From assembly GCF_022763305.1 (NCBI RefSeq), contig NZ_JALEGT010000049.1, positions 1-64,000 of the forward strand: 64,000 nt of DNA. Direction: 5' to 3'. Below are positions 1 to 64,000 of this stretch, piece after piece. The notes beneath the pieces were generated by a model. The model saw only the letters and a list, made by a program, of their open reading frames with translations. It did no database searches and was not told the origin of the DNA. Numbering within the stretch: position 1 is the stretch's first letter; each line of letters opens with the position of its first letter. The stretch comes from Marivita sp. Lineage in GTDB: Bacteria > Pseudomonadota > Alphaproteobacteria > Rhodobacterales > Rhodobacteraceae. Both the position numbers and the translations under genes were made by a program.

Positions 1-148
1 ATAATCAAACAGTACCAGCCGCTGCCCTGTTCAACATGTGGCAGAGTGAATCGGCCTAACAAAAAGTCAGGTCAATTCAGGAGGACGGGTATATATAGGC
101 GATTTAAGGCAATTTGGTCAATATAAAGTGACCTGACCGAAATTTAGG
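1..148. promoter_or_regulatory. Non-coding edge region with a spaced inverted repeat
   Basis: No convincing gene lies here. A 9-bp element GTCAGGTCA at 66-74 is matched by its exact reverse complement at 129-137, and further GGTCA-type half sites occur between and just after them (around 115 and 147). An AT-rich stretch with a TATATATA core lies between the arms. This could be a control region for a gene to the left of the window, or the 3' flank of folC. Function is inferred only from symmetry. Confidence 0.35.
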
Positions 149-1426
149 TCATCCGATCTGCCGCAAAACGTGACCGGCAAGATAGAGCGAGCCGCAAATC
201 AGGACGCGGGCCTGTGGTTCGGACCGGGCGATCCGGCGCAGTGCATCTTCAACGCTATCTGCCTGATCCGCCATCAATCCGACGTCGCGGGCCGCAGTTT
301 CGGTGTCTTGCGCGCTGAGCGTGTTGGTCTCGTCGGGGATGGAGATGGCGGTCAGGTTGTCGGCCACACCGGCCAGAGGGCGCAGGTAGCCGCGCACGTC
401 CTTGGTGTTGAGCATGCCGCAGATCAGGTAGGTCGGGCGCTTGGGCAGGCCGCGCAGATGCAGGGCGAGGGCTTCGCCCGCCGCCGGGTTGTGGCCGCCG
501 TCAAGCCAGAGGTCGGTCTGCGGGGCAAGGTCGTTCAGAAATGTGCCCTTGAGGTGCTGCATGCGGGCGGGCCAGTAGGCGTTCTGCACCGCGCCGTCAA
601 AGGCCGCTTCGGGCATGTTCAGATGGCGCAGCGCGGCAAGGGCAGCGCCTGCGTTCTGGATCTGGTGCTGGCCGGGCAGGTTGGGCAAGTCGAGATCGAG
701 AAGCCCGGTTTCGTCCTGATAGACGAGCCGCCCGCGTTCCTCAGAGACGTGCCAGTGCTGGCCATAGGCGAGCAGCGGTGCTCCAAGGCGCGCGGCTTGG
801 GCTTCGATAACCTCTAGCGCGTCCTCGTGCTGTGGACCGACGACACAGGGCACGCCGCGTTTGATGATCCCGGCCTTTTCACCCGCGATCTTGGCGATCG
901 TGTCGCCGAGAAAGCCTTCGTGGTCCATCGACACCGGGGTGATGATTGTCAGCGTGGGCTGGTCGATCACGTTGGTGGCGTCGAGCCGTCCGCCAAGCCC
1001 TACTTCGAGCAGCGTGAAATCGGCAGGGGTGCGGGCAAAGGCCAGCAGGGCGGCGCAGGTGGTGATCTCGAAATAGGTGATGTTGGCGCCGTCATTGGCG
1101 CGGTAACATTCGTCCAGAACCTCGGTCAGGTGCGCCTCGGTGATCAGCTCACCGGCTAGGCGGATGCGTTCGTGAAACCGCGCGAGATGCGGCGAGGTAT
1201 AGGCGTGGACGGTTTTGCCAGCGGCTTCAAGCCCGGCGCGGATCATCGCCTGGGTCGATCCCTTGCCGTTGGTTCCGGCGATGTGGATCACCGGGGGCAG
1301 CTTGCGTTCCGGATTGTCGAGCGCGTTGAGCAGCGTCCAGACGCGGTCGAGGGTGAGGTCGATCACCTTGGGATGCAGGGACATCATCCGATCCAGGATG
1401 AGGTCCGACCCGATTTTGTTGTTCAT
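149..1426 (-). CDS. folC: Bifunctional folylpolyglutamate synthase / dihydrofolate synthase
   Basis: Cytoplasmic Mur-ligase-type enzyme that adds L-glutamate to dihydropteroate and then to tetrahydrofolates, using ATP. The 425-residue length is normal. The ATP-binding loop [11 protein letters not shown] is at about residues 47-57, and a [15 protein letters not shown] block at about 138-152 is typical of the family. A conserved DGGHNP motif follows near residue 310. Its ATG overlaps the accD stop as ATGA, so it is co-transcribed with and probably translationally coupled to accD. The accD-folC pairing is widespread in Proteobacteria. Assignment is secure. Confidence 0.95.
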
Positions 1427-2355
1427 GATGTCTGATCAGCAGGGGCCGGTTGGATCGGCGTTGTGTCGGCTGGTCCGGGGGCGGGCAGATCGCCTGCGAC
1501 GGGGGGTGGCATGTGCATGAGCATGCGGATGATCTGCACCAGTTCCTCGCGCATCTTGCGGCGGTCAGTGACGCGATCAAGCATGCCGTGTTCGAGCAGG
1601 TATTCCGCACGCTGGAAGCCTTCGGGCAGCTTTTCGCGGATCGTCTGTTCGATCACGCGCGGGCCGGCAAAACAGATCAGTGCGCCGGGTTCGGCGATCT
1701 GGATGTCGCCCAGCATCGCGTAGGACGCGGTCACGCCGCCTGTCGTCGGGTGCGTTAGGACGACGATGTAGGGCAGGTTCGCCTCTTTCAGCATCTGCAC
1801 CGCGACAGTGGTGCGCGGCATCTGCATCAGGCTCAGGATGCCTTCCTGCATGCGCGCGCCGCCGGCAGCCGAGAACAGCACCAGCGGGCGGCGGAGTTCG
1901 ACGGCTTTTTCGGCAGCGGCGATGATCGCGTTGCCGACATACATGCCCATGGAGCCTGCCATGAAGCTGAAATCCTGCGCGGCGGCGACAATGGGTGTCC
2001 GGCCGATTTCGCCGGTCGCGACGAGCATGGCCTCTTTTTCGCCGGTGGCTTTCTGCGCGGCGCGCATCCGGTCGGGGTATTTCTTCTGGTCGCGGAACTG
2101 CAGCGGGTCGGGTAGCGGTTCGGGCACCTCGACCTCGGTGAAGATGCCGCCATCGAAGAGCCCCTGGAAGCGTTCGCGCGGGGTGATGTTCATGTGGTGG
2201 CCGCAATTGGTGCAGACATTCAGATTGTCCGACATCTCGCGGTGGAACAGCATGGTGCCGCAATCGTCACATTTCACCCAGAGGTTCTCGGGGATCTCGC
2301 GACGCGAGAAGATCGAGTTGATCCGGGGTCGGACGTAGTTGGTGATCCAGTTCAT
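1423..2355 (-). CDS. accD: Acetyl-CoA carboxylase carboxyltransferase subunit beta
   Basis: Beta subunit of the carboxyltransferase half of acetyl-CoA carboxylase, which works with AccA to transfer the carboxyl group from biotin to acetyl-CoA and make malonyl-CoA for fatty acid synthesis. The N-terminus carries the expected four-cysteine zinc ribbon (CDDC then CTNC, about residues 27-50), followed by the crotonase-like carboxyltransferase core with GGARMQEG near residue 160. I start at the ATG at 2355 (MNWITNYV), which matches the family and has a GGGAG site upstream; an upstream start would add six unneeded residues. It heads an operon with folC. The C-terminal tail is Pro/Ala-rich. Confidence 0.95.
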
Positions 2356-2420
2356 GCAGGCGGCTCCCGTCACCCTGACTTTGCTCGACGTGATCTAAGA
2401 CCCCTGCGGCGGAAATGCAA

Positions 2421-3335
2421 TCAACCGTGCGGGGTGAGATTGGATCGTGCCGGGCCGCGTTTGACGCCCAGTTGGCGTTCTCGCCAGATGATCAGGACGC
2501 CTGCACCGATGATGACAACCGATCCGATCAGCGTGTGGATCGTCGGGATTTCGTCGAAGATCGTGTAGCCGATCACAAGGGCAAACAGGATCGACGCATA
2601 GTCGAACGGCGCGAGGAACGCCGCTTCGGCATGGCGGTAGGACGAGGTCAGAAGGATCTGTGCCACGCCACCGATGACCCCTGCGCCAATGAGCTGGCTT
2701 GCGGTGATGGCGTCGGGCATGACCCAGCCGAACGGTATCGTGAAGAGCGACAGGCAGGAGGCGGTCACGGCGAAATAGAAGACAACCGACGAGGTGGTTT
2801 CAACCTGGACCAGTTTGCGGATGTGGACATGGGCCAGGGCGCGCAGCGTGGCCGAGGCCAGAACCAAAGCCACACCCCAGCGCGCGGCGGTGCCCATCTC
2901 TTCGTTGCCAAGCTGAGGCAGCATGACGATCACCACGCCGACAAGGCCGATGACAACGGCGGACATGCGCACCAGACGGATTTTTTCACCCAGCAAAAAG
3001 GCGGCAAAGATCACGGTCAGGATGGGGGCGGCATAACCGAGGACGGTGACTTCGGGCAGCGGCAGCAGACCGAGCGCCGCAAATCCGCAGGCCATCGCGC
3101 TGACCCCGAAAAGGCCGCGCCAGAAATGGCCAGATGGATTGCGGGTGCGCAACCCGGTGGCCAGTTCGCCGCGAAGGACAAGCCAGAGCAGGATGACCGG
3201 GATTGCAAAAAAGGACCGGAAGAACACCGCTTCGCCCGGCGGCACCACATCGGAGCTTGCTTTGATCAGAGCCGCCATGATGACGAATAGCAAGACAGCG
3301 CTGAGCTTCAGCGCCATGCCGCGTAGCGGGGACAT
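2421..3335 (-). CDS. DMT-superfamily (EamA) inner-membrane transporter
   Basis: A 304-residue protein with about ten hydrophobic segments arranged as two EamA repeats, the standard architecture of drug/metabolite exporters. The first repeat starts around residue 8 and the second around 150. A GGAG sequence sits six bases before the chosen ATG. Related carriers export amino acids, riboflavin or S-adenosylmethionine, but nothing in the sequence or the neighbours (accD on one side, a TauE permease on the other) fixes the substrate. A second EamA protein occurs at 21.4-22.3 kb. The family call is firm and the substrate is unknown. Confidence 0.85.
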   Translation of the reverse strand: MSPLRGMALKLSAVLLFVIMAALIKASSDVVPPGEAVFFRSFFAIPVILLWLVLRGELATGLRTRNPSGHFWRGLFGVSAMACGFAALGLLPLPEVTVLGYAAPILTVIFAAFLLGEKIRLVRMSAVVIGLVGVVIVMLPQLGNEEMGTAARWGVALVLASATLRALAHVHIRKLVQVETTSSVVFYFAVTASCLSLFTIPFGWVMPDAITASQLIGAGVIGGVAQILLTSSYRHAEAAFLAPFDYASILFALVIGYTIFDEIPTIHTLIGSVVIIGAGVLIIWRERQLGVKRGPARSNLTPHG

Positions 3336-3403
3336 AAGTTCTCCGGGTTCGGGTTATAGCGCTAACCTGCCCCCGCGATGCCGGAAGGTCAATGCGCTGC
3401 GGT

Positions 3404-4180
3404 TCAAGCCAGAAGGACTTCGTAGAGCAGTTTGACCGACACGACGGCCAGTGCGATTTCGATCAGCATGTAGAAGATGCGCTCCGGCAATGCGCGCGAG
3501 ATGCGGGATCCGGTCCATGCACCGGCGAGGGCGAAGGGGACGAGCCAAATCGCTTGTGTGGCGCTGTCCCAGGTGATCTGGCCGGCAAGGATGAAGGGCG
3601 GCACCTTGAGCAGGTTCACCACCGTGAAAAAGATCGTCGTGGTCCCGAGATAGACCATCTTGTCGAGCTTCTGTGGCAGAACGTAGGCCTGATAGGGCGG
3701 CCCGCCCGCATGAGAGATGTAGCTGGTCAAACCTGCGACGGTGCCCCAGAACAACCCGCGCGGCACATCCGCCGGGCGGGGAGAAACCGGGTTGCCTGAA
3801 AACCGGCGTCGCAGCGAGGTGATCAGGTAATAGATGCCGATCCCGGCCACCAGCAGCTTGCCTGCATCTCCGGGCACATAGGACACCGCAGCAAATCCGA
3901 TCAGAATGCCGACGATCGCGCCGGGCAGGAGAGTCCTGAGGTTCCGGAGCGAGAAGGCCCGGCGGAACAGGTAGACCGCGTACATGTCGGCCACGATGTA
4001 GATCGGAAGAAGCAGACCGGCGGCCAAGGCCGGGTTCATGAAGAGCGACATCAGCGGGACGGCAAGGATCGCGATCATGGGCACACCGCCCTTGGACAGC
4101 CCCATCAGAAAGGCTGCCAGCCCTGCCACGATCCAGAATTCCAAGACACGCCTCGTCGGTTGGTCGGTGTCTGGTCTCAT
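3404..4180 (-). CDS. TauE/SafE family permease
   Basis: About 258 residues with roughly eight membrane segments and the glycine-rich, small-residue helices of the TauE/SafE (UPF0721) family. Members export sulfite, sulfoacetate or other organic anions, or take up related substrates. The start is uncertain: ATG 4180 begins just before the first helix, as is usual, while other in-frame starts (ATG at 4213, TTG at 4267) would add a polar leader. No strong ribosome-binding site supports any of them. It is divergent from the membrane protein that starts at 4282. No sulfonate genes are adjacent, so the substrate is open. Confidence 0.8.
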   Translation of the reverse strand: MRPDTDQPTRRVLEFWIVAGLAAFLMGLSKGGVPMIAILAVPLMSLFMNPALAAGLLLPIYIVADMYAVYLFRRAFSLRNLRTLLPGAIVGILIGFAAVSYVPGDAGKLLVAGIGIYYLITSLRRRFSGNPVSPRPADVPRGLFWGTVAGLTSYISHAGGPPYQAYVLPQKLDKMVYLGTTTIFFTVVNLLKVPPFILAGQITWDSATQAIWLVPFALAGAWTGSRISRALPERIFYMLIEIALAVVSVKLLYEVLLA

Positions 4181-4281
4181 GGAATGGAGGTCTTGCCAAG
4201 GGTCGTTGCGCGGCATGACGCGCGCTTGATTGTCCGTCGGGCAACCCGATAGGAGTAGGCGCATCAAGAGCGGGCTGGATC

Positions 4282-5472
4282 ATGCTGAATATCGGCATTG
4301 TGGGGGTTGTGATCGCGACAGCGGCGCTGCTGCTGTGGCCACGGGTGTCGCGGGCTCCGCTCTGGCGGGCGACGATCACGCCTCTGGCGTCGATCATCGG
4401 CAGTGGCTTTCTCGTTCTTGGTCCCATTCTCGAGGTCAATTTCGGTCTCTATGCACCCGGTGTCATGCTGGCCCTGACCACTATGGCCTATGCGTTCGGC
4501 GCTGCAATCCGCTACAATATCCGTCAGATTGCACAGCGGCCGTCGCGGCCAAATCCCGTGGCTCGGATCGAAGAACTGGCTTCGCTCGTTCTGGCCTTCG
4601 CCTACGTGATTTCTGTGGCGTATTACCTCAATCTCTTTGGGGCGTTCGGCTTGAGCCTGACGACGCTGGACAATCCCGCAGATGCCCGGCTGCTGACCAC
4701 GGCTGTCTTTGCGCTGATCCTGTTCGTCGGTTGGACGCGGGGATTTTCGGCCTTGGAGCGGCTGGAGCAGTTGTCGGTCGGCGTGAAGCTGACGATCATC
4801 GCGGGCTTGGTGTTCGGTCTTGGTGTGCACTTTGCCGACACAGCGCGGTCCGGCGGGCTTCTGGTCAATCCCGCGCAGGTGACGGGATGGCCCGCAATCA
4901 CGCTGGTTTTCGGTTTGATCGTCACGGTGCAAGGGTTCGAGACCTCGCGCTATCTGGGTGAGACCTATGATGCCGATACGCGGATCCGGTCGATGAAGCT
5001 TGCTCAGATCGTGTCGACGGTGATCTACGTCGTCTACATAGTGCTCCTGGCATATGCATTTGTGCCGGGCACGATGACCCTCGATGAAACCTCAATCATC
5101 GACATGATGCAGATCGTCGCGCCGATCCTGCCCGTCCTTCTGGTGGCCGCGGCGCTGAGCGCGCAGTTCAGTGCAGCAGTTGCCGATACAAGCGGTTCTG
5201 GCGGTTTGATCGCCGAGATCAGCCGCAACCGTGTGTCCCCGCGTTGGGCCTACACGATCCTCGTGATCGTTGGTGTGATCCTGACTTGGAGTTTCAACAT
5301 CTTCGAGATCATCAGCTATGCCTCGCGCGCCTTCGCGGCCTATTACGCGTTGCAGGCGGCGATTGCGGCCGTCACGGCGCGGTCAGACGGGCGGCACCTG
5401 ACCGCTGCGGGCTTTGCCGCTTTGGCCTGTGTGGGGATCGCAATCCTGATTTTTGGACAACCCGTCGAATAG
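4282..5472 (+). CDS. Polytopic membrane protein, APC/LeuT-fold-like
   Basis: A 396-residue protein with about eleven hydrophobic segments. A GSGFLVLGP stretch in the second hydrophobic region (near residue 40) and a VQGFETSRYLGE block near residue 220 resemble the unwound-helix and E/R motifs of amino acid-polyamine-organocation carriers. I do not recognise a named family, so transport of an amino acid-like solute is inference. It is divergent from the TauE permease and convergent with the small hypothetical gene ending at 5484. It appears to be a single-gene unit. Confidence 0.6.
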   Translation: MLNIGIVGVVIATAALLLWPRVSRAPLWRATITPLASIIGSGFLVLGPILEVNFGLYAPGVMLALTTMAYAFGAAIRYNIRQIAQRPSRPNPVARIEELASLVLAFAYVISVAYYLNLFGAFGLSLTTLDNPADARLLTTAVFALILFVGWTRGFSALERLEQLSVGVKLTIIAGLVFGLGVHFADTARSGGLLVNPAQVTGWPAITLVFGLIVTVQGFETSRYLGETYDADTRIRSMKLAQIVSTVIYVVYIVLLAYAFVPGTMTLDETSIIDMMQIVAPILPVLLVAAALSAQFSAAVADTSGSGGLIAEISRNRVSPRWAYTILVIVGVILTWSFNIFEIISYASRAFAAYYALQAAIAAVTARSDGRHLTAAGFAALACVGIAILIFGQPVE

Positions 5473-5483
5473 ATCGTCCGCGC

Positions 5484-5861
5484 TCAGGCGGTCTCGCGGC
5501 AATGCCTGCGGAACGACCTCTTGAGCATGTCGAGTTCTGCCCGAAGCAGGGACAATTCGGCGCGGATGTCTTCGCCGGCCGCATCGCCCGCGATGATCGA
5601 AAAGCTGCCCAGCGATTGCCCAAGCGTGGCTTCCGAAATCATGAAGGTGTGGACGCCATCCGCCAACAGGTTTGCCGGGACCGGCACCTTGAGAAGCCAC
5701 GATCCCGGATCGGGCAGCGGATCAAGCGATACATCGGCAATGGGTTTGTCATGCACGCGGACATCGACCTTGGGGGCCGGGCTGTCATCGGCATCGCCGG
5801 CGATCACGCCTTCCCAGACACCTTCGAAGAAACGGGCTTTCGACATGGAATACGCGGTCAC
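5484..5861 (-). CDS. Conserved hypothetical protein, 125 aa
   Basis: A soluble, acidic 125-residue protein of unknown role. The first 85 residues look like a beta-rich domain (alternating hydrophobic positions, SWLLKVPVPANLLADG near 54-69), and the last 30 form an amphipathic, coiled-coil-like helix ending in a basic stretch. I start at GTG 5861 because a GAGGA site lies at good spacing; an ATG at 5846 is the alternative. It lies ten bases downstream of the 5872-6645 gene, so the two are probably one transcript. No function is assigned. Confidence 0.6.
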   Translation of the reverse strand: MTAYSMSKARFFEGVWEGVIAGDADDSPAPKVDVRVHDKPIADVSLDPLPDPGSWLLKVPVPANLLADGVHTFMISEATLGQSLGSFSIIAGDAAGEDIRAELSLLRAELDMLKRSFRRHCRETA

Positions 5862-5871
5862 GGTCGGGTCC

Positions 5872-6645
5872 TCACATCTCGGCTCGGGGGCGACGGCTGA
5901 AGAACAGGTCTCGCAGGATCACCTGGCTCATCTCGGGGTTTTCGAAGATCAGGTCGATCCAGATCTTCTCCACGCGTTTTTCGTTCAGCTTGGTATAGGC
6001 CAGATCGAATTCCACCGCGAGTTCGCGGTCGTTCACGGGCAGCTCGCGCACGATCTGTTCGGTATTGGGGCCATGCTGGATGTTCAGACGGGCGAAGATT
6101 TCCAGCGGGCGTTCCAGTTCGACAATCACGTCACAGCGTACCAGATGCCTGCGCTTGAGATCGACGGTCGCCTCGGGCGGGAGGTCAATCACCAGCGACA
6201 GGTATGAGCCGTCAAAGCGGAACACGTCGAGCCGCAGCCCGTAGGCGGCGAGATCATCGGCGCTGGTGTTGCGCAACTGGCGCAGGGTGAGTTCGGACTG
6301 GCTGCAGTCATGAAAGAGCGTCACTTCGCGCCCGAGCATGGACTTGTTCTCGACCGAGGAGATGCCCTGCACCGGCAAGGGGCCACACCAGATTTCCGGC
6401 CGCCACGACCAGTCCGCGTCATAGGGGATCGGCACCGCCTGATTGCCCAGAACCGGCAGGGCTAGGCGGTTGTCGGCAACATGCAGCAGTTCGTCGAGAT
6501 AGTATTTGAGGCGCCGGGCAGCCGCCCGGTTCTGGCGCAGATCCCGCAGGTTCATGTCGCGCGCGGTTTCCGCCCAGCGGCGGAACCGCCGAAGTGCAGA
6601 TTGCAGGATCACGCGATCAAGCAGACCGGGTTTCATTTCCGTCAT
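5872..6645 (-). CDS. Conserved hypothetical protein, probably the DUF6478 family
   Basis: A 257-residue soluble protein. I recall similar Rhodobacterales proteins annotated as DUF6478, but I cannot check that. The N-terminus (to about residue 60) is helical and very rich in arginine. The rest is beta-rich, with a repeated pattern of acidic and aromatic residues and no recognisable catalytic motif. It contains a single cysteine in a HDCSQSE segment near residue 113. It precedes the 125-residue hypothetical gene by ten bases and follows the lipoprotein gene downstream of ilvD, so all may be co-transcribed. Function unknown. Confidence 0.6.
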   Translation of the reverse strand: MTEMKPGLLDRVILQSALRRFRRWAETARDMNLRDLRQNRAAARRLKYYLDELLHVADNRLALPVLGNQAVPIPYDADWSWRPEIWCGPLPVQGISSVENKSMLGREVTLFHDCSQSELTLRQLRNTSADDLAAYGLRLDVFRFDGSYLSLVIDLPPEATVDLKRRHLVRCDVIVELERPLEIFARLNIQHGPNTEQIVRELPVNDRELAVEFDLAYTKLNEKRVEKIWIDLIFENPEMSQVILRDLFFSRRPRAEM

Positions 6646-6707
6646 GAGCTGCTCGCCCCTGATGATGTCTTTCGTCCGTCACTGTGCCGTTCCGGTTGCG
6701 ACGCATA

Positions 6708-7397
6708 TTACAGATCCCGTCTTGCAAATAAACGGCCAAGTCGCTCTGCCAGCGGATCGCGGGAAGACTGCGGCTGATCTGCACGCGCGGCGGTGTCTGT
6801 CCGAGCCTTAGCGCGAATGGTTGAAGAAACGGTGTTCACGAACGCGGCGCCCTGTGCGCCGACAAGCGGGCTGTCCTTGGGTGCATAAAGCGTTACGCCG
6901 ATCAGATGAGGTCCGATGACGAATGCGCCGCGCCAGTGCCGGGGGTCGCTGCCGTCGAAAGCCGCTTCGCCGCCGGTTGCCATCAGGCCGACCGCCAGCG
7001 CGCTGAGTTCGCGGTCCTGCAACAGCGTCGTGCCAAGCACCTCGGCCAGATCCGACGGGCCTGGCACCTCGTCGGGAGCGGGACTGACGGTCACGGTGAT
7101 CAACGCGGGTTCGACGATCGGACCCGTTTGTCCGCCGGACATGATGTGACAGCTGGCCAGCGCGGCAAAGCCGCCGCTTGGCGTCCGTCGCAGCGTTGCC
7201 GGGTCGATGCAGTAGCCGTCAGGCCCGGAAACGGTGATGGCCCCGCGCGCCAGTTCTGCGGACGTGACCAAGGGGGCTTCGGAGGCGGCATCCCCCTGCA
7301 ACAGGGACATGCTCCCGAATGCGCCGGTCGGGCCGCATCCGGTCAGGTATGCCGCGCCCAGAAGCGCGGCATAAAAGGTGGTGCGTGTGCCGATCAA
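6708..7397 (-). CDS. Predicted lipoprotein coupled to ilvD
   Basis: About 229 residues. The likely start is TTG 7397, which overlaps the ilvD stop codon as TTGA. No other start codon precedes the signal sequence. The N-terminus has a basic start, a hydrophobic run and a lipobox LTGC near residues 19-22, so export and lipidation at the cytoplasmic or outer membrane are expected. The mature part is Ala/Gly-rich with a CIDPATL and a LASCHIM segment, and an Arg-rich C-terminus. I do not recognise the family. Link to branched-chain amino acid synthesis is doubtful; the overlap probably reflects gene packing. Confidence 0.65.
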
Positions 7398-9157
7398 AGA
7401 TCGGAATACACGTGTTTTTCGCCTTCGGCGCCCGGATGGGTGACGGCACCCTTGTAGGTCGGACCGACGAGTTTGGCGAATTTCCAGACGGCACCGGAGG
7501 TGTAAATGGTCTCGCGCGGGCCTGCCCATTCGGCTTTGCGCTTGGCCAGTTCCTCGTCCGACAGATCGACGGTCAGCGCACCGTTCACGGCGTCGATGGT
7601 GATCATGTCGCCGTTCTTGAGCAAGGCGATCGGGCCGCCCTGAGCCGCTTCGGGGCCAACATGTCCGACGCAGAACCCACGGGTCGCACCGGAGAAGCGA
7701 CCGTCGGTGATAAGAGCCACCTTCTTGCCCATGCCCTGACCGGACAGAGCCGCTGTTGTCGACAGCATTTCGCGCATGCCGGGGCCGCCTGCGGGGCCTT
7801 CGTTGCGGATGACGATGACTTCGCCTTCCTTGTATTCCCGCGCCTTGACGGCGGCGAACGCCTCTTCCTCGCATTCGAAGACGCGCGCCGGGCCGGTGAA
7901 GACCTGATCTTCGGCCTTGATGCCTGCGACTTTCACAATGGCGCCTTCGGGGGCGAGATTGCCCTTGAGGCCGACCACGCCGCCGGTCTTGGTGATCGGG
8001 TTCGAGATCGGGTAGATCACCTTGCCATCCGCTTCGCGTTCGATGCGGTCCAGCTCTTCGCCGATGGTGCGGGTGGAGGCGGTGATGCAGTCTTCGTGGA
8101 TCAGACCCGCCTTGCGCAGTTCCTTCATGACAACGGGGATACCGCCTGCGTCGTAGAGGTCCTTCGCAACGTAAGCCCCACCCGGCTTGAGGTCGACGAA
8201 ATAGGGCGTGTCCTTGAAGATCTCGCAGACATCGTCGAGGTAGAATTCAATTCCAGCCTCATGCGCGATTGCCGGCAGGTGCAGACCGGCATTGGTGGAG
8301 CCGCCGGTGCAGGCCACGACGCGCGCGGCGTTTTCGAGCGCCTTGCGGGTGACCACGTCACGGGCGCGGATGTTCTGTTCGAGCAGGTCCATAACGGCGC
8401 GGCCCGACGCCTCGCCATACGCGTCGCGGGACTCGTAGGGTGCGGGCATGCCGGACGAATTGAAGAGCGCAAGACCGATGGCTTCGGACACGCAGGCCAT
8501 GGTGTTGGCGGTGAACTGGCCGCCGCAGGCGCCCGCCGACGGGCAGGCCACGCGTTCCAGCATGTCGAGTGCCTTGTCGGAAAGCTCGTTGTTCTGGTGA
8601 CGGCCCACCGCTTCGAACATGTCCTGAACGGTCAGGTCGCGGGTGCGGAAATCCTCGGGGATCTCGTCGACCTGCGGGGCTTTGCCCGGCAGGATGGAGC
8701 CGCCATAGATGAAGACGGACGGCACATTGAGGCGAACCATGGCCATCATCATGCCCGGCAGGGATTTGTCGCAGCCCGCAAGACCGACCACCGCGTCATA
8801 GCAATGGCCGCGCATGGTCAGTTCGACGGTATCGGCGATGGCTTCGCGCGAAGCGAGCGAAGAGCGCATGCCCTCGTGGCCCATGGCGATGCCGTCGGTC
8901 ACGGTGATGGTGGTGAATTCGCGCGGGGTGCCGAAGGCTTGCTTGACGCCCATCTTCACGGCTTGCGCCTGACGGTTCAGCGCGATGTTGCAGGGTGCGG
9001 CTTCGTTCCAGCAGGTGGCAACGCCGACGAGAGGCTGATGGATTTCTTCCTCGGTCATGCCCATCGCATAGTAATAGGAGCGATGTGGTGCGCGCTCGGG
9101 GCCTTCGGTGACGTGACGGCTGGGCAGTTTCGACTTGTCGAATGGACGCTTGAGCAT
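7394..9157 (-). CDS. ilvD: Dihydroxy-acid dehydratase
   Basis: Iron-sulfur dehydratase of valine, leucine and isoleucine synthesis that converts 2,3-dihydroxy-3-methyl acids to 2-keto acids. It has 587 residues. Cluster-ligand cysteines expected for IlvD appear in CWNEAAPCN (about 49-57), [11 protein letters not shown] (about 130) and [12 protein letters not shown] (about 200). The start at ATG 9157 is fixed by a strong GGGAGGAG site seven bases upstream; the reading frame is open further upstream but that part resembles no protein. The gene stands alone except for the coupled lipoprotein downstream. Confidence 0.96.
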
Positions 9158-9314
9158 GACGCTCCTCCCTGAATTCGTTGCTTGCTCCGGAATAGCGAAC
9201 CGGGCAGGGCGGCACAAGGGATTGGGCGGGGGCAAGCCATTTCGAAATGGCTTGCGGAAAGCGCCTTGAGCGCGGTTTCGAAACTGCGTGTCCGCCGCCT
9301 TTCGAAGGACGGGT
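9158..9314. other. Intergenic region with a 24-bp perfect palindrome
   Basis: The stretch between ilvD and the amine oxidase holds a perfect inverted repeat at 9232-9255, with 12-base arms centred on TTTCGAAA. On either strand it would fold into a hairpin, but no U-run follows. It could end the polyamine operon transcript, process mRNA, or bind a dimeric protein. Further GC-rich partial repeats with TTTCGAAA-like cores (around 9280 and 9300) follow it. Confidence 0.55.
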
Positions 9315-10637
9315 CTAGCGGTCGAACAGGGTTGCCGCTGCGTAGGCCGGGGCGAGGATGAGGCGCCGCAGAGATCCGAGCGGAAATCGCGCCGGGGGCT
9401 TGGACAGGAACGCGGGGATGGGGCCATTTGGAGTATGTCCCAGCATCGTTTCGGCCAGTCGCGCACCAAGGTAACTTCCCATGGCCACGCCATTTCCGTG
9501 ATACCCCATCGCGGTATAGAGGCCGGGCTGGTCCGGGACGGGGCCTGCGAAGGGTGTCAGAGAGCGCATGAGGCAGACCAGCCCGGACCATTCATGGGTG
9601 ATCTCGACGTCCCGCCATTCGGGGAAGAGCGTGTGGAAATCCGACCGGATCTTGCGCGACAGGGTGGCCGCGGCCCTTGGCGTCGCGCGCAACCCGCCTC
9701 GCATGCCGAAGAGGAAACGCCCGTCGGGCATCAGGCGGAAATAATGCAGCAGGATGCGGCTGTCATAGCACATCTGAAGGCTCGTCCAGCCCTGACGGGC
9801 TTGCTCGCTGTCGGTGATCGGTCGGGTGACGATGATCGAGGATTGCACCGGCAGGTAGCGGGCGCGGAGCCAATCGGGCACGTCTTCGGCGGAATAGCCG
9901 TTGGTGGCGAGGAGCACCTTGTCGGCAGTGATGGTTCCGCCGGGGGTGGTGATGCGCCACGACGCCCCGCAGCGGGTGATCGCCTGAGCCGGGGTCTGGC
10001 CATAGAGGCGCACGCCTTTTGATCGCGCGACGCGGGCCAGACCGGCATGATACTTGGCTGGGTTCAGGGCAAAGCCGATCGGCAGGGTGATGCCGCCATG
10101 AAACGCGCCACCAAGGCCGCGCTGGCGGAGGTGTTCTTTTGGGATGATCTCGGGTGTCACGCCGTAGGTTGCGGCGGTTTGATCGGCACCGTTCTCGATG
10201 TCGCGCATGGCCCTGGGCGTATGGGCAAGCAGCGTTTCACCGTCGGAATGGCGGTCCACGTCGATTTGATGCTCCGACAGCAGCGCGTCGACATGATCGA
10301 CCGCTGCGCGTTCGGCCCTGTGCCATGCGTCGCGCTGGTCGCTACCGAAGCGCTGCGCGAGCAGCGTGCTGCCGAGTTTCGAGCCACCCAGACAGCAGAA
10401 CCCGCCGTTGCGCCCGGATGCGCCCCAACCGGGCTGTTCCGCGTCGATGACGGTTGTTTCCACCCCCGCCTTTGCAAGCACGAGCGCCGCGTTCAGGCCG
10501 GTGAAGCCCCCGCCGATGATGGCGACTTCGCACCTGTGGTCGCCCTCAAGCCGCGGCTGGTCTTCGGGTGGCGCGGTGTCGCGCCACCAGCAGGACTGCG
10601 GTGTTCTGTAGGCCGCGTCCTCGTAGATGCGCCTCAT
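9315..10637 (-). CDS. FAD-dependent amine oxidoreductase, PuuB-like
   Basis: A 440-residue DAO-family flavoenzyme. The FAD-binding motif [17 protein letters not shown] lies near residues 42-58, followed by [10 protein letters not shown], the hallmark of the gamma-glutamylputrescine oxidase/YgaF-like branch. It would oxidise an amine or N-substituted amine with O2, giving an aldehyde, ammonia or amine, and peroxide. Its ATG overlaps the potI stop (ATGA), so it is the last gene of the putrescine-transport operon. A PuuA-type glutamylputrescine synthetase is not in the window, so whether the substrate is free putrescine or a glutamylated form is open. Confidence 0.8.
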
Positions 10638-11452
10638 GCAGTCCGTTCGGCCATGCGCTCATCGCGGGCCTGCCGTACCGCCGCCTGTTTGGTGATCAGC
10701 GAGGCCGTGATCACGCCGATTGTCACGATGGCGATCATGATCGTCGAGAGCGCGTTGATCTCCGGACTGACGCCCAGGCGCACGGCCGAGAAGATCTTGA
10801 TCGGCAGGGTGGTGGCCGACGGGCCAGTGGTGAAGCTGGCGATCACGAGGTCGTCCAGCGATAGGGTGAAGGCCAGAAGCCAGCCCGAGATGACGGCGGG
10901 CGCGATGATCGGCAGCGTCACAAGGCGGAACGCCTCGAACGGAGAGCAGCCGAGGTCGAGGGCCGCTTCCTCGAGCGACCTGTCAAAGGTGACAAGGCGC
11001 GACGACACGACAACCGACACGTAGCACATCGAGAATGTGGTATGCGCCAGAACGATGGTCAGAACGCCCCGGTCCAGCCCGATGCCGATGAAGAGCAGCA
11101 GGAGCGACAGGCCGGTGATCACTTCGGGCATCACGAGTGGTGCGTAGATCATCCCGGAAAAGAGCGTCCGGCCTCCAAAGCGTCCACCGCGGACCAATAC
11201 ATAGGCAGCCATCGTTCCCAAGACCGTGGCGATTGTGGAACTCATCACCGCGACCTTGATCGTGACCCAGGCTGCGTTGAGGAATTCCTCGTTTCGGACC
11301 AGTTCCCCGTACCACTGCGTCGAGAACCCGGCCCAGACCGTGACCAGCTTGGAAGCGTTGAAGCTGTAGATCACGAGGATGATCATCGGGATGTAGAGAA
11401 ACGCAAAGCCCAGCGTGAGCGCGGTTGCGTTGAACCAGGAAAACCGTCTCAT
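10634..11452 (-). CDS. potI: Putrescine ABC transporter permease, PotI-like
   Basis: A 272-residue inner-membrane subunit with six hydrophobic segments. The EAA loop that docks to the ATPase is visible as EEAALDLGCSPFEAFRLV near residues 159-176. It pairs with the PotH-like subunit encoded upstream to form the membrane channel of a type I importer. It precedes the oxidase gene with a four-base overlap. Unlike the rest of the operon, it is separated from potH by about 106 bases that contain a palindromic repeat. Spermidine (PotC-type) permeases are the alternative, but the PotF-like binding protein favours putrescine. Confidence 0.88.
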   Translation of the reverse strand: MRRFSWFNATALTLGFAFLYIPMIILVIYSFNASKLVTVWAGFSTQWYGELVRNEEFLNAAWVTIKVAVMSSTIATVLGTMAAYVLVRGGRFGGRTLFSGMIYAPLVMPEVITGLSLLLLFIGIGLDRGVLTIVLAHTTFSMCYVSVVVSSRLVTFDRSLEEAALDLGCSPFEAFRLVTLPIIAPAVISGWLLAFTLSLDDLVIASFTTGPSATTLPIKIFSAVRLGVSPEINALSTIMIAIVTIGVITASLITKQAAVRQARDERMAERTA

Positions 11453-11490
11453 GCCGCGTGCCTTTCGGTTTCGTCCGCCTGCGCGGCCAA

Positions 11491-11540
11491 CCGGCTGGGG
11501 GTTTCACCCCCAGACCCCCAGACTTTATTTGGCAAGATGA
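11491..11540. repeat. Palindromic intergenic repeat-like element inside the pot operon
   Basis: Between potH and potI lies a hairpin with 7-bp arms CTGGGGG/CCCCCAG and a TTTCA loop (11495-11513), followed by a second CCCCCAG and then CTTTATTTGGCAAGATGAA. From memory, closely similar GGGGGTCTGGGGG hairpin elements are scattered through intergenic regions of Rhodobacterales genomes. No second copy is seen in this window. Its position can modulate the ratio of PotI to the other subunits. Confidence 0.5.
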
Positions 11541-11558
11541 AGGGAGCAGGCAAGCGCA

Positions 11559-12449
11559 TCATCCTTCGGCCTCGCGCTGTTTCTGTTCGTTGCGCTGGAA
11601 GAGGATGATCGGGATCACGAGAATAAGCAGCAGGATCACCGCCACGGCCGAGGCGACGGGCCAGTCGCGGTTGGAGAAGAACTCTTCCCACAACACCTTG
11701 CCGATCATCAGCGTGCCCGATCCGCCCAGAAGCGACGGGATCACGAATTCCCCGATGGTGGGGATGAAGACAAGGAAACAGCCGGCAATGATGCCGTTCT
11801 TCGACAGCGGGATCGTGACCAGCCAGAAGGCACTGAGGCGCGAGCAGCCGAGGTCTTCGGCGGCTTCGAGCAGGCTGTCATCCATGCGTTCCAGCGCCGA
11901 ATAGATCGGGAGGATCATGAAGGGCAGGTAGGTGTAGACGATGCCGATATAGACGGCTGTGTTGGTGTTGAGGATCGTCAATGGTTCGTTGATCACACCG
12001 AGCCAGAGCAGGAACTGGTTGAGCAGACCCTCGTTCGAAAGGATTCCCATCCACGCGTAGACGCGGATCAGGAAGCTGGTCCAGAAGGGCAGGATCACCA
12101 GCATGAGCAGGGTCGGGCGCCATTCCGGGGCTGCGCGGGCCATCGCGTAGGCGATTGGATAGCCGACAATCAGCGTCATCACTGTCGAGGTGAGCGCGAT
12201 CTGGAGCGAGCTGAGATAGGCTTTCCAGTAGAGATCGTCGGTGGTCAGGAACCAGAAATTTTCGAAATCCAGTTCGGCAAAGAAGCTGGTGAGGCCTTCC
12301 CACCCCTGCGACAGGTCAAGCTGGGGGAAATAGGGGGGGCGGGCCAGCGCGACGTCCGAGAGCGAGATTTTCAGGACGATCACGAAGGGGATCAGGAAAA
12401 GCGCGATCAGCCAGAGATAGGGCACCGCGATGAGGACGAAGCGGCGCAT
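11559..12449 (-). CDS. potH: Putrescine ABC transporter permease, PotH-like
   Basis: A 296-residue inner-membrane permease with six predicted helices and the EAA loop EAAEDLGCSRLSAFWLV near residues 195-211. With PotI it forms the translocation path, and it docks to the PotG-like ATPase. It begins three bases after the potG stop, so the two are translationally linked. The first helix starts at about residue 5 after a short basic segment. The 3' end is followed by the repeat-bearing spacer before potI. Distinguishing PotH from PotB by sequence alone is not possible, so the operon partner decides. Confidence 0.88.
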   Translation of the reverse strand: MRRFVLIAVPYLWLIALFLIPFVIVLKISLSDVALARPPYFPQLDLSQGWEGLTSFFAELDFENFWFLTTDDLYWKAYLSSLQIALTSTVMTLIVGYPIAYAMARAAPEWRPTLLMLVILPFWTSFLIRVYAWMGILSNEGLLNQFLLWLGVINEPLTILNTNTAVYIGIVYTYLPFMILPIYSALERMDDSLLEAAEDLGCSRLSAFWLVTIPLSKNGIIAGCFLVFIPTIGEFVIPSLLGGSGTLMIGKVLWEEFFSNRDWPVASAVAVILLLILVIPIILFQRNEQKQREAEG

Positions 12450-12452
12450 CCC

Positions 12453-13586
12453 TCAGTGCTCCAGCAGGACACCAGCGGTGTCGGTGAAGCTGATCCAGAC
12501 CGGGTCTTCCCACGTGATCTGACGCCGCGACAGGCGGCGGGTGTTGGCGGTCTGCGCCTTGATGACATGGCCCGTGGGCAATGCGACGTGATAGGTCGAG
12601 ATGTTGCCGAGATAGGCGATGTCGAGCACCTTGCCCTGCAGCTTGTTGGCTGCGTCCTGTGGTTCTTCTGTGCTGATGGCGACCTTTTCGGGGCGGATGG
12701 CGAAATGGATTTCCTGCCCGGCGTCGAATTTTGTGGCGGTCGTGCCGATGATGTCGGGCTGACCTTCGGCCCATTGGGTGACGACCTTGTCGCCACTGGG
12801 TTTGGCGCGGCCCGAGATGATGTTCACGTCACCGATAAAGTCGGCCACGTAGACCGAATTCGGCGCTTCGTAGATCTGGGCCGGGGTGGCGACCTGGATG
12901 ATGCGGCCTTCATCCATGACGGCGACGCGGGAGGCCACGGTCATGGCCTCTTCCTGGTCGTGGGTCACGATCACGAAGGTGGTGCCGGTCTTTTCCTGAA
13001 TGTCCATCAGCTCGAACTGGGTGTCCTGGCGAAGCTTCTTGTCGAGCGCGCCGAGCGGTTCATCGAGCAGGAGCAGTTTCGGAGCCTTGGCCAGAGAGCG
13101 GGCGAGTGCCACGCGCTGCCGCTGGCCGCCGGAAATCTGGTGGGGTTTGCGTTTGGCGAATTTGCTCAGACGGGTGAGACGCAGCATTTCTTCGACGCGC
13201 GCCGCAATCGCGTCCTTGTCCTTGCCTTCGCGCTTGAGGCCGAAGGCGATGTTGTCCCACACAGAAAGGTGCGGGAACAGCGCGTAGGACTGGAACATCA
13301 TGTTCACCGCCCGTTTGTTCGGCGGGATCTTGGCCATGTCCTGGCCTGCGATGAAAATCTTGCCTTCGGTCGGCGTTTCGAACCCGGCGAGCATGCGCAT
13401 CATCGTCGTCTTGCCGCAGCCGGATGGACCGAGAAGGGCAAAGAATTCCCGTGTGTAGATGTCCTGTGTCAGATCGTCGATGGCGGTGAAATCGCCAAAC
13501 CGTTTGGTGACATTTTTGAACTGGATCAGCGGTTTTTCGTTGGGGTCGTCCCACGGAGCGAAAACGGTTTGCGACACTTCTGGCAC
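12453..13586 (-). CDS. potG: Putrescine ABC transporter ATP-binding protein, PotG-like
   Basis: A 377-residue ATPase that powers polyamine uptake at the cytoplasmic face. Walker A GPSGCGKTT is near residues 53-61, the signature HQISGGQRQR near 152, Walker B LLLLDEP near 172, and a switch histidine in VTHDQEE near 208. A C-terminal TOBE domain (from about residue 290) regulates transport and is typical of the PotA/PotG/MalK group. An extended N-terminus of about 20 residues precedes the domain, as in PotG. It sits 59 bases after potF and three bases before potH. Confidence 0.92.
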   Translation of the reverse strand: MPEVSQTVFAPWDDPNEKPLIQFKNVTKRFGDFTAIDDLTQDIYTREFFALLGPSGCGKTTMMRMLAGFETPTEGKIFIAGQDMAKIPPNKRAVNMMFQSYALFPHLSVWDNIAFGLKREGKDKDAIAARVEEMLRLTRLSKFAKRKPHQISGGQRQRVALARSLAKAPKLLLLDEPLGALDKKLRQDTQFELMDIQEKTGTTFVIVTHDQEEAMTVASRVAVMDEGRIIQVATPAQIYEAPNSVYVADFIGDVNIISGRAKPSGDKVVTQWAEGQPDIIGTTATKFDAGQEIHFAIRPEKVAISTEEPQDAANKLQGKVLDIAYLGNISTYHVALPTGHVIKAQTANTRRLSRRQITWEDPVWISFTDTAGVLLEH

Positions 13587-13644
13587 CTCCGGGTCAAGAC
13601 AACACCCGGCGGGAATGTCCCGCCGGGCAAGAGCACGTATCGGA

Positions 13645-14730
13645 TCAGGTGCCGGATTTGACCTTTGTCCACATCCGCGTCAGCGAACGCTGCTCGGCCG
13701 GGGGGAAGGGGGTCACGGTGTAGAGCTTTTCAAGCGTCACCTCGTCCGGGTAGATCGCGGTGTCGCCGATCACGTCCTCGACGAGGAACTCCTTGGAGGC
13801 CGCGTTGCCGTTGGCATAGTACACGTAGTTCGACGCCGCCGCCATGTTCTGAGCGTCCATGATGAAGTTCAGGAACGTGTGTGCGCCATCCGGGTTTGGT
13901 GCATCGACCGGGATCGCCATCTGGTCGAACCACATCAAAGCACCTTCGACAGGGGCGTTGTAGGCCACTTCGACGCCATTGTCGGCCTCGGCGGCACGGT
14001 CACGGGCCTGAAGGATGTCGCCGGACCAGCCGAACGCGACGCAGATGTCACCATTGGCCAGCGCGTTGATGTATTCCGAGCTGTGGAACTTCTGGACATA
14101 GGGACGCACGGCCATGAGAACTTCCTCGGCTTTTGCAAGCGCCTCGTCATCCTTGCGGTCCGGATCCATACCGGCATAGGCGAGCGCGGCCGGGATCATC
14201 TCGGTCGGGGCGTCGAGGAAATGCACGCCGCATTCCGACAGCTTTTCCATGTTCTCGGGATTGAAGACGAGGTCGAGCGACGCGATTGGCGCGTCTGCGC
14301 CAAGCAATTCGGTCACCTTGCCGGTGTTCACGCCAATGCCCGTTGTGCCCCACATGTAGTTGATCGAGTATGCGTTGCCGGGGTCGTACTGCGCGGTCCG
14401 TGCTTCGATCACGTCCCACATGTTGCCCTTGTTCGGCAGCTTGGACATGTCGAGCTTCTGAAACGCGCCGGCTTCGATCTGGCGCTGAAGGAAGGTGCCG
14501 GTCGGAACCACGACATCATAGCCCGAACCGCCAGCCAACATCTTGGTTTCGAGCAGTTCGTTGCTGTCGAATACGTCATAGATCAGGTCGATGCCCGTTT
14601 CTTCTTCGAACTTGGCGAGCAGGCTTTCGTCGATGTAGTCAGACCAGTTGTAGACGCGCACTTCCTCTGCATGGGCGAGTGAGGCCAGAAGTGCTGCACC
14701 TGCGGTCATCGTCAGCAGATGGATTTTCAT
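13645..14730 (-). CDS. potF: Periplasmic putrescine-binding protein, PotF-like
   Basis: A 361-residue secreted solute-binding protein. A Sec signal peptide (basic start, hydrophobic run, cleavage after about AHA, residue 20) precedes the mature domain. By comparison with the E. coli PotF sequence as I remember it, the polyamine-pocket blocks YNWSDYI, FLDAPTE, GWSGD and WFDQMA are all kept, which points to putrescine rather than spermidine. I start at ATG 14730, preceded by GGGAG. It is the first gene of the operon, and a 12-bp palindrome lies 48 bases upstream of the start. It is divergent from the GntR gene. Confidence 0.92.
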   Translation of the reverse strand: MKIHLLTMTAGAALLASLAHAEEVRVYNWSDYIDESLLAKFEEETGIDLIYDVFDSNELLETKMLAGGSGYDVVVPTGTFLQRQIEAGAFQKLDMSKLPNKGNMWDVIEARTAQYDPGNAYSINYMWGTTGIGVNTGKVTELLGADAPIASLDLVFNPENMEKLSECGVHFLDAPTEMIPAALAYAGMDPDRKDDEALAKAEEVLMAVRPYVQKFHSSEYINALANGDICVAFGWSGDILQARDRAAEADNGVEVAYNAPVEGALMWFDQMAIPVDAPNPDGAHTFLNFIMDAQNMAAASNYVYYANGNAASKEFLVEDVIGDTAIYPDEVTLEKLYTVTPFPPAEQRSLTRMWTKVKSGT

Positions 14731-14777
14731 GAGGTACTCCCGTTGATCCCAGAACACTTGCGGTCCTGTGGATGTGA

Positions 14778-14789
14778 ATTTGATCAAAT
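14778..14789. promoter_or_regulatory. Perfect 12-bp palindrome, candidate GntR operator for potF
   Basis: The sequence ATTTGATCAAAT is a perfect dyad. It lies in the potF-GntR divergent region, 48 bases before the potF start, where it could overlap the promoter. An 11-of-12 match is found before the aminotransferase gene at 15600-15611. GntR-family FCD regulators bind short AT-rich dyads of this size, so the adjacent regulator is the natural candidate, but binding is inferred. Confidence 0.5.
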
Positions 14790-14909
14790 CTTGCCCGGTC
14801 TGGCAATAGCTGTGATGTTTTCACTTCCCTCTGGAACGTGCAAGATGACTTGTCAGAGGCAGGATGTCGGGCATTCTGCCCAAAGACGCAGCAGTTCGTG
14901 AGGAATGAC

Positions 14910-15581
14910 ATGGCTGGACAGACAATGCGCACGCCCCCGGCAGAGCCGATCCGTTTGCCGGCCCATGAACTTGTGTATCGCCAGTTGCGCGATCAGGTCC
15001 TGTTCGGAGAGTTCGAGCCGGGCCAGCCCGTGACCATCCAGGGGCTTACCGAGGCGCTGGGTGTCGGCATGACCCCCGTGCGCGAGGCACTGCGGCGGCT
15101 GACAGCCGAAGGTGCTCTGGAATTCCTCGGCAACCGGCGAATCGCTGTTCCGGTGCTCGACGCGCAGGCCATCGAGGAGTTGAGCATTGCCCGCAAGGCC
15201 TTGGAGCCGGAGCTCGCCCGCCGTGCCGCGCATCGAGCGACCGTGCAGGACGTGGTCCGGCTGACCGAGATCGACCAACGTCTGGATGCCGCGATCCGGC
15301 GGGGGGATGTGCGCCGCTACCTTGTCGAGAACCACAGTTTCCACGCAGATCTGAATGCGCTCGCGCAGGCTCCGATCCTGACCGAGATGGTGGATCGGCT
15401 GTGGCTGCGCTTTGGTCCGTCGCTGCGGGTTGTCTGTGGGCAATTCGGGACCCGGAATCTGCCGGATCGTCACAAGGATGTGTTGGCTGCCCTAGCGTCA
15501 CATGACGGGGCGGCGGCGGCGGACGCGATGATGGGCGACGTGGCGCAGGGCATGGAACAAATCCGCCAGGGACTGTCCTGA
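14910..15581 (+). CDS. GntR-family transcriptional regulator (FCD effector domain)
   Basis: About 223 residues. An N-terminal winged helix-turn-helix (residues about 15-75, with TPVREALRRLTAEGAL as the recognition helix region) is followed by an alpha-helical FCD ligand domain with a HSFHADL segment around residue 140, where family members bind a metal or carboxylate ligand. I start at ATG 14910, five bases after a GAGGAA site. It lies between the putrescine operon and the aminotransferase gene, so it probably controls both, responding to a polyamine catabolite. It could also autoregulate through the shared upstream region. Confidence 0.85.
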   Translation: MAGQTMRTPPAEPIRLPAHELVYRQLRDQVLFGEFEPGQPVTIQGLTEALGVGMTPVREALRRLTAEGALEFLGNRRIAVPVLDAQAIEELSIARKALEPELARRAAHRATVQDVVRLTEIDQRLDAAIRRGDVRRYLVENHSFHADLNALAQAPILTEMVDRLWLRFGPSLRVVCGQFGTRNLPDRHKDVLAALASHDGAAAADAMMGDVAQGMEQIRQGLS

Positions 15582-15599
15582 TTCGATTGACTCGAAATA

Positions 15600-15611
15600 A
15601 TTTGATCATAT
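15600..15611. promoter_or_regulatory. Imperfect copy of the potF palindrome before the aminotransferase gene
   Basis: ATTTGATCATAT differs in one position from the perfect dyad at 14778-14789 and lies 35 bases upstream of the aminotransferase start, directly after the GntR gene. A flanking TTTTGAC follows. The match suggests that one regulator controls both transcription units, but a two-site pattern in AT-rich intergenic DNA can arise by chance. Confidence 0.45.
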
Positions 15612-15645
15612 TTTGACGGCAATCGCACAAGAAGGATTTGCCGCC

Positions 15646-17049
15646 ATGGTTTCGATCACCAATCACATGCCTACGTCCGAGTTGCAGGCGCTCGATGCCG
15701 CGCATCACATGCATCCCTTCACGCATGGGACGGGGCTCGCCGCAAAGGGCGCGCGGGTGATCACGCGGGCCGACGGCGTCTGGCTGACCGATAGTGACGG
15801 CCACCGCATCCTCGACGCAATGGCGGGGCTTTGGTGCGTGAACATTGGCTATGGCCGCAAGGAACTGGCCAATGTCGCAGCGCGTCAGATGGAAGAGCTG
15901 CCGTTCTACAACACCTTCTTCCAGACCACCCATGTGCCGGCCATTGCCCTGTCGCAGAAACTGGCCGAACTGGCACCCGAAGGGTTCAATCAGGTGTTTT
16001 TTGCCGGGTCCGGGTCCGAGGCGAATGATACCAATCTGCGTCTGGTGCGCACCTATTGGGCCGAAAAGGGCCAGCCCGAGCGGAACATCGTCATCTCGCG
16101 CTGGAATGCCTATCACGGCTCATCGGTCGGGTCGGGCAGCCTTGGTGGCATGAAGGGCATGCACATGCAGGGTGGCCTGCCGATCCCGAACATCCACCAT
16201 ATCGACCAGCCGAACTGGTGGGCCGAAGGCGGCGACATGACACCCGAGGAATTCGGGCTGGAGCGCGCGCGCCAGCTTGAGGCGGCCATCGAAGAACTGG
16301 GGCCGGACCGGGTTGCCGCCTTTATCGCTGAACCGGTGCAGGGCGCCGGTGGCGTGATTGTCCCGCCCGAGACCTACTGGCCCGAAATCCAGCGCATCGT
16401 CGACAAGTACGGCATCCTCCTGATCGCGGACGAGGTGATCTGCGGCTTTGGGCGCACAGGCAACTGGTTCGGCAGCCAGACCATGAACATCCGCCCGCAT
16501 ATCATGACCATCGCCAAGGGCCTCAGCTCGGGCTATCAGCCCATCGGCGGGTCGCTGATCTGCGACGAGGTGGCCGAGGTCATCAACAATGTCGAGTTCA
16601 ACCACGGCTACACCTATTCCGGACATCCGGTGGCCTGTGCCGTGGCGCTCGAGAACCTGCGCATCCTCGATGAAGAAGGCATCATCACCCGAGTGCGGGA
16701 GCAGACGGCGCCTTACCTCAAGCAGAAGTTCGAAAGCCTGACCGAGCATCCTCTGGTGGGGGAGGCCAAGATTGTCGGCATGATGGGGTCGATCGCCCTC
16801 ACACCGGACAAGGCCTCCCGCGCCGCGTTCGAGGCGGAGGCGGGCACAGTCGGTTTCATCTGTCGCGAGCGGTGTTTTGCAAACAACCTCGTCATGCGGC
16901 ATGTCGGTGACCGGATGATCATCTCTCCGCCGCTGGTGATTTCGCGCGACGAGATCGACACGCTGATCGAACGCGCATGGCAGTCACTGGACGAATGTCA
17001 TGCACGGTTGAAGGACGAAGGGTTGATGAAGGCGCGCGTGTCGAGCTAA
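15646..17049 (+). CDS. Class III omega-aminotransferase, probably putrescine/polyamine:pyruvate
   Basis: A 467-residue PLP enzyme that transfers an omega-amino group to pyruvate or a keto acid. The PLP-phosphate and ring contacts GSGSEAND (near 124) and DEVICGFGRTG (near 262) are present, and the Schiff-base lysine is K291 in TIAKGLSSG. I start at ATG 15646 with a GAAGGA site. Its context beside a PotFGHI importer and amine oxidase points to a SpuC-like putrescine transaminase yielding 4-aminobutanal. Related enzymes act on taurine, beta-alanine or aromatic amines, so the exact substrate remains inferred. It ends in a terminator hairpin. Confidence 0.85.
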   Translation: MVSITNHMPTSELQALDAAHHMHPFTHGTGLAAKGARVITRADGVWLTDSDGHRILDAMAGLWCVNIGYGRKELANVAARQMEELPFYNTFFQTTHVPAIALSQKLAELAPEGFNQVFFAGSGSEANDTNLRLVRTYWAEKGQPERNIVISRWNAYHGSSVGSGSLGGMKGMHMQGGLPIPNIHHIDQPNWWAEGGDMTPEEFGLERARQLEAAIEELGPDRVAAFIAEPVQGAGGVIVPPETYWPEIQRIVDKYGILLIADEVICGFGRTGNWFGSQTMNIRPHIMTIAKGLSSGYQPIGGSLICDEVAEVINNVEFNHGYTYSGHPVACAVALENLRILDEEGIITRVREQTAPYLKQKFESLTEHPLVGEAKIVGMMGSIALTPDKASRAAFEAEAGTVGFICRERCFANNLVMRHVGDRMIISPPLVISRDEIDTLIERAWQSLDECHARLKDEGLMKARVSS

Positions 17050-17055
17050 GCGCGC

Positions 17056-17075
17056 AAAAACCTCAGAAGGTTTTT
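17056..17075 (+). terminator. Rho-independent terminator of the aminotransferase gene
   Basis: Eight-base arms AAAAACCT and AGGTTTTT close a four-base loop, with the T-run in the right arm. The adenine-rich left arm also lets it work for the opposing GntR gene. A second hairpin follows at once, so this is a convergent end. Confidence 0.6.
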
Positions 17076-17076
17076 C

Positions 17077-17096
17077 GAAATGCGTCGTCGCATTTC
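17077..17096. terminator. Second hairpin at the convergent gene ends
   Basis: GAAATGCG and CGCATTTC pair perfectly around a TCGT loop, directly after the first terminator and reaching into the stop codon of the minus-strand GntR gene (17095-17097). No T-run follows, so it is probably an accessory stem protecting or ending the convergent transcripts. Confidence 0.4.
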
Positions 17097-17865
17097 AGCC
17101 CTTGGCCAGCGTGTGTTCGTATCTCTGACGTGCCACCGCCTCATGCGCTTCTGCCTTGCGATTGTCCGCGAGGCAGGTTTCCACATAGGTCAGGTGATCG
17201 ACGACAGCCTTGCGCGCGGCCTCCGGTTCGCGTGCCTGCAACGCTTCGTTGATTGCCCGGTGCTGATCAAGAAGCGTGGCGCGCGTGGTGCGTTGGCGGA
17301 ACATGATCTGGCGGTTGTAGAACACGCCTTCGCGCAGCAGCTGATACATTGACCGCATCATGTGCAGCATGATGACGTTGTGGCTGGCTTCGATGATCGA
17401 GAGATGGAATTCGGCGTCGAGCGCAGCCTCGTCCGCGGGGTTGCGCTTCTGATGCGCGGCCTCCATCCGGTCGAACACGGTCTGGATCACCTTGAGATCC
17501 GTGTCCGACGCCATCCGCGCCGCGCGTTCCGCTGCCAACCCTTCCATGTCGCGGCGGAAGGACAGGTAGTCAAAGACAGCCTCGTCATGGCTGGCGAAAA
17601 GCTGGATCAAGGCTTCGGAAAAGGCTGAACCCAATACATCAGCCACGTAGACCCCGGCCCCGGCGCGACTGGTCAGAAGCCCACGTTCAGACAGGTCCGC
17701 GATGGATTCTCGAAGTGATGGGCGCGAGACATTCAACCGTTCTGACAGTTCCCGTTCCGAGGGCAAGCGCTCTCCGGGGCGCAGGATGCCCTGAAGGATC
17801 AGCTTTTCGATCTGCCGTGTAACCGAGGTCGACAGCTTTTCAGGGGTGACGGGTTGGAAGGGCAT
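17095..17865 (-). CDS. GntR/FadR-subfamily transcriptional regulator
   Basis: A 256-residue regulator with an N-terminal winged helix (PSERELSERLNVSRPSLRES, about residues 36-55) and a C-terminal FCD domain (AEFHLSIIEASHN near 150). The layout and the phrase around the recognition helix resemble PdhR/LldR-type FadR-group proteins, which sense pyruvate, lactate or related acids. Start at ATG 17865. A symmetric GGTCA/TGACC site lies about 20 bases upstream, suggesting autoregulation. It is unrelated in sequence detail to the GntR protein at 14.9 kb. Its target genes cannot be named from the window. Confidence 0.82.
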   Translation of the reverse strand: MPFQPVTPEKLSTSVTRQIEKLILQGILRPGERLPSERELSERLNVSRPSLRESIADLSERGLLTSRAGAGVYVADVLGSAFSEALIQLFASHDEAVFDYLSFRRDMEGLAAERAARMASDTDLKVIQTVFDRMEAAHQKRNPADEAALDAEFHLSIIEASHNVIMLHMMRSMYQLLREGVFYNRQIMFRQRTTRATLLDQHRAINEALQAREPEAARKAVVDHLTYVETCLADNRKAEAHEAVARQRYEHTLAKG

Positions 17866-17884
17866 GTTGCTCGCGATCGGGTTT

Positions 17885-17907
17885 ATTGGTCAAATGATAT
17901 GACCGAT
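17885..17907. promoter_or_regulatory. Candidate FadR-type operator upstream of the GntR gene
   Basis: A dyad with arms ATTGGTCA and TGACCGAT surrounds an AT-rich centre AATGATA. FadR-group regulators often bind TTGGTnnnACCAA-like sites; here the spacing is wider (seven bases between GGTCA and TGACC). It sits 20-42 bases before the regulator's start, where repression of its own promoter is plausible. Confidence 0.4.
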
Positions 17908-17923
17908 TTCCCGTGTGGGCAAG

Positions 17924-18370
17924 TTACCAGCGCGTGAGCGCATCCTCGTCTTCGTCCTTCGCGGCAACCCAGCTGGTTTCTCCGGTTGCAGCGTGTTCCT
18001 TTTTCCAGAATGGCGCGCGCGACTTGAGGTAGTCCATCAGGTATTCCGCCGCCTCGAACGCGTCCTTGCGATGCGGGGCGGCGGTGGCGACCATCATGAT
18101 CTTCTCGCCCGGCTCCATCCGGCCATAGCGGTGGATCACCAGCACGTCGCCCAGGGACCAACGTGTCACCGCCTCGGCCGCGATGGCCTCGAGTGCTTTC
18201 TGCGTCATGCCCGGATAATGTTCGATCTCCATGGCATCCAGGCCGCCCTTGCCAAAGTCGCGCACGACGCCGGTGAAGGTGACGATGGCCCCCATGTCGT
18301 GACGGCCGCTGGCAAAAGCCTCGGCTTCTGCGCCGAAATCGAAAGGCGCGTCCTGAACGACGATCCGCAT
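17924..18370 (-). CDS. moaE: Molybdopterin synthase catalytic subunit
   Basis: Large subunit that transfers sulfur from the MoaD thiocarboxylate to cyclic pyranopterin, making molybdopterin in molybdenum cofactor synthesis. The 148-residue protein shows the family blocks HRYGRMEPGE and APHRKDAFEAAEYLMDYLK, and the active-site lysines fall in YLKSRAPFWKKE near residues 112-123. Its start overlaps the moaD stop (TGATG). It is the last gene after pgsA and moaD, while the other Mo-cofactor genes are not in the window. Confidence 0.93.
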   Translation of the reverse strand: MRIVVQDAPFDFGAEAEAFASGRHDMGAIVTFTGVVRDFGKGGLDAMEIEHYPGMTQKALEAIAAEAVTRWSLGDVLVIHRYGRMEPGEKIMMVATAAPHRKDAFEAAEYLMDYLKSRAPFWKKEHAATGETSWVAAKDEDEDALTRW

Positions 18371-18615
18371 CAGCCGCCCGTCATCGGCGGGAAGAACGCA
18401 ACTTCCCGCGCGCCTTTGATTGACGCGTCAAAATCGGTGAGTTCCTGATCAACGGCCACCCGCAGCGCGCTCAGGTCCGAGAAAGCAAGATCATAGCGGT
18501 CTTCCCGTGCGCGCAGTTCGGCCACGAGATCGGCCACGGTCTCGGCGTCAGTGGTGACGGTTTCCTTGGGGATGCCGATCCGTTCGCGGACCCAGGCAAA
18601 GTAGAGCACATTCAT
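18370..18615 (-). CDS. moaD: Molybdopterin synthase sulfur-carrier subunit
   Basis: An 81-residue ubiquitin-like protein whose C-terminal Gly-Gly (ending MTGG) is adenylated by MoeB and converted to a thiocarboxylate. The FFPPMTGG tail is the family signature. It begins four bases after pgsA and overlaps moaE by one base, so the two subunits are made together. Confidence 0.93.
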   Translation of the reverse strand: MNVLYFAWVRERIGIPKETVTTDAETVADLVAELRAREDRYDLAFSDLSALRVAVDQELTDFDASIKGAREVAFFPPMTGG

Positions 18616-18619
18616 CCGA

Positions 18620-19273
18620 TCAATCCTTCAAGAAGGGCACGGCCTTGCGGAAATAGTCCCAGCCTGTGACCAGCGTCAGAAAGGCCGCGACCCACAGCAG
18701 CACAATGCCCGCGTTGCCGGCCCAGACCATGCCGGCATGTTTCCACCACAGCCCATGCAGGTCTTCGATTTCGCCCATCATCACGCCCTGAAAGATCTCC
18801 GGGCTCATGCCCATGGCGGACATGCCAAGGTAGTGTTCGAACACACCTTGGGCAAACAGGATGGCGATTGCGATCATCTGCAGCGTGGTTTTCCACTTGG
18901 CCAGCGGCGTGACCTTGAGCGTACCGGCCGTGTCGCCCAGAAACTCGCGCAGGCCGGAGACAAAGACCTCGCGAAACAGGATGAAGGTCGCGGGAAGGAC
19001 CAGCCAGGGCGACATCGAGGAATACCCCACGATGACCATCAGCGCGATCACCACCATCGCCTTGTCCGCAATCGGATCAAGCATCGCGCCCAGCTTGCTT
19101 TCCTGTTTCCAGGCGCGGGCAAGATAGCCGTCGAACCAGTCGGTGATGGCGGCGGTCACGAACAGGACCAAAGCGAACCAGTCGGCCGCGGGGCGCGAGA
19201 AATAAAGGAACATGAGAGCCACCCCCGGCGCCGCCAAGAGGCGCAGGACCGTCAGGATATTTGGCACCGTCAT
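18620..19273 (-). CDS. pgsA: CDP-diacylglycerol-glycerol-3-phosphate 3-phosphatidyltransferase
   Basis: Inner-membrane enzyme that makes phosphatidylglycerol phosphate, the committed step to phosphatidylglycerol and cardiolipin. The CDP-alcohol phosphotransferase motif (DG, AR, G, D and D at their usual spacing) is visible from DGYLARAW to LDPIADK, about residues 46-70. About five membrane segments surround it. I prefer the ATG at 19273 (217 residues), because the AAGGGG site is seven bases before it and only one base before the ATG at 19279. The pairing with moaDE is an accident of operon packing. Confidence 0.92.
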   Translation of the reverse strand: MTVPNILTVLRLLAAPGVALMFLYFSRPAADWFALVLFVTAAITDWFDGYLARAWKQESKLGAMLDPIADKAMVVIALMVIVGYSSMSPWLVLPATFILFREVFVSGLREFLGDTAGTLKVTPLAKWKTTLQMIAIAILFAQGVFEHYLGMSAMGMSPEIFQGVMMGEIEDLHGLWWKHAGMVWAGNAGIVLLWVAAFLTLVTGWDYFRKAVPFLKD

Positions 19274-19372
19274 CTTCATGCCCCTTACCTATCGTGCCCC
19301 GTTGAGACTGAAAAGACGCGGTTTGGTGGTTTTCCAAACTTCGCCTGTCGCGGGCTGCGTCGGGTCGGGCGG

Positions 19373-20110
19373 CTATTCGGTGGTGGATGCGGTGCGGCGC
19401 AACAGGTCCAGATAGCGCGCCCGTGCCTCGGGCAGCGGCTTGCCCACCTGTCCTGCCGCCATTTTGTGTTCGAGGAAGTAACCTGTCAGCCCCAAAGCCT
19501 CAGCGATGTCGGCATTGTCCGTCGCGCCATCCTCGCGCAGGGCGTCGGGCAGGGGCAAAAGCCGGTCGGCCCAGACGCCTGCACCTTGGGCGGAAACGGC
19601 GCGGCCGGATTTTGGGGACACGTAGATCAGCCCCTCGGTGGCCCCCGTCACGGCGCAACAGCTCAGGTCTAAACCATAGCCCAGATCGTCCAGCAGCGCG
19701 GTTTCCCACCGCAGGTAAGCCAAGGGCCAGAGGTCGGTTTGATCCAGAAGATCGAGCAGGTTCTGCGTGTGGGTGTAGAGACCGGGATGCGGTTCACGTT
19801 CGGGCAGGACAAACGCCAGAATCGCCAGCGTTGCGTTCATCCCGGCCAGCGTGGCTCGGTTCTGCATAGCGATTGCCGCACGCGAGCGTTGGAGTTCGAC
19901 GGTAAAACTGCCGAGATGGTCCTCAAGCCGGGCGCGCCAGACAAGATCAAGCTGCGCGCCGGGTTGGAGGATGGGCGCGATCTTGCGCGAGGCCCCACCG
20001 CGCACGACACCCGAATGGCGCCCGCGTTCCGGGGTGAACACGTCGATGATCATCGCGCTTTCGCCATGTCGTCGCGCGCTGAGAAGAATGCCTGTGTCGC
20101 GCCAATCCAT
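19373..20110 (-). CDS. recO: DNA repair protein RecO
   Basis: A 245-residue recombination mediator that helps load RecA on gapped DNA with RecR (RecFOR pathway). The N-terminus ([21 protein letters not shown]) has the OB-fold pattern of RecO. A CxxC-type zinc pair is not obvious; two cysteines appear as SCCAV near residue 144. It is downstream of era and the DUF1491 gene, as in many alphaproteobacteria, where era, recO and rnc cluster. Confidence 0.9.
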
Positions 20111-20119
20111 GAGCTGAAA

Positions 20120-20458
20120 CTAGCCCGACAGCCCGTCTTCATCCAGAAGATGCCGCCCGGCGCGGTCTTCGACCTCGATCACCCAGAGATCGCTGTCAAA
20201 GCTGCGCTGCTTGGCGATGCTGGCGTCGACTTCCGCCTCGGGCCCGTCGGCCAGCACCTGCCACGTCCGCGCGCCTGTCATCAGGTCGTATTGGCGCACA
20301 AAGGCCTTCGCTTGTCCGTCAAGCGTGTTGAGCTTGACCAGAACAGCGCCTGCCGTGTCGTCACCATGCGCGGTGACGAAGGCGGGGATGTCGGCCAGCG
20401 CAAGGCGGCGCAGATAGGCATGCGTCCAGAGGCCACTTGCCAGCCGGGCTTCAGGCAT
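20120..20458 (-). CDS. DUF1491 family protein
   Basis: A 112-residue soluble protein whose start (PEARLASGLWTHAYLRRL) and WVIEVEDRAGRHLL segment match the DUF1491 family as I remember it. It lies between era and recO, overlapping the end of era by eight bases. The family is found mainly in alphaproteobacteria beside era and recO, and its function is not known. I start at ATG 20458, since upstream extension runs into era coding sequence. Confidence 0.75.
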   Translation of the reverse strand: MPEARLASGLWTHAYLRRLALADIPAFVTAHGDDTAGAVLVKLNTLDGQAKAFVRQYDLMTGARTWQVLADGPEAEVDASIAKQRSFDSDLWVIEVEDRAGRHLLDEDGLSG

Positions 20459-21359
20459 TGCCGTCCTTGAAATCGAGACCCATCTCGGAATAGCGTTCGG
20501 CTTCGTCGAGCCATTTCTCACGGACCTTCACCTGCATGAAAAGGTGAATGCGGCGACCAAGGAATTCTTCGAGTTCTTCGCGGGCGGCCTTGCTGATGGC
20601 CTTGATGGTTTCGCCCTTGTTGCCAAGAACGATACCTTTGTGCCCGTCGCGGACCACGTAGATCACCTGGTCGATCCGCGCCGATCCATCCTTGCGCTCT
20701 TCCCAATGTTCTGTCTCGACGGTGAGCTGGTAGGGCAATTCCTGATGCAGGCGAAGCGTCAGCTTTTCGCGCGTCATCTCGGCTGCGATCATGCGCAGGG
20801 GCAGGTCGGCGATCTGGTCTTCGGGATAGAGCCACGGGCTTTCCGGAAGCGTCGCCGCCAGCCATTTGCGCAGGTCTTTGACGCCATGTCCGCGTTCCGC
20901 CGAGATCATGAAGGTTTCGGTAAAGGCGAACTTCTCGTTCATGTCCTGCGACAGCTTCAGCAGATGCTGGGCTTCGACGCGGTCGATCTTGTTGATGGCT
21001 AGTGCCACGGGCCGCTTGCCCACCACTTCGGCAAGGTTTTCGAGGATCGCCTCGACCCCTTCGGTAATCCCACGATGCGCTTCGATCAGCAGCACGACGA
21101 TATCGGCGTCCGACGCACCACTCCACGCGGCGGCGACCATGGCGCGGTCGAGACGACGGCGCGGTTTGAAGAGGCCGGGGGTGTCCACCAGAACGATCTG
21201 CGCATCGCCTTCGATGGCAACGCCGCGGATGCGCGCGCGGGTGGTCTGGACCTTGTGGGTCACGATCGACACTTTTGCGCCGACCATCTGATTGGTCAGC
21301 GTGGATTTGCCCGCATTGGGCTCTCCGATCAAAGCGACGAAACCGGCGCGCGTGGTCAT
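20451..21359 (-). CDS. era: GTPase Era
   Basis: Essential 302-residue GTPase that binds 16S rRNA near its 3' end and assists 30S assembly. The G1 loop GEPNAGKST, the G2 threonine region, G3 VDTPGL and G4 NKID are in order from residue 9 to about 130. A C-terminal KH domain shows the GNKGETIK loop near residue 240. I use ATG 21359, which has an AAGGA site eight bases upstream; starts at 21371 and further upstream would extend the protein without family support. It lies downstream of rnc and the DMT gene. Confidence 0.95.
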   Translation of the reverse strand: MTTRAGFVALIGEPNAGKSTLTNQMVGAKVSIVTHKVQTTRARIRGVAIEGDAQIVLVDTPGLFKPRRRLDRAMVAAAWSGASDADIVVLLIEAHRGITEGVEAILENLAEVVGKRPVALAINKIDRVEAQHLLKLSQDMNEKFAFTETFMISAERGHGVKDLRKWLAATLPESPWLYPEDQIADLPLRMIAAEMTREKLTLRLHQELPYQLTVETEHWEERKDGSARIDQVIYVVRDGHKGIVLGNKGETIKAISKAAREELEEFLGRRIHLFMQVKVREKWLDEAERYSEMGLDFKDGNA

Positions 21360-21387
21360 AGGTGCATCCATCCTTAGAAGTCCGGCG

Positions 21388-22287
21388 TCATACGCCAGAT
21401 CGCGGGGCAGAGCCAGCCCTGTCTTTGCGCCCGCTGCGCACCAAGGTGTAGACGCCGCTGCCGACAATCAAGGTGGCCCCCACCAGCGTGAGCGCGTCGG
21501 GACGTTCCCCGAAGATCAGATAGGCAAAGACCAGAGCGATCAAGAGACGGGAGTAGCGGAACGGGGCCACGACAGAGACTTCGCCGGTGCGCATGGCTTT
21601 GGTCAGGGCGCTGTAGCCGATCAGCCCGGCGAACCCGGTGCCCATGAGCATCGTCAGCGCAGGCAGGCTTGGGGCAGAGAGCGGCGCGCTTTCGAACAGA
21701 GTTATGACGACCCCTGCGATGAAGACCATCAAGAACCCCAGGACACCAAGCTGAGTTGCTGACACTTCCGGTGGGCTGGCGCGGGTCATGAGGTCACGAC
21801 CGGCAAAGCCGATCATGCCCAGAACGGCAAAAATGACGGTTGCATCAAACCCTGATGGGGTGGGGCGCAGGATCAGCAGAACCCCGAAAAAGCCGACAGC
21901 CATCGCAATCCAGCGGCGGAGTCCGACTTTTTCCTTGAGAACAATCACCGCGCCAAGGGTGACCACCAGCGGGGCGGCTTGCAGGATGGCGGATGTTGTG
22001 GAGAGCGGTACGAAGGCAAGGCTGAGGGCAAAGAACAGACGACCAAGGATCTCGAAGGCCGAGCGGATCAGCAGCGGACCTTCGATATAGGCGTGGCTGT
22101 AGAGCGGTTCGCGGCGCCACAGCGCGTAGAGGAGAAAGAAGCCCGTTCCGAAAAGTCCGAAGAGCATTGTTCCGACGCCCGGAGAGACATCGCCCGTACC
22201 CGTTGCTGCCTTGAAGAACGCGTCCTCGATGGCAAAACCGAGCATGGCCAGAACCATGAAGAGGCTGCCTCGAAGATTGTCGCTCAA
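21388..22287 (-). CDS. DMT-superfamily (EamA) transporter, TTG start
   Basis: A 299-residue exporter-type membrane protein with two EamA repeats, about ten helices. The start is set at TTG 22287, overlapping the rnc stop as TTGA; no other in-frame start lies near the first helix. The protein begins [10 protein letters not shown]. Substrate cannot be told. Its place between rnc and era, two RNA-processing genes, is not functional in any obvious way. It is a different subgroup from the EamA protein at 2.4 kb. Confidence 0.8.
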
Positions 22288-22973
22288 GACGGGCTCTTTT
22301 CGACCGCAGCCAGCAGCGTCTTGGCTGCCGCCTGCTCCGCCTGCCGTTTGGAGCCGGCCTTCGCGCTGGCGGTCTGACCGTCTTCCAGGCGCACTTCGAT
22401 CACGAAGACCGGGGCGTGATCCGGGCCTTCGCGGGACAGTTCGACATAGCTGGGCGGTGGCATCGCGCGGGCCTGCGCCCATTCCTGCAAGGCGGTCTTG
22501 GCATCGCGTGCATCGTCTTTGACGGATCCGATCCTGTTGCCCCAGAGGCGCAGGACCATTGCCTTGGCCGCATCGAACCCGGCATCAAGATAGACGGCCG
22601 CGATCACCGCCTCCATCGCATCGCCCAAGAGCGCCTGCTTACGCCGGCCACCCGACATCATCTCGGACCGACCGAGTTTGAGCGAGTCTCCAAGGTCGAT
22701 CTGGCGGGCGACGTCGGCGCAGGTTTCCTTGCGCACCAGCGCGTTGAAGCGGGGGGCGAGCTGCCCTTCGGAGGCGGCCTTGTCTTCGGCCAGCAAAGCC
22801 TCGGCCATCACCAGACCAAGCACCCGGTCGCCAAGGAATTCGAGCCTCTGGTTGTCTTCGCGGTTCACACCGGCTCGCGACGAATGGGTTACAGCGCGCA
22901 CCAGCAATTCGGGACGTTCAAACCGATGCCCCAATCGTGTCGACAGCGTCTGAAGATCCGCCGAAAGTTTCAC
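22284..22973 (-). CDS. rnc: Ribonuclease III
   Basis: A 229-residue double-strand-specific endoribonuclease needed for rRNA and mRNA processing. The catalytic signature NQRLEFLGD lies near residues 39-47. The first E of the usual NERLEFLGD is Q here, a variant I believe is common in this order. The C-terminal double-stranded RNA-binding domain starts near residue 155. It starts at GTG 22973, sharing one base with the lepB TAG stop, so translation is likely coupled to lepB. Confidence 0.94.
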
Positions 22974-23809
22974 TACTCGATCTTCTCGAAAAAGCGGTCG
23001 CCGCGCCATGTCCAGAAGAACAGCATGGACGATCCGGCGGACGAGAACATCACGCGGTTGGCTTTCCCGATCAGGTTCTCGAACGGCACGAAGCCAACGC
23101 CACCGGCAACGCTGGGCACGCGGCTGTCCGAGGAATTGTCACGGTTGTCGCCCATCATGAAGTAATGGCCTTCGGGCACGGTGTAGACCGGGGTGTTGTC
23201 CGAGCCTTGTGTGCCGATGTTCAGGATCCCATGTGTCCGACCGTTCGGCAGGGTTTCCGCAAATTTTTCCTTGATGCAAGTGCCACCCGTGCCGACCGGT
23301 CCGTTCGCGCAGCGCGGGCGCAGGCCTTGCGGACCCTGTGGCGCAGCGGTTTCTTCGAAATCCGGAAGCTGGGCCAGTTCAACCGCGGTGCCGTTGATGT
23401 GCAGCACGCCACGGATCATCTGAATCTTGTCGCCCGGAAGACCGATCACTCGCTTGATGAAGTCGCGCCCGGTAACGGGGTGGCGGAACACCGCGACATC
23501 GCCGCGTTCGGGTTCGGAGCCGAACAGGCGGCTGTTGTCTCCATCGGCCCAACCGCACAAGTCCTTGGCGTCGATGTCGATCCCGAAATTCGGCATGTAG
23601 AGCGATGGGCAAGACGCATAGGAATAGCCGTAGGACATCTTGTTGACGAAGAGGAAATCCCCGATCAGCAACGTATCCTTCATGGAGCCGGAGGGGATCC
23701 AGAAGGGCTGAAAGAACAAGGTCCGGAAGACCCCTGCGATCAAGAGAGCGTAAACGATGGTTTTGACCGTTTCGACGATGCCGCCGCTTTTCTTGGGTTC
23801 AGACGCCAT
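22973..23809 (-). CDS. lepB: Signal peptidase I
   Basis: A 278-residue inner-membrane serine/lysine protease that removes Sec signal peptides at the periplasmic side. One N-terminal anchor helix (about residues 12-32) precedes the serine motif [21 protein letters not shown] and the lysine block [14 protein letters not shown]-terminal box [12 protein letters not shown] is also present. The gene precedes rnc in the classical lepB-rnc-era order, here interrupted by a DMT gene. A 71-bp gap separates it from acpS. Confidence 0.95.
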
Positions 23810-23880
23810 GTTCCTGCCTTCTGCTCGGGTGTCCCGCGCTACATGAGCGGGGGCGGCGCGGGTGTCAAGCCAAGCGCCTG

Positions 23881-24279
23881 TTACTTGGGCCGCGCCTCGA
23901 TCAGCACGGTGGCCTGCGCCCAGGGGTGATCGTCGGTCAGGGTGACATGGATGATCGCTTCGTGGCCCGGCGGTGTCAGGTCGTCAAGCCGTTGCTTGGC
24001 CCAGCCTGTCACTTCCATCACCGGTTGTCCGGTATGGAGATTGCGCACCGACATGTCCTTCCACGCGATCCCCATGCGCAGACCCGTGCCAAGCGCCTTG
24101 GAACACGCTTCCTTGGCGGCCCAGCGTTTGGCATAAGTTCCTGCGACGTCGCGGCGTCGTTCGGCCTTGCGCTGTTCTGTCTCGGTGAAAACGCGGTTGC
24201 GGAAGCGGTCGCCGAACCTCTCCAGCGTGGCGGCGATGCGCTCGATATTGGCCAGATCTGTGCCGATGCCGATGATCAC
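23881..24279 (-). CDS. acpS: Holo-[acyl-carrier-protein] synthase
   Basis: A 132-residue 4'-phosphopantetheinyl transferase that activates acyl carrier protein. The Mg-binding motif [12 protein letters not shown] (D near residue 8) and [12 protein letters not shown] helix are complete. The start is GTG 24279, overlapping the preceding hydrolase stop as GTGA. It is the third gene in a pdxJ-hydrolase-acpS-lepB order; pdxJ-acpS-lepB-rnc-era is a classical cluster. Confidence 0.94.
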
Positions 24280-25760
24280 GTGCCTGCTCCGGTTGCTGCA
24301 AACATCGGGAAGCTGACGCCCAAGGCCCATGCGAGGATGATCCCCAATGCTATCCCGGCCAGCAATGGCCCTGCGCGTTTGCCGAAGGCGCGGCCCATTG
24401 CGCCGTGAACGAAGAAAAACAGAAGGATCACCGGCGCAATGATCAGCAAGAAGAACAGTCCTTCCAGATCAAGCGCAACTGCGATGCCCAAGGACACCAA
24501 AAGTGCCACGCGCGCCGCGATGCGCCGCCAGAGTGATGCCTGCCACACCAGTTGTGCATCTGCGACCATGAAAGGGATCGCACCCAAGAGAAGTGCGGCA
24601 ATGATCGGCAAACGTTCCGCATTCGGAAAGAAGTTCGCGCCATAACGGTCGAGCGCAAAGCCAAAGACGCCGATCCCCCAGGCCAGCAGAACCAGGAGCG
24701 CGATGAAGAACGGCTCGGCCCCGGGCCAGCCAAAGGCCATCCGCCCCCACAGCCAGCGCTGCATGATCAGGCTGAGGAGCCCGAAGACACCCAGATGAAT
24801 GGCAAGGTAATCGGCCACCAGCACGGGCAGCACGCCGAAATCGAGCGGCAGCGCAATGAACGGTGTCAGAATGGCGGGCAGGATCAATGTGCCCATAAAA
24901 CGCAGGACGCCGGGTTGATGGCTGGGCGGCAAAGGGGCCTCTGGGACGACAAGACGGGCCAAGGCGCCGGCAAAGAGGGTGATGGCTGCCATGATCGCAA
25001 GGAACGCCCACCCCGTGGGAAGGACGCTCACGGTCTGATCGCGGTCATAGGCGCGGTTCAGCCAGTCCAGCGCGGCTTTGCGACCCGCGCGCGATTGCAG
25101 GATGGCGACATGTTCGGTCCACGGGGCGATGATCGCGGCGCGGATCACATCGCCCGCGACCACGGTCTCGCCTTCCTCTGCGTCGGGGTCCACCATCTGC
25201 ACGGCGTCGACACCAAAATCCCGCAGATGCGGCTCCCACTGGCCCGCGATCAGCAACATGTCTTGCGGTTGTTCGGCCGTGACGGCCTGTGAGAATGCCG
25301 AAAGCAGGACAATCGGCCCCGTTTCAACTTCGAGCGCCACGCGGATCAGCACATCCGTCGCCATGGAGTGGCCCAGCAAGGCCACGGGCCTGCCATCGTT
25401 CACGTCTTCGATGATCGCGAGGGTCTGATCCATCAAGAGGCGGGTTGTGCCTTCGATCCGGGTCACGTCGCCTGACATCGGATCGGGATGCGCTCCATGT
25501 CCTTCGAAGTCGAACATGTGGACGCGGTAACCCGCCTGCGCGAGGGTCAGGCCATAGCCCTGCATCATTTCGCGTGACCCGGCGAATCCGTGCGCAATCA
25601 CAACGTTCGGGCCATTCGCCCCGTCCCGTGCCAGCGTTGTCACTGGCGTAGGCCCAACATAGCGGTCCGTAAACGTCACACCGGCACGCGCCGTTTCCAG
25701 AACAAGGATCGACAGCCCGGCAATCAGAATCGCGAGGAAGGTCAGCAGCGGGCGGTTCAT
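24276..25760 (-). CDS. Alpha/beta hydrolase fused to a membrane domain
   Basis: A 494-residue protein. After one N-terminal membrane helix (about residues 7-27), an alpha/beta-hydrolase domain runs to about residue 240; the nucleophile elbow is GHSMA near residue 148 and HGFAGS near 57 is the oxyanion-hole region. About seven to eight hydrophobic helices follow to the C-terminus. It would act at the membrane or periplasm on an ester or peptide, but the substrate is unknown. It overlaps acpS by four bases and follows pdxJ, in a cluster otherwise devoted to cofactor and lipid functions. Confidence 0.7.
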
Positions 25761-25769
25761 GCTGCTTCG

Positions 25770-26522
25770 TCAGGCTCGCGCGGCATCCATCAGCCGCCGC
25801 ATTTCCGCGATGGCTGCTTCAAGACCAAGGAACACCGATTCTCCGATCAGGAAATGCCCGATGTTGAGCTCGACCACCTCTGGGAAGGCGGCAACCGGGG
25901 TGACGGTTTCGTAGTTCAGCCCGTGACCCGCATGCACCTCGAGTCCAAGCGAATGCGCATAGGCCGACATCTCGCGCATCATCTCCAGCTCGCGGTCGCG
26001 GGTTTCGAAGTCGCCCTCGGCATGAGCATCGCAATAGGCGCCGGTGTGCAGTTCTATGACCTGTGCCCCGATGCGGTGGGCGGCGGCGATCTGACGTTCA
26101 TCGGCGCCGATGAAGATCGACACGCGGCAGCCAGCCTCGCGGAGGGGGGCAATGAAGCCAGCCAGCTTGTTTTCCTCGCGCGCGACCTCAAGCCCGCCTT
26201 CGGTGGTGCGTTCCTCGCGCTTTTCGGGAACGATGCAGACCGCGTGCGGTTTGTGGCGCAGAGCGATCTTCTGCATTTCCTCCGTGGCGGCCATCTCGAA
26301 GTTCAGCGGCACCTGCAAGGTTCCCATAAGACGGTCGATATCGCTGTCGATGATATGGCGGCGGTCTTCGCGCAGATGCGCAGTGATACCGTCTGCCCCG
26401 GCCTTTTCGGCCAGTTGCGCGGCGCGCACGGGGTCAGGGATCGCTCCTCCGCGTGCATTTCGCAAGGTGGCCACGTGGTCGATATTCACGCCGAGCCGCA
26501 AGCGGCCTGCATAGTCAGTCAT
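25770..26522 (-). CDS. pdxJ: Pyridoxine 5'-phosphate synthase
   Basis: A 250-residue TIM-barrel enzyme that joins deoxyxylulose 5-phosphate and 3-amino-2-oxopropyl phosphate to make vitamin B6. The start block [16 protein letters not shown] and the HLREDRRHI loop are diagnostic. I start at ATG 26522, preceded by GGAGGCGAG, instead of the ATG twelve bases upstream. It starts the pdxJ-hydrolase-acpS-lepB-rnc run. Confidence 0.95.
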
Positions 26523-26548
26523 TCTCGCCTCCATCGTTGAGGCAGAAC

Positions 26549-27202
26549 CTAGTCTGCCGCCTGACCGTCGTCAGCCTGTTTCTTCTTTTTCTTCAAAGAC
26601 GCCAGTTTGGCCTTCAAAGCGCCCTTCCGGCGGTTCTGATAGGCGCGGATCAGCGGCACCGAAAGATAATAGCAAATCAGCCCGCAGATGATGCCGGGGA
26701 GAATCCCACCGATCAGCCAGGGAAAGAACACCTCATCGTAGAAGATGCGCAGGCCTTCCCAATTGGCGGTTGCGTCGGTGAAGATCGCCATGAAATTGCG
26801 CCAGAGGTCTTCTCCGGCCTTGGCGAACTTGTAGCCGATGCTGCCATGGGCATGGCGGATTTCGCCCAGTCCCAAGAGCCAGTAGCCAGTTTGAAGAGAG
26901 GCCACGCTGATCGGCACATAGGTCAGAGGATTGCCGAAGAAGGTGGACAACAGGGCCGCCAGGATGTTGCCGCGCATGACCCAGGCGATGATCGCCGCCG
27001 TGATGAAATGGAGCCCGTAGAAGGGGGTGAACGTGGTCAGGACGCCGGCAAAGATGCCGCGCGCGATCCGTTCCGGGGGGTCGGGCAGGCGATGCAGACG
27101 GTGCTGGACATACCGTGCGGCGCGTGTCCAGCCGCCCCGCGGCCAAAGCGCCTCACGGAGGGTGGTCAGGAAAGACCGCCTGTCCCGCCGTTTGAATACC
27201 AA
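26549..27202 (-). CDS. DUF2062 family membrane protein
   Basis: A 217-residue protein with three or four hydrophobic segments and the GNPLTYVPI motif near residue 89 that marks DUF2062 proteins. A basic N-terminus (Arg-rich to about residue 30) and a Lys-rich C-terminus (SLKKKKKQ) flank the membrane part. The family's role is unknown; some members are fused to glycosyltransferases. It lies between rsh and pdxJ, a conserved neighbourhood in Rhodobacterales. Confidence 0.8.
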
Positions 27203-27222
27203 GTCGCGTCCCTTCGATCTTC

Positions 27223-29361
27223 CTATTCGGCCGCAGCCGGTTGTGTCGACAATGCAGGATCCCGCCGCCGAACCACGGACGCCACATCACTTTCCGCTTC
27301 GAGCGCAGACAGGACCGCATGAAGGTGATTTGCATCACTGAGGTCGATGTCTAGGAGCAGTTTGTAAAAGTCCGGTTTTCGATCCACAAAAATCAGGTCC
27401 GAGATATTGGCCTTTTTTTCGCCGATCAATGTGCAAATCCGTCCCAGGACGCCCGCATCGTTGCCGATCGTCAGTTCAAGGGAAACCGAATAGACAGGCG
27501 GGTGGTTCCCATCCGCCCAATGCAGGTCAAGCCATCGCGACGGGTGATCCTCGTGAGCGGCGAGGGCACCACAGTCGATCGAATGAACGACGACCCCTTT
27601 TCCACGCTGGACGATGCCCACGATCCGTTCGCCCGGGAGCGGCTGGCAGCAGGGCGCTCGGTCAAATGCCTGACCCTTGTCGAGACCGATGACGGCGCTC
27701 TGCATCTCGATGAAATCCGACGGTTCGGGTGCAAGATCGGGATAGACCGCCGCCACGACCTCGCGCGCGGACAGTTCCGCGCTGCCGAGCCGCGCCAACA
27801 GGTCTTGAGCGTCGGGAATACGCAGGTTGCGCGCGGCCATTTCAAGCGCCTTGTCGCTGGCTTTCTTGCCGACATTCTCGAAGGCAGAGCGCGCGAGTTC
27901 GCGCCCAAGCTGGGCAAACCGTTCGCGCCCGGCCTCGCGAAGCGCGCGGCGGATCGCGGACTTGGCCTTGCCCGTGGTCGCGATGTCAAGCCACGTGGCC
28001 TGCGGGCTCTGTCCCTCGGCTGTGACGATTTCGACGGACTGTCCGTTCTTGAGGCGTGTCCAAAGCGGCACGCGGATACCGTCTACCTTGGCCCCGACAC
28101 ATCCCGCACCGATGCGCGTATGGATCGAATAGGCGAAATCGAGCGGCGTTGCCCCGCGCGGCAGTTTGACCACATCCCCTTTGGGCGTGAAGCAGAACAC
28201 TTGGTCGGGATACATCTCGAGCTTCACAGCCTCGAGGAAATCTTCGTGATCGTCCTCGCCGACAAACTGTTCGGTCAGGGAGGCCACCCATTTTGCCGGG
28301 TCAACGGCAAAGGGGTTTTCGCTGCGGACACCGTCACGATAGGACCAGTGCGCGGCAACGCCTGTTTCAGCCACATCGTGCATCTGACGCGTGCGGATCT
28401 GCACTTCGACGCGTTTGCCGTCGCGACCGGACACAGTGGTGTGAATCGAGCGATAGCCGTTCGATTTCGGTTCGCTGATATAGTCCTTGAAACGGCCCGG
28501 AATGGCGCGCCAGCGCTGATGAATCACGCCCAGGGTGGCGTAGCAATCCGCCTTGGAGCGGGTGATGATCCGGAACCCGTAGATGTCCGAAAGACGGGAA
28601 AACCCGATCTCCTTCTCCTGCATCTTGCGCCAGATCGAATAGGGTTTCTTGGCGCGCCCGAACACTTCGGCGTCGATCCCGGCTTTCTCAAGCTCATGCC
28701 GCATGTCGCCGGTGATGCGGTGGATCACGTCACCGGTTTCCTTCTGCAACGTGATGAAGCGGCGGATAATGCTGGCGCGGCCTTCTGGGTTCAGGACGCG
28801 GAATGCCAGATCCTCAAGCTCTTCGCGCATCCATTGCATCCCCATGCGGCCCGCAAGAGGCGCATAGATGTCCATGGTTTCGCGCGATTTCTGGATCTGT
28901 TTTTCCGGCTTCATCGCCTTGATCGTGCGCATGTTGTGCAGACGGTCGGCGAGTTTCACCAGGATGACGCGCAGGTCCTTGGACATCGCCATGAACAGCT
29001 TGCGGAAATTCTCGGCCTGCTTGGTTTCCGAGCTGGAAAGCTGCAGGTTGGTCAGCTTGGTCACGCCATCGACCAGCATTGCCACTTCGTTGCCGAAGCG
29101 GGTGGCGACCTCGGAGTAGGTCGACTTCGTGTCTTCGATGGTGTCGTGCAGCAGCGCGGTGATGATCGTGGCATCGTCGAGCTGCTGTTCCGTCAGGATC
29201 GCGGCAACTGCCACCGGGTGAGAGAAATATGGCTCACCCGAATGGCGGAACTGACCCTCGTGCATTTCGCGGCCATACTCATAGGCCGCACGAATGAGCG
29301 CTTCGTTCGTTCTTGGATTGTAGATGCGCACCAGCGCAACAAGGTCGTCGGCCGCGATCAT
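27223..29361 (-). CDS. rsh: Bifunctional (p)ppGpp synthetase/hydrolase, RSH type
   Basis: A 712-residue stringent-response enzyme. The HD hydrolase domain is first, with the HSGEPYFSHP and LLHDTIEDT motifs near residues 40-75. The synthetase domain follows near 240-350 with GRFKDYISEPKSNGYRSIHT; RFKD is the charge pattern of bifunctional enzymes, not of mono-functional RelA. TGS (CFTPKGDVVKLPRG, near 395) and ACT domains complete the C-terminus. It controls growth and starvation responses. It is just downstream of rpoZ, an arrangement also known from E. coli (rpoZ-spoT). Confidence 0.95.
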   Translation of the reverse strand: MIAADDLVALVRIYNPRTNEALIRAAYEYGREMHEGQFRHSGEPYFSHPVAVAAILTEQQLDDATIITALLHDTIEDTKSTYSEVATRFGNEVAMLVDGVTKLTNLQLSSSETKQAENFRKLFMAMSKDLRVILVKLADRLHNMRTIKAMKPEKQIQKSRETMDIYAPLAGRMGMQWMREELEDLAFRVLNPEGRASIIRRFITLQKETGDVIHRITGDMRHELEKAGIDAEVFGRAKKPYSIWRKMQEKEIGFSRLSDIYGFRIITRSKADCYATLGVIHQRWRAIPGRFKDYISEPKSNGYRSIHTTVSGRDGKRVEVQIRTRQMHDVAETGVAAHWSYRDGVRSENPFAVDPAKWVASLTEQFVGEDDHEDFLEAVKLEMYPDQVFCFTPKGDVVKLPRGATPLDFAYSIHTRIGAGCVGAKVDGIRVPLWTRLKNGQSVEIVTAEGQSPQATWLDIATTGKAKSAIRRALREAGRERFAQLGRELARSAFENVGKKASDKALEMAARNLRIPDAQDLLARLGSAELSAREVVAAVYPDLAPEPSDFIEMQSAVIGLDKGQAFDRAPCCQPLPGERIVGIVQRGKGVVVHSIDCGALAAHEDHPSRWLDLHWADGNHPPVYSVSLELTIGNDAGVLGRICTLIGEKKANISDLIFVDRKPDFYKLLLDIDLSDANHLHAVLSALEAESDVASVVRRRDPALSTQPAAAE

Positions 29362-29400
29362 CGGCGCCTCATTCTCATGCGGCCCGCATCGCGGCGGGCC

Positions 29401-29754
29401 TTAGCCCTGACCCTGCGCCTCCATCAGCGCACGGAGCAGTTTTTCCTCGGAAAGATCGTCGTCGGCGGGCTTGTCGGGTTCAGCACCCATCAGCAGCGCC
29501 ATTGCGTCTTCTTCCGGCTCGTCGACTTCGATCTGTGTCTGGTTCGATTCGATCAGACGCTCGCGAAGCTCGTCGGCCGATTGAGTTTCGTCCGCAATCT
29601 CACGGAGCGCAACAACCGGATTCTTGTCGTTGTCGCGATCGACCGTGATCGCAGCGCCTGCCGACACTTCACGAGCACGGTGTGCCGCGAGCATCACAAG
29701 CTCGAAACGATTTGGGACTTTGTCAACGCAATCTTCAACCGTGACGCGGGCCAT
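29401..29754 (-). CDS. rpoZ: DNA-directed RNA polymerase omega subunit
   Basis: A 117-residue omega subunit that helps fold beta-prime and carries ppGpp sensitivity. The N-terminal [20 protein letters not shown] block is the family signature; the C-terminal half is acidic and longer than in E. coli. A GGAG sits six bases before ATG 29754. It is placed just before rsh, a functional pairing since omega contributes to ppGpp binding. The 74-bp gap to folK contains TTGACT-like boxes on the minus strand that may be its promoter. Confidence 0.93.
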
Positions 29755-29828
29755 GGGAACTCCAATTCATCGGGCAGCCTTTGAGAGGTTGATAGATATC
29801 GCTCTGATCCCGCGAATACAAGTCAATA

Positions 29829-30392
29829 TCAGGAGTCAAGCACAACAATCTCGGCCAGAGCCTCTGGCGCGAGCGCGGAACACAGTTCCGACACGGTCAT
29901 ATTCAGGACCGGATGACGCCATTCTGCCGCAATTTCCCGCAATGGCACAAGAACAAATGCACGGTCCTGAAGACGGGGATGCGGAAGGATCAGATCGGTC
30001 GGCGCGGTCTGCCGTTGCTCGGTTGCCGGAAGCGTGCGCCAATGCTCGAACGTGGCGAGATCCGGCAGCACCGAGTCGCCGCATGCGAGAAGATCCAGGT
30101 CCAATGTCCGCATGCCCCAGCGTTCAACGCGCTTTCGACCGTATTTTTGCTCGAGTCCATGAAGGTAAGCGAGCATATCTTTGGACGAGAGGTCAGACTT
30201 AAGATGGAGGGCCGCGTTTACGTAGTCCGGGCCTGATCCGGCAGGGAAACAGGGCGTGGCATAAAACGCGCTGACGGCCTGAATCTCCATGTTTTCTTGG
30301 CGCAAATCAGCGATGGCGGCTTTCAGCGTATCACTGGGCGAAGATTTGCCGGATGCTAAATTGGCGCCCAAAGCGACGAAAAAATCGTTCAT
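29829..30392 (-). CDS. folK: 2-amino-4-hydroxy-6-hydroxymethyldihydropteridine pyrophosphokinase
   Basis: A 187-residue folate-pathway kinase that pyrophosphorylates hydroxymethyl-dihydropterin. Start block FVALGANLASG and the catalytic LRTLDLDLLACGD and LILPHPRLQDRAFVLVPL segments fit HPPK. No clear ribosome-binding site precedes the ATG at 30392. It is divergent from the NYN gene across 154 bases. Other folate synthesis genes except folC are outside the window. Confidence 0.92.
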   Translation of the reverse strand: MNDFFVALGANLASGKSSPSDTLKAAIADLRQENMEIQAVSAFYATPCFPAGSGPDYVNAALHLKSDLSSKDMLAYLHGLEQKYGRKRVERWGMRTLDLDLLACGDSVLPDLATFEHWRTLPATEQRQTAPTDLILPHPRLQDRAFVLVPLREIAAEWRHPVLNMTVSELCSALAPEALAEIVVLDS

Positions 30393-30546
30393 AAATTTGT
30401 CATATGTGCGAGAGTGGCCGGAAATCTCACCTTGCGATGTTATGTCAAACCATTAAATCACCGGACGCGACTTGGCCATACGGCCATCGGACCCACCACT
30501 CCCGATTGTCGGCTCTGTCGCGTCTTTATTTCGAAAGGCTCAATTC

Positions 30547-31119
30547 ATGTTCTACAAAGACGAGCGTTTGGCGCTGTTCATTGATGGCTCAAATCTCTAC
30601 GCGGCCGCGAAGTCGCTTGGTTTCGACATCGACTACAAGTTGCTGCGTCAGGAGTTTGTGCGGCGGGGAAAGCTTCTTCGCGCCTTCTACTACACGGCGC
30701 TGCTGGAAAATGACGAGTATTCGCCGATCCGTCCGTTGGTGGATTGGCTGCATTACAACGGTTTCAACATGCGCACGAAACCGGCCAAGGAATATACCGA
30801 CAGCCAGGGTCGCCGGAAGGTCAAGGGCAACATGGATATCGAACTGACGGTCGATGCCATGGAACTGGCCGACCATGTCGATCACATCGTGCTCTTCTCG
30901 GGCGATGGCGATTTCCGTCCGCTGATCGAAAGCCTGCAACGCAAGGGCGTGCGCGTGTCGGTCGTATCCACGATCCGCAGCCAGCCGCCCATGATCGCGG
31001 ATGAACTGCGGCGCCAGGCGGACAACTTCATTGAACTCGATGAACTGCGGGACGTGATTGGCCGACCGCCGCGCGATCCGATGCCCGAGCGTCAGCCTGT
31101 TGCGGTTGAGCAGGACTGA
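30547..31119 (+). CDS. NYN (PIN-like) domain protein, LabA/DUF88 type
   Basis: A 190-residue protein consisting of a NYN domain, a PIN-like nuclease fold. Conserved acidic residues expected in the active site are in LFIDGSNLY (near residue 13), NMDIELTVD (near 97) and FSGDGDF (near 118). The fold is linked to RNA cleavage; LabA-type members act in circadian or stress control, but the role here is unknown. An AAAGG site precedes ATG 30547. The downstream YqaA-like gene starts 25 bases later, so they may be co-transcribed. It is divergent from folK. Confidence 0.8.
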   Translation: MFYKDERLALFIDGSNLYAAAKSLGFDIDYKLLRQEFVRRGKLLRAFYYTALLENDEYSPIRPLVDWLHYNGFNMRTKPAKEYTDSQGRRKVKGNMDIELTVDAMELADHVDHIVLFSGDGDFRPLIESLQRKGVRVSVVSTIRSQPPMIADELRRQADNFIELDELRDVIGRPPRDPMPERQPVAVEQD

Positions 31120-31144
31120 TCCTTGATCCGAGCCCGGATGCCCC

Positions 31145-31582
31145 ATGTGGAGTGACCTGCTTGCGTTAGGCAGTCTGTTCATCGTGGCATTCGGGGCGGC
31201 AACAATCCTTCCGTTCCAGTCCGAGATCGTGTTCGTCGCGCTGCAACTGCGCGGCGACATTGCGATCGAGTGGATCGTTATCTTTGCCAGCGTGGGCAAT
31301 ATCCTTGGGTCCGGGCTCAACTATGCATTGGGCCGGGTTCTGGAACGGTATCGCGGGCGCCGATGGTTTCCGGTTTCCGAAGCACAGCTCGAAAAGGCGC
31401 GCGACTGGTATCTGAAATGGGGCGTGTGGACGCTCCTGCTCAGCTGGGCTCCGCTGGGTGATGCGCTGACCATCGTCGCCGGGGTGATGCGCACCAATGT
31501 CTGGCTGTTCTTCCTGCTGGTCGGCATCGCCAAGACCGTCCGCTATATCGTCGTGGCTCTGGTTACGGCTGCGGCGTTCTGA
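31145..31582 (+). CDS. YqaA-like SNARE-associated (VTT) membrane protein
   Basis: A 145-residue inner-membrane protein with four hydrophobic segments. The GNILGSGLNYALGR motif near residue 56 and the SWAPLGDALTIVAG segment near 99 belong to the VTT/DedA-related YqaA family. Relatives help maintain membrane lipid balance and stress tolerance, including C55-isoprenyl-phosphate or phospholipid handling in DedA proteins. Its 3' end overlaps the convergent MFS gene by 20 bases. Confidence 0.82.
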   Translation: MWSDLLALGSLFIVAFGAATILPFQSEIVFVALQLRGDIAIEWIVIFASVGNILGSGLNYALGRVLERYRGRRWFPVSEAQLEKARDWYLKWGVWTLLLSWAPLGDALTIVAGVMRTNVWLFFLLVGIAKTVRYIVVALVTAAAF

Positions 31583-32816
31583 CCTCGGAACTGACACGCG
31601 CCAAAGGCAGATCGCGGGCGGCGCGGGTGATGCCGAGGATCATGAGCAGGGTCGTCGCGCAGAAATACCCGGCCACGCCGATGAACTGAGTCTCGATGCC
31701 GACGCCAAGGTCGATGAGCAACCCCGTGATCCCGGGGCCGATGGCGGACCCAAGAACCATCACGGCCGTCGCCATCGACTTGATCGCCCCGATATGGGCG
31801 GTGCCGTAGAATTCCGCCCAGAAGGCGTTGGGCAGGGTTGAATTGGCCCCTGACGTGATCCCGAGAAAGGCAAAGCCAAGCGCAAGCGTTGCTGGGCTTT
31901 CGCTGACGGAAAACAGCAGGAATGCGACCACCATCGGCAATTGGTAGAAGGGTGTCAGCCGCGCGGTACCAAGCCGGTCCAGCGCCCAGCCCGACACGAT
32001 CATCGAGGTGATGCCGATGGCGGTGTAGAGCGGGAAGAAGCTGACGAAGACAAGATGTTCGAGCCCTTTCACATTGGCCACATGGACCTGGTGAAAGAAG
32101 AACGCGGTGTTGAAGGCGGCAGGTCCCAGAACCGCAGGGACCATGCACCAGAACAGCGGATGCTTCAGGACTTCGAGCCGCCTCCAGTGCCGTCCGGACA
32201 TGCCCAGCGACACATCGGTTTCAGCATGCGAGGCCGGCGTGCGTTCCTGTGCCAACAGCTTCCCAAGGATGGGAACTGCGCCGATGCAGATCAGTGCTCC
32301 CAAAATCCAGAGGTTTTGCCAGGCAAACACTGTCATCGCCGCGACGACCGCCATGGGGACCAGCGATTCGCCCACCGCAAAGCCAAGGGTCGCAATCGAC
32401 AGGGCGCGACCGCGTGTGGCCACAAACCAGCGCGCCATGGCGACAACCGCGATATGCGAACACATGCCCTGCCCGAACAATCGCAGCGCGAATATGATCA
32501 CCGGCAACGCCCAGACCCACGGGTTGAAGGCCATGGCAAGGCATGCCAGTGCAAGTCCGATCAGCACGACCGGTCCGAGAAGGCGCACGCGGAAAAGATC
32601 GGTCAGGCCACCGGCCCAGACCATCACCGCCGCCGAAGCCATTGTCCCGATCATGTAGATGCCGCCCCAGGCCCCGTGGCTCAGGTCGAAGGCCAGTCGG
32701 ATCTCTCCGGCAAAGAGCGAGATGAAGTATGTCTGGCCGAAGGATGACAGGAAGGTGAGCATGGCACCTGCCGTCAGAAAGGGCGCGTTCTCGCGAAGAT
32801 ATTGGATCAGGTGCAT
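31563..32816 (-). CDS. Major facilitator superfamily transporter
   Basis: A 417-residue, twelve-helix MFS carrier starting at ATG 32816. The first helix begins with LTAGAMLTFLSSFGQTYFI, resembling oxalate/formate-type or MFS sugar-phosphate-like carriers. Substrate unknown. The end overlaps the convergent YqaA-like gene. It is divergent or tail-to-start relative to the cytochrome c gene, which lies further upstream on the same strand; the two are probably separate units. Confidence 0.8.
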   Translation of the reverse strand: MHLIQYLRENAPFLTAGAMLTFLSSFGQTYFISLFAGEIRLAFDLSHGAWGGIYMIGTMASAAVMVWAGGLTDLFRVRLLGPVVLIGLALACLAMAFNPWVWALPVIIFALRLFGQGMCSHIAVVAMARWFVATRGRALSIATLGFAVGESLVPMAVVAAMTVFAWQNLWILGALICIGAVPILGKLLAQERTPASHAETDVSLGMSGRHWRRLEVLKHPLFWCMVPAVLGPAAFNTAFFFHQVHVANVKGLEHLVFVSFFPLYTAIGITSMIVSGWALDRLGTARLTPFYQLPMVVAFLLFSVSESPATLALGFAFLGITSGANSTLPNAFWAEFYGTAHIGAIKSMATAVMVLGSAIGPGITGLLIDLGVGIETQFIGVAGYFCATTLLMILGITRAARDLPLARVSSEVRTPQP

Positions 32817-32894
32817 CCCGCCGCCATGACTCCAACCTTGTTCGGTTGCAAGCGGCAAAAGTGGTTGCCTACCATTTGGCAGCCGTACGCTGTC

Positions 32895-33365
32895 TCAGGG
32901 CAGGGTGCGTGCGTTGATCTCGTTGTGGATTTCCCGAATCTCGGCGGGCCAGGTGCTTTTGATGTAACCGAGGACGCTGGCGATTTCGTCATCGCTCAGG
33001 ACATCGCCGAACCCGATCATGTGCGACTTGTAGGAGCCGCCAACGATGGCTTCGGTACCTTCGCGCACGATCCGCATCAGCAGCGCGTTGTCGTGGTGCC
33101 ACGTATGTCCGGTTGCGTCATGCGGCGGTGCTGGCAAATACCCGTCGGCATCGCGATCCTGCCAGTTGGGTTGCTGCCCTTCGAGGTTCGCCCCATGGCA
33201 GATCGCGCAGTACTCGGCATAGAGCGCTTTGCCCTCCGCGACGCGGGTGGCGTCGGTGTAGGGCAGGGTGGGGCGTGCGGTATCTTCCGTCCAGGCAGGA
33301 CGGGTTGCGGCAAACCCGGCCACGATCGCCACAAGCACTAATCCAGTCATGACGGTCTTTTTCAT
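32895..33365 (-). CDS. Secreted class I c-type cytochrome
   Basis: A 156-residue protein with an N-terminal signal peptide (cleavage near AGFAATRP or just after) and one haem-binding site CAICH in YCAICHGANLEGQQ near residue 54. The axial methionine is probably in SHMIGFGD near residue 119. Such small periplasmic or membrane-attached cytochromes pass electrons between dehydrogenases and terminal reductases or oxidases. The partner is not evident; no enzyme complex is adjacent. Divergent from ispH across about 135 bases. Confidence 0.85.
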   Translation of the reverse strand: MKKTVMTGLVLVAIVAGFAATRPAWTEDTARPTLPYTDATRVAEGKALYAEYCAICHGANLEGQQPNWQDRDADGYLPAPPHDATGHTWHHDNALLMRIVREGTEAIVGGSYKSHMIGFGDVLSDDEIASVLGYIKSTWPAEIREIHNEINARTLP

Positions 33366-33500
33366 ATGGATTCCCTGATCAACGCTCCGACAATCAACGG
33401 CTTCCCGCGCAGGAAGGTCAATTCACAGGTGGGTGAGAGGAGCATTCCACTGGAAACGGACGCGCCGAGGCTTTAGGTCTGGAGCATGACGGAGACAAAC

Positions 33501-34451
33501 ATGACCAAACCGCCCCTGACCCTCTATCTTGCTGCGCCGCGTGGGTTCTGCGCCGGCGTGGACCGTGCCATCAAGATCGTCGAGATGGCGCTCGAGAAAT
33601 GGGGTGCGCCGGTCTATGTACGGCACGAGATCGTGCACAACAAATACGTGGTCGACGGGTTGCGCAACAAAGGGGCGGTGTTTGTCGAGGAACTTCACGA
33701 ATGCCCCGATGACCGTCCGGTGATCTTTTCGGCCCATGGCGTGCCCAAGGCCGTGCCCGCCGAAGCGGCCAAGCGCGATATGATCTATGTCGATGCGACC
33801 TGCCCCCTGGTGAGCAAGGTTCATATCGAGGCGGCCCGGCATCACGAGAACGGTCTCCAGATGATCATGATTGGCCACGAAGGCCACCCCGAGACCGTTG
33901 GCACCATGGGGCAACTGCCCGAAGGCGAAGTGCTGTTGGTGGAAACGGTCGAGGATGTGGCCACCGTTCAGGTGCGCGATCCCGAGCGTCTGGCCTTTGT
34001 CACACAGACAACCCTTAGCGTCGATGACACGATCGACATCGTCGCGGCCCTTCAGGCGCGGTTTCCCAAGATCGTCGGCCCGCACAAGGAAGACATTTGC
34101 TATGCCACGACCAACCGTCAGGAAGCGGTCAAGGCGATGGCCCCGAAATGCGACGCCATGCTGGTGGTCGGTGCGCCCAATTCGTCCAACTCAAAGCGCT
34201 TGGTCGAAGTTGGCAGCAAGGCGGGCTGCGCCTATTCGCAGCTGGTCCAACGTGCGCCCGACATCGACTGGCGGGCGCTCGAAGGGATTGCCAGCGTCGG
34301 CATCACCGCCGGAGCCAGTGCGCCGGAAGAGCTGATCAACGAAGTGATCGACGCGTTCCGGGATCGCTACGATGTGACGGTCGAGATGGTCGAAACGGCG
34401 GTCGAGAACGTGGAGTTCAAGGTGCCGCGCGTGCTGCGGGTTCCCGCGTAA
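33501..34451 (+). CDS. ispH: 4-hydroxy-3-methylbut-2-enyl diphosphate reductase
   Basis: Last enzyme of the MEP isoprenoid pathway, a [4Fe-4S] enzyme that makes IPP and DMAPP. The three cluster cysteines lie in [16 protein letters not shown] and [11 protein letters not shown]. Length 316 residues is normal. I prefer ATG 33501, where a GGAG lies six bases upstream; the ATG at 33486 has its candidate site too close. A hairpin follows the stop. Confidence 0.95.
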
Positions 34452-34495
34452 CGGTACGTGCAGGCACGCACCCGTTGGGTTGTGGGGCGCGGTAA

Positions 34496-34515
34496 GGTGC
34501 GTGTTCACACGCACC
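34496..34515. terminator. Hairpin between ispH and the helicase gene
   Basis: GGTGCGTG and CACGCACC pair around a TTCA loop, with flanking GCGG/CCGC extending the stem in part. It sits where two convergent transcripts end. No long T-run follows on either strand, though TTATTTCTT is on the plus side. Confidence 0.45.
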
Positions 34516-34517
34516 GC

Positions 34518-36734
34518 TTATTTCTTACCACCCGGCTTGCCACCAAACTTCCCCGCAGGTTTCCCGCCGGGCTTGCCTCCGAACTTGCCCGCAGGCTTGC
34601 CTCCCGGCTTTCCTGCTCCGGCACGCGGCTTGCGCATGCTTTGTGACGGATCGCTGGCTCCGGCACGGGCGGCCGCGCGAGCGATGTTTTTCTTGCTGTT
34701 GGGCTTGCCTTCGGGCGGGGGCGGGCCTTTCGGTTTGTCCTTGGGCTTGTAGGGCTTGGCCGCAAATCCACTGTCCGAGCGGCGCGGGGCACGGTCGCCA
34801 TCGGATCTTTCACCATAGGGCTTGCGGTCACGGGAAGGCCCATCGGACTTCTCTTTATAGGGTTTGCGATCCTTCGCTGGTCCACCCGCTCCTTTGCCCG
34901 CAGGCTTACCGCCTTTGCGATCCGCCGGTTTCGGCTTGCGCACACGTGGGGTCGGCTCATCGTTCCAGTCGATGGGCGCGGACGACGCAGGCGCCGGTTT
35001 CGCAGGCGCCTCGATCCTGACTGCAGGCTCTTCCTTCGGGCGCGAGGCACTCGTCTCGTCCAGAGCGGTGTCGCGAGCGGGTTTGCGCTCTGGCTTCGGG
35101 CCATCCTCGCGCGGCTTGCGGTCGGGTTTCGGTCCACGTGGAGCAGTCGGGCGCGCGCCGCGCTCAAAGTTGGGGGCCTGATCCAGACGGGTCAGGGTTA
35201 CGCCCTTTTCCAACTCCATCTCGGGACCGATGGCATTGAGGAACCGGGCCACCGAGGCTTCCTTGATCTGCACAAGCGAATGATCCTGCTGGATGCGGAT
35301 CGCGCCGACATCCTCCTTGCTCAGATCACCGGCCCCGCAGATCATCGGCAGGATGCGGCGCGGTTCTGCTTCGGCGGCGCGGCCACCGGATACGGCGAAC
35401 CAGACGCTCGGGCCGAATTCCTCGCGCGGGGCGCGCTTTTCGTTCGGATCAGACAGGTCCTCGGGCGCGGTGTGCTGTTCGCGGAACATGCGCAGATAGG
35501 CGACAGCGATCTGTTCCGGGGTCTTTTCAGACACCAGACGCGAAACCACCGCTTCCTCGGATTCGGCCACCGGCGTGTCCCAGGCGGGATCGGCGAACAT
35601 GCGGTCCTCGTCGCGCGCCAGCACTTCGTCGGCAGAGGGCGCAGAACCCCATTCCGATTTCAGCTTGGCCATACCCAGAATGCGCTCGGCTTTCTTGCGC
35701 ACCTTGGGTGTGACGATCAGGGCAGACACACCCTTGCGCCCGGCGCGGCCGGTCCGGCCGGAGCGGTGCAGCAGGGTTTCGTGGTTCGAGGGCAATTCGG
35801 CATGGACCACGAGATCGAGGTTCGGCAGGTCGATACCCCGCGCCGCCACGTCGGTCGCTACGCAGACCTGCGCACGCCCGTCGCGCATCGCCTGCAGCGC
35901 GTGGGTGCGTTCGGTCTGGGACAGCTCACCTGACAAAGCCACAACCTGAAACCCACGGTTCGACAGGCGGGTGGTCAGACGGTTCACCATCGCGCGGGTG
36001 TTGGCAAAGACGATGGCGTTGGGGGCCTCGTAATAGCGCAGCGTGTTGATGACGGCGTTGTCGGTGTCACGCTCGTTCACCATCATCGCGCGGTAGGCGA
36101 TGTCGGCGTGCTGGCTGGTTTCGGATTTCGTGACCACGCGGATCGCGTCACGCTGATAACTTTGCGCCAGCTTGGCGATCTGCGGCGGCACGGTGGCCGA
36201 AAACATCAGCGTTTGGCGATCTTCCGGCGATTCACCGAGGATGAATTCGAGGTCTTCACGGAAGCCGAGGTCGAGCATCTCGTCGGCCTCGTCCAGCACC
36301 ACGGCGCGGCACTGCGACAGGTCGATGGAGCCGCGCATGATGTGGTCGCGCAGACGGCCGGGCGTCGCCACGACGATATGTGCACCGCGCTCCAGCGCGC
36401 GGCGTTCGTCGCGCATGTCCATGCCGCCCACGGTCGAGGCCATGACGACACCGGCCTGCGCATAAAGCCACGCGAGTTCGCGCTTGACCTGCATCGCCAG
36501 TTCGCGCGTCGGCGCGATCACCAGCGCAAGCGGCGCACCTGCGGCGTCGAACACCTCTCCGTCGAGGATGGTCGGCGCAATCGCGAGGCCGAAGCCCAAG
36601 GTCTTGCCCGATCCTGTCTGGGCCGAGACCAGAAGGTCGGCACCGACATAGCCGGGATTGAGAACCGCCTCCTGAACCGGGGTCAGCGTGTCATATCCAC
36701 GGGCATCTAGGGCGTCTTGCAGGGCTTTTTTCAC
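34518..36734 (-). CDS. DEAD-box ATP-dependent RNA helicase, DeaD/CsdA-like
   Basis: A 738-residue RNA helicase acting in ribosome assembly or RNA decay. Motifs appear in order: SAQTGSGKT, PTRELA, ATPGRL, LDEADEML, FSAT, ATDVAARGID and HRSGRTGRAG, within residues about 35-335. A DbpA-type RNA-binding domain follows near residue 465 (DLSKEDVGAIRI). The last 200 residues are Lys/Pro/Arg/Gly-rich and end in near-perfect FGGKPGGKPAGK repeats, a disordered RNA-contacting tail. The gene is monocistronic, convergent with ispH and divergent from the LysE-type gene. Confidence 0.9.
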   Translation of the reverse strand: MKKALQDALDARGYDTLTPVQEAVLNPGYVGADLLVSAQTGSGKTLGFGLAIAPTILDGEVFDAAGAPLALVIAPTRELAMQVKRELAWLYAQAGVVMASTVGGMDMRDERRALERGAHIVVATPGRLRDHIMRGSIDLSQCRAVVLDEADEMLDLGFREDLEFILGESPEDRQTLMFSATVPPQIAKLAQSYQRDAIRVVTKSETSQHADIAYRAMMVNERDTDNAVINTLRYYEAPNAIVFANTRAMVNRLTTRLSNRGFQVVALSGELSQTERTHALQAMRDGRAQVCVATDVAARGIDLPNLDLVVHAELPSNHETLLHRSGRTGRAGRKGVSALIVTPKVRKKAERILGMAKLKSEWGSAPSADEVLARDEDRMFADPAWDTPVAESEEAVVSRLVSEKTPEQIAVAYLRMFREQHTAPEDLSDPNEKRAPREEFGPSVWFAVSGGRAAEAEPRRILPMICGAGDLSKEDVGAIRIQQDHSLVQIKEASVARFLNAIGPEMELEKGVTLTRLDQAPNFERGARPTAPRGPKPDRKPREDGPKPERKPARDTALDETSASRPKEEPAVRIEAPAKPAPASSAPIDWNDEPTPRVRKPKPADRKGGKPAGKGAGGPAKDRKPYKEKSDGPSRDRKPYGERSDGDRAPRRSDSGFAAKPYKPKDKPKGPPPPEGKPNSKKNIARAAARAGASDPSQSMRKPRAGAGKPGGKPAGKFGGKPGGKPAGKFGGKPGGKK
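34521..34620 (-). repeat. 36-bp in-frame tandem repeat in the helicase tail
   Basis: The DNA encodes about two and a half copies of the twelve-residue unit FGGKPGGKPAGK before the stop. Copies differ by a few synonymous or near-synonymous changes. This kind of repeat changes copy number easily by slippage, so the tail length may vary between strains. Confidence 0.6.
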
Positions 36735-36845
36735 GGGCGTCGTCTTTTTCCAGAAAGTCGGCCCACCAGCGGGCCAAAGCGCGCGTCTAGATCATTGTCG
36801 GACAAATGTATAGCGTCAACACAGCACACCCAACGAGGACCCGCT

Positions 36846-37460
36846 ATGCTTTCCCTGCAATTCCTTCTCACGGCCTTTGTCGTCGTCATCGCCCCCGGAA
36901 CCGGCGTCATCTATACGCTGGCCATCGGGTTGGGGCAGGGGCGCTGGCCGTCGATATGGGCGGCGCTGGGATGCACTTTCGGGATTGTGCCGCATCTTCT
37001 GGCAGCGACACTTGGGCTGGCGGCGGTGCTGCACACCTCTGCAGTTCTGTTCAACGTGGTGAAATTCGCGGGCGTCGCCTACCTGCTTTGGCTGGCCTAC
37101 CAGTCGTTGCAGTCTGGTGGCGCGTTGGCCGTGTCGGCAGATCGGAGCGCCGAAAGCGGGTTGCGCATCGCGCGACGTGGGGCGCTGATCAACATTCTGA
37201 ACCCGAAACTGTCGATCTTCTTCCTCGCATTGCTGCCGCCGTTCCTGACGGGAAATCCGGCAACGGCCACAGCAGAAATGGCAGTCATGGGCGGCATCTT
37301 CATGCTGATGACGTTTGCGGTCTTCGTCCTTTACGGCGTCTTTGCTGCGGCGGCACGCACATGGCTTCTGGGCAGCGAACGGGTGATGCGCTGGCTCAAT
37401 CGGTCCTTTGCCGCGCTGTTTGCGGCACTGGCGGGACGGTTGGCGCTGGAACGTGCCTGA
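36846..37460 (+). CDS. LysE/RhtB family exporter
   Basis: A 204-residue inner-membrane protein with six predicted helices. A short N-terminal helix, the APGTG motif near residue 18 and LNPKLSIFFLA near 114 match RhtB-type amino acid exporters (homoserine, threonine, leucine and related amino acids). Start ATG 36846 has a GAGGA site. Substrate cannot be named. It opens a plus-strand run leading to the DUF3429 gene 37 bases downstream. Confidence 0.85.
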   Translation: MLSLQFLLTAFVVVIAPGTGVIYTLAIGLGQGRWPSIWAALGCTFGIVPHLLAATLGLAAVLHTSAVLFNVVKFAGVAYLLWLAYQSLQSGGALAVSADRSAESGLRIARRGALINILNPKLSIFFLALLPPFLTGNPATATAEMAVMGGIFMLMTFAVFVLYGVFAAAARTWLLGSERVMRWLNRSFAALFAALAGRLALERA

Positions 37461-37497
37461 GCTATTTCACGTCCCGTAACATGACGACGGACCTGCC

Positions 37498-37950
37498 ATG
37501 ACCCAAATTCCCCGTTCCGCGCTGATCCTTGGCCTTGCCGGTGTGATCCCGTTTGCATGGGGTGCGCTGACGCTGCTGTCCGAGGGGGCGGCGATCTGGG
37601 GGCAGTCCACGCTTGGGCCGCGCTTTATCGGGCCTTACGTGCAACTCAGCTACGGAATGGTGATCCTCAGCTTCATGTCCGGCGTGCTCTGGGGATTCGC
37701 GACCAAAGCCGAGGGCGGGCAGGCCGCCACGGGCTATGCGCTGTCGGTCATCCCGGCGCTCTGGGCGTTCTTCATGACGGGTGGCGGGCCGGTGTCGGCC
37801 GGAACCAACCTGATCTTCGGGTTTCTCGGGCTTCTGGTGCTGGACTATGCGTTCTGGACATGGGGCCTTGCGCCGAAATGGTGGATGCACCTGCGTGTCC
37901 TGCTCACCACCCTTGTCGTCCTGTGCCTGTCGGTCGGGGTGTTCCTGTGA
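37498..37950 (+). CDS. DUF3429 family membrane protein
   Basis: A 150-residue protein with five predicted helices, matching the DUF3429 family as I recall it (LILGLAGVIPFAWGAL at the start, SYGMVILSFMSGVLWGF near 56). Function unknown. Its TGA overlaps the next gene's GTG start as GTGA, indicating coupled translation with the methyltransferase. Confidence 0.75.
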   Translation: MTQIPRSALILGLAGVIPFAWGALTLLSEGAAIWGQSTLGPRFIGPYVQLSYGMVILSFMSGVLWGFATKAEGGQAATGYALSVIPALWAFFMTGGGPVSAGTNLIFGFLGLLVLDYAFWTWGLAPKWWMHLRVLLTTLVVLCLSVGVFL

Positions 37951-38537
37951 CTGACCGCGCAACCATTGCCGTCTACGATTCCCGCGCCGGTGATTATGCC
38001 AAGCTGGAGCCATCGAACACGCCAAGTGACACTCTGGCCACCTTCATTGCGGCGTTGCCGAAAGGCGCGCGCGTCCTTGATCTTGGATGTGGGCCGGGCA
38101 CGTCTGCGCGCCACATGGTGCGGGCGGGATGTGCGGTTGACGCGCTGGACGCCTCGGCCGAGATGATCGGCCTTGCCTCGGCTATCGAAGGCGTTACCGC
38201 ACGGCAGGCCAGTTTCGACGACATCCGCGGCACCGCGATCTATGACGGGGTCTGGGCCAATTTCAGCCTTCTTCACGCCCCGCGCGCCGACATGCCCAGA
38301 CATCTGGCGGCGATCCACGGCGCGTTGAAACCGGGTGGGCTGTTTCACATCGCGGTTAAGGAAGGCACGGGCGAAGGCCGGGATTCGCTTGGACGGCATT
38401 ACACCTATTACACCGAACCCGACCTGACAGCACTTCTGGAAACCGCCGGGTTTTCGGTCGGTCCCTATCGACGTGGCCGCGACAAGGGGCTAAGCGGCAC
38501 GGACGCAAACTGGATCTCCGTGACTGCCCATGCCTGA
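37947..38537 (+). CDS. Class I SAM-dependent methyltransferase
   Basis: A 196-residue methyltransferase, starting at GTG 37947. SAM-binding motif LDLGCGPGT is near residues 44-52, and [11 protein letters not shown] near 65 completes the cofactor site. Motif IV is [10 protein letters not shown] near 100. Substrate is unknown; relatives methylate small molecules, quinone precursors or tRNA. Embedded in a tightly overlapped plus-strand run (GTGA at both sides or near it), it ends eight bases inside rnhA. Confidence 0.85.
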
Positions 38538-38991
38538 CCTTTACGCCTATACCGACGGAGCCTGTTCCGGAAACCCCGGACCGGGTGGTTGGGGTGTCCT
38601 GCTCTTGGCCAAGGATGGTGAGACGGTGGTCAAGGAGCGCACCCTGTCGGGGGGTGAGGCCAACACCACCAACAACCGGATGGAACTGCTGGCAGCCATC
38701 CATGCGCTGGAAACCTTGGCGCGTCCGTCCTCGCTGACCATTGTGACCGACAGCGCCTATGTGAAGAACGGCGTGACGGGTTGGATCCATGGCTGGAAAC
38801 GCAATGGCTGGAAGACCGCGAACAAGAAACCGGTCAAGAATGTCGAACTCTGGCAGCGTCTGGACGAGGCGCAACAGCGTCACAACGTGACCTGGGAATG
38901 GGTCAAGGGCCATGCGGGCCATCCCGAAAACGAACGCGCCGATGAGCTGGCGCGTGAGGGCATGAAGCCGTTCAAAAAAGGCGCGGCGTGA
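38530..38991 (+). CDS. rnhA: Ribonuclease HI
   Basis: A 153-residue RNase H that removes RNA from RNA-DNA hybrids, including replication primers and R-loops. Catalytic acids are in [16 protein letters not shown] (D near 8), NNRMELLAA (E near 46), VTDSAYVK (D near 68) and NERADELA (D near 133). It overlaps the methyltransferase by eight bases and the TRIC gene as GTGA. Confidence 0.95.
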
Positions 38992-39611
38992 CCCTGATCG
39001 CGTGGATCGACCATGCGGCGGTTCTGGTCTTTGCCCTGACCGGTGCTCTGGTGGCCAGCCGTGCTCAGCTCGACATCATCGGCTTTGCGTTTCTTGCGAT
39101 CCTGACCGGCGTCGGGGGCGGAACGGTCCGTGATGTTCTGCTCGACCGGAACCCTGTCTTCTGGATGGCGGACCCCACCTATCTGGGTGTGGCTGTCTTC
39201 GCCGCCTTCGTGGTGTTCTTCACCGCGCACCTGTTCGAAAGCCGCTACAAGGCAATCCTGTGGCTCGACGCGGCGGCGCTGGCCTTTGCGGTGGCGGCCG
39301 GCGCCAATATCGCCGCCACTCTGGGGCAAAGCGCGGCGATCGTCGTGGTCATGGGCACCGTCACGGGCTGCCTCGGAGGGCTGATGCGCGATGTGGTGGC
39401 GAACGAAGTGCCGCTCGTTCTCAAACAGGGCGAACTCTACGTCACCTGCGCAGTGGCTGGTGCCGCTGTGGTGGCGTTGGCCCCGTTTGCAGGACTAAGC
39501 CAGACGCCGACCGTTCTGGCAGCCGCAGGGATCACGTTTGGCTTGCGGGCAGGCTCCATCGCCTTGGGCTGGAGCCTGCCGGTCTACAAGTCGCGCCCGC
39601 CGCGCAACTGA
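38988..39611 (+). CDS. Trimeric intracellular cation (TRIC/UPF0126) channel protein
   Basis: A 207-residue membrane protein with seven helices and an internal repeat. Glycine-rich [15 protein letters not shown] near residue 38 and [15 protein letters not shown] near 125 are the paired hinge motifs of bacterial TRIC channels, which conduct monovalent cations. Start GTG 38988, overlapping rnhA. Ends two bases before the convergent C-S lyase gene. Confidence 0.85.
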
Positions 39612-39613
39612 CC

Positions 39614-40792
39614 TTATTGCAGATCGCGGAATGCCGCCTGAAGACGCTCGCCAGCTTCGATCACACGGGATCGGGGTGTCGCGAAGTTGAACCGCAGAAA
39701 GCTTTCGCCGCCCGTTCCAAAGGTCGGGCCATGGTTCGCGGCAATCCGCGCGTCCTTCTCGACCCGTCGGGTGAATTCCGCAGGCTCCATACCTGTCCTG
39801 GCAAAGTCGACCCATGCAAGATAGGTCGCCTGCATCGGCATCGACGTCACCCCGGGGATCGCGTTGACCATGTCGTCAAAAAGTCTCCGGTTGCCATCCA
39901 GGTAGTCCACCAACTCGTCCACCCATGCCGCGCCAGCGGGCGAATAGGCAGCCATCGCAGTGAACAGGCCAAAGGAGTTCGGCGACATGCCAAGCGCTGC
40001 CATGCGTTTGGCAAAGCGCGCGCGCAGTTCGGGGTCCGGGATGATGACGTTGCCGATATGGCTGCCCGCGATGTTGAAGGTCTTCGTCGTCGCGGTCATC
40101 ATCACCAGCCGGTCAAGGCAGTTCTCGTCAGCCAACGGCATGGGGATATGCGTGTTGCCCGGCATCACGAGGTCATGGTGGATTTCGTCGGACACGAGGA
40201 TCAGGTCGTGCCGCTTGGCAAAGGCGGCCACAGCCTGCAATTCGGCCTTGCTCCAGACCCGACCACCGGGATTGTGCGGCGAGCAGAGAATGACCATCCG
40301 CTCTGTCCCGGTCATCTGCGCGTCATAGGCCTCGAAATCCATTTCGTAGCGCCCATCGGTCATCGTCAGCGCGCATTCGACAACCTGTCGGTTGGCCGCT
40401 TTGATGACACGCGCGAAGGCGTGATAGACCGGCGTGAAAAGTACAACGCCATCCCCGGGTTCGGTGAACGCATCGACACACATCGCCGTGCCGTTGACCA
40501 GACCATGTGTTGAATAAATCCAGTCGCGCTCGACTGTCCAGCCGTGCCGTTCATCCATCCACCAGCGGATCGCATCCAGATAGGGGCCGTCATTGCCGAA
40601 ATAGCCGAAGACCCCATGATCCAGCACTTCGCGCAGTTCGTCTGTCACGCAGGCAGGCGGCCGGAAGTCCATATCCGCAACCCACATGGCAAGCCCATCG
40701 TCCTTGGGTACGCCGTAGAGCGTATCCATCATGTCCCATTTCACACAATGGCTGCCTCTGCGGTCGATCTCTTCGTCAAATTGGCTGGTCAT
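39614..40792 (-). CDS. PatB/MalY-like pyridoxal-phosphate C-S lyase
   Basis: A 392-residue fold-type I PLP enzyme. Sequences MDTLYGVPKDDGLAMWVADMD at the start, NPGGRVW near 170 and SDEIHHDLV near 205, with the Schiff-base lysine in ATTKTFNIAG near 240, define the MalY/PatB branch, which has cystathionine beta-lyase activity and can also act as an aminotransferase. It would release homocysteine or a thiol plus pyruvate and ammonia. Divergent from def. No transport or methionine genes are adjacent, so the metabolic role is inferred. Confidence 0.85.
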   Translation of the reverse strand: MTSQFDEEIDRRGSHCVKWDMMDTLYGVPKDDGLAMWVADMDFRPPACVTDELREVLDHGVFGYFGNDGPYLDAIRWWMDERHGWTVERDWIYSTHGLVNGTAMCVDAFTEPGDGVVLFTPVYHAFARVIKAANRQVVECALTMTDGRYEMDFEAYDAQMTGTERMVILCSPHNPGGRVWSKAELQAVAAFAKRHDLILVSDEIHHDLVMPGNTHIPMPLADENCLDRLVMMTATTKTFNIAGSHIGNVIIPDPELRARFAKRMAALGMSPNSFGLFTAMAAYSPAGAAWVDELVDYLDGNRRLFDDMVNAIPGVTSMPMQATYLAWVDFARTGMEPAEFTRRVEKDARIAANHGPTFGTGGESFLRFNFATPRSRVIEAGERLQAAFRDLQ

Positions 40793-40891
40793 GTCGGCTC
40801 CTTGGGTCGCGTTGCCCTATTCCTTGGCCGGATCGAGAGCGGGTTCAAGGGCGAAAGACCGAATGCTGGTACCCGAGGCTGCGACTGTCCG

Positions 40892-40920
40892 TTGCGCTTT
40901 GGTGTCAATCTCCCTAAATC
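40892..40920 (+). promoter_or_regulatory. Candidate promoter of def, with very short leader
   Basis: TTGCGC (40892-40897) and TAAATC (40915-40920) are separated by 17 bases. The def ATG lies six bases after the -10 box, so transcription would begin at or next to the start codon. No Shine-Dalgarno sequence precedes the ATG, which agrees with a leaderless mRNA. Matches to the consensus are moderate. Confidence 0.4.
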
Positions 40921-40926
40921 ACGCTC

Positions 40927-41445
40927 ATGAAACTGCCGATCCTCATCCACCCGGACCCGCGTCTGAAAAAGGTCTGTGACCCCGTGCCCGATTTGTCGGA
41001 CGACTTGCGCACGCTGGCCAAGGACATGCTGGAAACCATGTATGACGCGCCGGGCATTGGCCTTGCCGCGCCGCAGGTGGGCGTGCTGTCCCGTCTGATC
41101 GTTCTGGATTGCATCAAGGACGAGGAATCGACACCGCGTCCGCTGATCATGTTCAACCCCGAAATTCTGGCGTCCTCGGATGATTTGAACGTCTACGAAG
41201 AGGGCTGTCTGTCGATCCCGGATCAGTTCGCGGATGTCACCCGGCCCGAAGCGGTCAAGGTGGCGTGGATCGACGAGAACGGCAATCCGAAGGAAGAAGA
41301 GTTTGATGGGCTCTGGGCGACCTGCGTTCAGCACGAGATCGACCACCTCAATGGCAAGCTGTTCATCGATTATCTCAAACCGCTCAAGCGGCAGATGATC
41401 ACCCGCAAGATGGTCAAGCTCAAACGCGAACAGGCGCGCGCATGA
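40927..41445 (+). CDS. def: Peptide deformylase
   Basis: A 172-residue metalloenzyme that removes the formyl group from nascent N-terminal methionine. Motif I GIGLAAPQVG (near 43), motif II EEGCLSIP (near 90) with the metal-ligand cysteine, and motif III QHEIDHLNG (near 136) with the HExxH pair are complete. It appears to have no ribosome-binding site. It overlaps the paralogue downstream by four bases (ATGA) and is two genes before fmt, the enzyme that adds the formyl group. Confidence 0.95.
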   Translation: MKLPILIHPDPRLKKVCDPVPDLSDDLRTLAKDMLETMYDAPGIGLAAPQVGVLSRLIVLDCIKDEESTPRPLIMFNPEILASSDDLNVYEEGCLSIPDQFADVTRPEAVKVAWIDENGNPKEEEFDGLWATCVQHEIDHLNGKLFIDYLKPLKRQMITRKMVKLKREQARA

Positions 41446-41939
41446 CCGTACGGCGCTGTCTGCCGTGGCCGAACGCCTGTCTTCGTACACCCGCCGAGCC
41501 CGTGGACGAGATCACCGACGAGATCCGCGAAATTTGGACAGACATGATCGACACGATGGAGGCGATGCCCGGTGTCGGTCTGGCCGCCAACCAGATCGGC
41601 ATTCTGAAACGGCTGGCCGTTGTCGACGCATCTGATGATCGGGGCCGCGCGGTTCGAATGGCAAACCCGGAAATCCTGCACGCCTCGGTGCAGCTTCGGT
41701 CGCATGAAGAGGCGAGCCCGAACCTGCCCGGCGTCTTTGCCAAGATCGACCGACCTCGCGCCGTGACCGTACGGTTCATGGGGGAGGATGGTACGGTTCG
41801 CGAACAGGATTTCGTCGGTCTTTGGGCCACCTCCGTGCAACACCAGATCGACCATCTGAACGGCAAGATGTATTTCGACCATCTGAGCAAGACCAAGCGC
41901 GACATGCTTTTGCGGCGGGCGAAAAAGCTGAAAGGCTAG
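41442..41939 (+). CDS. Degenerate peptide deformylase paralogue, probably inactive
   Basis: A 165-residue homologue of the deformylase encoded just upstream. Motif I (GVGLAANQIG) is kept, but motif II reads EEASPNLP instead of EEGCLSIP, replacing the metal-binding cysteine, and motif III reads QHQIDHL instead of QHEIDHL, replacing the catalytic glutamate. The aligned cores are otherwise similar (LPGVFAKIDRPRAVTV vs IPDQFADVTRPEAVKV). Loss of both residues makes deformylation unlikely; a regulatory or ribosome-binding role is speculation. It lies between def and fmt and is coupled to def. Confidence 0.85.
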   Translation: MTVRRCLPWPNACLRTPAEPVDEITDEIREIWTDMIDTMEAMPGVGLAANQIGILKRLAVVDASDDRGRAVRMANPEILHASVQLRSHEEASPNLPGVFAKIDRPRAVTVRFMGEDGTVREQDFVGLWATSVQHQIDHLNGKMYFDHLSKTKRDMLLRRAKKLKG

Positions 41940-41942
41940 GAC

Positions 41943-42854
41943 ATGCGGATCATCTTCATGGGAACGCCCGACTTTTCGGTTCCGGTGCTGGATGCGCTGG
42001 TCGGGGCCGGGCACGAGATCGCCGCCGTCTATTGCCAGCCGCCGCGTCCGGCAGGGCGCGGCAAGAAGGACCGCCCCACCCCTGTCCACGCGCGGGCCGA
42101 GGCGCTTGGATTAGAGGTTCGGCATCCAACGACGCTCCGAAACGACGACGCACAGCGGGACTTTGCCGCTCTGGCCGCCGATATCGCGGTTGTCGTGGCC
42201 TACGGGTTGATCCTGCCACAGGCCGTTCTGGACGCGCCGAAACAGGGGTGCCTGAACATCCACGCCTCGCTTTTGCCGCGCTGGCGGGGGGCAGCCCCCA
42301 TTCACCGCGCGATCATGGCGGGGGATGCGGAAACCGGGATTTGCATCATGCAGATGGAGGCCGGTCTGGACACCGGGCCTGTGTTGCTGCGAGAGGCGAC
42401 GCCGATTGGCGCAACCGAGACCACGGGCGAATTGCATGATCGGCTGAGCGCCATGGGCGCTGCTCTGATAGTGCAGGCGCTTGACCAGATTGGTGACCTG
42501 ACTCCGGAGCCGCAGCCTGACGACGGCGTCACCTATGCCGAGAAGATCGACAAGGCCGAAGCCCGGATCGACTGGACCCGACCGGCGGTCGAGGTAGACC
42601 GCCAGATCCGCGGGCTGTCGCCCTTTCCGGGCGCCTGGACGATGATCGGTGACGAGCGCGTCAAACTGTTGGGCAGCCGCCTTTCGGATCAGCAGGGCGC
42701 TGCAGGGACCGCGTTGGATGATGCCTTCACCATTGCCTGCGGCTCAGGTGCGGTTATCATCACTCGTGCGCAGCGTGCAGGCAAAGGCGCGCAGGATACC
42801 GAAACGTTCCTGCGGGGCATGACGGTTCCGAAGGGGACCCGGTTGGGAGAGTAG
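41943..42854 (+). CDS. fmt: Methionyl-tRNA formyltransferase
   Basis: A 303-residue enzyme that formylates initiator methionyl-tRNA with 10-formyl-tetrahydrofolate. The formyltransferase core ([15 protein letters not shown] at the start; [16 protein letters not shown] near 108) and the C-terminal OB-like domain are intact. It begins three bases after the degenerate deformylase, completing a formylation/deformylation operon. Confidence 0.95.
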
Positions 42855-42856
42855 GG

Positions 42857-43117
42857 ATGTTCATGATCTTGATGGGCACGGTCGTGATCGCGGGGATCGT
42901 CGGCTATATCTCGGAAAAGACAGGCTTTACCAACAACGGCGTCATCCCAAGCATCATCATCTGCGTTGGCGGTGCGTTCCTCGCCTATTTCGTGCGCATC
43001 ATGTTCGGCATCGGTTTCGGATCACCGGGCATGAACGCGATCGTTTCGTCGCTTGGCGCGTTGATCATTGTGCCGACCCATTGGCGCAGCAGCGTGCGCG
43101 ACCGTCGGCGGAGGTAG
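42857..43117 (+). CDS. Small membrane protein, GlsB/YeaQ/YmgE-like
   Basis: An 86-residue protein with three hydrophobic segments and glycine-rich helices (VIPSIIICVGGAFLAYFV), resembling the GlsB/YeaQ/YmgE (transglycosylase-associated) family of stress-linked small membrane proteins. A basic tail follows. It begins two bases after fmt and ends six bases before a similar small gene, so the pair looks like a local duplication. Confidence 0.6.
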   Translation: MFMILMGTVVIAGIVGYISEKTGFTNNGVIPSIIICVGGAFLAYFVRIMFGIGFGSPGMNAIVSSLGALIIVPTHWRSSVRDRRRR

Positions 43118-43122
43118 ATCGC

Positions 43123-43356
43123 GTGCCGATTCTGTTTTTGCTGATCATCGGTGCCGCTGCCGGATTTCTCGCCACGCGCTTCATGCGTGTCGAAATGAGC
43201 ATGCTGGCGACCATCATGGTGGGGGTCGCTGGTGCCCTGATCGGCGGCATGGTGATCCGCCTGCTGCTGGCCGCAACAGGAGCAGTCGCGGGACTGGTTG
43301 GTGCAGTTCTGGGCGCAATGGTCGTGATCTGGGTGGTGCAACGCCTGCGGTCGTGA
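43123..43356 (+). CDS. Small membrane protein, second GlsB/YeaQ-like copy
   Basis: A 77-residue protein of three hydrophobic segments, rich in Ala, Gly and Val. A GGAGG site lies upstream of GTG 43123. Similarity to the 42857 protein in layout, though not closely in sequence, suggests related roles in the membrane. Its stop is one base from the end of the convergent Usp gene. Confidence 0.6.
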   Translation: MPILFLLIIGAAAGFLATRFMRVEMSMLATIMVGVAGALIGGMVIRLLLAATGAVAGLVGAVLGAMVVIWVVQRLRS

Positions 43357-43357
43357 C

Positions 43358-44215
43358 CTATCGCATGATAAGCACGGGCACCTTGCAGGAGCGGAGCATC
43401 TCGGTTGTTGTCGACCCGATGATGAAGCTGCGCACCCGGCTGTGACCATAGGCGCCCATCACCAGCAGGTCTTGCGAACCGGTCGAGGTGATCTGCGCAA
43501 GCACCTTTTCCGGCTCACCAATTTCAATCACAATCTGCGCGTCAAATCCACCGGCCTTGAGCGTCGCTGTTGCGTCGGACAGCGCCTTCTGGATCGCCGG
43601 GGTCTCTTTGCCGGCGAACACCAGTGTCACGGCAAGGCCTGCGAACATCGGGCTGCGTGCGATATAGTCCACCGCCTTGAGGGATGACGGACCACCGTCG
43701 AAGGCGACAAGTGCTGATGTGATCGGCTTGAACGCGCGGTTCGCGATGAACACGGGCTTGTGGCTGGCCCGGACGATCCGTTCAAGGTTGGAGCCAAGAT
43801 GCTCCATCGCCAGACCGGCCGCCTCACCGCGCTTGCCGATGACGATCATGTCGCCGGTTTCTTCCTTGGCCGTCACGGTTTCGACCAGATCGCCCTGACG
43901 CAGACGGGTTTCGACGGTGATGTCGGCGCCTTTGGTGATGATCGCCTTGGCGTCTTCCAGAATGGCCCGGCCATGTTCATGCGCCAGCTTGGCGCGGGTG
44001 GCGTCGAGTTCGGACAGTTGCTCCAACAGCGACGAACGCGCCCCAAGCCGGATGGCGCCGGACAGGTCCTGTTTTTCGACCGCATCGCGGCGACCCATCA
44101 CGTGGTAGACCTTGACCTTCCAGTCAGTGCACCCGGCGATCCACGCCGCGTGATGGCAGACGCTTTCGGCATAGGCAGAGGCATCCACAAGGGCGATGAG
44201 GGTGTTCGTGGTCAT
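43358..44215 (-). CDS. Universal stress protein, tandem-domain UspA type
   Basis: A 285-residue protein made of two Usp domains (roughly residues 1-145 and 150-285). The nucleotide-binding glycine pattern near the C-terminus, GAYGHSRVRSFIIGSTT, suggests ATP binding in the second domain; the first domain shows GKRGEAAGLAMEHLGS. It lies 11 bases after the SulP gene, so they are co-transcribed, and may act on the carrier or respond with it. Confidence 0.85.
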   Translation of the reverse strand: MTTNTLIALVDASAYAESVCHHAAWIAGCTDWKVKVYHVMGRRDAVEKQDLSGAIRLGARSSLLEQLSELDATRAKLAHEHGRAILEDAKAIITKGADITVETRLRQGDLVETVTAKEETGDMIVIGKRGEAAGLAMEHLGSNLERIVRASHKPVFIANRAFKPITSALVAFDGGPSSLKAVDYIARSPMFAGLAVTLVFAGKETPAIQKALSDATATLKAGGFDAQIVIEIGEPEKVLAQITSTGSQDLLVMGAYGHSRVRSFIIGSTTTEMLRSCKVPVLIMR

Positions 44216-44226
44216 GGTCTGTCTCC

Positions 44227-45717
44227 CTAGTGGCCCAGCAATTCGTCCATCGCGCCGGGTTTGTCGTGGATGGCCAACCTGTCGACGATGGTCTCTGATG
44301 CCTCGTTGAGGCCGATCAACTCTACCTCTGCACCTTCGCGGCGGAACTTGAGCACAGCCATGTCAAGCGCCGCAACCGACGAGATGTCCCAGATATGCGC
44401 GCGGCTCAGGTCGATGGTCACGCGGTCCGGGGCTTCGCGGAAATCGAAGGCCTTCATAAAATTCTCAGACGAGGCGAAGAAGAGCTGCCCTTCGATGGTG
44501 TAGGTGCGATGTGACCCGTCCGGCGTGATCGAGGTCCGAACGCGGAAGAGTTGCGAGATCTTCCAGGCAAAGAAGATGCCCGAGAGCAGCACGCCGACCA
44601 GAACGCCGATGGCAAGGTTGTGGGTGTAGATCACGAAGAACACCGTCGCCAGCATCACGATGGAGGACGATTTCGGGTGGTCGCGCAGGTTCTTGATCGA
44701 CGACCACGAGAACGTGCCGATGGACACCATGATCATGATCGCCACCAGCGCTGCCATCGGGATGATCGCCACGATGTCGCCCAAGGCGACCACGAGGATC
44801 AGCAGGAAAAGACCCGCGACAAAGCTCGAAAGCCGCCCGCGCCCACCGGATTTCACGTTGATGATCGACTGGCCGATCATGGCACAACCCGCCATGCCAC
44901 CGATGAACCCGGTGGCGCTGTTGGCCAGGCCCTGACCGATACATTCCTGATTGCGGCTGGAGGTCGTGTCGGTGAGGTCATCGACGATCTGCTGTGTCAT
45001 CAGGCTTTCCAGCAGGCCAACCACGGCCACCGCGACCGAGTAGGGGAAGATGATCTGAAGTGTCTCGAAGGTCAGCGGGATGTCGGGGATCAGGAACACC
45101 GGCAGCGTGTCGGGCAGTTCGCCCATGTCGCCCACGGTGCGCACATCCCACCCCATGAAGACCACCACGGCGGTCAGCACGATGATGGTGACCAGTGGCG
45201 ACGGGACTGCCTTGGTCACCATGGGGAACAGGTAGATGATCAGCAGGCCCGCCGCGACTAGCACATAGGTCAGCATCGGCACGCGGCTTGGGTCAAGTTC
45301 GGGCAATTGCGCCATGAAGATCAGGATCGCCAGCGCGTTGACGAAGCCCGTCATCACGGATTTTGACACGAAGCGCATGACGTAGCCCAGTTTGAGCAGC
45401 CCGGCCCCGATCTGCAACAGCCCCGCCAGCACCGTGGCGGCAAGCAGGTATTGCAGCCCGTGATCCTTGACCAGAGTGACCATCAGCACCGCCGTTGCCG
45501 CTGTGGCCGCCGAGATCATGCCCGGTCTGCCTCCGGTGATCGCGGTGATCACGGCAATCGAGAAGGATGCGTAAAGACCCACCTTGGGATCGACCCCCGC
45601 GATGATCGAGAACGCGATGGCCTCGGGGATCAGCGCCAGCGCCACCACCAGTCCGGACAGAAGATCGCCACGGATGTTCTGGGTCCATTGTTGTTTGTAC
45701 TGTGCAGCTGAGATCAT
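44227..45717 (-). CDS. SulP family anion transporter with STAS domain
   Basis: A 496-residue transporter. The N-terminal SulP domain has about twelve to fourteen helices and the family blocks [17 protein letters not shown] near residue 30 and the glycine-rich [19 protein letters not shown] near 265. A cytoplasmic STAS domain covers about residues 385-496. SulP proteins carry sulfate, bicarbonate or dicarboxylates, and the BicA branch takes up bicarbonate with sodium. Sequence alone does not decide. Start ATG 45717 lacks a strong ribosome-binding site. It precedes the Usp gene in one operon. Confidence 0.85.
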
Positions 45718-46037
45718 GAAAGAATTTGCCCATAGGCCGCGAGCGGGTCGCGCGGTCTTTGTCGGTGTCATCGGTGTGCAGGGGTTCCAGCGGACAACCG
45801 GCCAGTTCGGCCAGCCAAGGGTGTCACCCGGCGTAAGTCGCCGCTCCCTTACCGCGAGATGGCGGGGATGCCAAGTTGAAGGGACAGGATTTGCCCACGC
45901 GTGACGATCAAGGCGCAACACCACGGCCAGCCCGAGCCTCTGTGCGCTCATCCATGACAATCTGCGCGGAAGTGGATGTTTTGTGAAACTGTGCAGAGTT
46001 CTATGTGTTGAACTCACACGGATGCAAGGAGCGAGAC
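45718..46037. promoter_or_regulatory. Divergent intergenic region between SulP and quinone reductase genes
   Basis: This 320-bp gap holds no convincing gene, although the minus strand stays open. It contains promoters for both flanks by position. Near 46004-46018 a partial dyad TGTG/CACA lies 20 bases before the plus-strand start, in a TGTGTTGAACTCACA context. A weak TTTTGT...TATGTG pair lies upstream of it. Nothing else stands out. Confidence 0.3.
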
Positions 46038-47027
46038 ATGGGTATTCTGGTTGACGGGGTCTGGAAAGACCAGTGGTACGACACCAAGAGCACCGGTGGT
46101 GCCTTCAAACGGTCCACCTCCAAATATCGCAACTGGATCACCACCGATGGCAGTGCCGGACCGACCGGCGAGGGCGGTTTCAAGGCCGAGTCCGGCCGCT
46201 ATCATCTCTATGTCAGCCTCGCCTGCCCCTGGGCCCATCGGACACTTGTGTTCCGCGCGATCAAAGGGCTGACGGATCATATCGGTGTATCGGTCGTGCA
46301 TCCCGACATGCTGGGCGACGGCTGGACCTTCGACACCGATTTTCCCGGTGCGACGGGGGATAAACTCTATGGTCTGCCTTTTGCCCGCGACATCTATCTC
46401 AAGGCCGATCCCAGGGCGTCGGGACGTGTGACCGTGCCGATCCTTTGGGACACGCAGCGCGAGACCATCGTGTCGAACGAAAGTTCGGAAATCATCCGCA
46501 TGCTCAATTCGGCCTTTGACGGGTTGACGGGGGACCGGCAGGATTTCTGGCCCGTCGCGCTGCGGGACGAGATCGAAGAGGTCAATGCGCGGGTTTATGA
46601 CACGGTGAACAACGGCGTCTACAAATCCGGATTTGCGACCACGCAAGAGGCATATGATTCAGCGGTGAGTCCGCTGTTCGACAGTCTTGATTGGTTGGAA
46701 GAGCGTCTGTCGCGCCAGCGCTATCTCGTCGGCGACCGCATTACCGAAGCCGATTGGCGGCTTTTCACGACGTTGGTGCGATTTGATTCCGTCTATCACC
46801 TGCACTTCAAGTGCAACCGCCGGCGGATCGTGGATTACCCAAATCTCTGGGCTTACACGCGCGAGCTGTATCAATGGCCGGGCGTGGCTGAGACCGTCAA
46901 CCTTGATCACATCGTGCGGCACTATCACTTCAGTCACGAAAGCATCAATCCGAACCGGATCATTCCGATCAATCCGGTTCTCGACTTCGATGCACCGCAT
47001 GGGCGGGAACGGCTGGCTGCGCCCTAG
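46038..47027 (+). CDS. Glutathionyl-hydroquinone reductase (ECM4/YqjG type)
   Basis: A 329-residue glutathione S-transferase family enzyme that reduces glutathionyl-hydroquinones with glutathione. The catalytic CPWAHR motif is near residue 64 ([10 protein letters not shown]). The C-terminal helical domain carries [13 protein letters not shown] near residue 250, a family feature. A GGAG site precedes ATG 46038. Its end overlaps the convergent receiver gene by four bases. Function is detoxification of quinones; target compounds are unknown. Confidence 0.88.
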
Positions 47028-47386
47028 TCCGTCTTGGCGTAGTGCTCGACCATCGCGGTCAGGTCTTCGGGCTGGGTCGCGGTGGGAACGAAAGCGCAGG
47101 CATTGGCGCAGAGCTGAAAGATCGACCCGTCCGAGAAAAAGCTGGTGTTGGTGACAAAGATCACGCGGGCATCGGGATGCCGGTAGCTCGCGTAGTCGGC
47201 CACGGCGATGGCGCTGCCACCATCCAGCACCACATCGAGAATGATGATCGAATAGAATTGCTCATGCAGACGCTGGATTGCGCTGTCCTGATCCAGCGCA
47301 ATATCCGCAACATGGTCATGGCGCTGCAAATGGCGTTGCCAGATATTGCCAAGCTTGGCGTCGTTCTGCACGATCAGCACATTCAT
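47024..47386 (-). CDS. Single-domain receiver protein lacking the conserved lysine
   Basis: A 120-residue CheY-like domain. The acidic start is ND (residues 8-9), the phospho-acceptor candidate is D51 in ILDVVLDGG, and T79 is in the switch position. The lysine normally at the beta5 loop is absent: the segment reads CAFVPTATQPEDL instead of a KP loop. This makes it a pseudo- or atypical receiver; phosphorylation chemistry may be weak. It has no output domain and no kinase neighbour. I start at ATG 47386, because upstream sequence shows no family similarity. Confidence 0.75.
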   Translation of the reverse strand: MNVLIVQNDAKLGNIWQRHLQRHDHVADIALDQDSAIQRLHEQFYSIIILDVVLDGGSAIAVADYASYRHPDARVIFVTNTSFFSDGSIFQLCANACAFVPTATQPEDLTAMVEHYAKTD

Positions 47387-47570
47387 CGCGGCAACACGTC
47401 TTTCGAATTGGGCGGCCCACACCCCTGTAGAGTCCACCCTCATTAGATAACAAACGGTTAATCTTGGGGTAAGGAATGTGATCAATTCCTTAAATTGAGC
47501 GAAACTCGGCCTATCTTCGCGGCTGATCTATTGAATCTAAACAGTTTTTCCGATGGTGCCTGCCCCAAGG

Positions 47571-47927
47571 TCAAGGACGGGTTGGAAACCGGTCGCCAGT
47601 GGCGGTTATGACAATCAGACGCCCTTCGGCATCGGTGACATAGAGATCGCAGCGCGAAAAGCCGGTGACGAAGTCGATGCAGATCGTACTGTCCTCCATC
47701 ACGGTGAAGTACCCGTAACCGGTGCCGCCATTATTGGCGTAGGTGTAGGTATATCGGTCGTCCTCGTAGAACTGCGACTGACCGTCGTCAAAAAAGGTCA
47801 GGGTTGTCCCGCGCAGCAGGTCATCCAGCCGGCTCTGATCGAAGAGTGCATCGCTGTCGCGCGGCACCTGCCCCTGGGCAAGCAGTGGAAGTGGCGTAAG
47901 GAGAAGGGCAAGAACGAGTCTCTGCAT
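47571..47927 (-). CDS. Secreted hypothetical protein, 118 aa
   Basis: Protein with a clear Sec signal peptide (VLALLLTPLPLLAQG, cleavage near residue 18-20). The mature domain of about 100 residues is Tyr/Asp/Gly-rich, with repeated TYTYANNGG-like beta elements and two cysteines that could form a disulfide (CIDFVTGFSRC). Role unknown, export to the periplasm is expected. It sits between the receiver gene and smc on the same strand. Confidence 0.6.
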   Translation of the reverse strand: MQRLVLALLLTPLPLLAQGQVPRDSDALFDQSRLDDLLRGTTLTFFDDGQSQFYEDDRYTYTYANNGGTGYGYFTVMEDSTICIDFVTGFSRCDLYVTDAEGRLIVITATGDRFPTRP

Positions 47928-47969
47928 TCTGGCAGCCTAGACCGATCTTCGGACTCGCCGCAGACACGT

Positions 47970-50900
47970 TTACGCGACGAGGCGTTCCGCTTTCTTGAGG
48001 TCTACGGACACAAGCTGGCTGACACCCTGTTCCTGCATCGTGACGCCGAACAACCGGTCCATGCGGGACATGGTGACGGCATGGTGCGTGATGATCAGGA
48101 ACCGCGTTTCAGTCCGGCGGCACATCTCATCGAGCAGATCGCAGAAGCGCGTGACGTTGGCATCGTCGAGCGGCGCGTCGACCTCGTCGAGCACACAGAT
48201 CGGTGCGGGATTGGCAAGGAACACCGCAAAGATCAGCGCAAGCGCGGTCAGCGTCTGTTCCCCACCTGACAGAAGCGAGAGAGTCGACAGCTTCTTGCCC
48301 GGCGGTTGGCACATGATTTCAAGCCCCGCTTCCAGCGGATCGTCGCTTTCCACCATGACAAGGTTGGCCTCGCCGCCGCCAAAGAGATGGGTGAAAAGCA
48401 GGGTGAAGTTGCTATTCACCTGCTCGAATGCAGTCAGAAGGCGTTCGCGGCCTTCGCGGTTCAGGCTGGCGATGCCCGACCGCAGGGTCTTGATCGCTTC
48501 TTCAAGGTCCATTTTCTCGGACAGAAGGTGGTCATGTTCCTCCTGCACCTCGCGCGCGTCTTCCTCGGCGCGCAGATTGACCGCGCCAAGCGCATCGCGC
48601 TGCCGCTTGAGCCGGTTCACATCGGCTTCAATCGCCTCGGCACGGGGAAGATTGTCGGGATCGGCCCCCAGCTTTTGCAAGAGGGTCGTGGGGCTGGTGT
48701 CCTGCTCTTCCGCGATCCGTTCCGCGGCGGCGTTGACCGCGTCACGTGCGGCCTCGGCGCGGGCCTCCGACCGTGCACGCGCCTCGCGCGCCTCCGAGGC
48801 CTTGCGCTCGGACTCGCGTTCAGCCTGATCGGCGCTGCGCAGGGCAGCTTCTGCCGTAGAGAGCGCGTCATCCGCCGTTGCCTTGCGCGCCTCGGCCTCG
48901 GAGATTTCGTGTCCCAGGCGGTCGCGCTGGGCGGCAAGCTCAGCCGGCAAGCCGGACGCATCATCCAGCTCCTTCTGGGCGGCGGCACGGCGCTCGGCCA
49001 GCTCCGCGCTGCGTTTTTCGGCTGTGTCGAGCCGGTGCCTCCAGCCGCTGAGTTCCTTCGTGACCTGCTGTGAGCGGGCTTTGCGGGCGTCACCCTCGCG
49101 GCGCAGTTCATCCTGTGCAGAGCGGCGGGCCATCATCGTCATGCGCGCCGCTTCGACGGTCATCTTGAGGTCTTCGACCTCGGCGCGCGCCGAATCGAGA
49201 TCCTCCAGATCCGCCACAGCGCGCTGGGCTTCGACCAATTGCGCGCGCGCGGTTGTCGCTTCGTCCTCGTGCCGCTTCACCGCCATGGACAGGCTTTCCA
49301 GCTTGCCTTCGGCCATGTCGCGGTCCGCTTCTGCGCGGCTGAGCTTGCGCGCCGCGTCCGTCACCGAGGCATCGGCATCCCGGCGCGCCTGTCGGGCTGC
49401 TTTCTCGGCCATGGCAAGGTCGGCCAGGCGCTGGGTCAGGCTCTCATGTGCCGCCCGCGCACCATCGACACGGGCTGAGGCCCGGGCGGTTTCCTGCTTC
49501 AGCGCCTCCAGGCGGTTGAGCTGTTCCAGCCGAAGGGCAGCCGCTGATGGGGCGTCCTCGGCCCAGGCGCGGTACCCGTCCCAGCGCCAGAGATCGCCTT
49601 CGAGGCTGACGAGACGCTGACCGGGTTTGAGCAGGGGTTGCAAGCGCGCGGCATCCTCTGGATCCGCAAGCCCGATCTGAGCCATGCGCCGTTCCAGCAC
49701 TTCGGGGACGGACACGTGGTTTGTAAGGGGCGTGACCCCGGCAGGAAGCGGTTGATCGCTGTCGTACCGTGGCAGCGCCGTCCAGCCGGTCGGGCCGTCG
49801 CCATCAACCTCGGGCGCCCGAAGATCATCCGCCAGTGCGGCCCCGAGTGCCTTCTCGAACCCTTGTTCGACCTGCAGACGATCAAGGATTTGGCCTCCTT
49901 CGGCCGTGTCCCGATCCAGAAGGCGGGCCAACGCCGTGGTCTCGGCACTGAGGGCGTTCATCTCGCCTTCGGCTTCGGACCGTTCCGCACGGGCATCGGC
50001 TTCGCGCGACTGGGTCTCGGCGCGGGCGGCTTCGGCTTCGGTCAGAACCTGATCGGCGCGGTCCGCGAGATCGCGCGCCGCCTCCTGTTCTGTCGCGGCA
50101 GCGATTGCTGCGTCTTTGGCCGCAGCGAGGGTCTGTTTCGCGGCGGCCACCGCGTCGCGCGCCCGCACCGCGTCTGCCTCGTTCCGATCCAGATTTTTCT
50201 GGCTGTCCGACAGCAGCCGGTGCGCCGATTGATGCCGCGCGGCAAGGCGGGCCACGTCTTCGGTCTTCTGGCTCAGATCGGCCTCGCGGGCCTGCAGGAC
50301 GGCACCGGCCTCCTGCGCCGCCTCAATCGCGGCAGTCAGTTTGTCGTCATGCCCCTCGGCGGCCTTGGCAAGTTCGCGGGCTTCCCATTCAAGCTGCTGG
50401 ATGGTTTCTCCGGCGTCCCGGTTCAACCCGCTTTCCCGCTCCATGTCCTTGGTCATCTGGTCGATGCGGCGGGTCAGGGTCTGAATGGTCTCTTCCGCAC
50501 GGCGCTCTTCTTCGGAAAGCGTGTCGCGCTGCAGGGTCAGCCTCTGAACGATAGCGGCGGCGATGGCGGCCTCTTCGCGCAGCGGCGGCAGGGCAGCATC
50601 GGCGGCCTCACGGGCCTTCGTCGCCTCGCGTGCGGCTGACTCGGCCTTTGCCGCTTCGGTGGTCCGCTCGCGCAATTGGGTATCCGCTTCGGCACGCGCG
50701 ATGTCTGCGTCTTTCCAACGACGATAGAGCAACAGGCCCTCGGCATGCCGCAACTCCTCGCCAATGGCACGATACCGGGCGGCCTGACGTGCCTGCCGGG
50801 CCAGTTGTGCCAATTGTGCAGCCAACTGTTCGATCACATCGTCGACCCGCAGCAGATTCGCTTCGGTGTTCTTGAGCTTCAGCTCAGCCTCGTGACGCCG

Positions 50901-51425
50901 TTGGTAGAGGCCCGAAATCCCAGCTGCTTCCTCAAGGATGCGGCGGCGGTTCTGCGGCTTGGCGTTGATCAGTTCGCTGATTTGCCCCTGCCGCACCAAC
51001 GCCGGGGAATGTGCGCCTGTCGAGGCATCGGCAAACAGCATCTGCACGTCGCGGGCGCGCACATCCTTGCCGTTCACCTTGTAGGCGCTGCCGACGTCGC
51101 GGGTGATGCGGCGGACGATGTCAAGCTGGTCCTGGTCGTTGAACCCGGCGGGGGCCAGCCTGTCGGAATTGTCGATCTGGATCGACACTTCGGCAAAGTT
51201 GCGGGCAGGCCGGGTGGCGGCCCCGGCAAAGATCACGTCCTCCATCCCGCCACCGCGCATCGCGGTCGGGCGGTTCTCGCCCATCACCCAGCGCAGCGCT
51301 TCGAGAAGGTTGGATTTTCCACACCCGTTCGGCCCCACAACGCCGGTCAGACCATCCGCGATGATCAGATCGGTGGGGTCAACGAAGCTTTTGAAGCCCG
51401 TCAGACGAAGTTTGGAAAAGCGCAC
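47970..51425 (-). CDS. smc: Chromosome segregation protein SMC
   Basis: A 1151-residue SMC ATPase that organises and segregates chromosomes with ScpA and ScpB (not in the window). The Walker A loop GPNGCGKSNLLEALRW is near residue 32; the C-terminal head has the signature LLSGGEQTLTALAL near 1050 and Walker B ICVLDEVDAPLDDAN near 1080. Long Ala/Glu/Arg/Lys coiled coils flank a hinge near residues 500-620. Start ATG 51425. It is a stand-alone gene. It also lacks the ScpAB genes that are in neighbouring positions in some bacteria. Confidence 0.95.
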   Translation of the reverse strand: MRFSKLRLTGFKSFVDPTDLIIADGLTGVVGPNGCGKSNLLEALRWVMGENRPTAMRGGGMEDVIFAGAATRPARNFAEVSIQIDNSDRLAPAGFNDQDQLDIVRRITRDVGSAYKVNGKDVRARDVQMLFADASTGAHSPALVRQGQISELINAKPQNRRRILEEAAGISGLYQRRHEAELKLKNTEANLLRVDDVIEQLAAQLAQLARQARQAARYRAIGEELRHAEGLLLYRRWKDADIARAEADTQLRERTTEAAKAESAAREATKAREAADAALPPLREEAAIAAAIVQRLTLQRDTLSEEERRAEETIQTLTRRIDQMTKDMERESGLNRDAGETIQQLEWEARELAKAAEGHDDKLTAAIEAAQEAGAVLQAREADLSQKTEDVARLAARHQSAHRLLSDSQKNLDRNEADAVRARDAVAAAKQTLAAAKDAAIAAATEQEAARDLADRADQVLTEAEAARAETQSREADARAERSEAEGEMNALSAETTALARLLDRDTAEGGQILDRLQVEQGFEKALGAALADDLRAPEVDGDGPTGWTALPRYDSDQPLPAGVTPLTNHVSVPEVLERRMAQIGLADPEDAARLQPLLKPGQRLVSLEGDLWRWDGYRAWAEDAPSAAALRLEQLNRLEALKQETARASARVDGARAAHESLTQRLADLAMAEKAARQARRDADASVTDAARKLSRAEADRDMAEGKLESLSMAVKRHEDEATTARAQLVEAQRAVADLEDLDSARAEVEDLKMTVEAARMTMMARRSAQDELRREGDARKARSQQVTKELSGWRHRLDTAEKRSAELAERRAAAQKELDDASGLPAELAAQRDRLGHEISEAEARKATADDALSTAEAALRSADQAERESERKASEAREARARSEARAEAARDAVNAAAERIAEEQDTSPTTLLQKLGADPDNLPRAEAIEADVNRLKRQRDALGAVNLRAEEDAREVQEEHDHLLSEKMDLEEAIKTLRSGIASLNREGRERLLTAFEQVNSNFTLLFTHLFGGGEANLVMVESDDPLEAGLEIMCQPPGKKLSTLSLLSGGEQTLTALALIFAVFLANPAPICVLDEVDAPLDDANVTRFCDLLDEMCRRTETRFLIITHHAVTMSRMDRLFGVTMQEQGVSQLVSVDLKKAERLVA

Positions 51426-51610
51426 CTGTAGAGCCTGTCTGATTCCCGTGTTGAGGGTCAGTGTGTCGCGGGGGTTGGCGCTGAGTCAACGATTTGGTTC
51501 CGCATATGGTAAGCGTTGGCCGTTTATCCACAAGATATTGCGGGGCGGACTGCCTTGTTTTGGTATGACCTCCAAGCCAGCCAAAGCGCAATTGCAGGAT
51601 AGCTCTTTAC

Positions 51611-51626
51611 ATTCCGATTTGCGAAT
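51611..51626. promoter_or_regulatory. ATTC-N8-GAAT box 1, SqrR/BigR-type operator candidate
   Basis: ATTC at 51611-51614 and GAAT at 51623-51626 are separated by exactly eight bases. From memory this ATTC-N8-GAAT pattern is the operator of the ArsR-family persulfide sensors SqrR and BigR, which repress sulfide-handling genes in Rhodobacter and relatives. It lies 40 bases before the start of the membrane protein at 51666. Confidence 0.5.
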
Positions 51627-51634
51627 GTAAATAT

Positions 51635-51650
51635 ATTCCAAAATCGGAAT
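51635..51650. promoter_or_regulatory. ATTC-N8-GAAT box 2, SqrR/BigR-type operator candidate
   Basis: A second ATTC-N8-GAAT site (ATTC 51635-51638, GAAT 51647-51650), 24 bases centre to centre from box 1, about two helical turns, so both could be bound on one face. It also forms a 9-base inverted repeat with box 1 (ATTCCGATT and AATCGGAAT). The gene start follows 15 bases later. Confidence 0.5.
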
Positions 51651-51665
51651 ACAAGGAGACCCGCC

Positions 51666-52883
51666 ATGGACCATTCCGTATCCAGACCCGCTGACACCTA
51701 CTCGCCCATCTACTTTTTGGCCTCGCTTGGTGCGGGCGGGATCGCAGTCACATTCTTTATGTTCCTGATGTTCTGGGTGCCGCATCCCGGACAGCCGGTC
51801 CCGGTGTTCGAGGATATCGCAGCCGCCTTTGCAAAGGGTGACGTTAGGATGCAGGCTGCAATCGCCGCTGCCTTGATCGGGATCGCCGTCTTTGCGGTCC
51901 TCAACATCAAGTCGTTGATCTGGAACCTGCAGTCCTTGTCAGCCTTCAAGAAAACCGAAGCCTACACAAAGCTGCGCGAAACCAACGCCGAAGCCACGCT
52001 TCTCGCGATGCCGCTTGCGCTTGCGATGAGCGTGAACGCGATGTTCATCGTGGGTCTCGTCTTCGTGCCGCAGCTTTGGAGCGTGGTGGAATACCTCTTC
52101 CCGATGGCTTTGATCGCCTTTGCCGCTATCGGCGTGCTGGCCTTCCGCATGATCGGCGCATTCCTTGGCCGCGTCCTGTCCAAAGGTGGTGTGTTCGATG
52201 TGACCGCGCATAACTCGTTTGCGCAGCTTCTGCCTGCCTTCAGCATTGCCATGGTCGGCGTCGGTTTCGCCGCCCCTGCCGCGATGAGCACGTCCGCCAC
52301 CACGGTCGCCGTTGCCCTGATGCTGTCGACCTTCTTTGGCGTCGCCGCGATCCTCTACACTGTGATTGCCGCCACCACCGCATTTGCATCGATGCTCCAG
52401 CACGGCACTGCACGGGAATCCGGCCCGACCCTTATGATCATCGTGCCGATTGTCACCGTTCTGGGCATCCTCTTCCTGCGTCAGAGCCACGGTCTGCATG
52501 TCGCCTTCGACACCCATGCACAGCCCGGTGAAACCATGATCTTCCTCGCACGGCTTCTGTCGATCCAGATCGTGTTCCTGCTGCTCGGTGCGGTTGTGAT
52601 GATGCGTCAGGGATACTTCAGCGACTTCGTCATGGGCACCAAGACCTCGCCGGGCTCCTACGCCCTGGTCTGCCCGGCCGTGGCGCTCTCGGTCATGATC
52701 CACTTCTTCGTCAACAAGGGTCTTGTTGCTGCGGGTGCGATCGAAAAGTTCGGTGTGGCCTACTGGGGTGTAACCGGTATTGCCATCGTGGCGCAGCTTG
52801 TCGCCATCGTGTTGGTTCTCCGCCTCAACCGCCAGCACTTTGTACGTCGCGCTGTTCCGGCAAATGCGGTTCCCGCAGAATAA
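51666..52883 (+). CDS. Polytopic membrane protein, possible sulfur-responsive transporter
   Basis: A 405-residue protein with about ten to eleven hydrophobic segments, no signal peptide and no soluble domain. Sequence segments such as LASLGAGGIAVTFFMFLMFW and FVNKGLVAAGAI are compatible with TDT-like (tellurite/dicarboxylate) exporters; I also recall an uncharacterised family named TsoY with a similar beginning, but cannot confirm it. It is preceded by two ATTC-N8-GAAT boxes that suggest a persulfide-sensing repressor. Start ATG 51666 has an AAGGAG site at 51653-51658. It may move a sulfur compound; this is inference. Confidence 0.55.
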   Translation: MDHSVSRPADTYSPIYFLASLGAGGIAVTFFMFLMFWVPHPGQPVPVFEDIAAAFAKGDVRMQAAIAAALIGIAVFAVLNIKSLIWNLQSLSAFKKTEAYTKLRETNAEATLLAMPLALAMSVNAMFIVGLVFVPQLWSVVEYLFPMALIAFAAIGVLAFRMIGAFLGRVLSKGGVFDVTAHNSFAQLLPAFSIAMVGVGFAAPAAMSTSATTVAVALMLSTFFGVAAILYTVIAATTAFASMLQHGTARESGPTLMIIVPIVTVLGILFLRQSHGLHVAFDTHAQPGETMIFLARLLSIQIVFLLLGAVVMMRQGYFSDFVMGTKTSPGSYALVCPAVALSVMIHFFVNKGLVAAGAIEKFGVAYWGVTGIAIVAQLVAIVLVLRLNRQHFVRRAVPANAVPAE

Positions 52884-52905
52884 GTCCAGCAAACACCGAA
52901 GTTGC

Positions 52906-52935
52906 GAAAGCCCGGATCATGTGGTCCGGGCTTTC
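52906..52935. terminator. Convergent terminator hairpin
   Basis: Arms GAAAGCCCGGA and TCCGGGCTTTC match perfectly over 11 bases with an eight-base loop. It lies at the ends of the membrane protein gene (plus) and the aldolase gene (minus), overlapping the aldolase stop. Confidence 0.65.
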
Positions 52936-53693
52936 CACGTCTTGACAAGCCCGCGCATCGCATCGGCCAGCAGAAGAACATCGGCGCCCAAGGCGACGAA
53001 GTTCGCGCCCGCGTCGATGTCCTGCTGGATCAAGGCGGGGTCCCCGTCAATGATGCCCGCCGCCTTGCCTGCGGCGCGGATGCGGCGCAGGCCGTCCTGC
53101 ACGGCGGCACGGACATCGGGATGGGTGATATTGGGCAACAAGCCCATATCGGCGCAAAGATCGGCGGGGCCGATGAACACGCCATCCACACCGTCGACCG
53201 CGCAGATGTCGTCCAAGGCGTCCATCGCGGCGACACTTTCAGCCTGAACGATGATGCAAATCTGATTTTCAGCCGTTTCCAAATAATCCGGGATGCCGTT
53301 GAACGCCGACGCCCGCCCCAGCATGTGCCCCACCCCCCGGATGCCGCGTGGCGGATAGCGGGTTGCTTCGACAATCGCACGGGCCTCGTCGGCGGAATTG
53401 ACCATCGGGCAAAGCAGCGATTGCGCGCCGAGGTCGAGCACCTGCTTGATCAGCGCCGGATCATTGTGGGGGATGCGCACGACGGGGGACACGGCATGCC
53501 CCGACAGAGCCATCAGTTGCTCGTGGATCGTGCCCAGATCGTTGGGTGCGTGCTCTCCGTCGATCAGCAGCCAGTCGAACCCGGCGGCGGCCGCGATTTC
53601 TGCGGCATATCCGCTGCCCATGGCCAGCCAGAGGCCAAGCGACGGTGAGTCCGAAGTCAGGGAAGCTTTGAAACGATTAAGGGGGGCTGGCAT
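52917..53693 (-). CDS. HpcH/HpaI family aldolase
   Basis: A 258-residue class II pyruvate aldolase of the HpcH/HpaI/citrate-lyase-like fold. Metal-binding and pyruvate blocks LLIDGEHAPND near residue 42, and FIGPADLCAD near 176, are present. Relatives split 4-hydroxy-2-ketoheptane-dioate or 2-keto-3-deoxy acids to pyruvate and an aldehyde. I start at ATG 53693 with an AAAGGA site. No catabolic genes are adjacent, so the substrate is open. Confidence 0.85.
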   Translation of the reverse strand: MPAPLNRFKASLTSDSPSLGLWLAMGSGYAAEIAAAAGFDWLLIDGEHAPNDLGTIHEQLMALSGHAVSPVVRIPHNDPALIKQVLDLGAQSLLCPMVNSADEARAIVEATRYPPRGIRGVGHMLGRASAFNGIPDYLETAENQICIIVQAESVAAMDALDDICAVDGVDGVFIGPADLCADMGLLPNITHPDVRAAVQDGLRRIRAAGKAAGIIDGDPALIQQDIDAGANFVALGADVLLLADAMRGLVKTWKARTT

Positions 53694-53743
53694 GAAGACG
53701 TCCTTTTTCGACGATCTGACACCAGCGCCCTGGGTAAGGCAAG

Positions 53744-53941
53744 TCAATCGCGGTGACGTGCCAGCTTGACCGCCGACCAGATTGCGGTTCCCCCAAAGAA
53801 CGCGCCTGCGATGCCCACCACCTCGACCAAAGCCGCCGAGTTCGAAATCCCGCGCACCATCACGGCCACGACCAGCAGCACCAGCCCGCCAAGGCTGAAG
53901 ATCAGGCGAAACCAAAGCTCGTTTTTCGTGGGGCCGGTCAC
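53744..53941 (-). CDS. Small two-helix membrane protein
   Basis: A 65-residue protein with two hydrophobic segments (about residues 14-30 and 38-56) and a basic C-terminus ending LARHRD. No family recognised. It precedes the aldolase gene by 50 bases and follows mipZ by 57, all on one strand, so it may be part of either transcript. Function unknown. Confidence 0.5.
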   Translation of the reverse strand: MTGPTKNELWFRLIFSLGGLVLLVVAVMVRGISNSAALVEVVGIAGAFFGGTAIWSAVKLARHRD

Positions 53942-53998
53942 GCGCGTCTCCTTCTGCTTTTCGCAAAGATAGGCGGCGCGGGGTGGGTGGCCAGCGGC

Positions 53999-54808
53999 CT
54001 AGAACGTGACCGACACACCGGGCAGGTTCAGCGCCTTGATCAGATCGCGCAATTCCTGACGGGCGGCAATGTTCGAGATGTTGAGCTGTTTGACCCCCAC
54101 ATCCTTGAGATCGAGCAGCGTCATCCCGCGCGGGAAGAGTTCGCGGAAGATCACGCGTTCATTGAACCCCGGTGCCACACGAAAACCGATCCGCTTGGAC
54201 AGACGCTCCAGCGCCTTTTCCATCTTGGCCTTGTTGACCATCTGCTGTGCGCCAAGACGGTTGCGCAGGACCACCCAGTCGATCGGGGGCAGGCCGGCCT
54301 GTGCGCGAAGCTGACGGGCGTTCCAGACCATTTCGGAATAGACCGACGGCCCTTCGATCTTTTCGCCGCTGGCATCCGTATGGGCCAGCAGATCGAAATC
54401 CACGAAACTGTCATTCAGCGGCGTGATCAGCGTGTCGGCCAGAGAATGCGCGACCTGGCTCAGGCGGGTGTGCGACCCGGGGCAGTCGATCAGGATGAAA
54501 TCGCTGCCCGGCTCCAGTTCGGCCACGGCGGCGGAGAGGCGATGATCGTAGATGTTTTCGCCCGGTTGCAGCGTGTCGGGGTCGATCTCGGGCAGTTCGA
54601 GATAGCGCGGGCTGGGCAGATCCAGATCGTCGGTCTCCAGCGTCTTCATCCGGTTGGTGATGTAGCGCCCCATGGTTTTCTGGCGCAGGTCAAGATCCAG
54701 CGCGCCGATCTTGTGCCCCATGCGTGCCAGCGCCGTCGCAACGTGCATCGACACGGTGGATTTCCCCGCGCCGCCCTTTTCGTTTCCGACAACAATGATG
54801 TGTGCCAT
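53999..54808 (-). CDS. mipZ: Division-plane positioning ATPase MipZ
   Basis: A 269-residue ParA/MinD-like ATPase that forms gradients from the poles with ParB and inhibits FtsZ assembly away from midcell. The deviant Walker A EKGGAGKST with the signature lysine is near residues 10-18, and LDLDLRQKTMGRY, typical of MipZ, follows near 37. The FILIDCPGSHT Walker B is near 106. This replaces MinCDE in many alphaproteobacteria, supporting the assignment of the organism. Confidence 0.93.
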   Translation of the reverse strand: MAHIIVVGNEKGGAGKSTVSMHVATALARMGHKIGALDLDLRQKTMGRYITNRMKTLETDDLDLPSPRYLELPEIDPDTLQPGENIYDHRLSAAVAELEPGSDFILIDCPGSHTRLSQVAHSLADTLITPLNDSFVDFDLLAHTDASGEKIEGPSVYSEMVWNARQLRAQAGLPPIDWVVLRNRLGAQQMVNKAKMEKALERLSKRIGFRVAPGFNERVIFRELFPRGMTLLDLKDVGVKQLNISNIAARQELRDLIKALNLPGVSVTF

Positions 54809-54921
54809 GTCTCTGCTCTTGCATGCTTTTGATCAGCTATGCGCATAGACGCCGGAGGTTGCAACGGCAGATGCGTGAACGGGCGCAATCCGTTGCGGAA
54901 CGGTGCACTCGCGACTCACAT

Positions 54922-55971
54922 TTACAGGATGCCGGTCGCGCCCCAGATCCATCCGAACGCCATTGTTACAGCGGTCAATCCTGCGGAATAAGCCGCCAGT
55001 TTCCATCTGGAAAACGGGCGTTCGCCAAAGGTGCGGCCGTCGATTCCGGAGACAACGATCTTCTTCGCCTTGCCCGCGTAGGTGTAGTGCAGGATCCAGA
55101 CCGGCAGAAGAATACGCCGGTAGTGGATGCCGGTCGTGTCGGTTCTGTATCGATCGACCCGCGGGTTTGGTTTCTTGATGGTGCTCTTGATCAGATTGCG
55201 GATCAAAAGGTCCTTGTCGTCTTTGTTGGCCTCCAGCCCGTCGCGCACGCTCATGTGATGCCGTTCCGCGGCAAAGCCTGCCAGATATCCGGCCCGGTAC
55301 GGCCTGAGGTGGTGCGGTTTGAAATCGTGCAGGATGCCATCGCGGATCAGAGGCGTGACATGTGTCGAGGCGGGCACCAGGAGATCATTGAAGTCGATGT
55401 TCATACGGCCTGTCCGCGTGCGGCGGCGGCGCGACTTGCCTGATCCCACATCGTAGCTTGCCCAGTACTCGACGGCTTCTTTTGTGTCGAATGTCCAGAA
55501 CGGGGCGTACAAGCTGGCAAGGCGCCCCTGAGCAGAGAGGCTGCCGAGATCGTTCGGAGCCGCGATGCGTTGTTTGATCCAGCTTTCGATATGTCTTTGC
55601 GCAACATCACCGGCGATACGGAAGGGGACAAGCGCCATGGTGGTATAGGCCTTGTCTTCAACGGACAGAACGACGGGCCCGTTGCAATAGGGGCAGTTCT
55701 CGGACAGCGCCGGTCCCGTGAAGATCACTTCTCCGCCACAGGTTTCGCATTGATGGATCTGATCGCCTTGCAGGCCCGGGAGTTCCTCCATTGGCGCGTC
55801 GGGGTTGAAGGGAAACTCCGTCGCGGCTTCGTGGTCATTCTCGGTCGCCAGAGGCCAAAGTGATCCGCAGCTTTGGCACAGCAGATCCTGTTGCGCCGGA
55901 TCAAACGCGCATTGTCCGCCGCAGCTCTGGCATTGAATGTCGGATTGTTTGGCCGCCGGTTGCGTCATCAA
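54922..55971 (-). CDS. Zinc-ribbon membrane-anchored protein
   Basis: A 349-residue protein. Two CxxC zinc-ribbon-like modules lie at the start: CQSCGG...CQSCGS near residues 14-36, and CETCGG...CPYCNG near 76-98. A middle part (about 120-300) contains WTFDTKEAVEYW and DLLVPASTHV segments found in membrane-linked ribbon proteins, followed by one or two hydrophobic segments at the C-terminus. Similar proteins are annotated as TFIIB-type zinc-finger proteins without known role. Coupled as ATGA with the gene at 55968. Confidence 0.7.
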   Translation of the reverse strand: MMTQPAAKQSDIQCQSCGGQCAFDPAQQDLLCQSCGSLWPLATENDHEAATEFPFNPDAPMEELPGLQGDQIHQCETCGGEVIFTGPALSENCPYCNGPVVLSVEDKAYTTMALVPFRIAGDVAQRHIESWIKQRIAAPNDLGSLSAQGRLASLYAPFWTFDTKEAVEYWASYDVGSGKSRRRRTRTGRMNIDFNDLLVPASTHVTPLIRDGILHDFKPHHLRPYRAGYLAGFAAERHHMSVRDGLEANKDDKDLLIRNLIKSTIKKPNPRVDRYRTDTTGIHYRRILLPVWILHYTYAGKAKKIVVSGIDGRTFGERPFSRWKLAAYSAGLTAVTMAFGWIWGATGIL

Positions 55972-56273
55972 TCAGACCCAAGCGCCGCAAGGATTTCCAG
56001 CATGATCCGCAAGCGCAGCCAAGACCGGTCAATCGCGCCTTCAAGATCGCCGCTGGCATGCCAGTCGCCAAGGATCGTCGCCAGAAACCATGTTGCGAAC
56101 AGCCAGAACACCACACGCGTCCAGCCCGAGATCGACCTGATCCAGCCTGCGGACCCCTGTTTCAGTTCGTGTTTCGCCTCATAGATGGTGATGATCTTGA
56201 CCACGCTGGCCATCCCGATCGCGGTGGAGGCTGCGAACAGAGCTACGGCAGCGAACAGAGGCGACAGCTCCAA
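55968..56273 (-). CDS. Small membrane protein coupled to the zinc-ribbon gene
   Basis: About 101 residues with two or three hydrophobic segments (AAVALFAASTAIGMASVVKI and RVVFWLFATWFLATIL). I place the start at TTG 56273, because GGAAGGA sits eight bases upstream; the frame is open up to 56291, but that part would overlap the binding site itself. The ATGA overlap with the zinc-ribbon gene argues for a joint product. Role unknown. Confidence 0.55.
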   Translation of the reverse strand: MELSPLFAAVALFAASTAIGMASVVKIITIYEAKHELKQGSAGWIRSISGWTRVVFWLFATWFLATILGDWHASGDLEGAIDRSWLRLRIMLEILAALGSD

Positions 56274-56385
56274 CGTTGTGATCCTTCCCAAACGCGCAAG
56301 TTTGTACTTTTGGGCAGCCTAGTGAAGCGTGTTGTAAGTCGGAAGGGCAGACTTGCCCGGGGTGTCCGGGTGCTGTGCGATGACG

Positions 56386-56416
56386 ATAAAAAAGGCCGCC
56401 CGGTGAGGGGCGGCCT
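56386..56416 (-). terminator. Rho-independent terminator after rpmE
   Basis: Perfect nine-base arms (AGGCCGCCC/GGGCGGCCT, 56393-56401 and 56408-56416) enclose a six-base loop; on the minus strand the stem is followed by a run of about six T. It ends the rplS-rpmE transcript. Confidence 0.8.
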
Positions 56417-56439
56417 GATTTTTACCAAGTGGTAAAATC

Positions 56440-56661
56440 TTAGAAGCCGAGGCCTTCGTATTTCTTCTTGAACTTCGACACGCGGCCGCCGGAATCCATC
56501 AGGCGCGAGCTGCCGCCGGTCCAGGCCGGGTGCACGGTCGGGTCGATGTCGAGCGCGAGCGTGTCGCCTTCGCTGCCCCATGTGGAGCGCATCTGGTACA
56601 TCGTGCCATCGGTCATCTTGACGTTGATGACGTGGTAGTCGGGGTGGATGTCTTTTTTCAT
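56440..56661 (-). CDS. rpmE: Large-subunit ribosomal protein bL31, cysteine-free
   Basis: A 73-residue ribosomal protein. The start [19 protein letters not shown] and middle [11 protein letters not shown] are the family signature. The zinc-binding cysteines of the classical C+ type are absent, so it is of the C- type that does not need zinc. Eleven bases downstream of rplS. Confidence 0.92.
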
Positions 56662-56672
56662 CTCGACACTCC

Positions 56673-57056
56673 TTACGCGTCTGCGCCCGAGAGCGGCTTG
56701 TAGTTGGCATCTTCCGCGATACGGGCGGACTTGCCGCGACGCGAACGGAGGTAGTAGAGCTTGGCGCGGCGTACGCGGCCACGACGCACAACCTCGATGC
56801 TGTCGATGTTGGTGGAGTAGAGCGGGAACACACGTTCCACACCTTCACCAAACGAAATCTTGCGAACGGTAAACGACCCGGCAATGCCAGAGCCCTGACG
56901 GCGGCTGATGCAGACGCCTTCGTAGTTCTGCACGCGGGTGCGTGTGCCTTCGGTCACCTTGTAGCCGACACGGATGGTGTCGCCTGCTTTGAAGTCGGGA
57001 ATGGTCTTCCCTAGGGCGGCAATCTGTTCCGCCTCCAACTGAGCGATAAGATCCAT
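56673..57056 (-). CDS. rplS: Large-subunit ribosomal protein bL19
   Basis: A 127-residue 50S protein at the interface with the small subunit. Core [22 protein letters not shown] and the basic [20 protein letters not shown] blocks are typical. Start ATG 57056 has an AGGAGAG site. The 5' leader of up to about 160 bases contains a stem-loop. It is the fourth classical gene of the rpsP-rimM-trmD-rplS block, here far from trmD by only the EthD gene. Confidence 0.94.
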
Positions 57057-57345
57057 CGCTTCTCTCCTAAAACTGCTTGCGGTTGCTCCGCAAAGGTCTG
57101 CGCGTCCTCAGAGCTCTTGGTCTTCGTCCGGGTCCGCCACTGCGCCCGCCAGAGATCAGGTCGTCTTTGTCTTGTCACATCCGGGACGGGTGCAGTTGGA
57201 CCATGTCCGAAGACAACACGGAATCACCGCACCGGGCTGACACCCGGAACAGGGGGCCGTAAACCAGAAGCACTGGCGTAAATCAAGGGTTCTTTGGCGG
57301 TGTGCACTTCGTGCGCGCCGCCATGTGTCCAGTGCTTCGGCCGGG
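57057..57345. other. rplS leader and flanking gap with stem-loops
   Basis: No gene is seen. On the minus strand, arms TTGTCTT (57210-57216 complement) and AAGACAA (57167-57173 complement) can pair, enclosing a second short stem ACAT/ATGT. A further hairpin lies near 57293-57325 (GGCGGTGTGCA with GCGCGCCGCC). A structured ribosomal-protein leader or the end of the EthD transcript are both possible. Confidence 0.35.
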
Positions 57346-57654
57346 TCAGGCGATCACTTCGCCAATCAGCATCTGGGGTCGCGTGTTGGTGAAGTTGCCG
57401 ATATCCGCGATCACCGGTCCGGCTGCGCCGAGAGCCGCATCGAGCGCAGCCTGATCGACAAAGGTCATCGTGGCGACCGCGTAGCTTTCGGGCGGTGCGT
57501 CCGGACCGCTGGCGACGCCCTTGGTCACAAGCACGGACGCGATATGTGCGCCCATGTGTTCGTCCACCATCGGCATATGGGTGCCAAGATAGTAATCGTA
57601 GTCGAAATGGGTTTCGTCCGTGACGGGGTAAATCACCTGTAGGGAAAGTGCCAT
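57346..57654 (-). CDS. EthD-like/dimeric alpha-beta barrel protein
   Basis: A 102-residue protein with the short EthD family pattern (HFDYDYYLGTHMPMV near residue 16, then AATMTFVDQAAL near 60). Family members support cytochrome-type ether or aromatic degradation, or act as small ferredoxin-like proteins, but the role here is unknown. Start ATG 57654 has a GGAGGAG site. It lies between trmD and rplS. Confidence 0.75.
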   Translation of the reverse strand: MALSLQVIYPVTDETHFDYDYYLGTHMPMVDEHMGAHIASVLVTKGVASGPDAPPESYAVATMTFVDQAALDAALGAAGPVIADIGNFTNTRPQMLIGEVIA

Positions 57655-57717
57655 TGCTATCTCCTCCGAGTCGGGCAATGGCACGTGCTTAGCATGAAAC
57701 GCGTCTGAACCCTTGGA

Positions 57718-58533
57718 TCAATCCGCCTTGTCCTTTCGTGCAGACCAGTCCGCCCAGAGGTCAGGGCGGCGTGTGCGCGTCAGCTCTTCGGATTGGGCGC
57801 GCCGCCATTTGGCGATCTCGCCATGATGGCCTGACATCAAAACCGGGGGGATCTCCCGCCCTCGCCATTCGGCGGGTCGCGTGTACTGCGGATGCTCCAG
57901 CAGTCCGTGGGAAAAGCTTTCCTCTTCCGTCGAGGCCTCGTTGCCCAGAACCCCCGGAAGCAAACGCACGGTTGCGTCGATCATCGCCTGTGCCGCGATC
58001 TCGCCTCCGGTCAGGACGAAATCGCCCAGGCTCACCTCGGTCATGCGGTACTGGTCGATCACACGCTGATCCAGCCCTTCGAACCGGCCGCAGACAAGGG
58101 TCATTCCGGGACCAGCAGCAAGGCGCTGCATCATCTGCTGGGTCATCGGAATCCCGCGCGGACTGAGATAGATGAGCGGGGCGACCGGTGCGATGCGGCC
58201 ACGCGCGTCGTCGATGGCCGCAGCCATAACATCCGGGCGGAGCACCATCCCCGCGCCACCGCCGGCCGGTGTGTCATCGACATTGCGGTGCTTTCCGTCG
58301 CCGAATTCGCGCAAGGCCACGGTTTCCAGTTGCCACAACCCGTCTTTCAGGGCGCGCCCGGTCAGGGACTGGCCAAGGATGCCGGGAAAGGCTTCGGGCA
58401 GAAGGGTGATCACCTGCGCTTTCCAGACCCGTGCCAGTTCCGGCGTCGGGTCCATCAGTTCACGCGGTTTGAGCGATGGCCGGATGGCCTTGCGACCATG
58501 AGATCTGGCGGGCGGTGTCTTGGGGTCGTCCAT
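57718..58533 (-). CDS. trmD: tRNA (guanine-N1)-methyltransferase
   Basis: Methylates G37 of tRNAs with SAM to prevent frameshifting. The trefoil-knot block VCGRFEGLDQRVIDQYRM and the following SLGDFVLTGGE are present near residues 150-180. The 271-residue protein has an N-terminal extension of about 50 residues with a basic tract, longer than in E. coli (255). It is in the rpsP-rimM-trmD-rplS block, separated from rimM by two extra genes. Confidence 0.94.
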   Translation of the reverse strand: MDDPKTPPARSHGRKAIRPSLKPRELMDPTPELARVWKAQVITLLPEAFPGILGQSLTGRALKDGLWQLETVALREFGDGKHRNVDDTPAGGGAGMVLRPDVMAAAIDDARGRIAPVAPLIYLSPRGIPMTQQMMQRLAAGPGMTLVCGRFEGLDQRVIDQYRMTEVSLGDFVLTGGEIAAQAMIDATVRLLPGVLGNEASTEEESFSHGLLEHPQYTRPAEWRGREIPPVLMSGHHGEIAKWRRAQSEELTRTRRPDLWADWSARKDKAD

Positions 58534-58593
58534 CTGCGCTGCCTTTCGATGACGGCACAGGCTTTAGTGCCTTGGGTCAGGAAAGGCCACAGG

Positions 58594-59142
58594 TCAGACG
58601 GATACCGGTTCCGCCAGCGCGTCGCGCATGGCCAGCATCGCGTCGGGAGACACGAAAAAGCAGGACAAGGCTCCGGCTTCGGCCGGACCGCATCGCATGA
58701 GCCGTTCGACCAACCAAAGCTCGCGGACCTGATCGTCGGTCAGGTGCGACACGTCCATGCACTCCCAGCGCGCCATGATCTGCGCGAGCACCATGGCGAC
58801 GTGATCTTCCTGTGTGACGAACCCGGGCACGGTCCGCGACGGGCTGATCCGACTTTGCAACGTGGCGCGGATGACCAGTGGATCAGGCGCCATATCTTTC
58901 AGGCTGGCCATGGCGGATGGTAGCAAGAGCGACGGGTGGGGGCGTTTGGTTTCGCCTTCGGTCAGGGTTTGCGGGCCGATATTGGGAAATACGGCCAGGG
59001 TCGCTGCAGCGAGACTGAGCGCGCCGAAAATGCCAAGCACCATGAAGGCGATGGACATCGCGAATTCCTGAACAGTGATGGTGACCACACCCGGCGACAG
59101 GGCGGCCAAAGTCAACAACACACGTCGTTTTGCGCGATCCAC
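58594..59142 (-). CDS. Membrane-linked hypothetical protein
   Basis: About 182 residues with one or two N-terminal hydrophobic segments (from RRVLLTLAAL and SIAFMVLGIFGALSLAAATLAVF) followed by a soluble, acidic and Met-rich domain with ARWECMDVSHL near residue 126. I use GTG 59142, with GGGGA at good spacing; ATG 59058 would give a shorter form with a single helix. No family is recognised. It lies between trmD and the sulfotransferase-like gene. Confidence 0.5.
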   Translation of the reverse strand: MDRAKRRVLLTLAALSPGVVTITVQEFAMSIAFMVLGIFGALSLAAATLAVFPNIGPQTLTEGETKRPHPSLLLPSAMASLKDMAPDPLVIRATLQSRISPSRTVPGFVTQEDHVAMVLAQIMARWECMDVSHLTDDQVRELWLVERLMRCGPAEAGALSCFFVSPDAMLAMRDALAEPVSV

Positions 59143-59247
59143 GATAGGATGTCCCCAGAGCAATGACTGTGCATAGCCTCGACACATGGCGACTTATTGC
59201 CGGGATTCTGGCGAACAAGGGGCTTTCCTGCGGCAAAAAGGCGGCAG

Positions 59248-60048
59248 TCAGCTCTCTTGCTGGCGGGCCATCCGCCGGATGAGGCGTTTGGCCTCCTGCA
59301 GGTCCTTTTCGGGCAGCGCGCTTTGATTGAGCGCGAGAAAGACCGCATCGATTCCGATATCCGGCTGTACATTCTCAGGCGGCAACACCGTGAGCGCCGA
59401 GCGATCGAGATCGGTCAGTTCCAGAAGTGTCAAAAGCGGGTCCAGCGGTCCGAGCGGCAGTGTCGTCGCCTCTTCGAGCCGAAACGACGTCACGCGCGCC
59501 GAGGTCACATCCTCGGCGATTTCTTCCAGAATGCCGTCAAGGCTGCGCGCGGCATCGAACCGGCTGCAATACGTCTGAAAATCCTCGGTGAGCCGCGTAC
59601 TGCGCAGGTTCTGCCACCAGGTGCTGCGCAGCCACGCATCGCGGGTCCGTGTTGAAAAGTAGAAGGTCAGATCGGTCTCCCGACCGAAACGCCGGAACGC
59701 AGCATCGCTGAGGCTTTTCATCACCAGTCCCGCGCTGTCGTAGCAGTCGAGCCCGTGTCGCCCCGGCATGTGCCCTGAAAGGTCCTCGGAGGACATTAGG
59801 ATCGGGCGCGGATCGTCCTGTGCGACCGTTTGGAAGAAGGCGCGCGCGGCGCGCGATACGGCGGTCAGCGTCTTTTTCTTCGGGTCGATGGAAAAGGCAC
59901 GTGCTCTTTCCGTGAGCGCCTCGAACGCTTCCTTGAGGTAGACGCGCACATGTGGTTCGAGCAAAGGGGCATTCTCGCGCAGCATGGATTGTGCGCTGGT
60001 CGTTCCGGTCTTGTGAAATCCCGCATGAATGACGATCCGGGTCGTCAC
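59248..60048 (-). CDS. Sulfotransferase-like protein
   Basis: A 266-residue protein starting with [18 protein letters not shown], the PAPS-binding 5'-phosphosulfate loop expected in sulfotransferases (K13 and T14-T16). The downstream [17 protein letters not shown] near residue 128 resembles the 3'-phosphate-binding region. The acceptor is unknown. It starts with an overlap to rimM (ATGA), lying inside the classical ribosomal-maturation block. Confidence 0.75.
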
Positions 60049-60551
60049 GAAAAAAGGCCCTCGGGGGGATCGGCGACGATGCGGCCCTGGGCAAGATCAA
60101 CCGTCGGAACCACCGCTTTGGTGAAAGGCAGAAGGACGGTCTGCTTCTGTCCCGGTGCGCGCAATTCAAGCAGGTCATCAGCGCCGTTGTTGATCACGGC
60201 CATGACCTTGCCCAAGGGGGCACCGCCCGTATCCGTAACCTCAAGCCCGATCAGGTCGGCATGGTAAAACTCGTCATCCGGCAGCGATGGCAGCCGGTCG
60301 CGCGGAACATAAAGCTGAACGCCGCGCAGGGCGTCTGCGTCTTCCTTGGTGGAGACGCCAGAGAGCCGCGCGGCGAGGCCGTTCTTGATCTGCCGGGTGA
60401 TCTTGACCGTAAAGCTGCGCGTGCCGTCTTCGGTGGCCAGCGGCGCATAGGACGCAATGTCTTCGGGGATGGCAGTAAAGCTTTTCAGGCGCACTTCACC
60501 CCTGACCCCAAAGGCCCCGGCAATCGCGCCAACACAGACTTTGTCACTCAC
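60045..60551 (-). CDS. rimM: Ribosome maturation factor RimM
   Basis: A 168-residue 30S maturation factor that binds the S19 region. The N-terminal RimM domain begins [16 protein letters not shown], and the PRC-barrel domain covers about residues 95-160 ([14 protein letters not shown]). Start GTG 60551 with GGGAG seven bases before it. Coupled to the sulfotransferase-like gene by ATGA. Confidence 0.93.
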
Positions 60552-60625
60552 GGATAGGCTCCCGGTCGGTTTGGCTGACTGGATAGACCAGACCGACCGG
60601 TGGAGGCAATTGCCTGCAGGTCGTG

Positions 60626-61447
60626 TCAGCCGCCGATGCTGAACACGCGGGTCACGCCGAAGCGCAGACCCCATTGATCCTCGGACCCCTGTTCGACAAT
60701 CGGGCTGTCTGCGGCATCATCGGTGAACTTTTCCCACGTGACCGCACCTTCAAGCCCCCAGACATCATTGATCTGGTAGCGCGCACCGAATTCGACACCG
60801 GCCGAGACCATGCCGCCATCGGGGTCATAGGCAGGCAGGGCCGCGCTGGATTCTGCGGGCGTGATGCCGAAATACGTGTCGCTGTAGGTGTCATCGCCAA
60901 AGAAGAGGCGCGGCCCGAGCGAGAGACGCAGGCGGTCCGTCGGACGCAGGATCGCATCCGCCCCAACTTCGCCGACCCACCCTTCGTGCCCGCCAAAGCC
61001 GCGGCGCACTTCACCGAAGGCGGCAAAATTCTCGGTGCCATAGCGCACCGACACACCCAGTTCGAGCGCCGCGTCGATGTCCTCGAGACCGGCCAATTCG
61101 CTGAAATCGTCAGTCTTGCGTTCGCCGATGTAGCGGAACGACCCACCGAAAGTCAGGCCCATGCTGTCGGCCCACGGATCAGGATTGCCGAAAGTGCGGC
61201 CATTGCGCAGGGACAGGTAGTTGAAGGTAAACCCGAAGTCCGGACCGATCGCATTGTCTTCCGAGCCGAAATATTCGGGCGTGCTTGCGACACCGCCGCG
61301 CAGGGTGAACATCAGCCGGGGTGCAGCCGGGGCAGGGGCCGGGACCATGACAGCCGACTGCGATGTCGTGTCCGAAGGACCAGCCGCATAGGCAGGCAAG
61401 GCTGTTCCGAAGGCAAGCGCGGAAACAAGGGCAAGACGTGTGAGCAT
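60626..61447 (-). CDS. MipA/OmpV family outer-membrane protein
   Basis: A 273-residue predicted beta-barrel with a signal peptide ([16 protein letters not shown], cleavage near residue 22). The repeated amphipathic pattern and the C-terminal aromatic residue region ([15 protein letters not shown]) suggest an outer-membrane barrel; family members bind or scaffold murein transglycosylases. Start ATG 61447 with GAGGAG. It interrupts the rpsP-rimM pair. Confidence 0.85.
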
Positions 61448-61674
61448 GGCAATCGGCTCCTCTGAGGCAGCGTGAGGTTTCCGTTCCACATGGCCCGCGA
61501 GGGGGGCAGCGTCAAGCGAAGTGGGACACTCCACGCGAAAAGCCGCGAGAGTTTGGCTCGCCTGTGGCGAGAGTGACGCGATCGGGGAAGGGAAATGGGG
61601 AGTGGTGTCCTGCACGTTGGCAGGAGGGGTGCAGATGACCGGGTGGGCCGGCCATCTGCGAAGGCAGTCCGCGA

Positions 61675-62064
61675 TTATTCCGCGGTTGCCTCTTCTGTGG
61701 CCGGAGCAGCGTCTGCTTCAGCAGCGGCTGCTGCCTTGGCGGCCTTGGCTTCGGCGCGTTCCTGAGCAGCCTTGCCCGGCGTGCCCTTCTTGGGGTTGCT
61801 GCGCTCTTTCTTTGCAACAACGCCAGCCGCTTCGAGGAAACGGGCCACGCGGTCGGTTGCCTGAGCACCATGCTCCATCCAGTACTGGATGCGCTCGACG
61901 TCCATCTTCACGCGCTCTTCGCTGTCTTTCGGCAGGAGCGGGTTGTAGGTGCCCAGCTTTTCGATGAAGCGGCCGTCGCGCGGCATGCGGCTGTCGGCGG
62001 CAACGATGCGGTAGAACGGGCGCTTTTTGGAACCGCCACGGGCGAGACGAATTTTGATAGCCAT
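61675..62064 (-). CDS. rpsP: Small-subunit ribosomal protein bS16 with extended tail
   Basis: A 129-residue 30S protein. The core [20 protein letters not shown] and [15 protein letters not shown] is standard; the last 45 residues, Ala/Lys/Glu-rich, extend beyond the ~80-residue E. coli protein, as is common in alphaproteobacteria. It leads the rpsP-rimM-trmD-rplS block. Confidence 0.94.
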
Positions 62065-62103
62065 TGGTATTCTCCTAAGGGTCTGGTTGGACGGGCAGGG
62101 CCG

Positions 62104-62403
62104 TCACGATTGCTTCTGTTTGTGGTGTTGGATGACTTCCTGAATGATGAAATTCAGGAATTTCTTGGCGAACTCAGGGTCAAGGTCTGCCTGGGTCGCA
62201 AGCTCTTCGAGCCGCGCGATCTGGGTCGCTTCGCGCGCGGGGTCTGAGGGCGGGAGGTCGTGCTGTGCCTTGAGCACACCCACGGCCTGCGTGTGTTTGA
62301 ACCGCTCGGCCAGCGTGAACACGAGGATCGCGTCCAACCGGTCGATGCTTTCTCGGTGACCCTTGAGCAGTTCTGCGGCGCGGGTCACGGGATCGGTGGT
62401 CAT
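62104..62403 (-). CDS. Chorismate mutase, AroQ class
   Basis: A 99-residue all-helical enzyme that turns chorismate to prephenate for phenylalanine and tyrosine synthesis. Catalytic side chains fit HRESIDRLDAILVFTLAERFKHT near residues 16-38. No prephenate dehydratase part is attached. It starts one base after the GNAT gene stop and ends before rpsP, with a 39-bp gap. Confidence 0.85.
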   Translation of the reverse strand: MTTDPVTRAAELLKGHRESIDRLDAILVFTLAERFKHTQAVGVLKAQHDLPPSDPAREATQIARLEELATQADLDPEFAKKFLNFIIQEVIQHHKQKQS

Positions 62404-62404
62404 G

Positions 62405-63010
62405 TCAGTCAATGGCCCAGCCTTTCGGTTTGAACAGAGGGTCCTGATAGTGCGCGATTTCCATGTCGATGCCATGGCCCAACTGGGTGCCGCGCAGGGC
62501 GTCCGGGGCCGGGTGCCGATAGCAGACATCGTTACCGTCCACCGTCGGCGCATCATGGTCTTTCTTCGCGCCAAGGCGTTCAGCCAGACGGATGCTGTCG
62601 AGGTTCTTCGGGTCAAGATAGCTGACCGCCGTTTCCCAGCCTTTCTCATCGTAGAAATACCCTCGCACGCGGTGGGTCGCTTCAAGAGCAAAGCCCTTGC
62701 CGGCGCGGTCGGGCCAGATGATCCACGCGATTTCACGCTCGGGCCATTTTGCCGGGAACCAGCCACCGGCCATGCCGACGGTTTCGTCGGTGTCCTTGAG
62801 GTGGACCATCCACATGCCGAAGCCCCGAATTTCCCAATGGCCGATCTCGGCGGCATAGAGCATCCACGCTTCGTAGCTGTTGAGCGGTCCCCCCATGAAG
62901 CGGGACCGGTACGAGGCGAAGGTGGCCTTGAAATCGGGATAGTCATCGGCCTTGGGGCTGCGCAGGACAAGCCGCTTGGTTTCCAGAATGGGGATGTCGC
63001 GATGGCCCAT
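62405..63010 (-). CDS. GNAT family N-acetyltransferase (1 of 3)
   Basis: A 201-residue acetyltransferase of the RimJ/RimL-like group. Start RDIPILETKRLVLRSP and the acetyl-CoA loop near PDRAGKGFALEAT (residues about 102-114) match. It would acetylate an N-terminal or small-molecule amine. ATG 63010 overlaps the previous gene's stop as TGATG. The C-terminus carries PDALRGTQLGHGIDMEIAHY, absent in the other two copies. Confidence 0.85.
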   Translation of the reverse strand: MGHRDIPILETKRLVLRSPKADDYPDFKATFASYRSRFMGGPLNSYEAWMLYAAEIGHWEIRGFGMWMVHLKDTDETVGMAGGWFPAKWPEREIAWIIWPDRAGKGFALEATHRVRGYFYDEKGWETAVSYLDPKNLDSIRLAERLGAKKDHDAPTVDGNDVCYRHPAPDALRGTQLGHGIDMEIAHYQDPLFKPKGWAID

Positions 63011-63585
63011 CAGAACACCTCCGTCAGGCTGTAGCGATAGACCAGCGTGACCTCGCCCTCTTCGACGATTTCGCCATCGCGTTCCGCACCCAGCCGTTCG
63101 GCAAGGGCAATGGAGCGGGTGTTCGCCGGGTCGATATAGCTGACCAGCGTCGTCCATTTCAGCACATCCGTCGCGAAGTCGAGAACGCAGCGGCCTGCTT
63201 CGTAGCCGATGCTTTGACCTTCGGCTTTGGCATCGAGCAGGAATCCCAGTTCCGGCTCAAGGTCACCCGGTTCAAACCCGATCAGGACAAAGCCCAGCAC
63301 GTCACCGGAATGTGCATCTTCAAGCGTCCAACCGCCATGCCCGTGCAGCATCCAGCCGGAGGAAAGCTGCACAAACTCGCGCCACGCGTCTGCCCGCGTC
63401 ATGGGACCGCCAATGCCACGGCCACGCTCGGTGCAGGCGATGTCTGCAAGGCAGTCGAAGTCACTGACGCGTGGAGCACGCAGCACAAGACGGTCGGTCC
63501 GCATGGCCGGGACAAGCGTGGAAATTTGTCCGGCAATTGCAGCCGCTGCCCCGGTAGGGGCTGTTTCGCAGGCCATGCGCATCAT
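63010..63585 (-). CDS. GNAT family N-acetyltransferase (2 of 3)
   Basis: A 191-residue relative of the flanking acetyltransferases. The core MRTDRLVLRAPRVSDFDCL and the cofactor site AKAEGQSIGYEAG near residues 124-136 are similar in layout. An N-terminal Ala-rich extension precedes the domain. It overlaps the third copy as ATGA and the first as TGATG, so all three are translationally coupled. Substrate unknown. Confidence 0.85.
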   Translation of the reverse strand: MMRMACETAPTGAAAAIAGQISTLVPAMRTDRLVLRAPRVSDFDCLADIACTERGRGIGGPMTRADAWREFVQLSSGWMLHGHGGWTLEDAHSGDVLGFVLIGFEPGDLEPELGFLLDAKAEGQSIGYEAGRCVLDFATDVLKWTTLVSYIDPANTRSIALAERLGAERDGEIVEEGEVTLVYRYSLTEVF

Positions 63586-64000
63586 GCTGCCGCCTCCATT
63601 CTCGGGTGGCGGTAGACGGTCGCGACCTTGTCCCGGAGCGTGATGTCGGGCTCGCGTACCGCGCCCATGCGAAGCGCCAAAGCCTGCGAGCGGGCGTTGT
63701 CCGGTGCGATGAAACTGGGCAGGTGGGTCAGCCCCAGATGTGTCGCGGCGGCCTGACGCGCGGCCATGGCGGCCTCATAGGCGATGCCCTTGCCTTCGTG
63801 TTCGGCGGTCACGGCATAACCCAGTTCGGGCTCCGGCCAGTCCATCGGGTGGAAGATACCGGCAAAGCCGATGAAGGTATCATCGCCCTTGAGCGTGATG
63901 TGCCATTGTCCATGGCCCCGCAGATGCCACTGTCCAAGACCGATCATCAGCATGCGACCTACATCAAGCGGTTCCGCCGGGCCGCCGTTATAGCGGCTCC
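63582..64000 (-). CDS. GNAT family N-acetyltransferase (3 of 3), truncated by window edge
   Basis: Only the C-terminal part is visible. The frame stays open to the window edge (reading SRYNGGPAEPLDVGRM before the internal methionine), so the true start lies beyond 64000. The acetyl-CoA loop is in TAEHEGKGIAYEA and the helix AARQAAATHLGL follows. The region LGLTHLPSFIAPDNARSQALALRMGA is a family feature. It is coupled to copy 2 by ATGA. Confidence 0.8.
   Translation of the reverse strand, partial: SRYNGGPAEPLDVGRMLMIGLGQWHLRGHGQWHITLKGDDTFIGFAGIFHPMDWPEPELGYAVTAEHEGKGIAYEAAMAARQAAATHLGLTHLPSFIAPDNARSQALALRMGAVREPDITLRDKVATVYRHPRMEAAA

Follow-up and report, generated by a model that had tools for sequence, protein, structure and literature searches.

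The consensus operator of SqrR is cited as ATTC-N8-GAAT (PMC9774250, accessible part), and the related repressors SoxR and sHdrR of Hyphomicrobium denitrificans have been described to bind common targets (PMC10451225 and PMC12423496, accessible parts). A review lists selenoprotein TsoY with the motif UxxV and mentions the Tso (three selenoprotein) operon (PMC13188914, accessible part); by name, TsoY and TsoR, an ArsR/SmtB-type regulator named in NCBIfam, belong with the Tso genes, and the two would be co-located in this operon. Among the literature matches listed no function of TsoY was found, which is no proof of absence, and no report among the matches listed joined SLAC1 or TehA with sulfite, sulfide or persulfide in bacteria. 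In SLAC1, the gate residue F450 on TM9 is followed by the helix breaker P451, and F262 of HiTehA corresponds to this phenylalanine (PMC10645844, accessible part).

The window analysed here, a stretch of 64,000 nucleotides of Marivita sp., carries a tsoY-family gene preceded by two exact copies of ATTC-N8-GAAT (Table 1). The initial annotation had placed the two sites 24 bases apart and 15 to 55 bases before a membrane protein gene, and these positions were confirmed: the boxes are 24 bp apart from start to start, and with the ATG at 51666, box 1 starts 55 bases and box 2 ends 15 bases 5' of the start codon. The open reading frame is real, as indicated by its coding score and its orthologues. 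As judged from the sequence, the boxes very probably form a tandem operator for an ArsR repressor of the SqrR/BigR/SoxR type, a degree of confidence that applies to the operator part of the mechanism outlined below. A possible promoter beneath the boxes was read from the sequence and is weak; a consensus promoter scan reported no plus-strand promoter at the boxes, and the corresponding pattern TTTACA-N15-19-TAnnnT was found in 10 of 80 orthologue tsoY promoters.

Table 1. Features of the tsoY locus and of the two candidate repressor genes. Locations are window positions unless a contig or locus is given.
Feature	Location	Strand	Basis
Operator box 1, ATTCCGATTTGCGAAT, within CTTTACATTC...GAATGTAAA	51611-51626	.	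exact ATTC-N8-GAAT; kept in relatives
Operator box 2, ATTCCAAAATCGGAAT	51635-51650	.	exact ATTC-N8-GAAT; kept in relatives
Possible promoter TTTACA ... TAAATA/TATATT beneath the boxes (weak)	51606-51637	+	read from sequence
Gene of the tsoY family; product of 405 aa with ten long helices and one cysteine (C336)	51666-52883	+	NF047644; predicted model; fold search
Codons of C336-P337, start of TM9, sole cysteine of the protein	52671-52676	+	CPxV conservation
Anion transporter of the SulP family with uncertain true start; possible functional neighbour	44227-46017	-	Pfam
Universal stress protein (Usp) adjoining SulP	43358-44215	-	Pfam
SoxR, ArsR of the sox cluster	contig C23; L036 7483-7815		
Orphan ArsR paralogue (C52)	contig C52, 25258-25575; L078 2759-3076		

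Within the window, the pattern occurred four times against 1.17 expected, and at least four copies arose in 2 of 100 shuffles. Throughout the genome (G000; 4.43 Mb in 121 contigs) we counted 34 sites, and the reversed control pattern occurred once. The shuffle rate of the window, scaled to the whole genome, extrapolates to about 81 sites, and as the 34 counted are thus not clearly above chance, lone sites carry little meaning. A crude gene caller placed 27 of the 34 inside predicted open reading frames and seven between genes, the latter being two at tsoY, two in the sox cluster and three on contig C65. Two of the 27 sit in very weak reading frames, and another three lie 21, 26 and 47 bases 5' of a likelier start. 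These three precede, in this order, a metallo-beta-lactamase-fold protein with similarity to AidB lactonase (C73) and a metallohydrolase with SoxH-related similarity (C87), in both cases below the model cut-off, and a 5-aminolevulinate synthase (C84). The boxes at C87 162255 (L040) and C73 7770 (L037) are sox-like (ATTCAC...) and lie 26 and 21 bases, respectively, before likely starts; going by sequence, both metallo-beta-lactamase-fold genes are possible further targets of SoxR. The three sites on C65 (13547, 19997 and 32499; L045, L068) all read ATTCATTCGGATGAAT or its reverse complement. As the same stretch also holds a GntR/UTRA regulator, an ABC ATPase and a phosphonate-binding-type protein, ATTC-N8-GAAT is not exclusive to SqrR-type proteins, and the view that any such site is an SqrR target was rejected; on C65, the same frame apparently serves a different regulator.

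The pair before tsoY behaves differently from such lone sites. A first comparison of 60 relatives and the window genome yielded 20 tsoY loci with the 5' end of the gene, including that of the window genome and excluding the gene fragments L025 and L026. The pair was kept in 15 of these promoters, one box in two and none in three, and boxes aside, the sequence 5' of them was dissimilar among the 20. As to the fragments, TsoY of G003 is split across contigs C79 and C30 (L019, L026), and in G009:C1 (L025) only a C-terminal part was found, which may reflect an assembly gap or gene decay. When the 61 whole genomes were searched for tandem pairs with a gap of 4 to 14 bases, 17 places in 15 genomes were found and none with the reversed control, and 15 of the 17 precede tsoY. 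Of the remaining two, one (G021:C2:376621) follows a CoxE-like VWA gene for which we saw no connection to sulfur, and the other (G036:C10:6403) has a rhodanese-like CXXCW protein and a SoxH-type metallohydrolase encoded nearby. With regard to chance frequency, raised in the initial annotation as a possible objection, single sites in the genome are not clearly above it, and the pair is rare.

In a set of 80 named Rhodobacterales orthologues, the nearest of which are from Marivita, 71 promoters contain one or more exact boxes in the 100 bp before tsoY; two exact boxes were present in 38 promoters and none in nine. The 80 loci comprise 1,125,349 bases, and 109 of their 112 ATTC-N8-GAAT sites fall within the 8,240 bases of promoter sequence. 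ATTC with a spacer of eight ranked best among 2304 combinations of half-site and spacer, spacers of N4-N7 and N9-N13 together accounting for two promoters, and mononucleotide shuffles of the 80 promoters produced a box in 0.16 promoters on average and in two at most, compared to the 71 real ones. In the 38 tandem pairs the spacing was 25 bp (20 pairs), 24 bp (17) or 23 bp (one). In addition, 9 of the 33 single-box promoters hold a second box matching at seven of eight positions 24 or 25 bp away, and such a seven-of-eight site is also present in three of the nine promoters without an exact box.

Candidate repressors are encoded in the genome. PF01022 identified nine places, four of which were inspected individually, and a search with the C52 protein returned exactly two ArsR proteins of the SqrR/BigR type, namely SoxR of the sox cluster and the orphan C52; the homologue that the initial annotation had asked for is thus present twice. 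The best PDB match of both was the 13ct/6o8l group, which we take to be SqrR, and both cysteines are retained. Against the BigR equivalog model NF040642, the two proteins scored 104.9 and 94.7 bits and did not reach the cut-off of 155, and their scores of 48.0 and 42.6 fell far short of the TsoR cut-off of 115. Of the regulator proposed earlier, the SqrR/BigR-type ArsR stood, which may be the orphan or SoxR, but a BigR assignment in the strict sense did not.

The whole-genome search also located the same box before soxX and soxB beside SoxR. We collected sox clusters from 20 relatives, comprising 14 of the 16 of the same genus (all except G008 and G015) and six from outside. Exact boxes precede soxX and soxB in all 14 same-genus clusters and in the window genome (15/15); outside the genus, G021 has two boxes, G036, G023 and G033 have one, and G019 and G027 have none. 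All boxes found in the clusters of the 20 relatives lie outside the sox genes. The sox clusters independently tie an ArsR protein of the SqrR type to this class of box. The earlier suggestion of an SqrR/BigR-type operator gained from the two ArsR proteins and the sox boxes, and is limited in that the pattern alone, as on C65, is not diagnostic.

The centre of the box points to a difference between the two sets of promoters. In the sox arms, which stem from 21 clusters, 15 of them of one genus, ATTC is followed by a purine in 69 of 70 cases. Of the tsoY arms, 135 of 178 have a pyrimidine there in genomes with a C52-type ArsR, and 24 of 32 have a purine in genomes lacking one. Similarly, two tsoY boxes were present in 36 of 58 C52-positive but in only 1 of 19 C52-negative genomes. 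This count covers 77 of the 80 genomes (all except L105, L122 and L146); C52-type was defined by at least 67% identity, a threshold chosen after a gap between 64 and 67 was visible, and ten Marivita-type loci (L081-L090) were scored as positive from the genome-wide C52 search. The preference for a purine at sox and, in most arms, for a pyrimidine at tsoY hints at the orphan C52 as the tsoY repressor, and the sequences fit a situation in which C52 would be the usual repressor of tsoY and SoxR-type proteins would act where C52 is missing. Two paralogous repressors would have a precedent in SoxR and sHdrR of Hyphomicrobium denitrificans. However, the link between C52 and the arm base is confounded by phylogeny, as it is largely due to a single clade: in the TsoY tree, 15 of 19 C52-negative genomes fall into one group, and in an independent-contrast test on this tree, which provided two well supported independent contrasts, the link between C52 and the box centre was not significant. 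C52-type ArsR proteins also occur in the tsoY-less genomes G008, G015 and G018. No exact box was found at the C52 promoter in the window genome's stretch, and 30 related C52-type loci held two box sites, neither preceding the ArsR gene. Judged by string counts, 24 of these 30 loci have a mandelate-racemase-like and 11 an amidase-type neighbour; in the window genome, these two neighbours were identified by Pfam, and the genes around C52 are not sulfur genes as read.

Two other views of the regulator have to be weighed at this point. SoxR of the sox cluster might repress tsoY everywhere, the differing box centre being the result of drift. The SoxR gene adjoins the same class of box, the stretch RQAAVSQ, presumably of the recognition helix, is identical in SoxR and C52, and the tsoY box looks sox-like where C52 is absent; yet drift does not readily agree with the opposite preference of tsoY and sox arms in C52-bearing genomes, and we regard a sole role of SoxR as a minority possibility that deserves to be kept in mind. 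Much less probable is that the boxes serve another class of regulator (GntR, MarR, TetR or similar) with no tie to sulfur. The C65 sites next to GntR/UTRA and phosphonate-binding-type genes and the tandem pair behind the CoxE-like VWA gene are in line with such a regulator, but the fixed core of the C65 sites is unlike the tsoY boxes, the sox clusters connect the box class to SqrR-type ArsR proteins, and sulfur genes are present in some TsoY neighbourhoods elsewhere.

The product of the gene belongs to the TsoY family (seleno)proteins (NCBIfam NF047644, 518.1 bits, passing the cut-off of 150). The model for selenoprotein TsoY (NF047643) was not reached, with 62.9 against 250 bits; a cysteine occupies the motif and the frame is open. 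A Pfam search found no match up to an E-value of 1, including the SLAC1 family PF03595. AlphaFold, run on 56 of the 81 Rhodobacterales TsoY proteins (alignment A2), predicted a structure of ten long helices (pLDDT 87.3, pTM 0.87), so that of the ten to eleven helices proposed earlier ten were retained and the eleventh was not. In a Foldseek search of the PDB with this model, ranks 1 to 17 were all chains of TehA or plant SLAC1/SLAH with a probability of 1.00 and TM scores of up to 0.57 (query) and 0.74 (target), and rank 18 dropped to a probability of 0.16; the E-values were modest, the best being 0.0049 and none below 0.001. Comparing a profile of 24 TsoY rows (A3) with one of 20 SLAC1 proteins (A4) gave weak support, with an E-value of 8.7e-5 and a probability of 60% in local mode, covering the N-terminal two thirds only, and 1.1e-6 and 82.5% in global mode. 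A single SLAC1 sequence aligned to profile A2 by hhalign gave nothing (probability 1.3%), A2 showed no similarity to the sequences of solved structures up to an E-value of 10, and a viral fold library gave no match (best E-value 0.24). The predicted model suggests that TsoY is a remote relative of the SLAC1/TehA fold that is missed by Pfam.

In the model, TM9 spans residues 329-354, and the cysteine C336 is located close to its start. The motif CPxV is present in all 81 Rhodobacterales TsoY proteins (window and 80 named; 52 CPGV, 21 CPAV, 8 CPFV); all 24 rows of A3, among them seven distant proteins with 37-43% identity, read CPGV or CPAV. The cysteine is the only one in 79 of the 81 proteins, two having a second, and at least some distant TsoY proteins have additional cysteines. 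In the SLAC1 alignment A4, the gate phenylalanine column F319 is invariant in all 20 proteins; it was matched to structure 7wnq, in which residue 450 was located by manual counting. In the global profile alignment (probability 82.5%), C336-P337 fell on F319-P320, whereas an alignment restricted to TM7-TM10 (probability 12-16%) did not place C336 on the gate phenylalanine. As the two alignments disagree, a replacement of the gate by C336 is a lead rather than a result, and a position of C336 at or near the SLAC1 gate is tentative at best. Equally speculative is the idea, built on the same model, that TsoY is a new type of SLAC1-fold channel in which a reactive cysteine (selenocysteine in relatives) replaces the gate phenylalanine, with persulfidation opening the pore or sulfane sulfur itself passing through. 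If persulfide sensing turns on tsoY, induction and gating of the protein would depend on one and the same chemical.

In Rhodobacterales, tblastn searches of the flanks of the 80 tsoY loci found no match to SqrR-type ArsR, YeeE or SoxY, also when repeated with a positive control, and among partner genes sought up to 7 kb on either side, SulP was present in eight Marivita-type loci and peroxiredoxin in one only. SulP and Usp of the window lie about 6 kb from tsoY. This pair (43358-46017) recurs directly before peroxiredoxin and TsoY in the gammaproteobacterial loci L309-L312, where the gene order is SulP, Usp, peroxiredoxin, TsoY; the window SulP is 65-66% identical to SulP of these clusters, and the window Usp matches that of one of them at 31%. 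TsoY was found in 8 of 348 genomes searched of one gammaproteobacterial family, namely those of L309-L312 and of L202 and L306-L308. In the latter four, a TehA-like gene directly adjoins TsoY, and an octahaem cytochrome of the tetrathionate reductase family is located next to TsoY or one gene off; TehA-like protein and TsoY, side by side in this setting, perhaps form a mixed channel or split a task. These loci further contain a Blh-type persulfide dioxygenase domain (L202, L306), rhodanese genes (L202, L306, L307) and a CsoR-type repressor (L202). On an Aliarcobacter plasmid (L219), the same type of SulP and a TehA-like fragment adjoin TsoY. Such neighbours were not found in six distant loci (L203, L204, L254-L257), of which L254 and L257 are truncated at contig ends and L255 gave a 34% peroxiredoxin match, and none of the tested neighbours was present in the plasmid loci L217 and L218. 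The sulfur-linked role proposed at the outset is thus supported by sulfur genes in some distant neighbourhoods, but now concerns a TsoY-family protein with a predicted SLAC1/TehA-like fold.

Based on the model and these neighbourhoods, transport of a sulfur species by TsoY is plausible, although the balance tips only slightly in its favour. TsoY may instead be a membrane oxidoreductase or sulfur carrier with C336 or selenocysteine as catalytic residue on a SLAC1-like scaffold. An invariant cysteine that matches a selenocysteine motif (CPxV versus UxxV; PMC13188914, accessible part) would suit redox catalysis, as would the octahaem cytochrome, cytochrome b561 and peroxiredoxin encoded nearby in some genomes. 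The best fold matches are, however, anion channels, and as C336 is the sole cysteine in 79 of 81 Rhodobacterales proteins, the chain lacks a resolving partner; we regard the catalytic alternative as a minority possibility, about as probable as a sole role of SoxR. We consider it unlikely that TsoY resembles other TDT proteins in exporting organic acids, nitrate or tellurite, with sulfur control being incidental: the TDT model does name dicarboxylate and tellurite-resistance transporters, but the sulfur or SulP neighbours recurring in one gammaproteobacterial family, together with the SqrR-type operator, favour a role linked to sulfur.

Our preferred reading is that TsoY is a persulfide-derepressed channel or transporter of the SLAC1 fold for a sulfur anion. 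Taken as a whole it is somewhat favoured. The boxes with their conservation, the two ArsR proteins, the sox boxes, the family, the predicted fold and the invariant Cys-Pro come directly from the computational analysis; we infer the identity of the repressor, the repression, the inducer, the match of C336 to the gate, the transport and its substrate. At low levels of reactive (sulfane) sulfur, two repressor dimers would cover the region where the tsoY transcription unit begins and thereby silence it. Persulfide or polysulfide would link the two cysteines of the repressor, which would then leave the DNA, and TsoY would be made. The orphan C52 is the most probable repressor in this genome, with SoxR as the alternative, and SoxR would probably act on tsoY in species without C52. 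The sulfur anion carried across the inner membrane by TsoY would be sulfite, thiosulfate, HS- or polysulfide. C336, by motif the counterpart of selenocysteine in the selenoprotein subfamily, may serve as a reactive residue within or close to the pore and perhaps takes the position of the gate phenylalanine of SLAC1. This reading would add a transporter to a regulon of the SqrR/SoxR type. With its conserved persulfide-type operator, its channel-like fold and an invariant Cys/Sec close to the likely gate, TsoY acquires a testable role in the handling of reactive sulfur by marine bacteria, and the gate idea, if true, would describe a channel in which the gating residue itself reacts with sulfur.

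Compared to the described systems, both tsoY boxes match the operator cited for SqrR (PMC9774250, accessible part), but differ from the arrangement at SqrR, BigR and SoxR operators by forming a tandem pair at one gene with a spacing of 23-25 bp, and from the sox boxes by their centre. In contrast to the arrangement presumed for the Tso operon, the ArsR candidates are unlinked to the tsoY gene. Relative to selenoprotein TsoY (NF047643), the protein has cysteine instead of selenocysteine, CxxV here corresponding to UxxV by motif and not by residue-level alignment. With SLAC1 and TehA, the predicted model of TsoY has in common ten helices and the best fold matches; it differs from SLAC1 by some 20 extra residues between TM7 and TM9 and possibly by a cysteine in place of the gate phenylalanine, and just as a proline follows the gate phenylalanine in TM9 of SLAC1, P337 follows C336 in TsoY.
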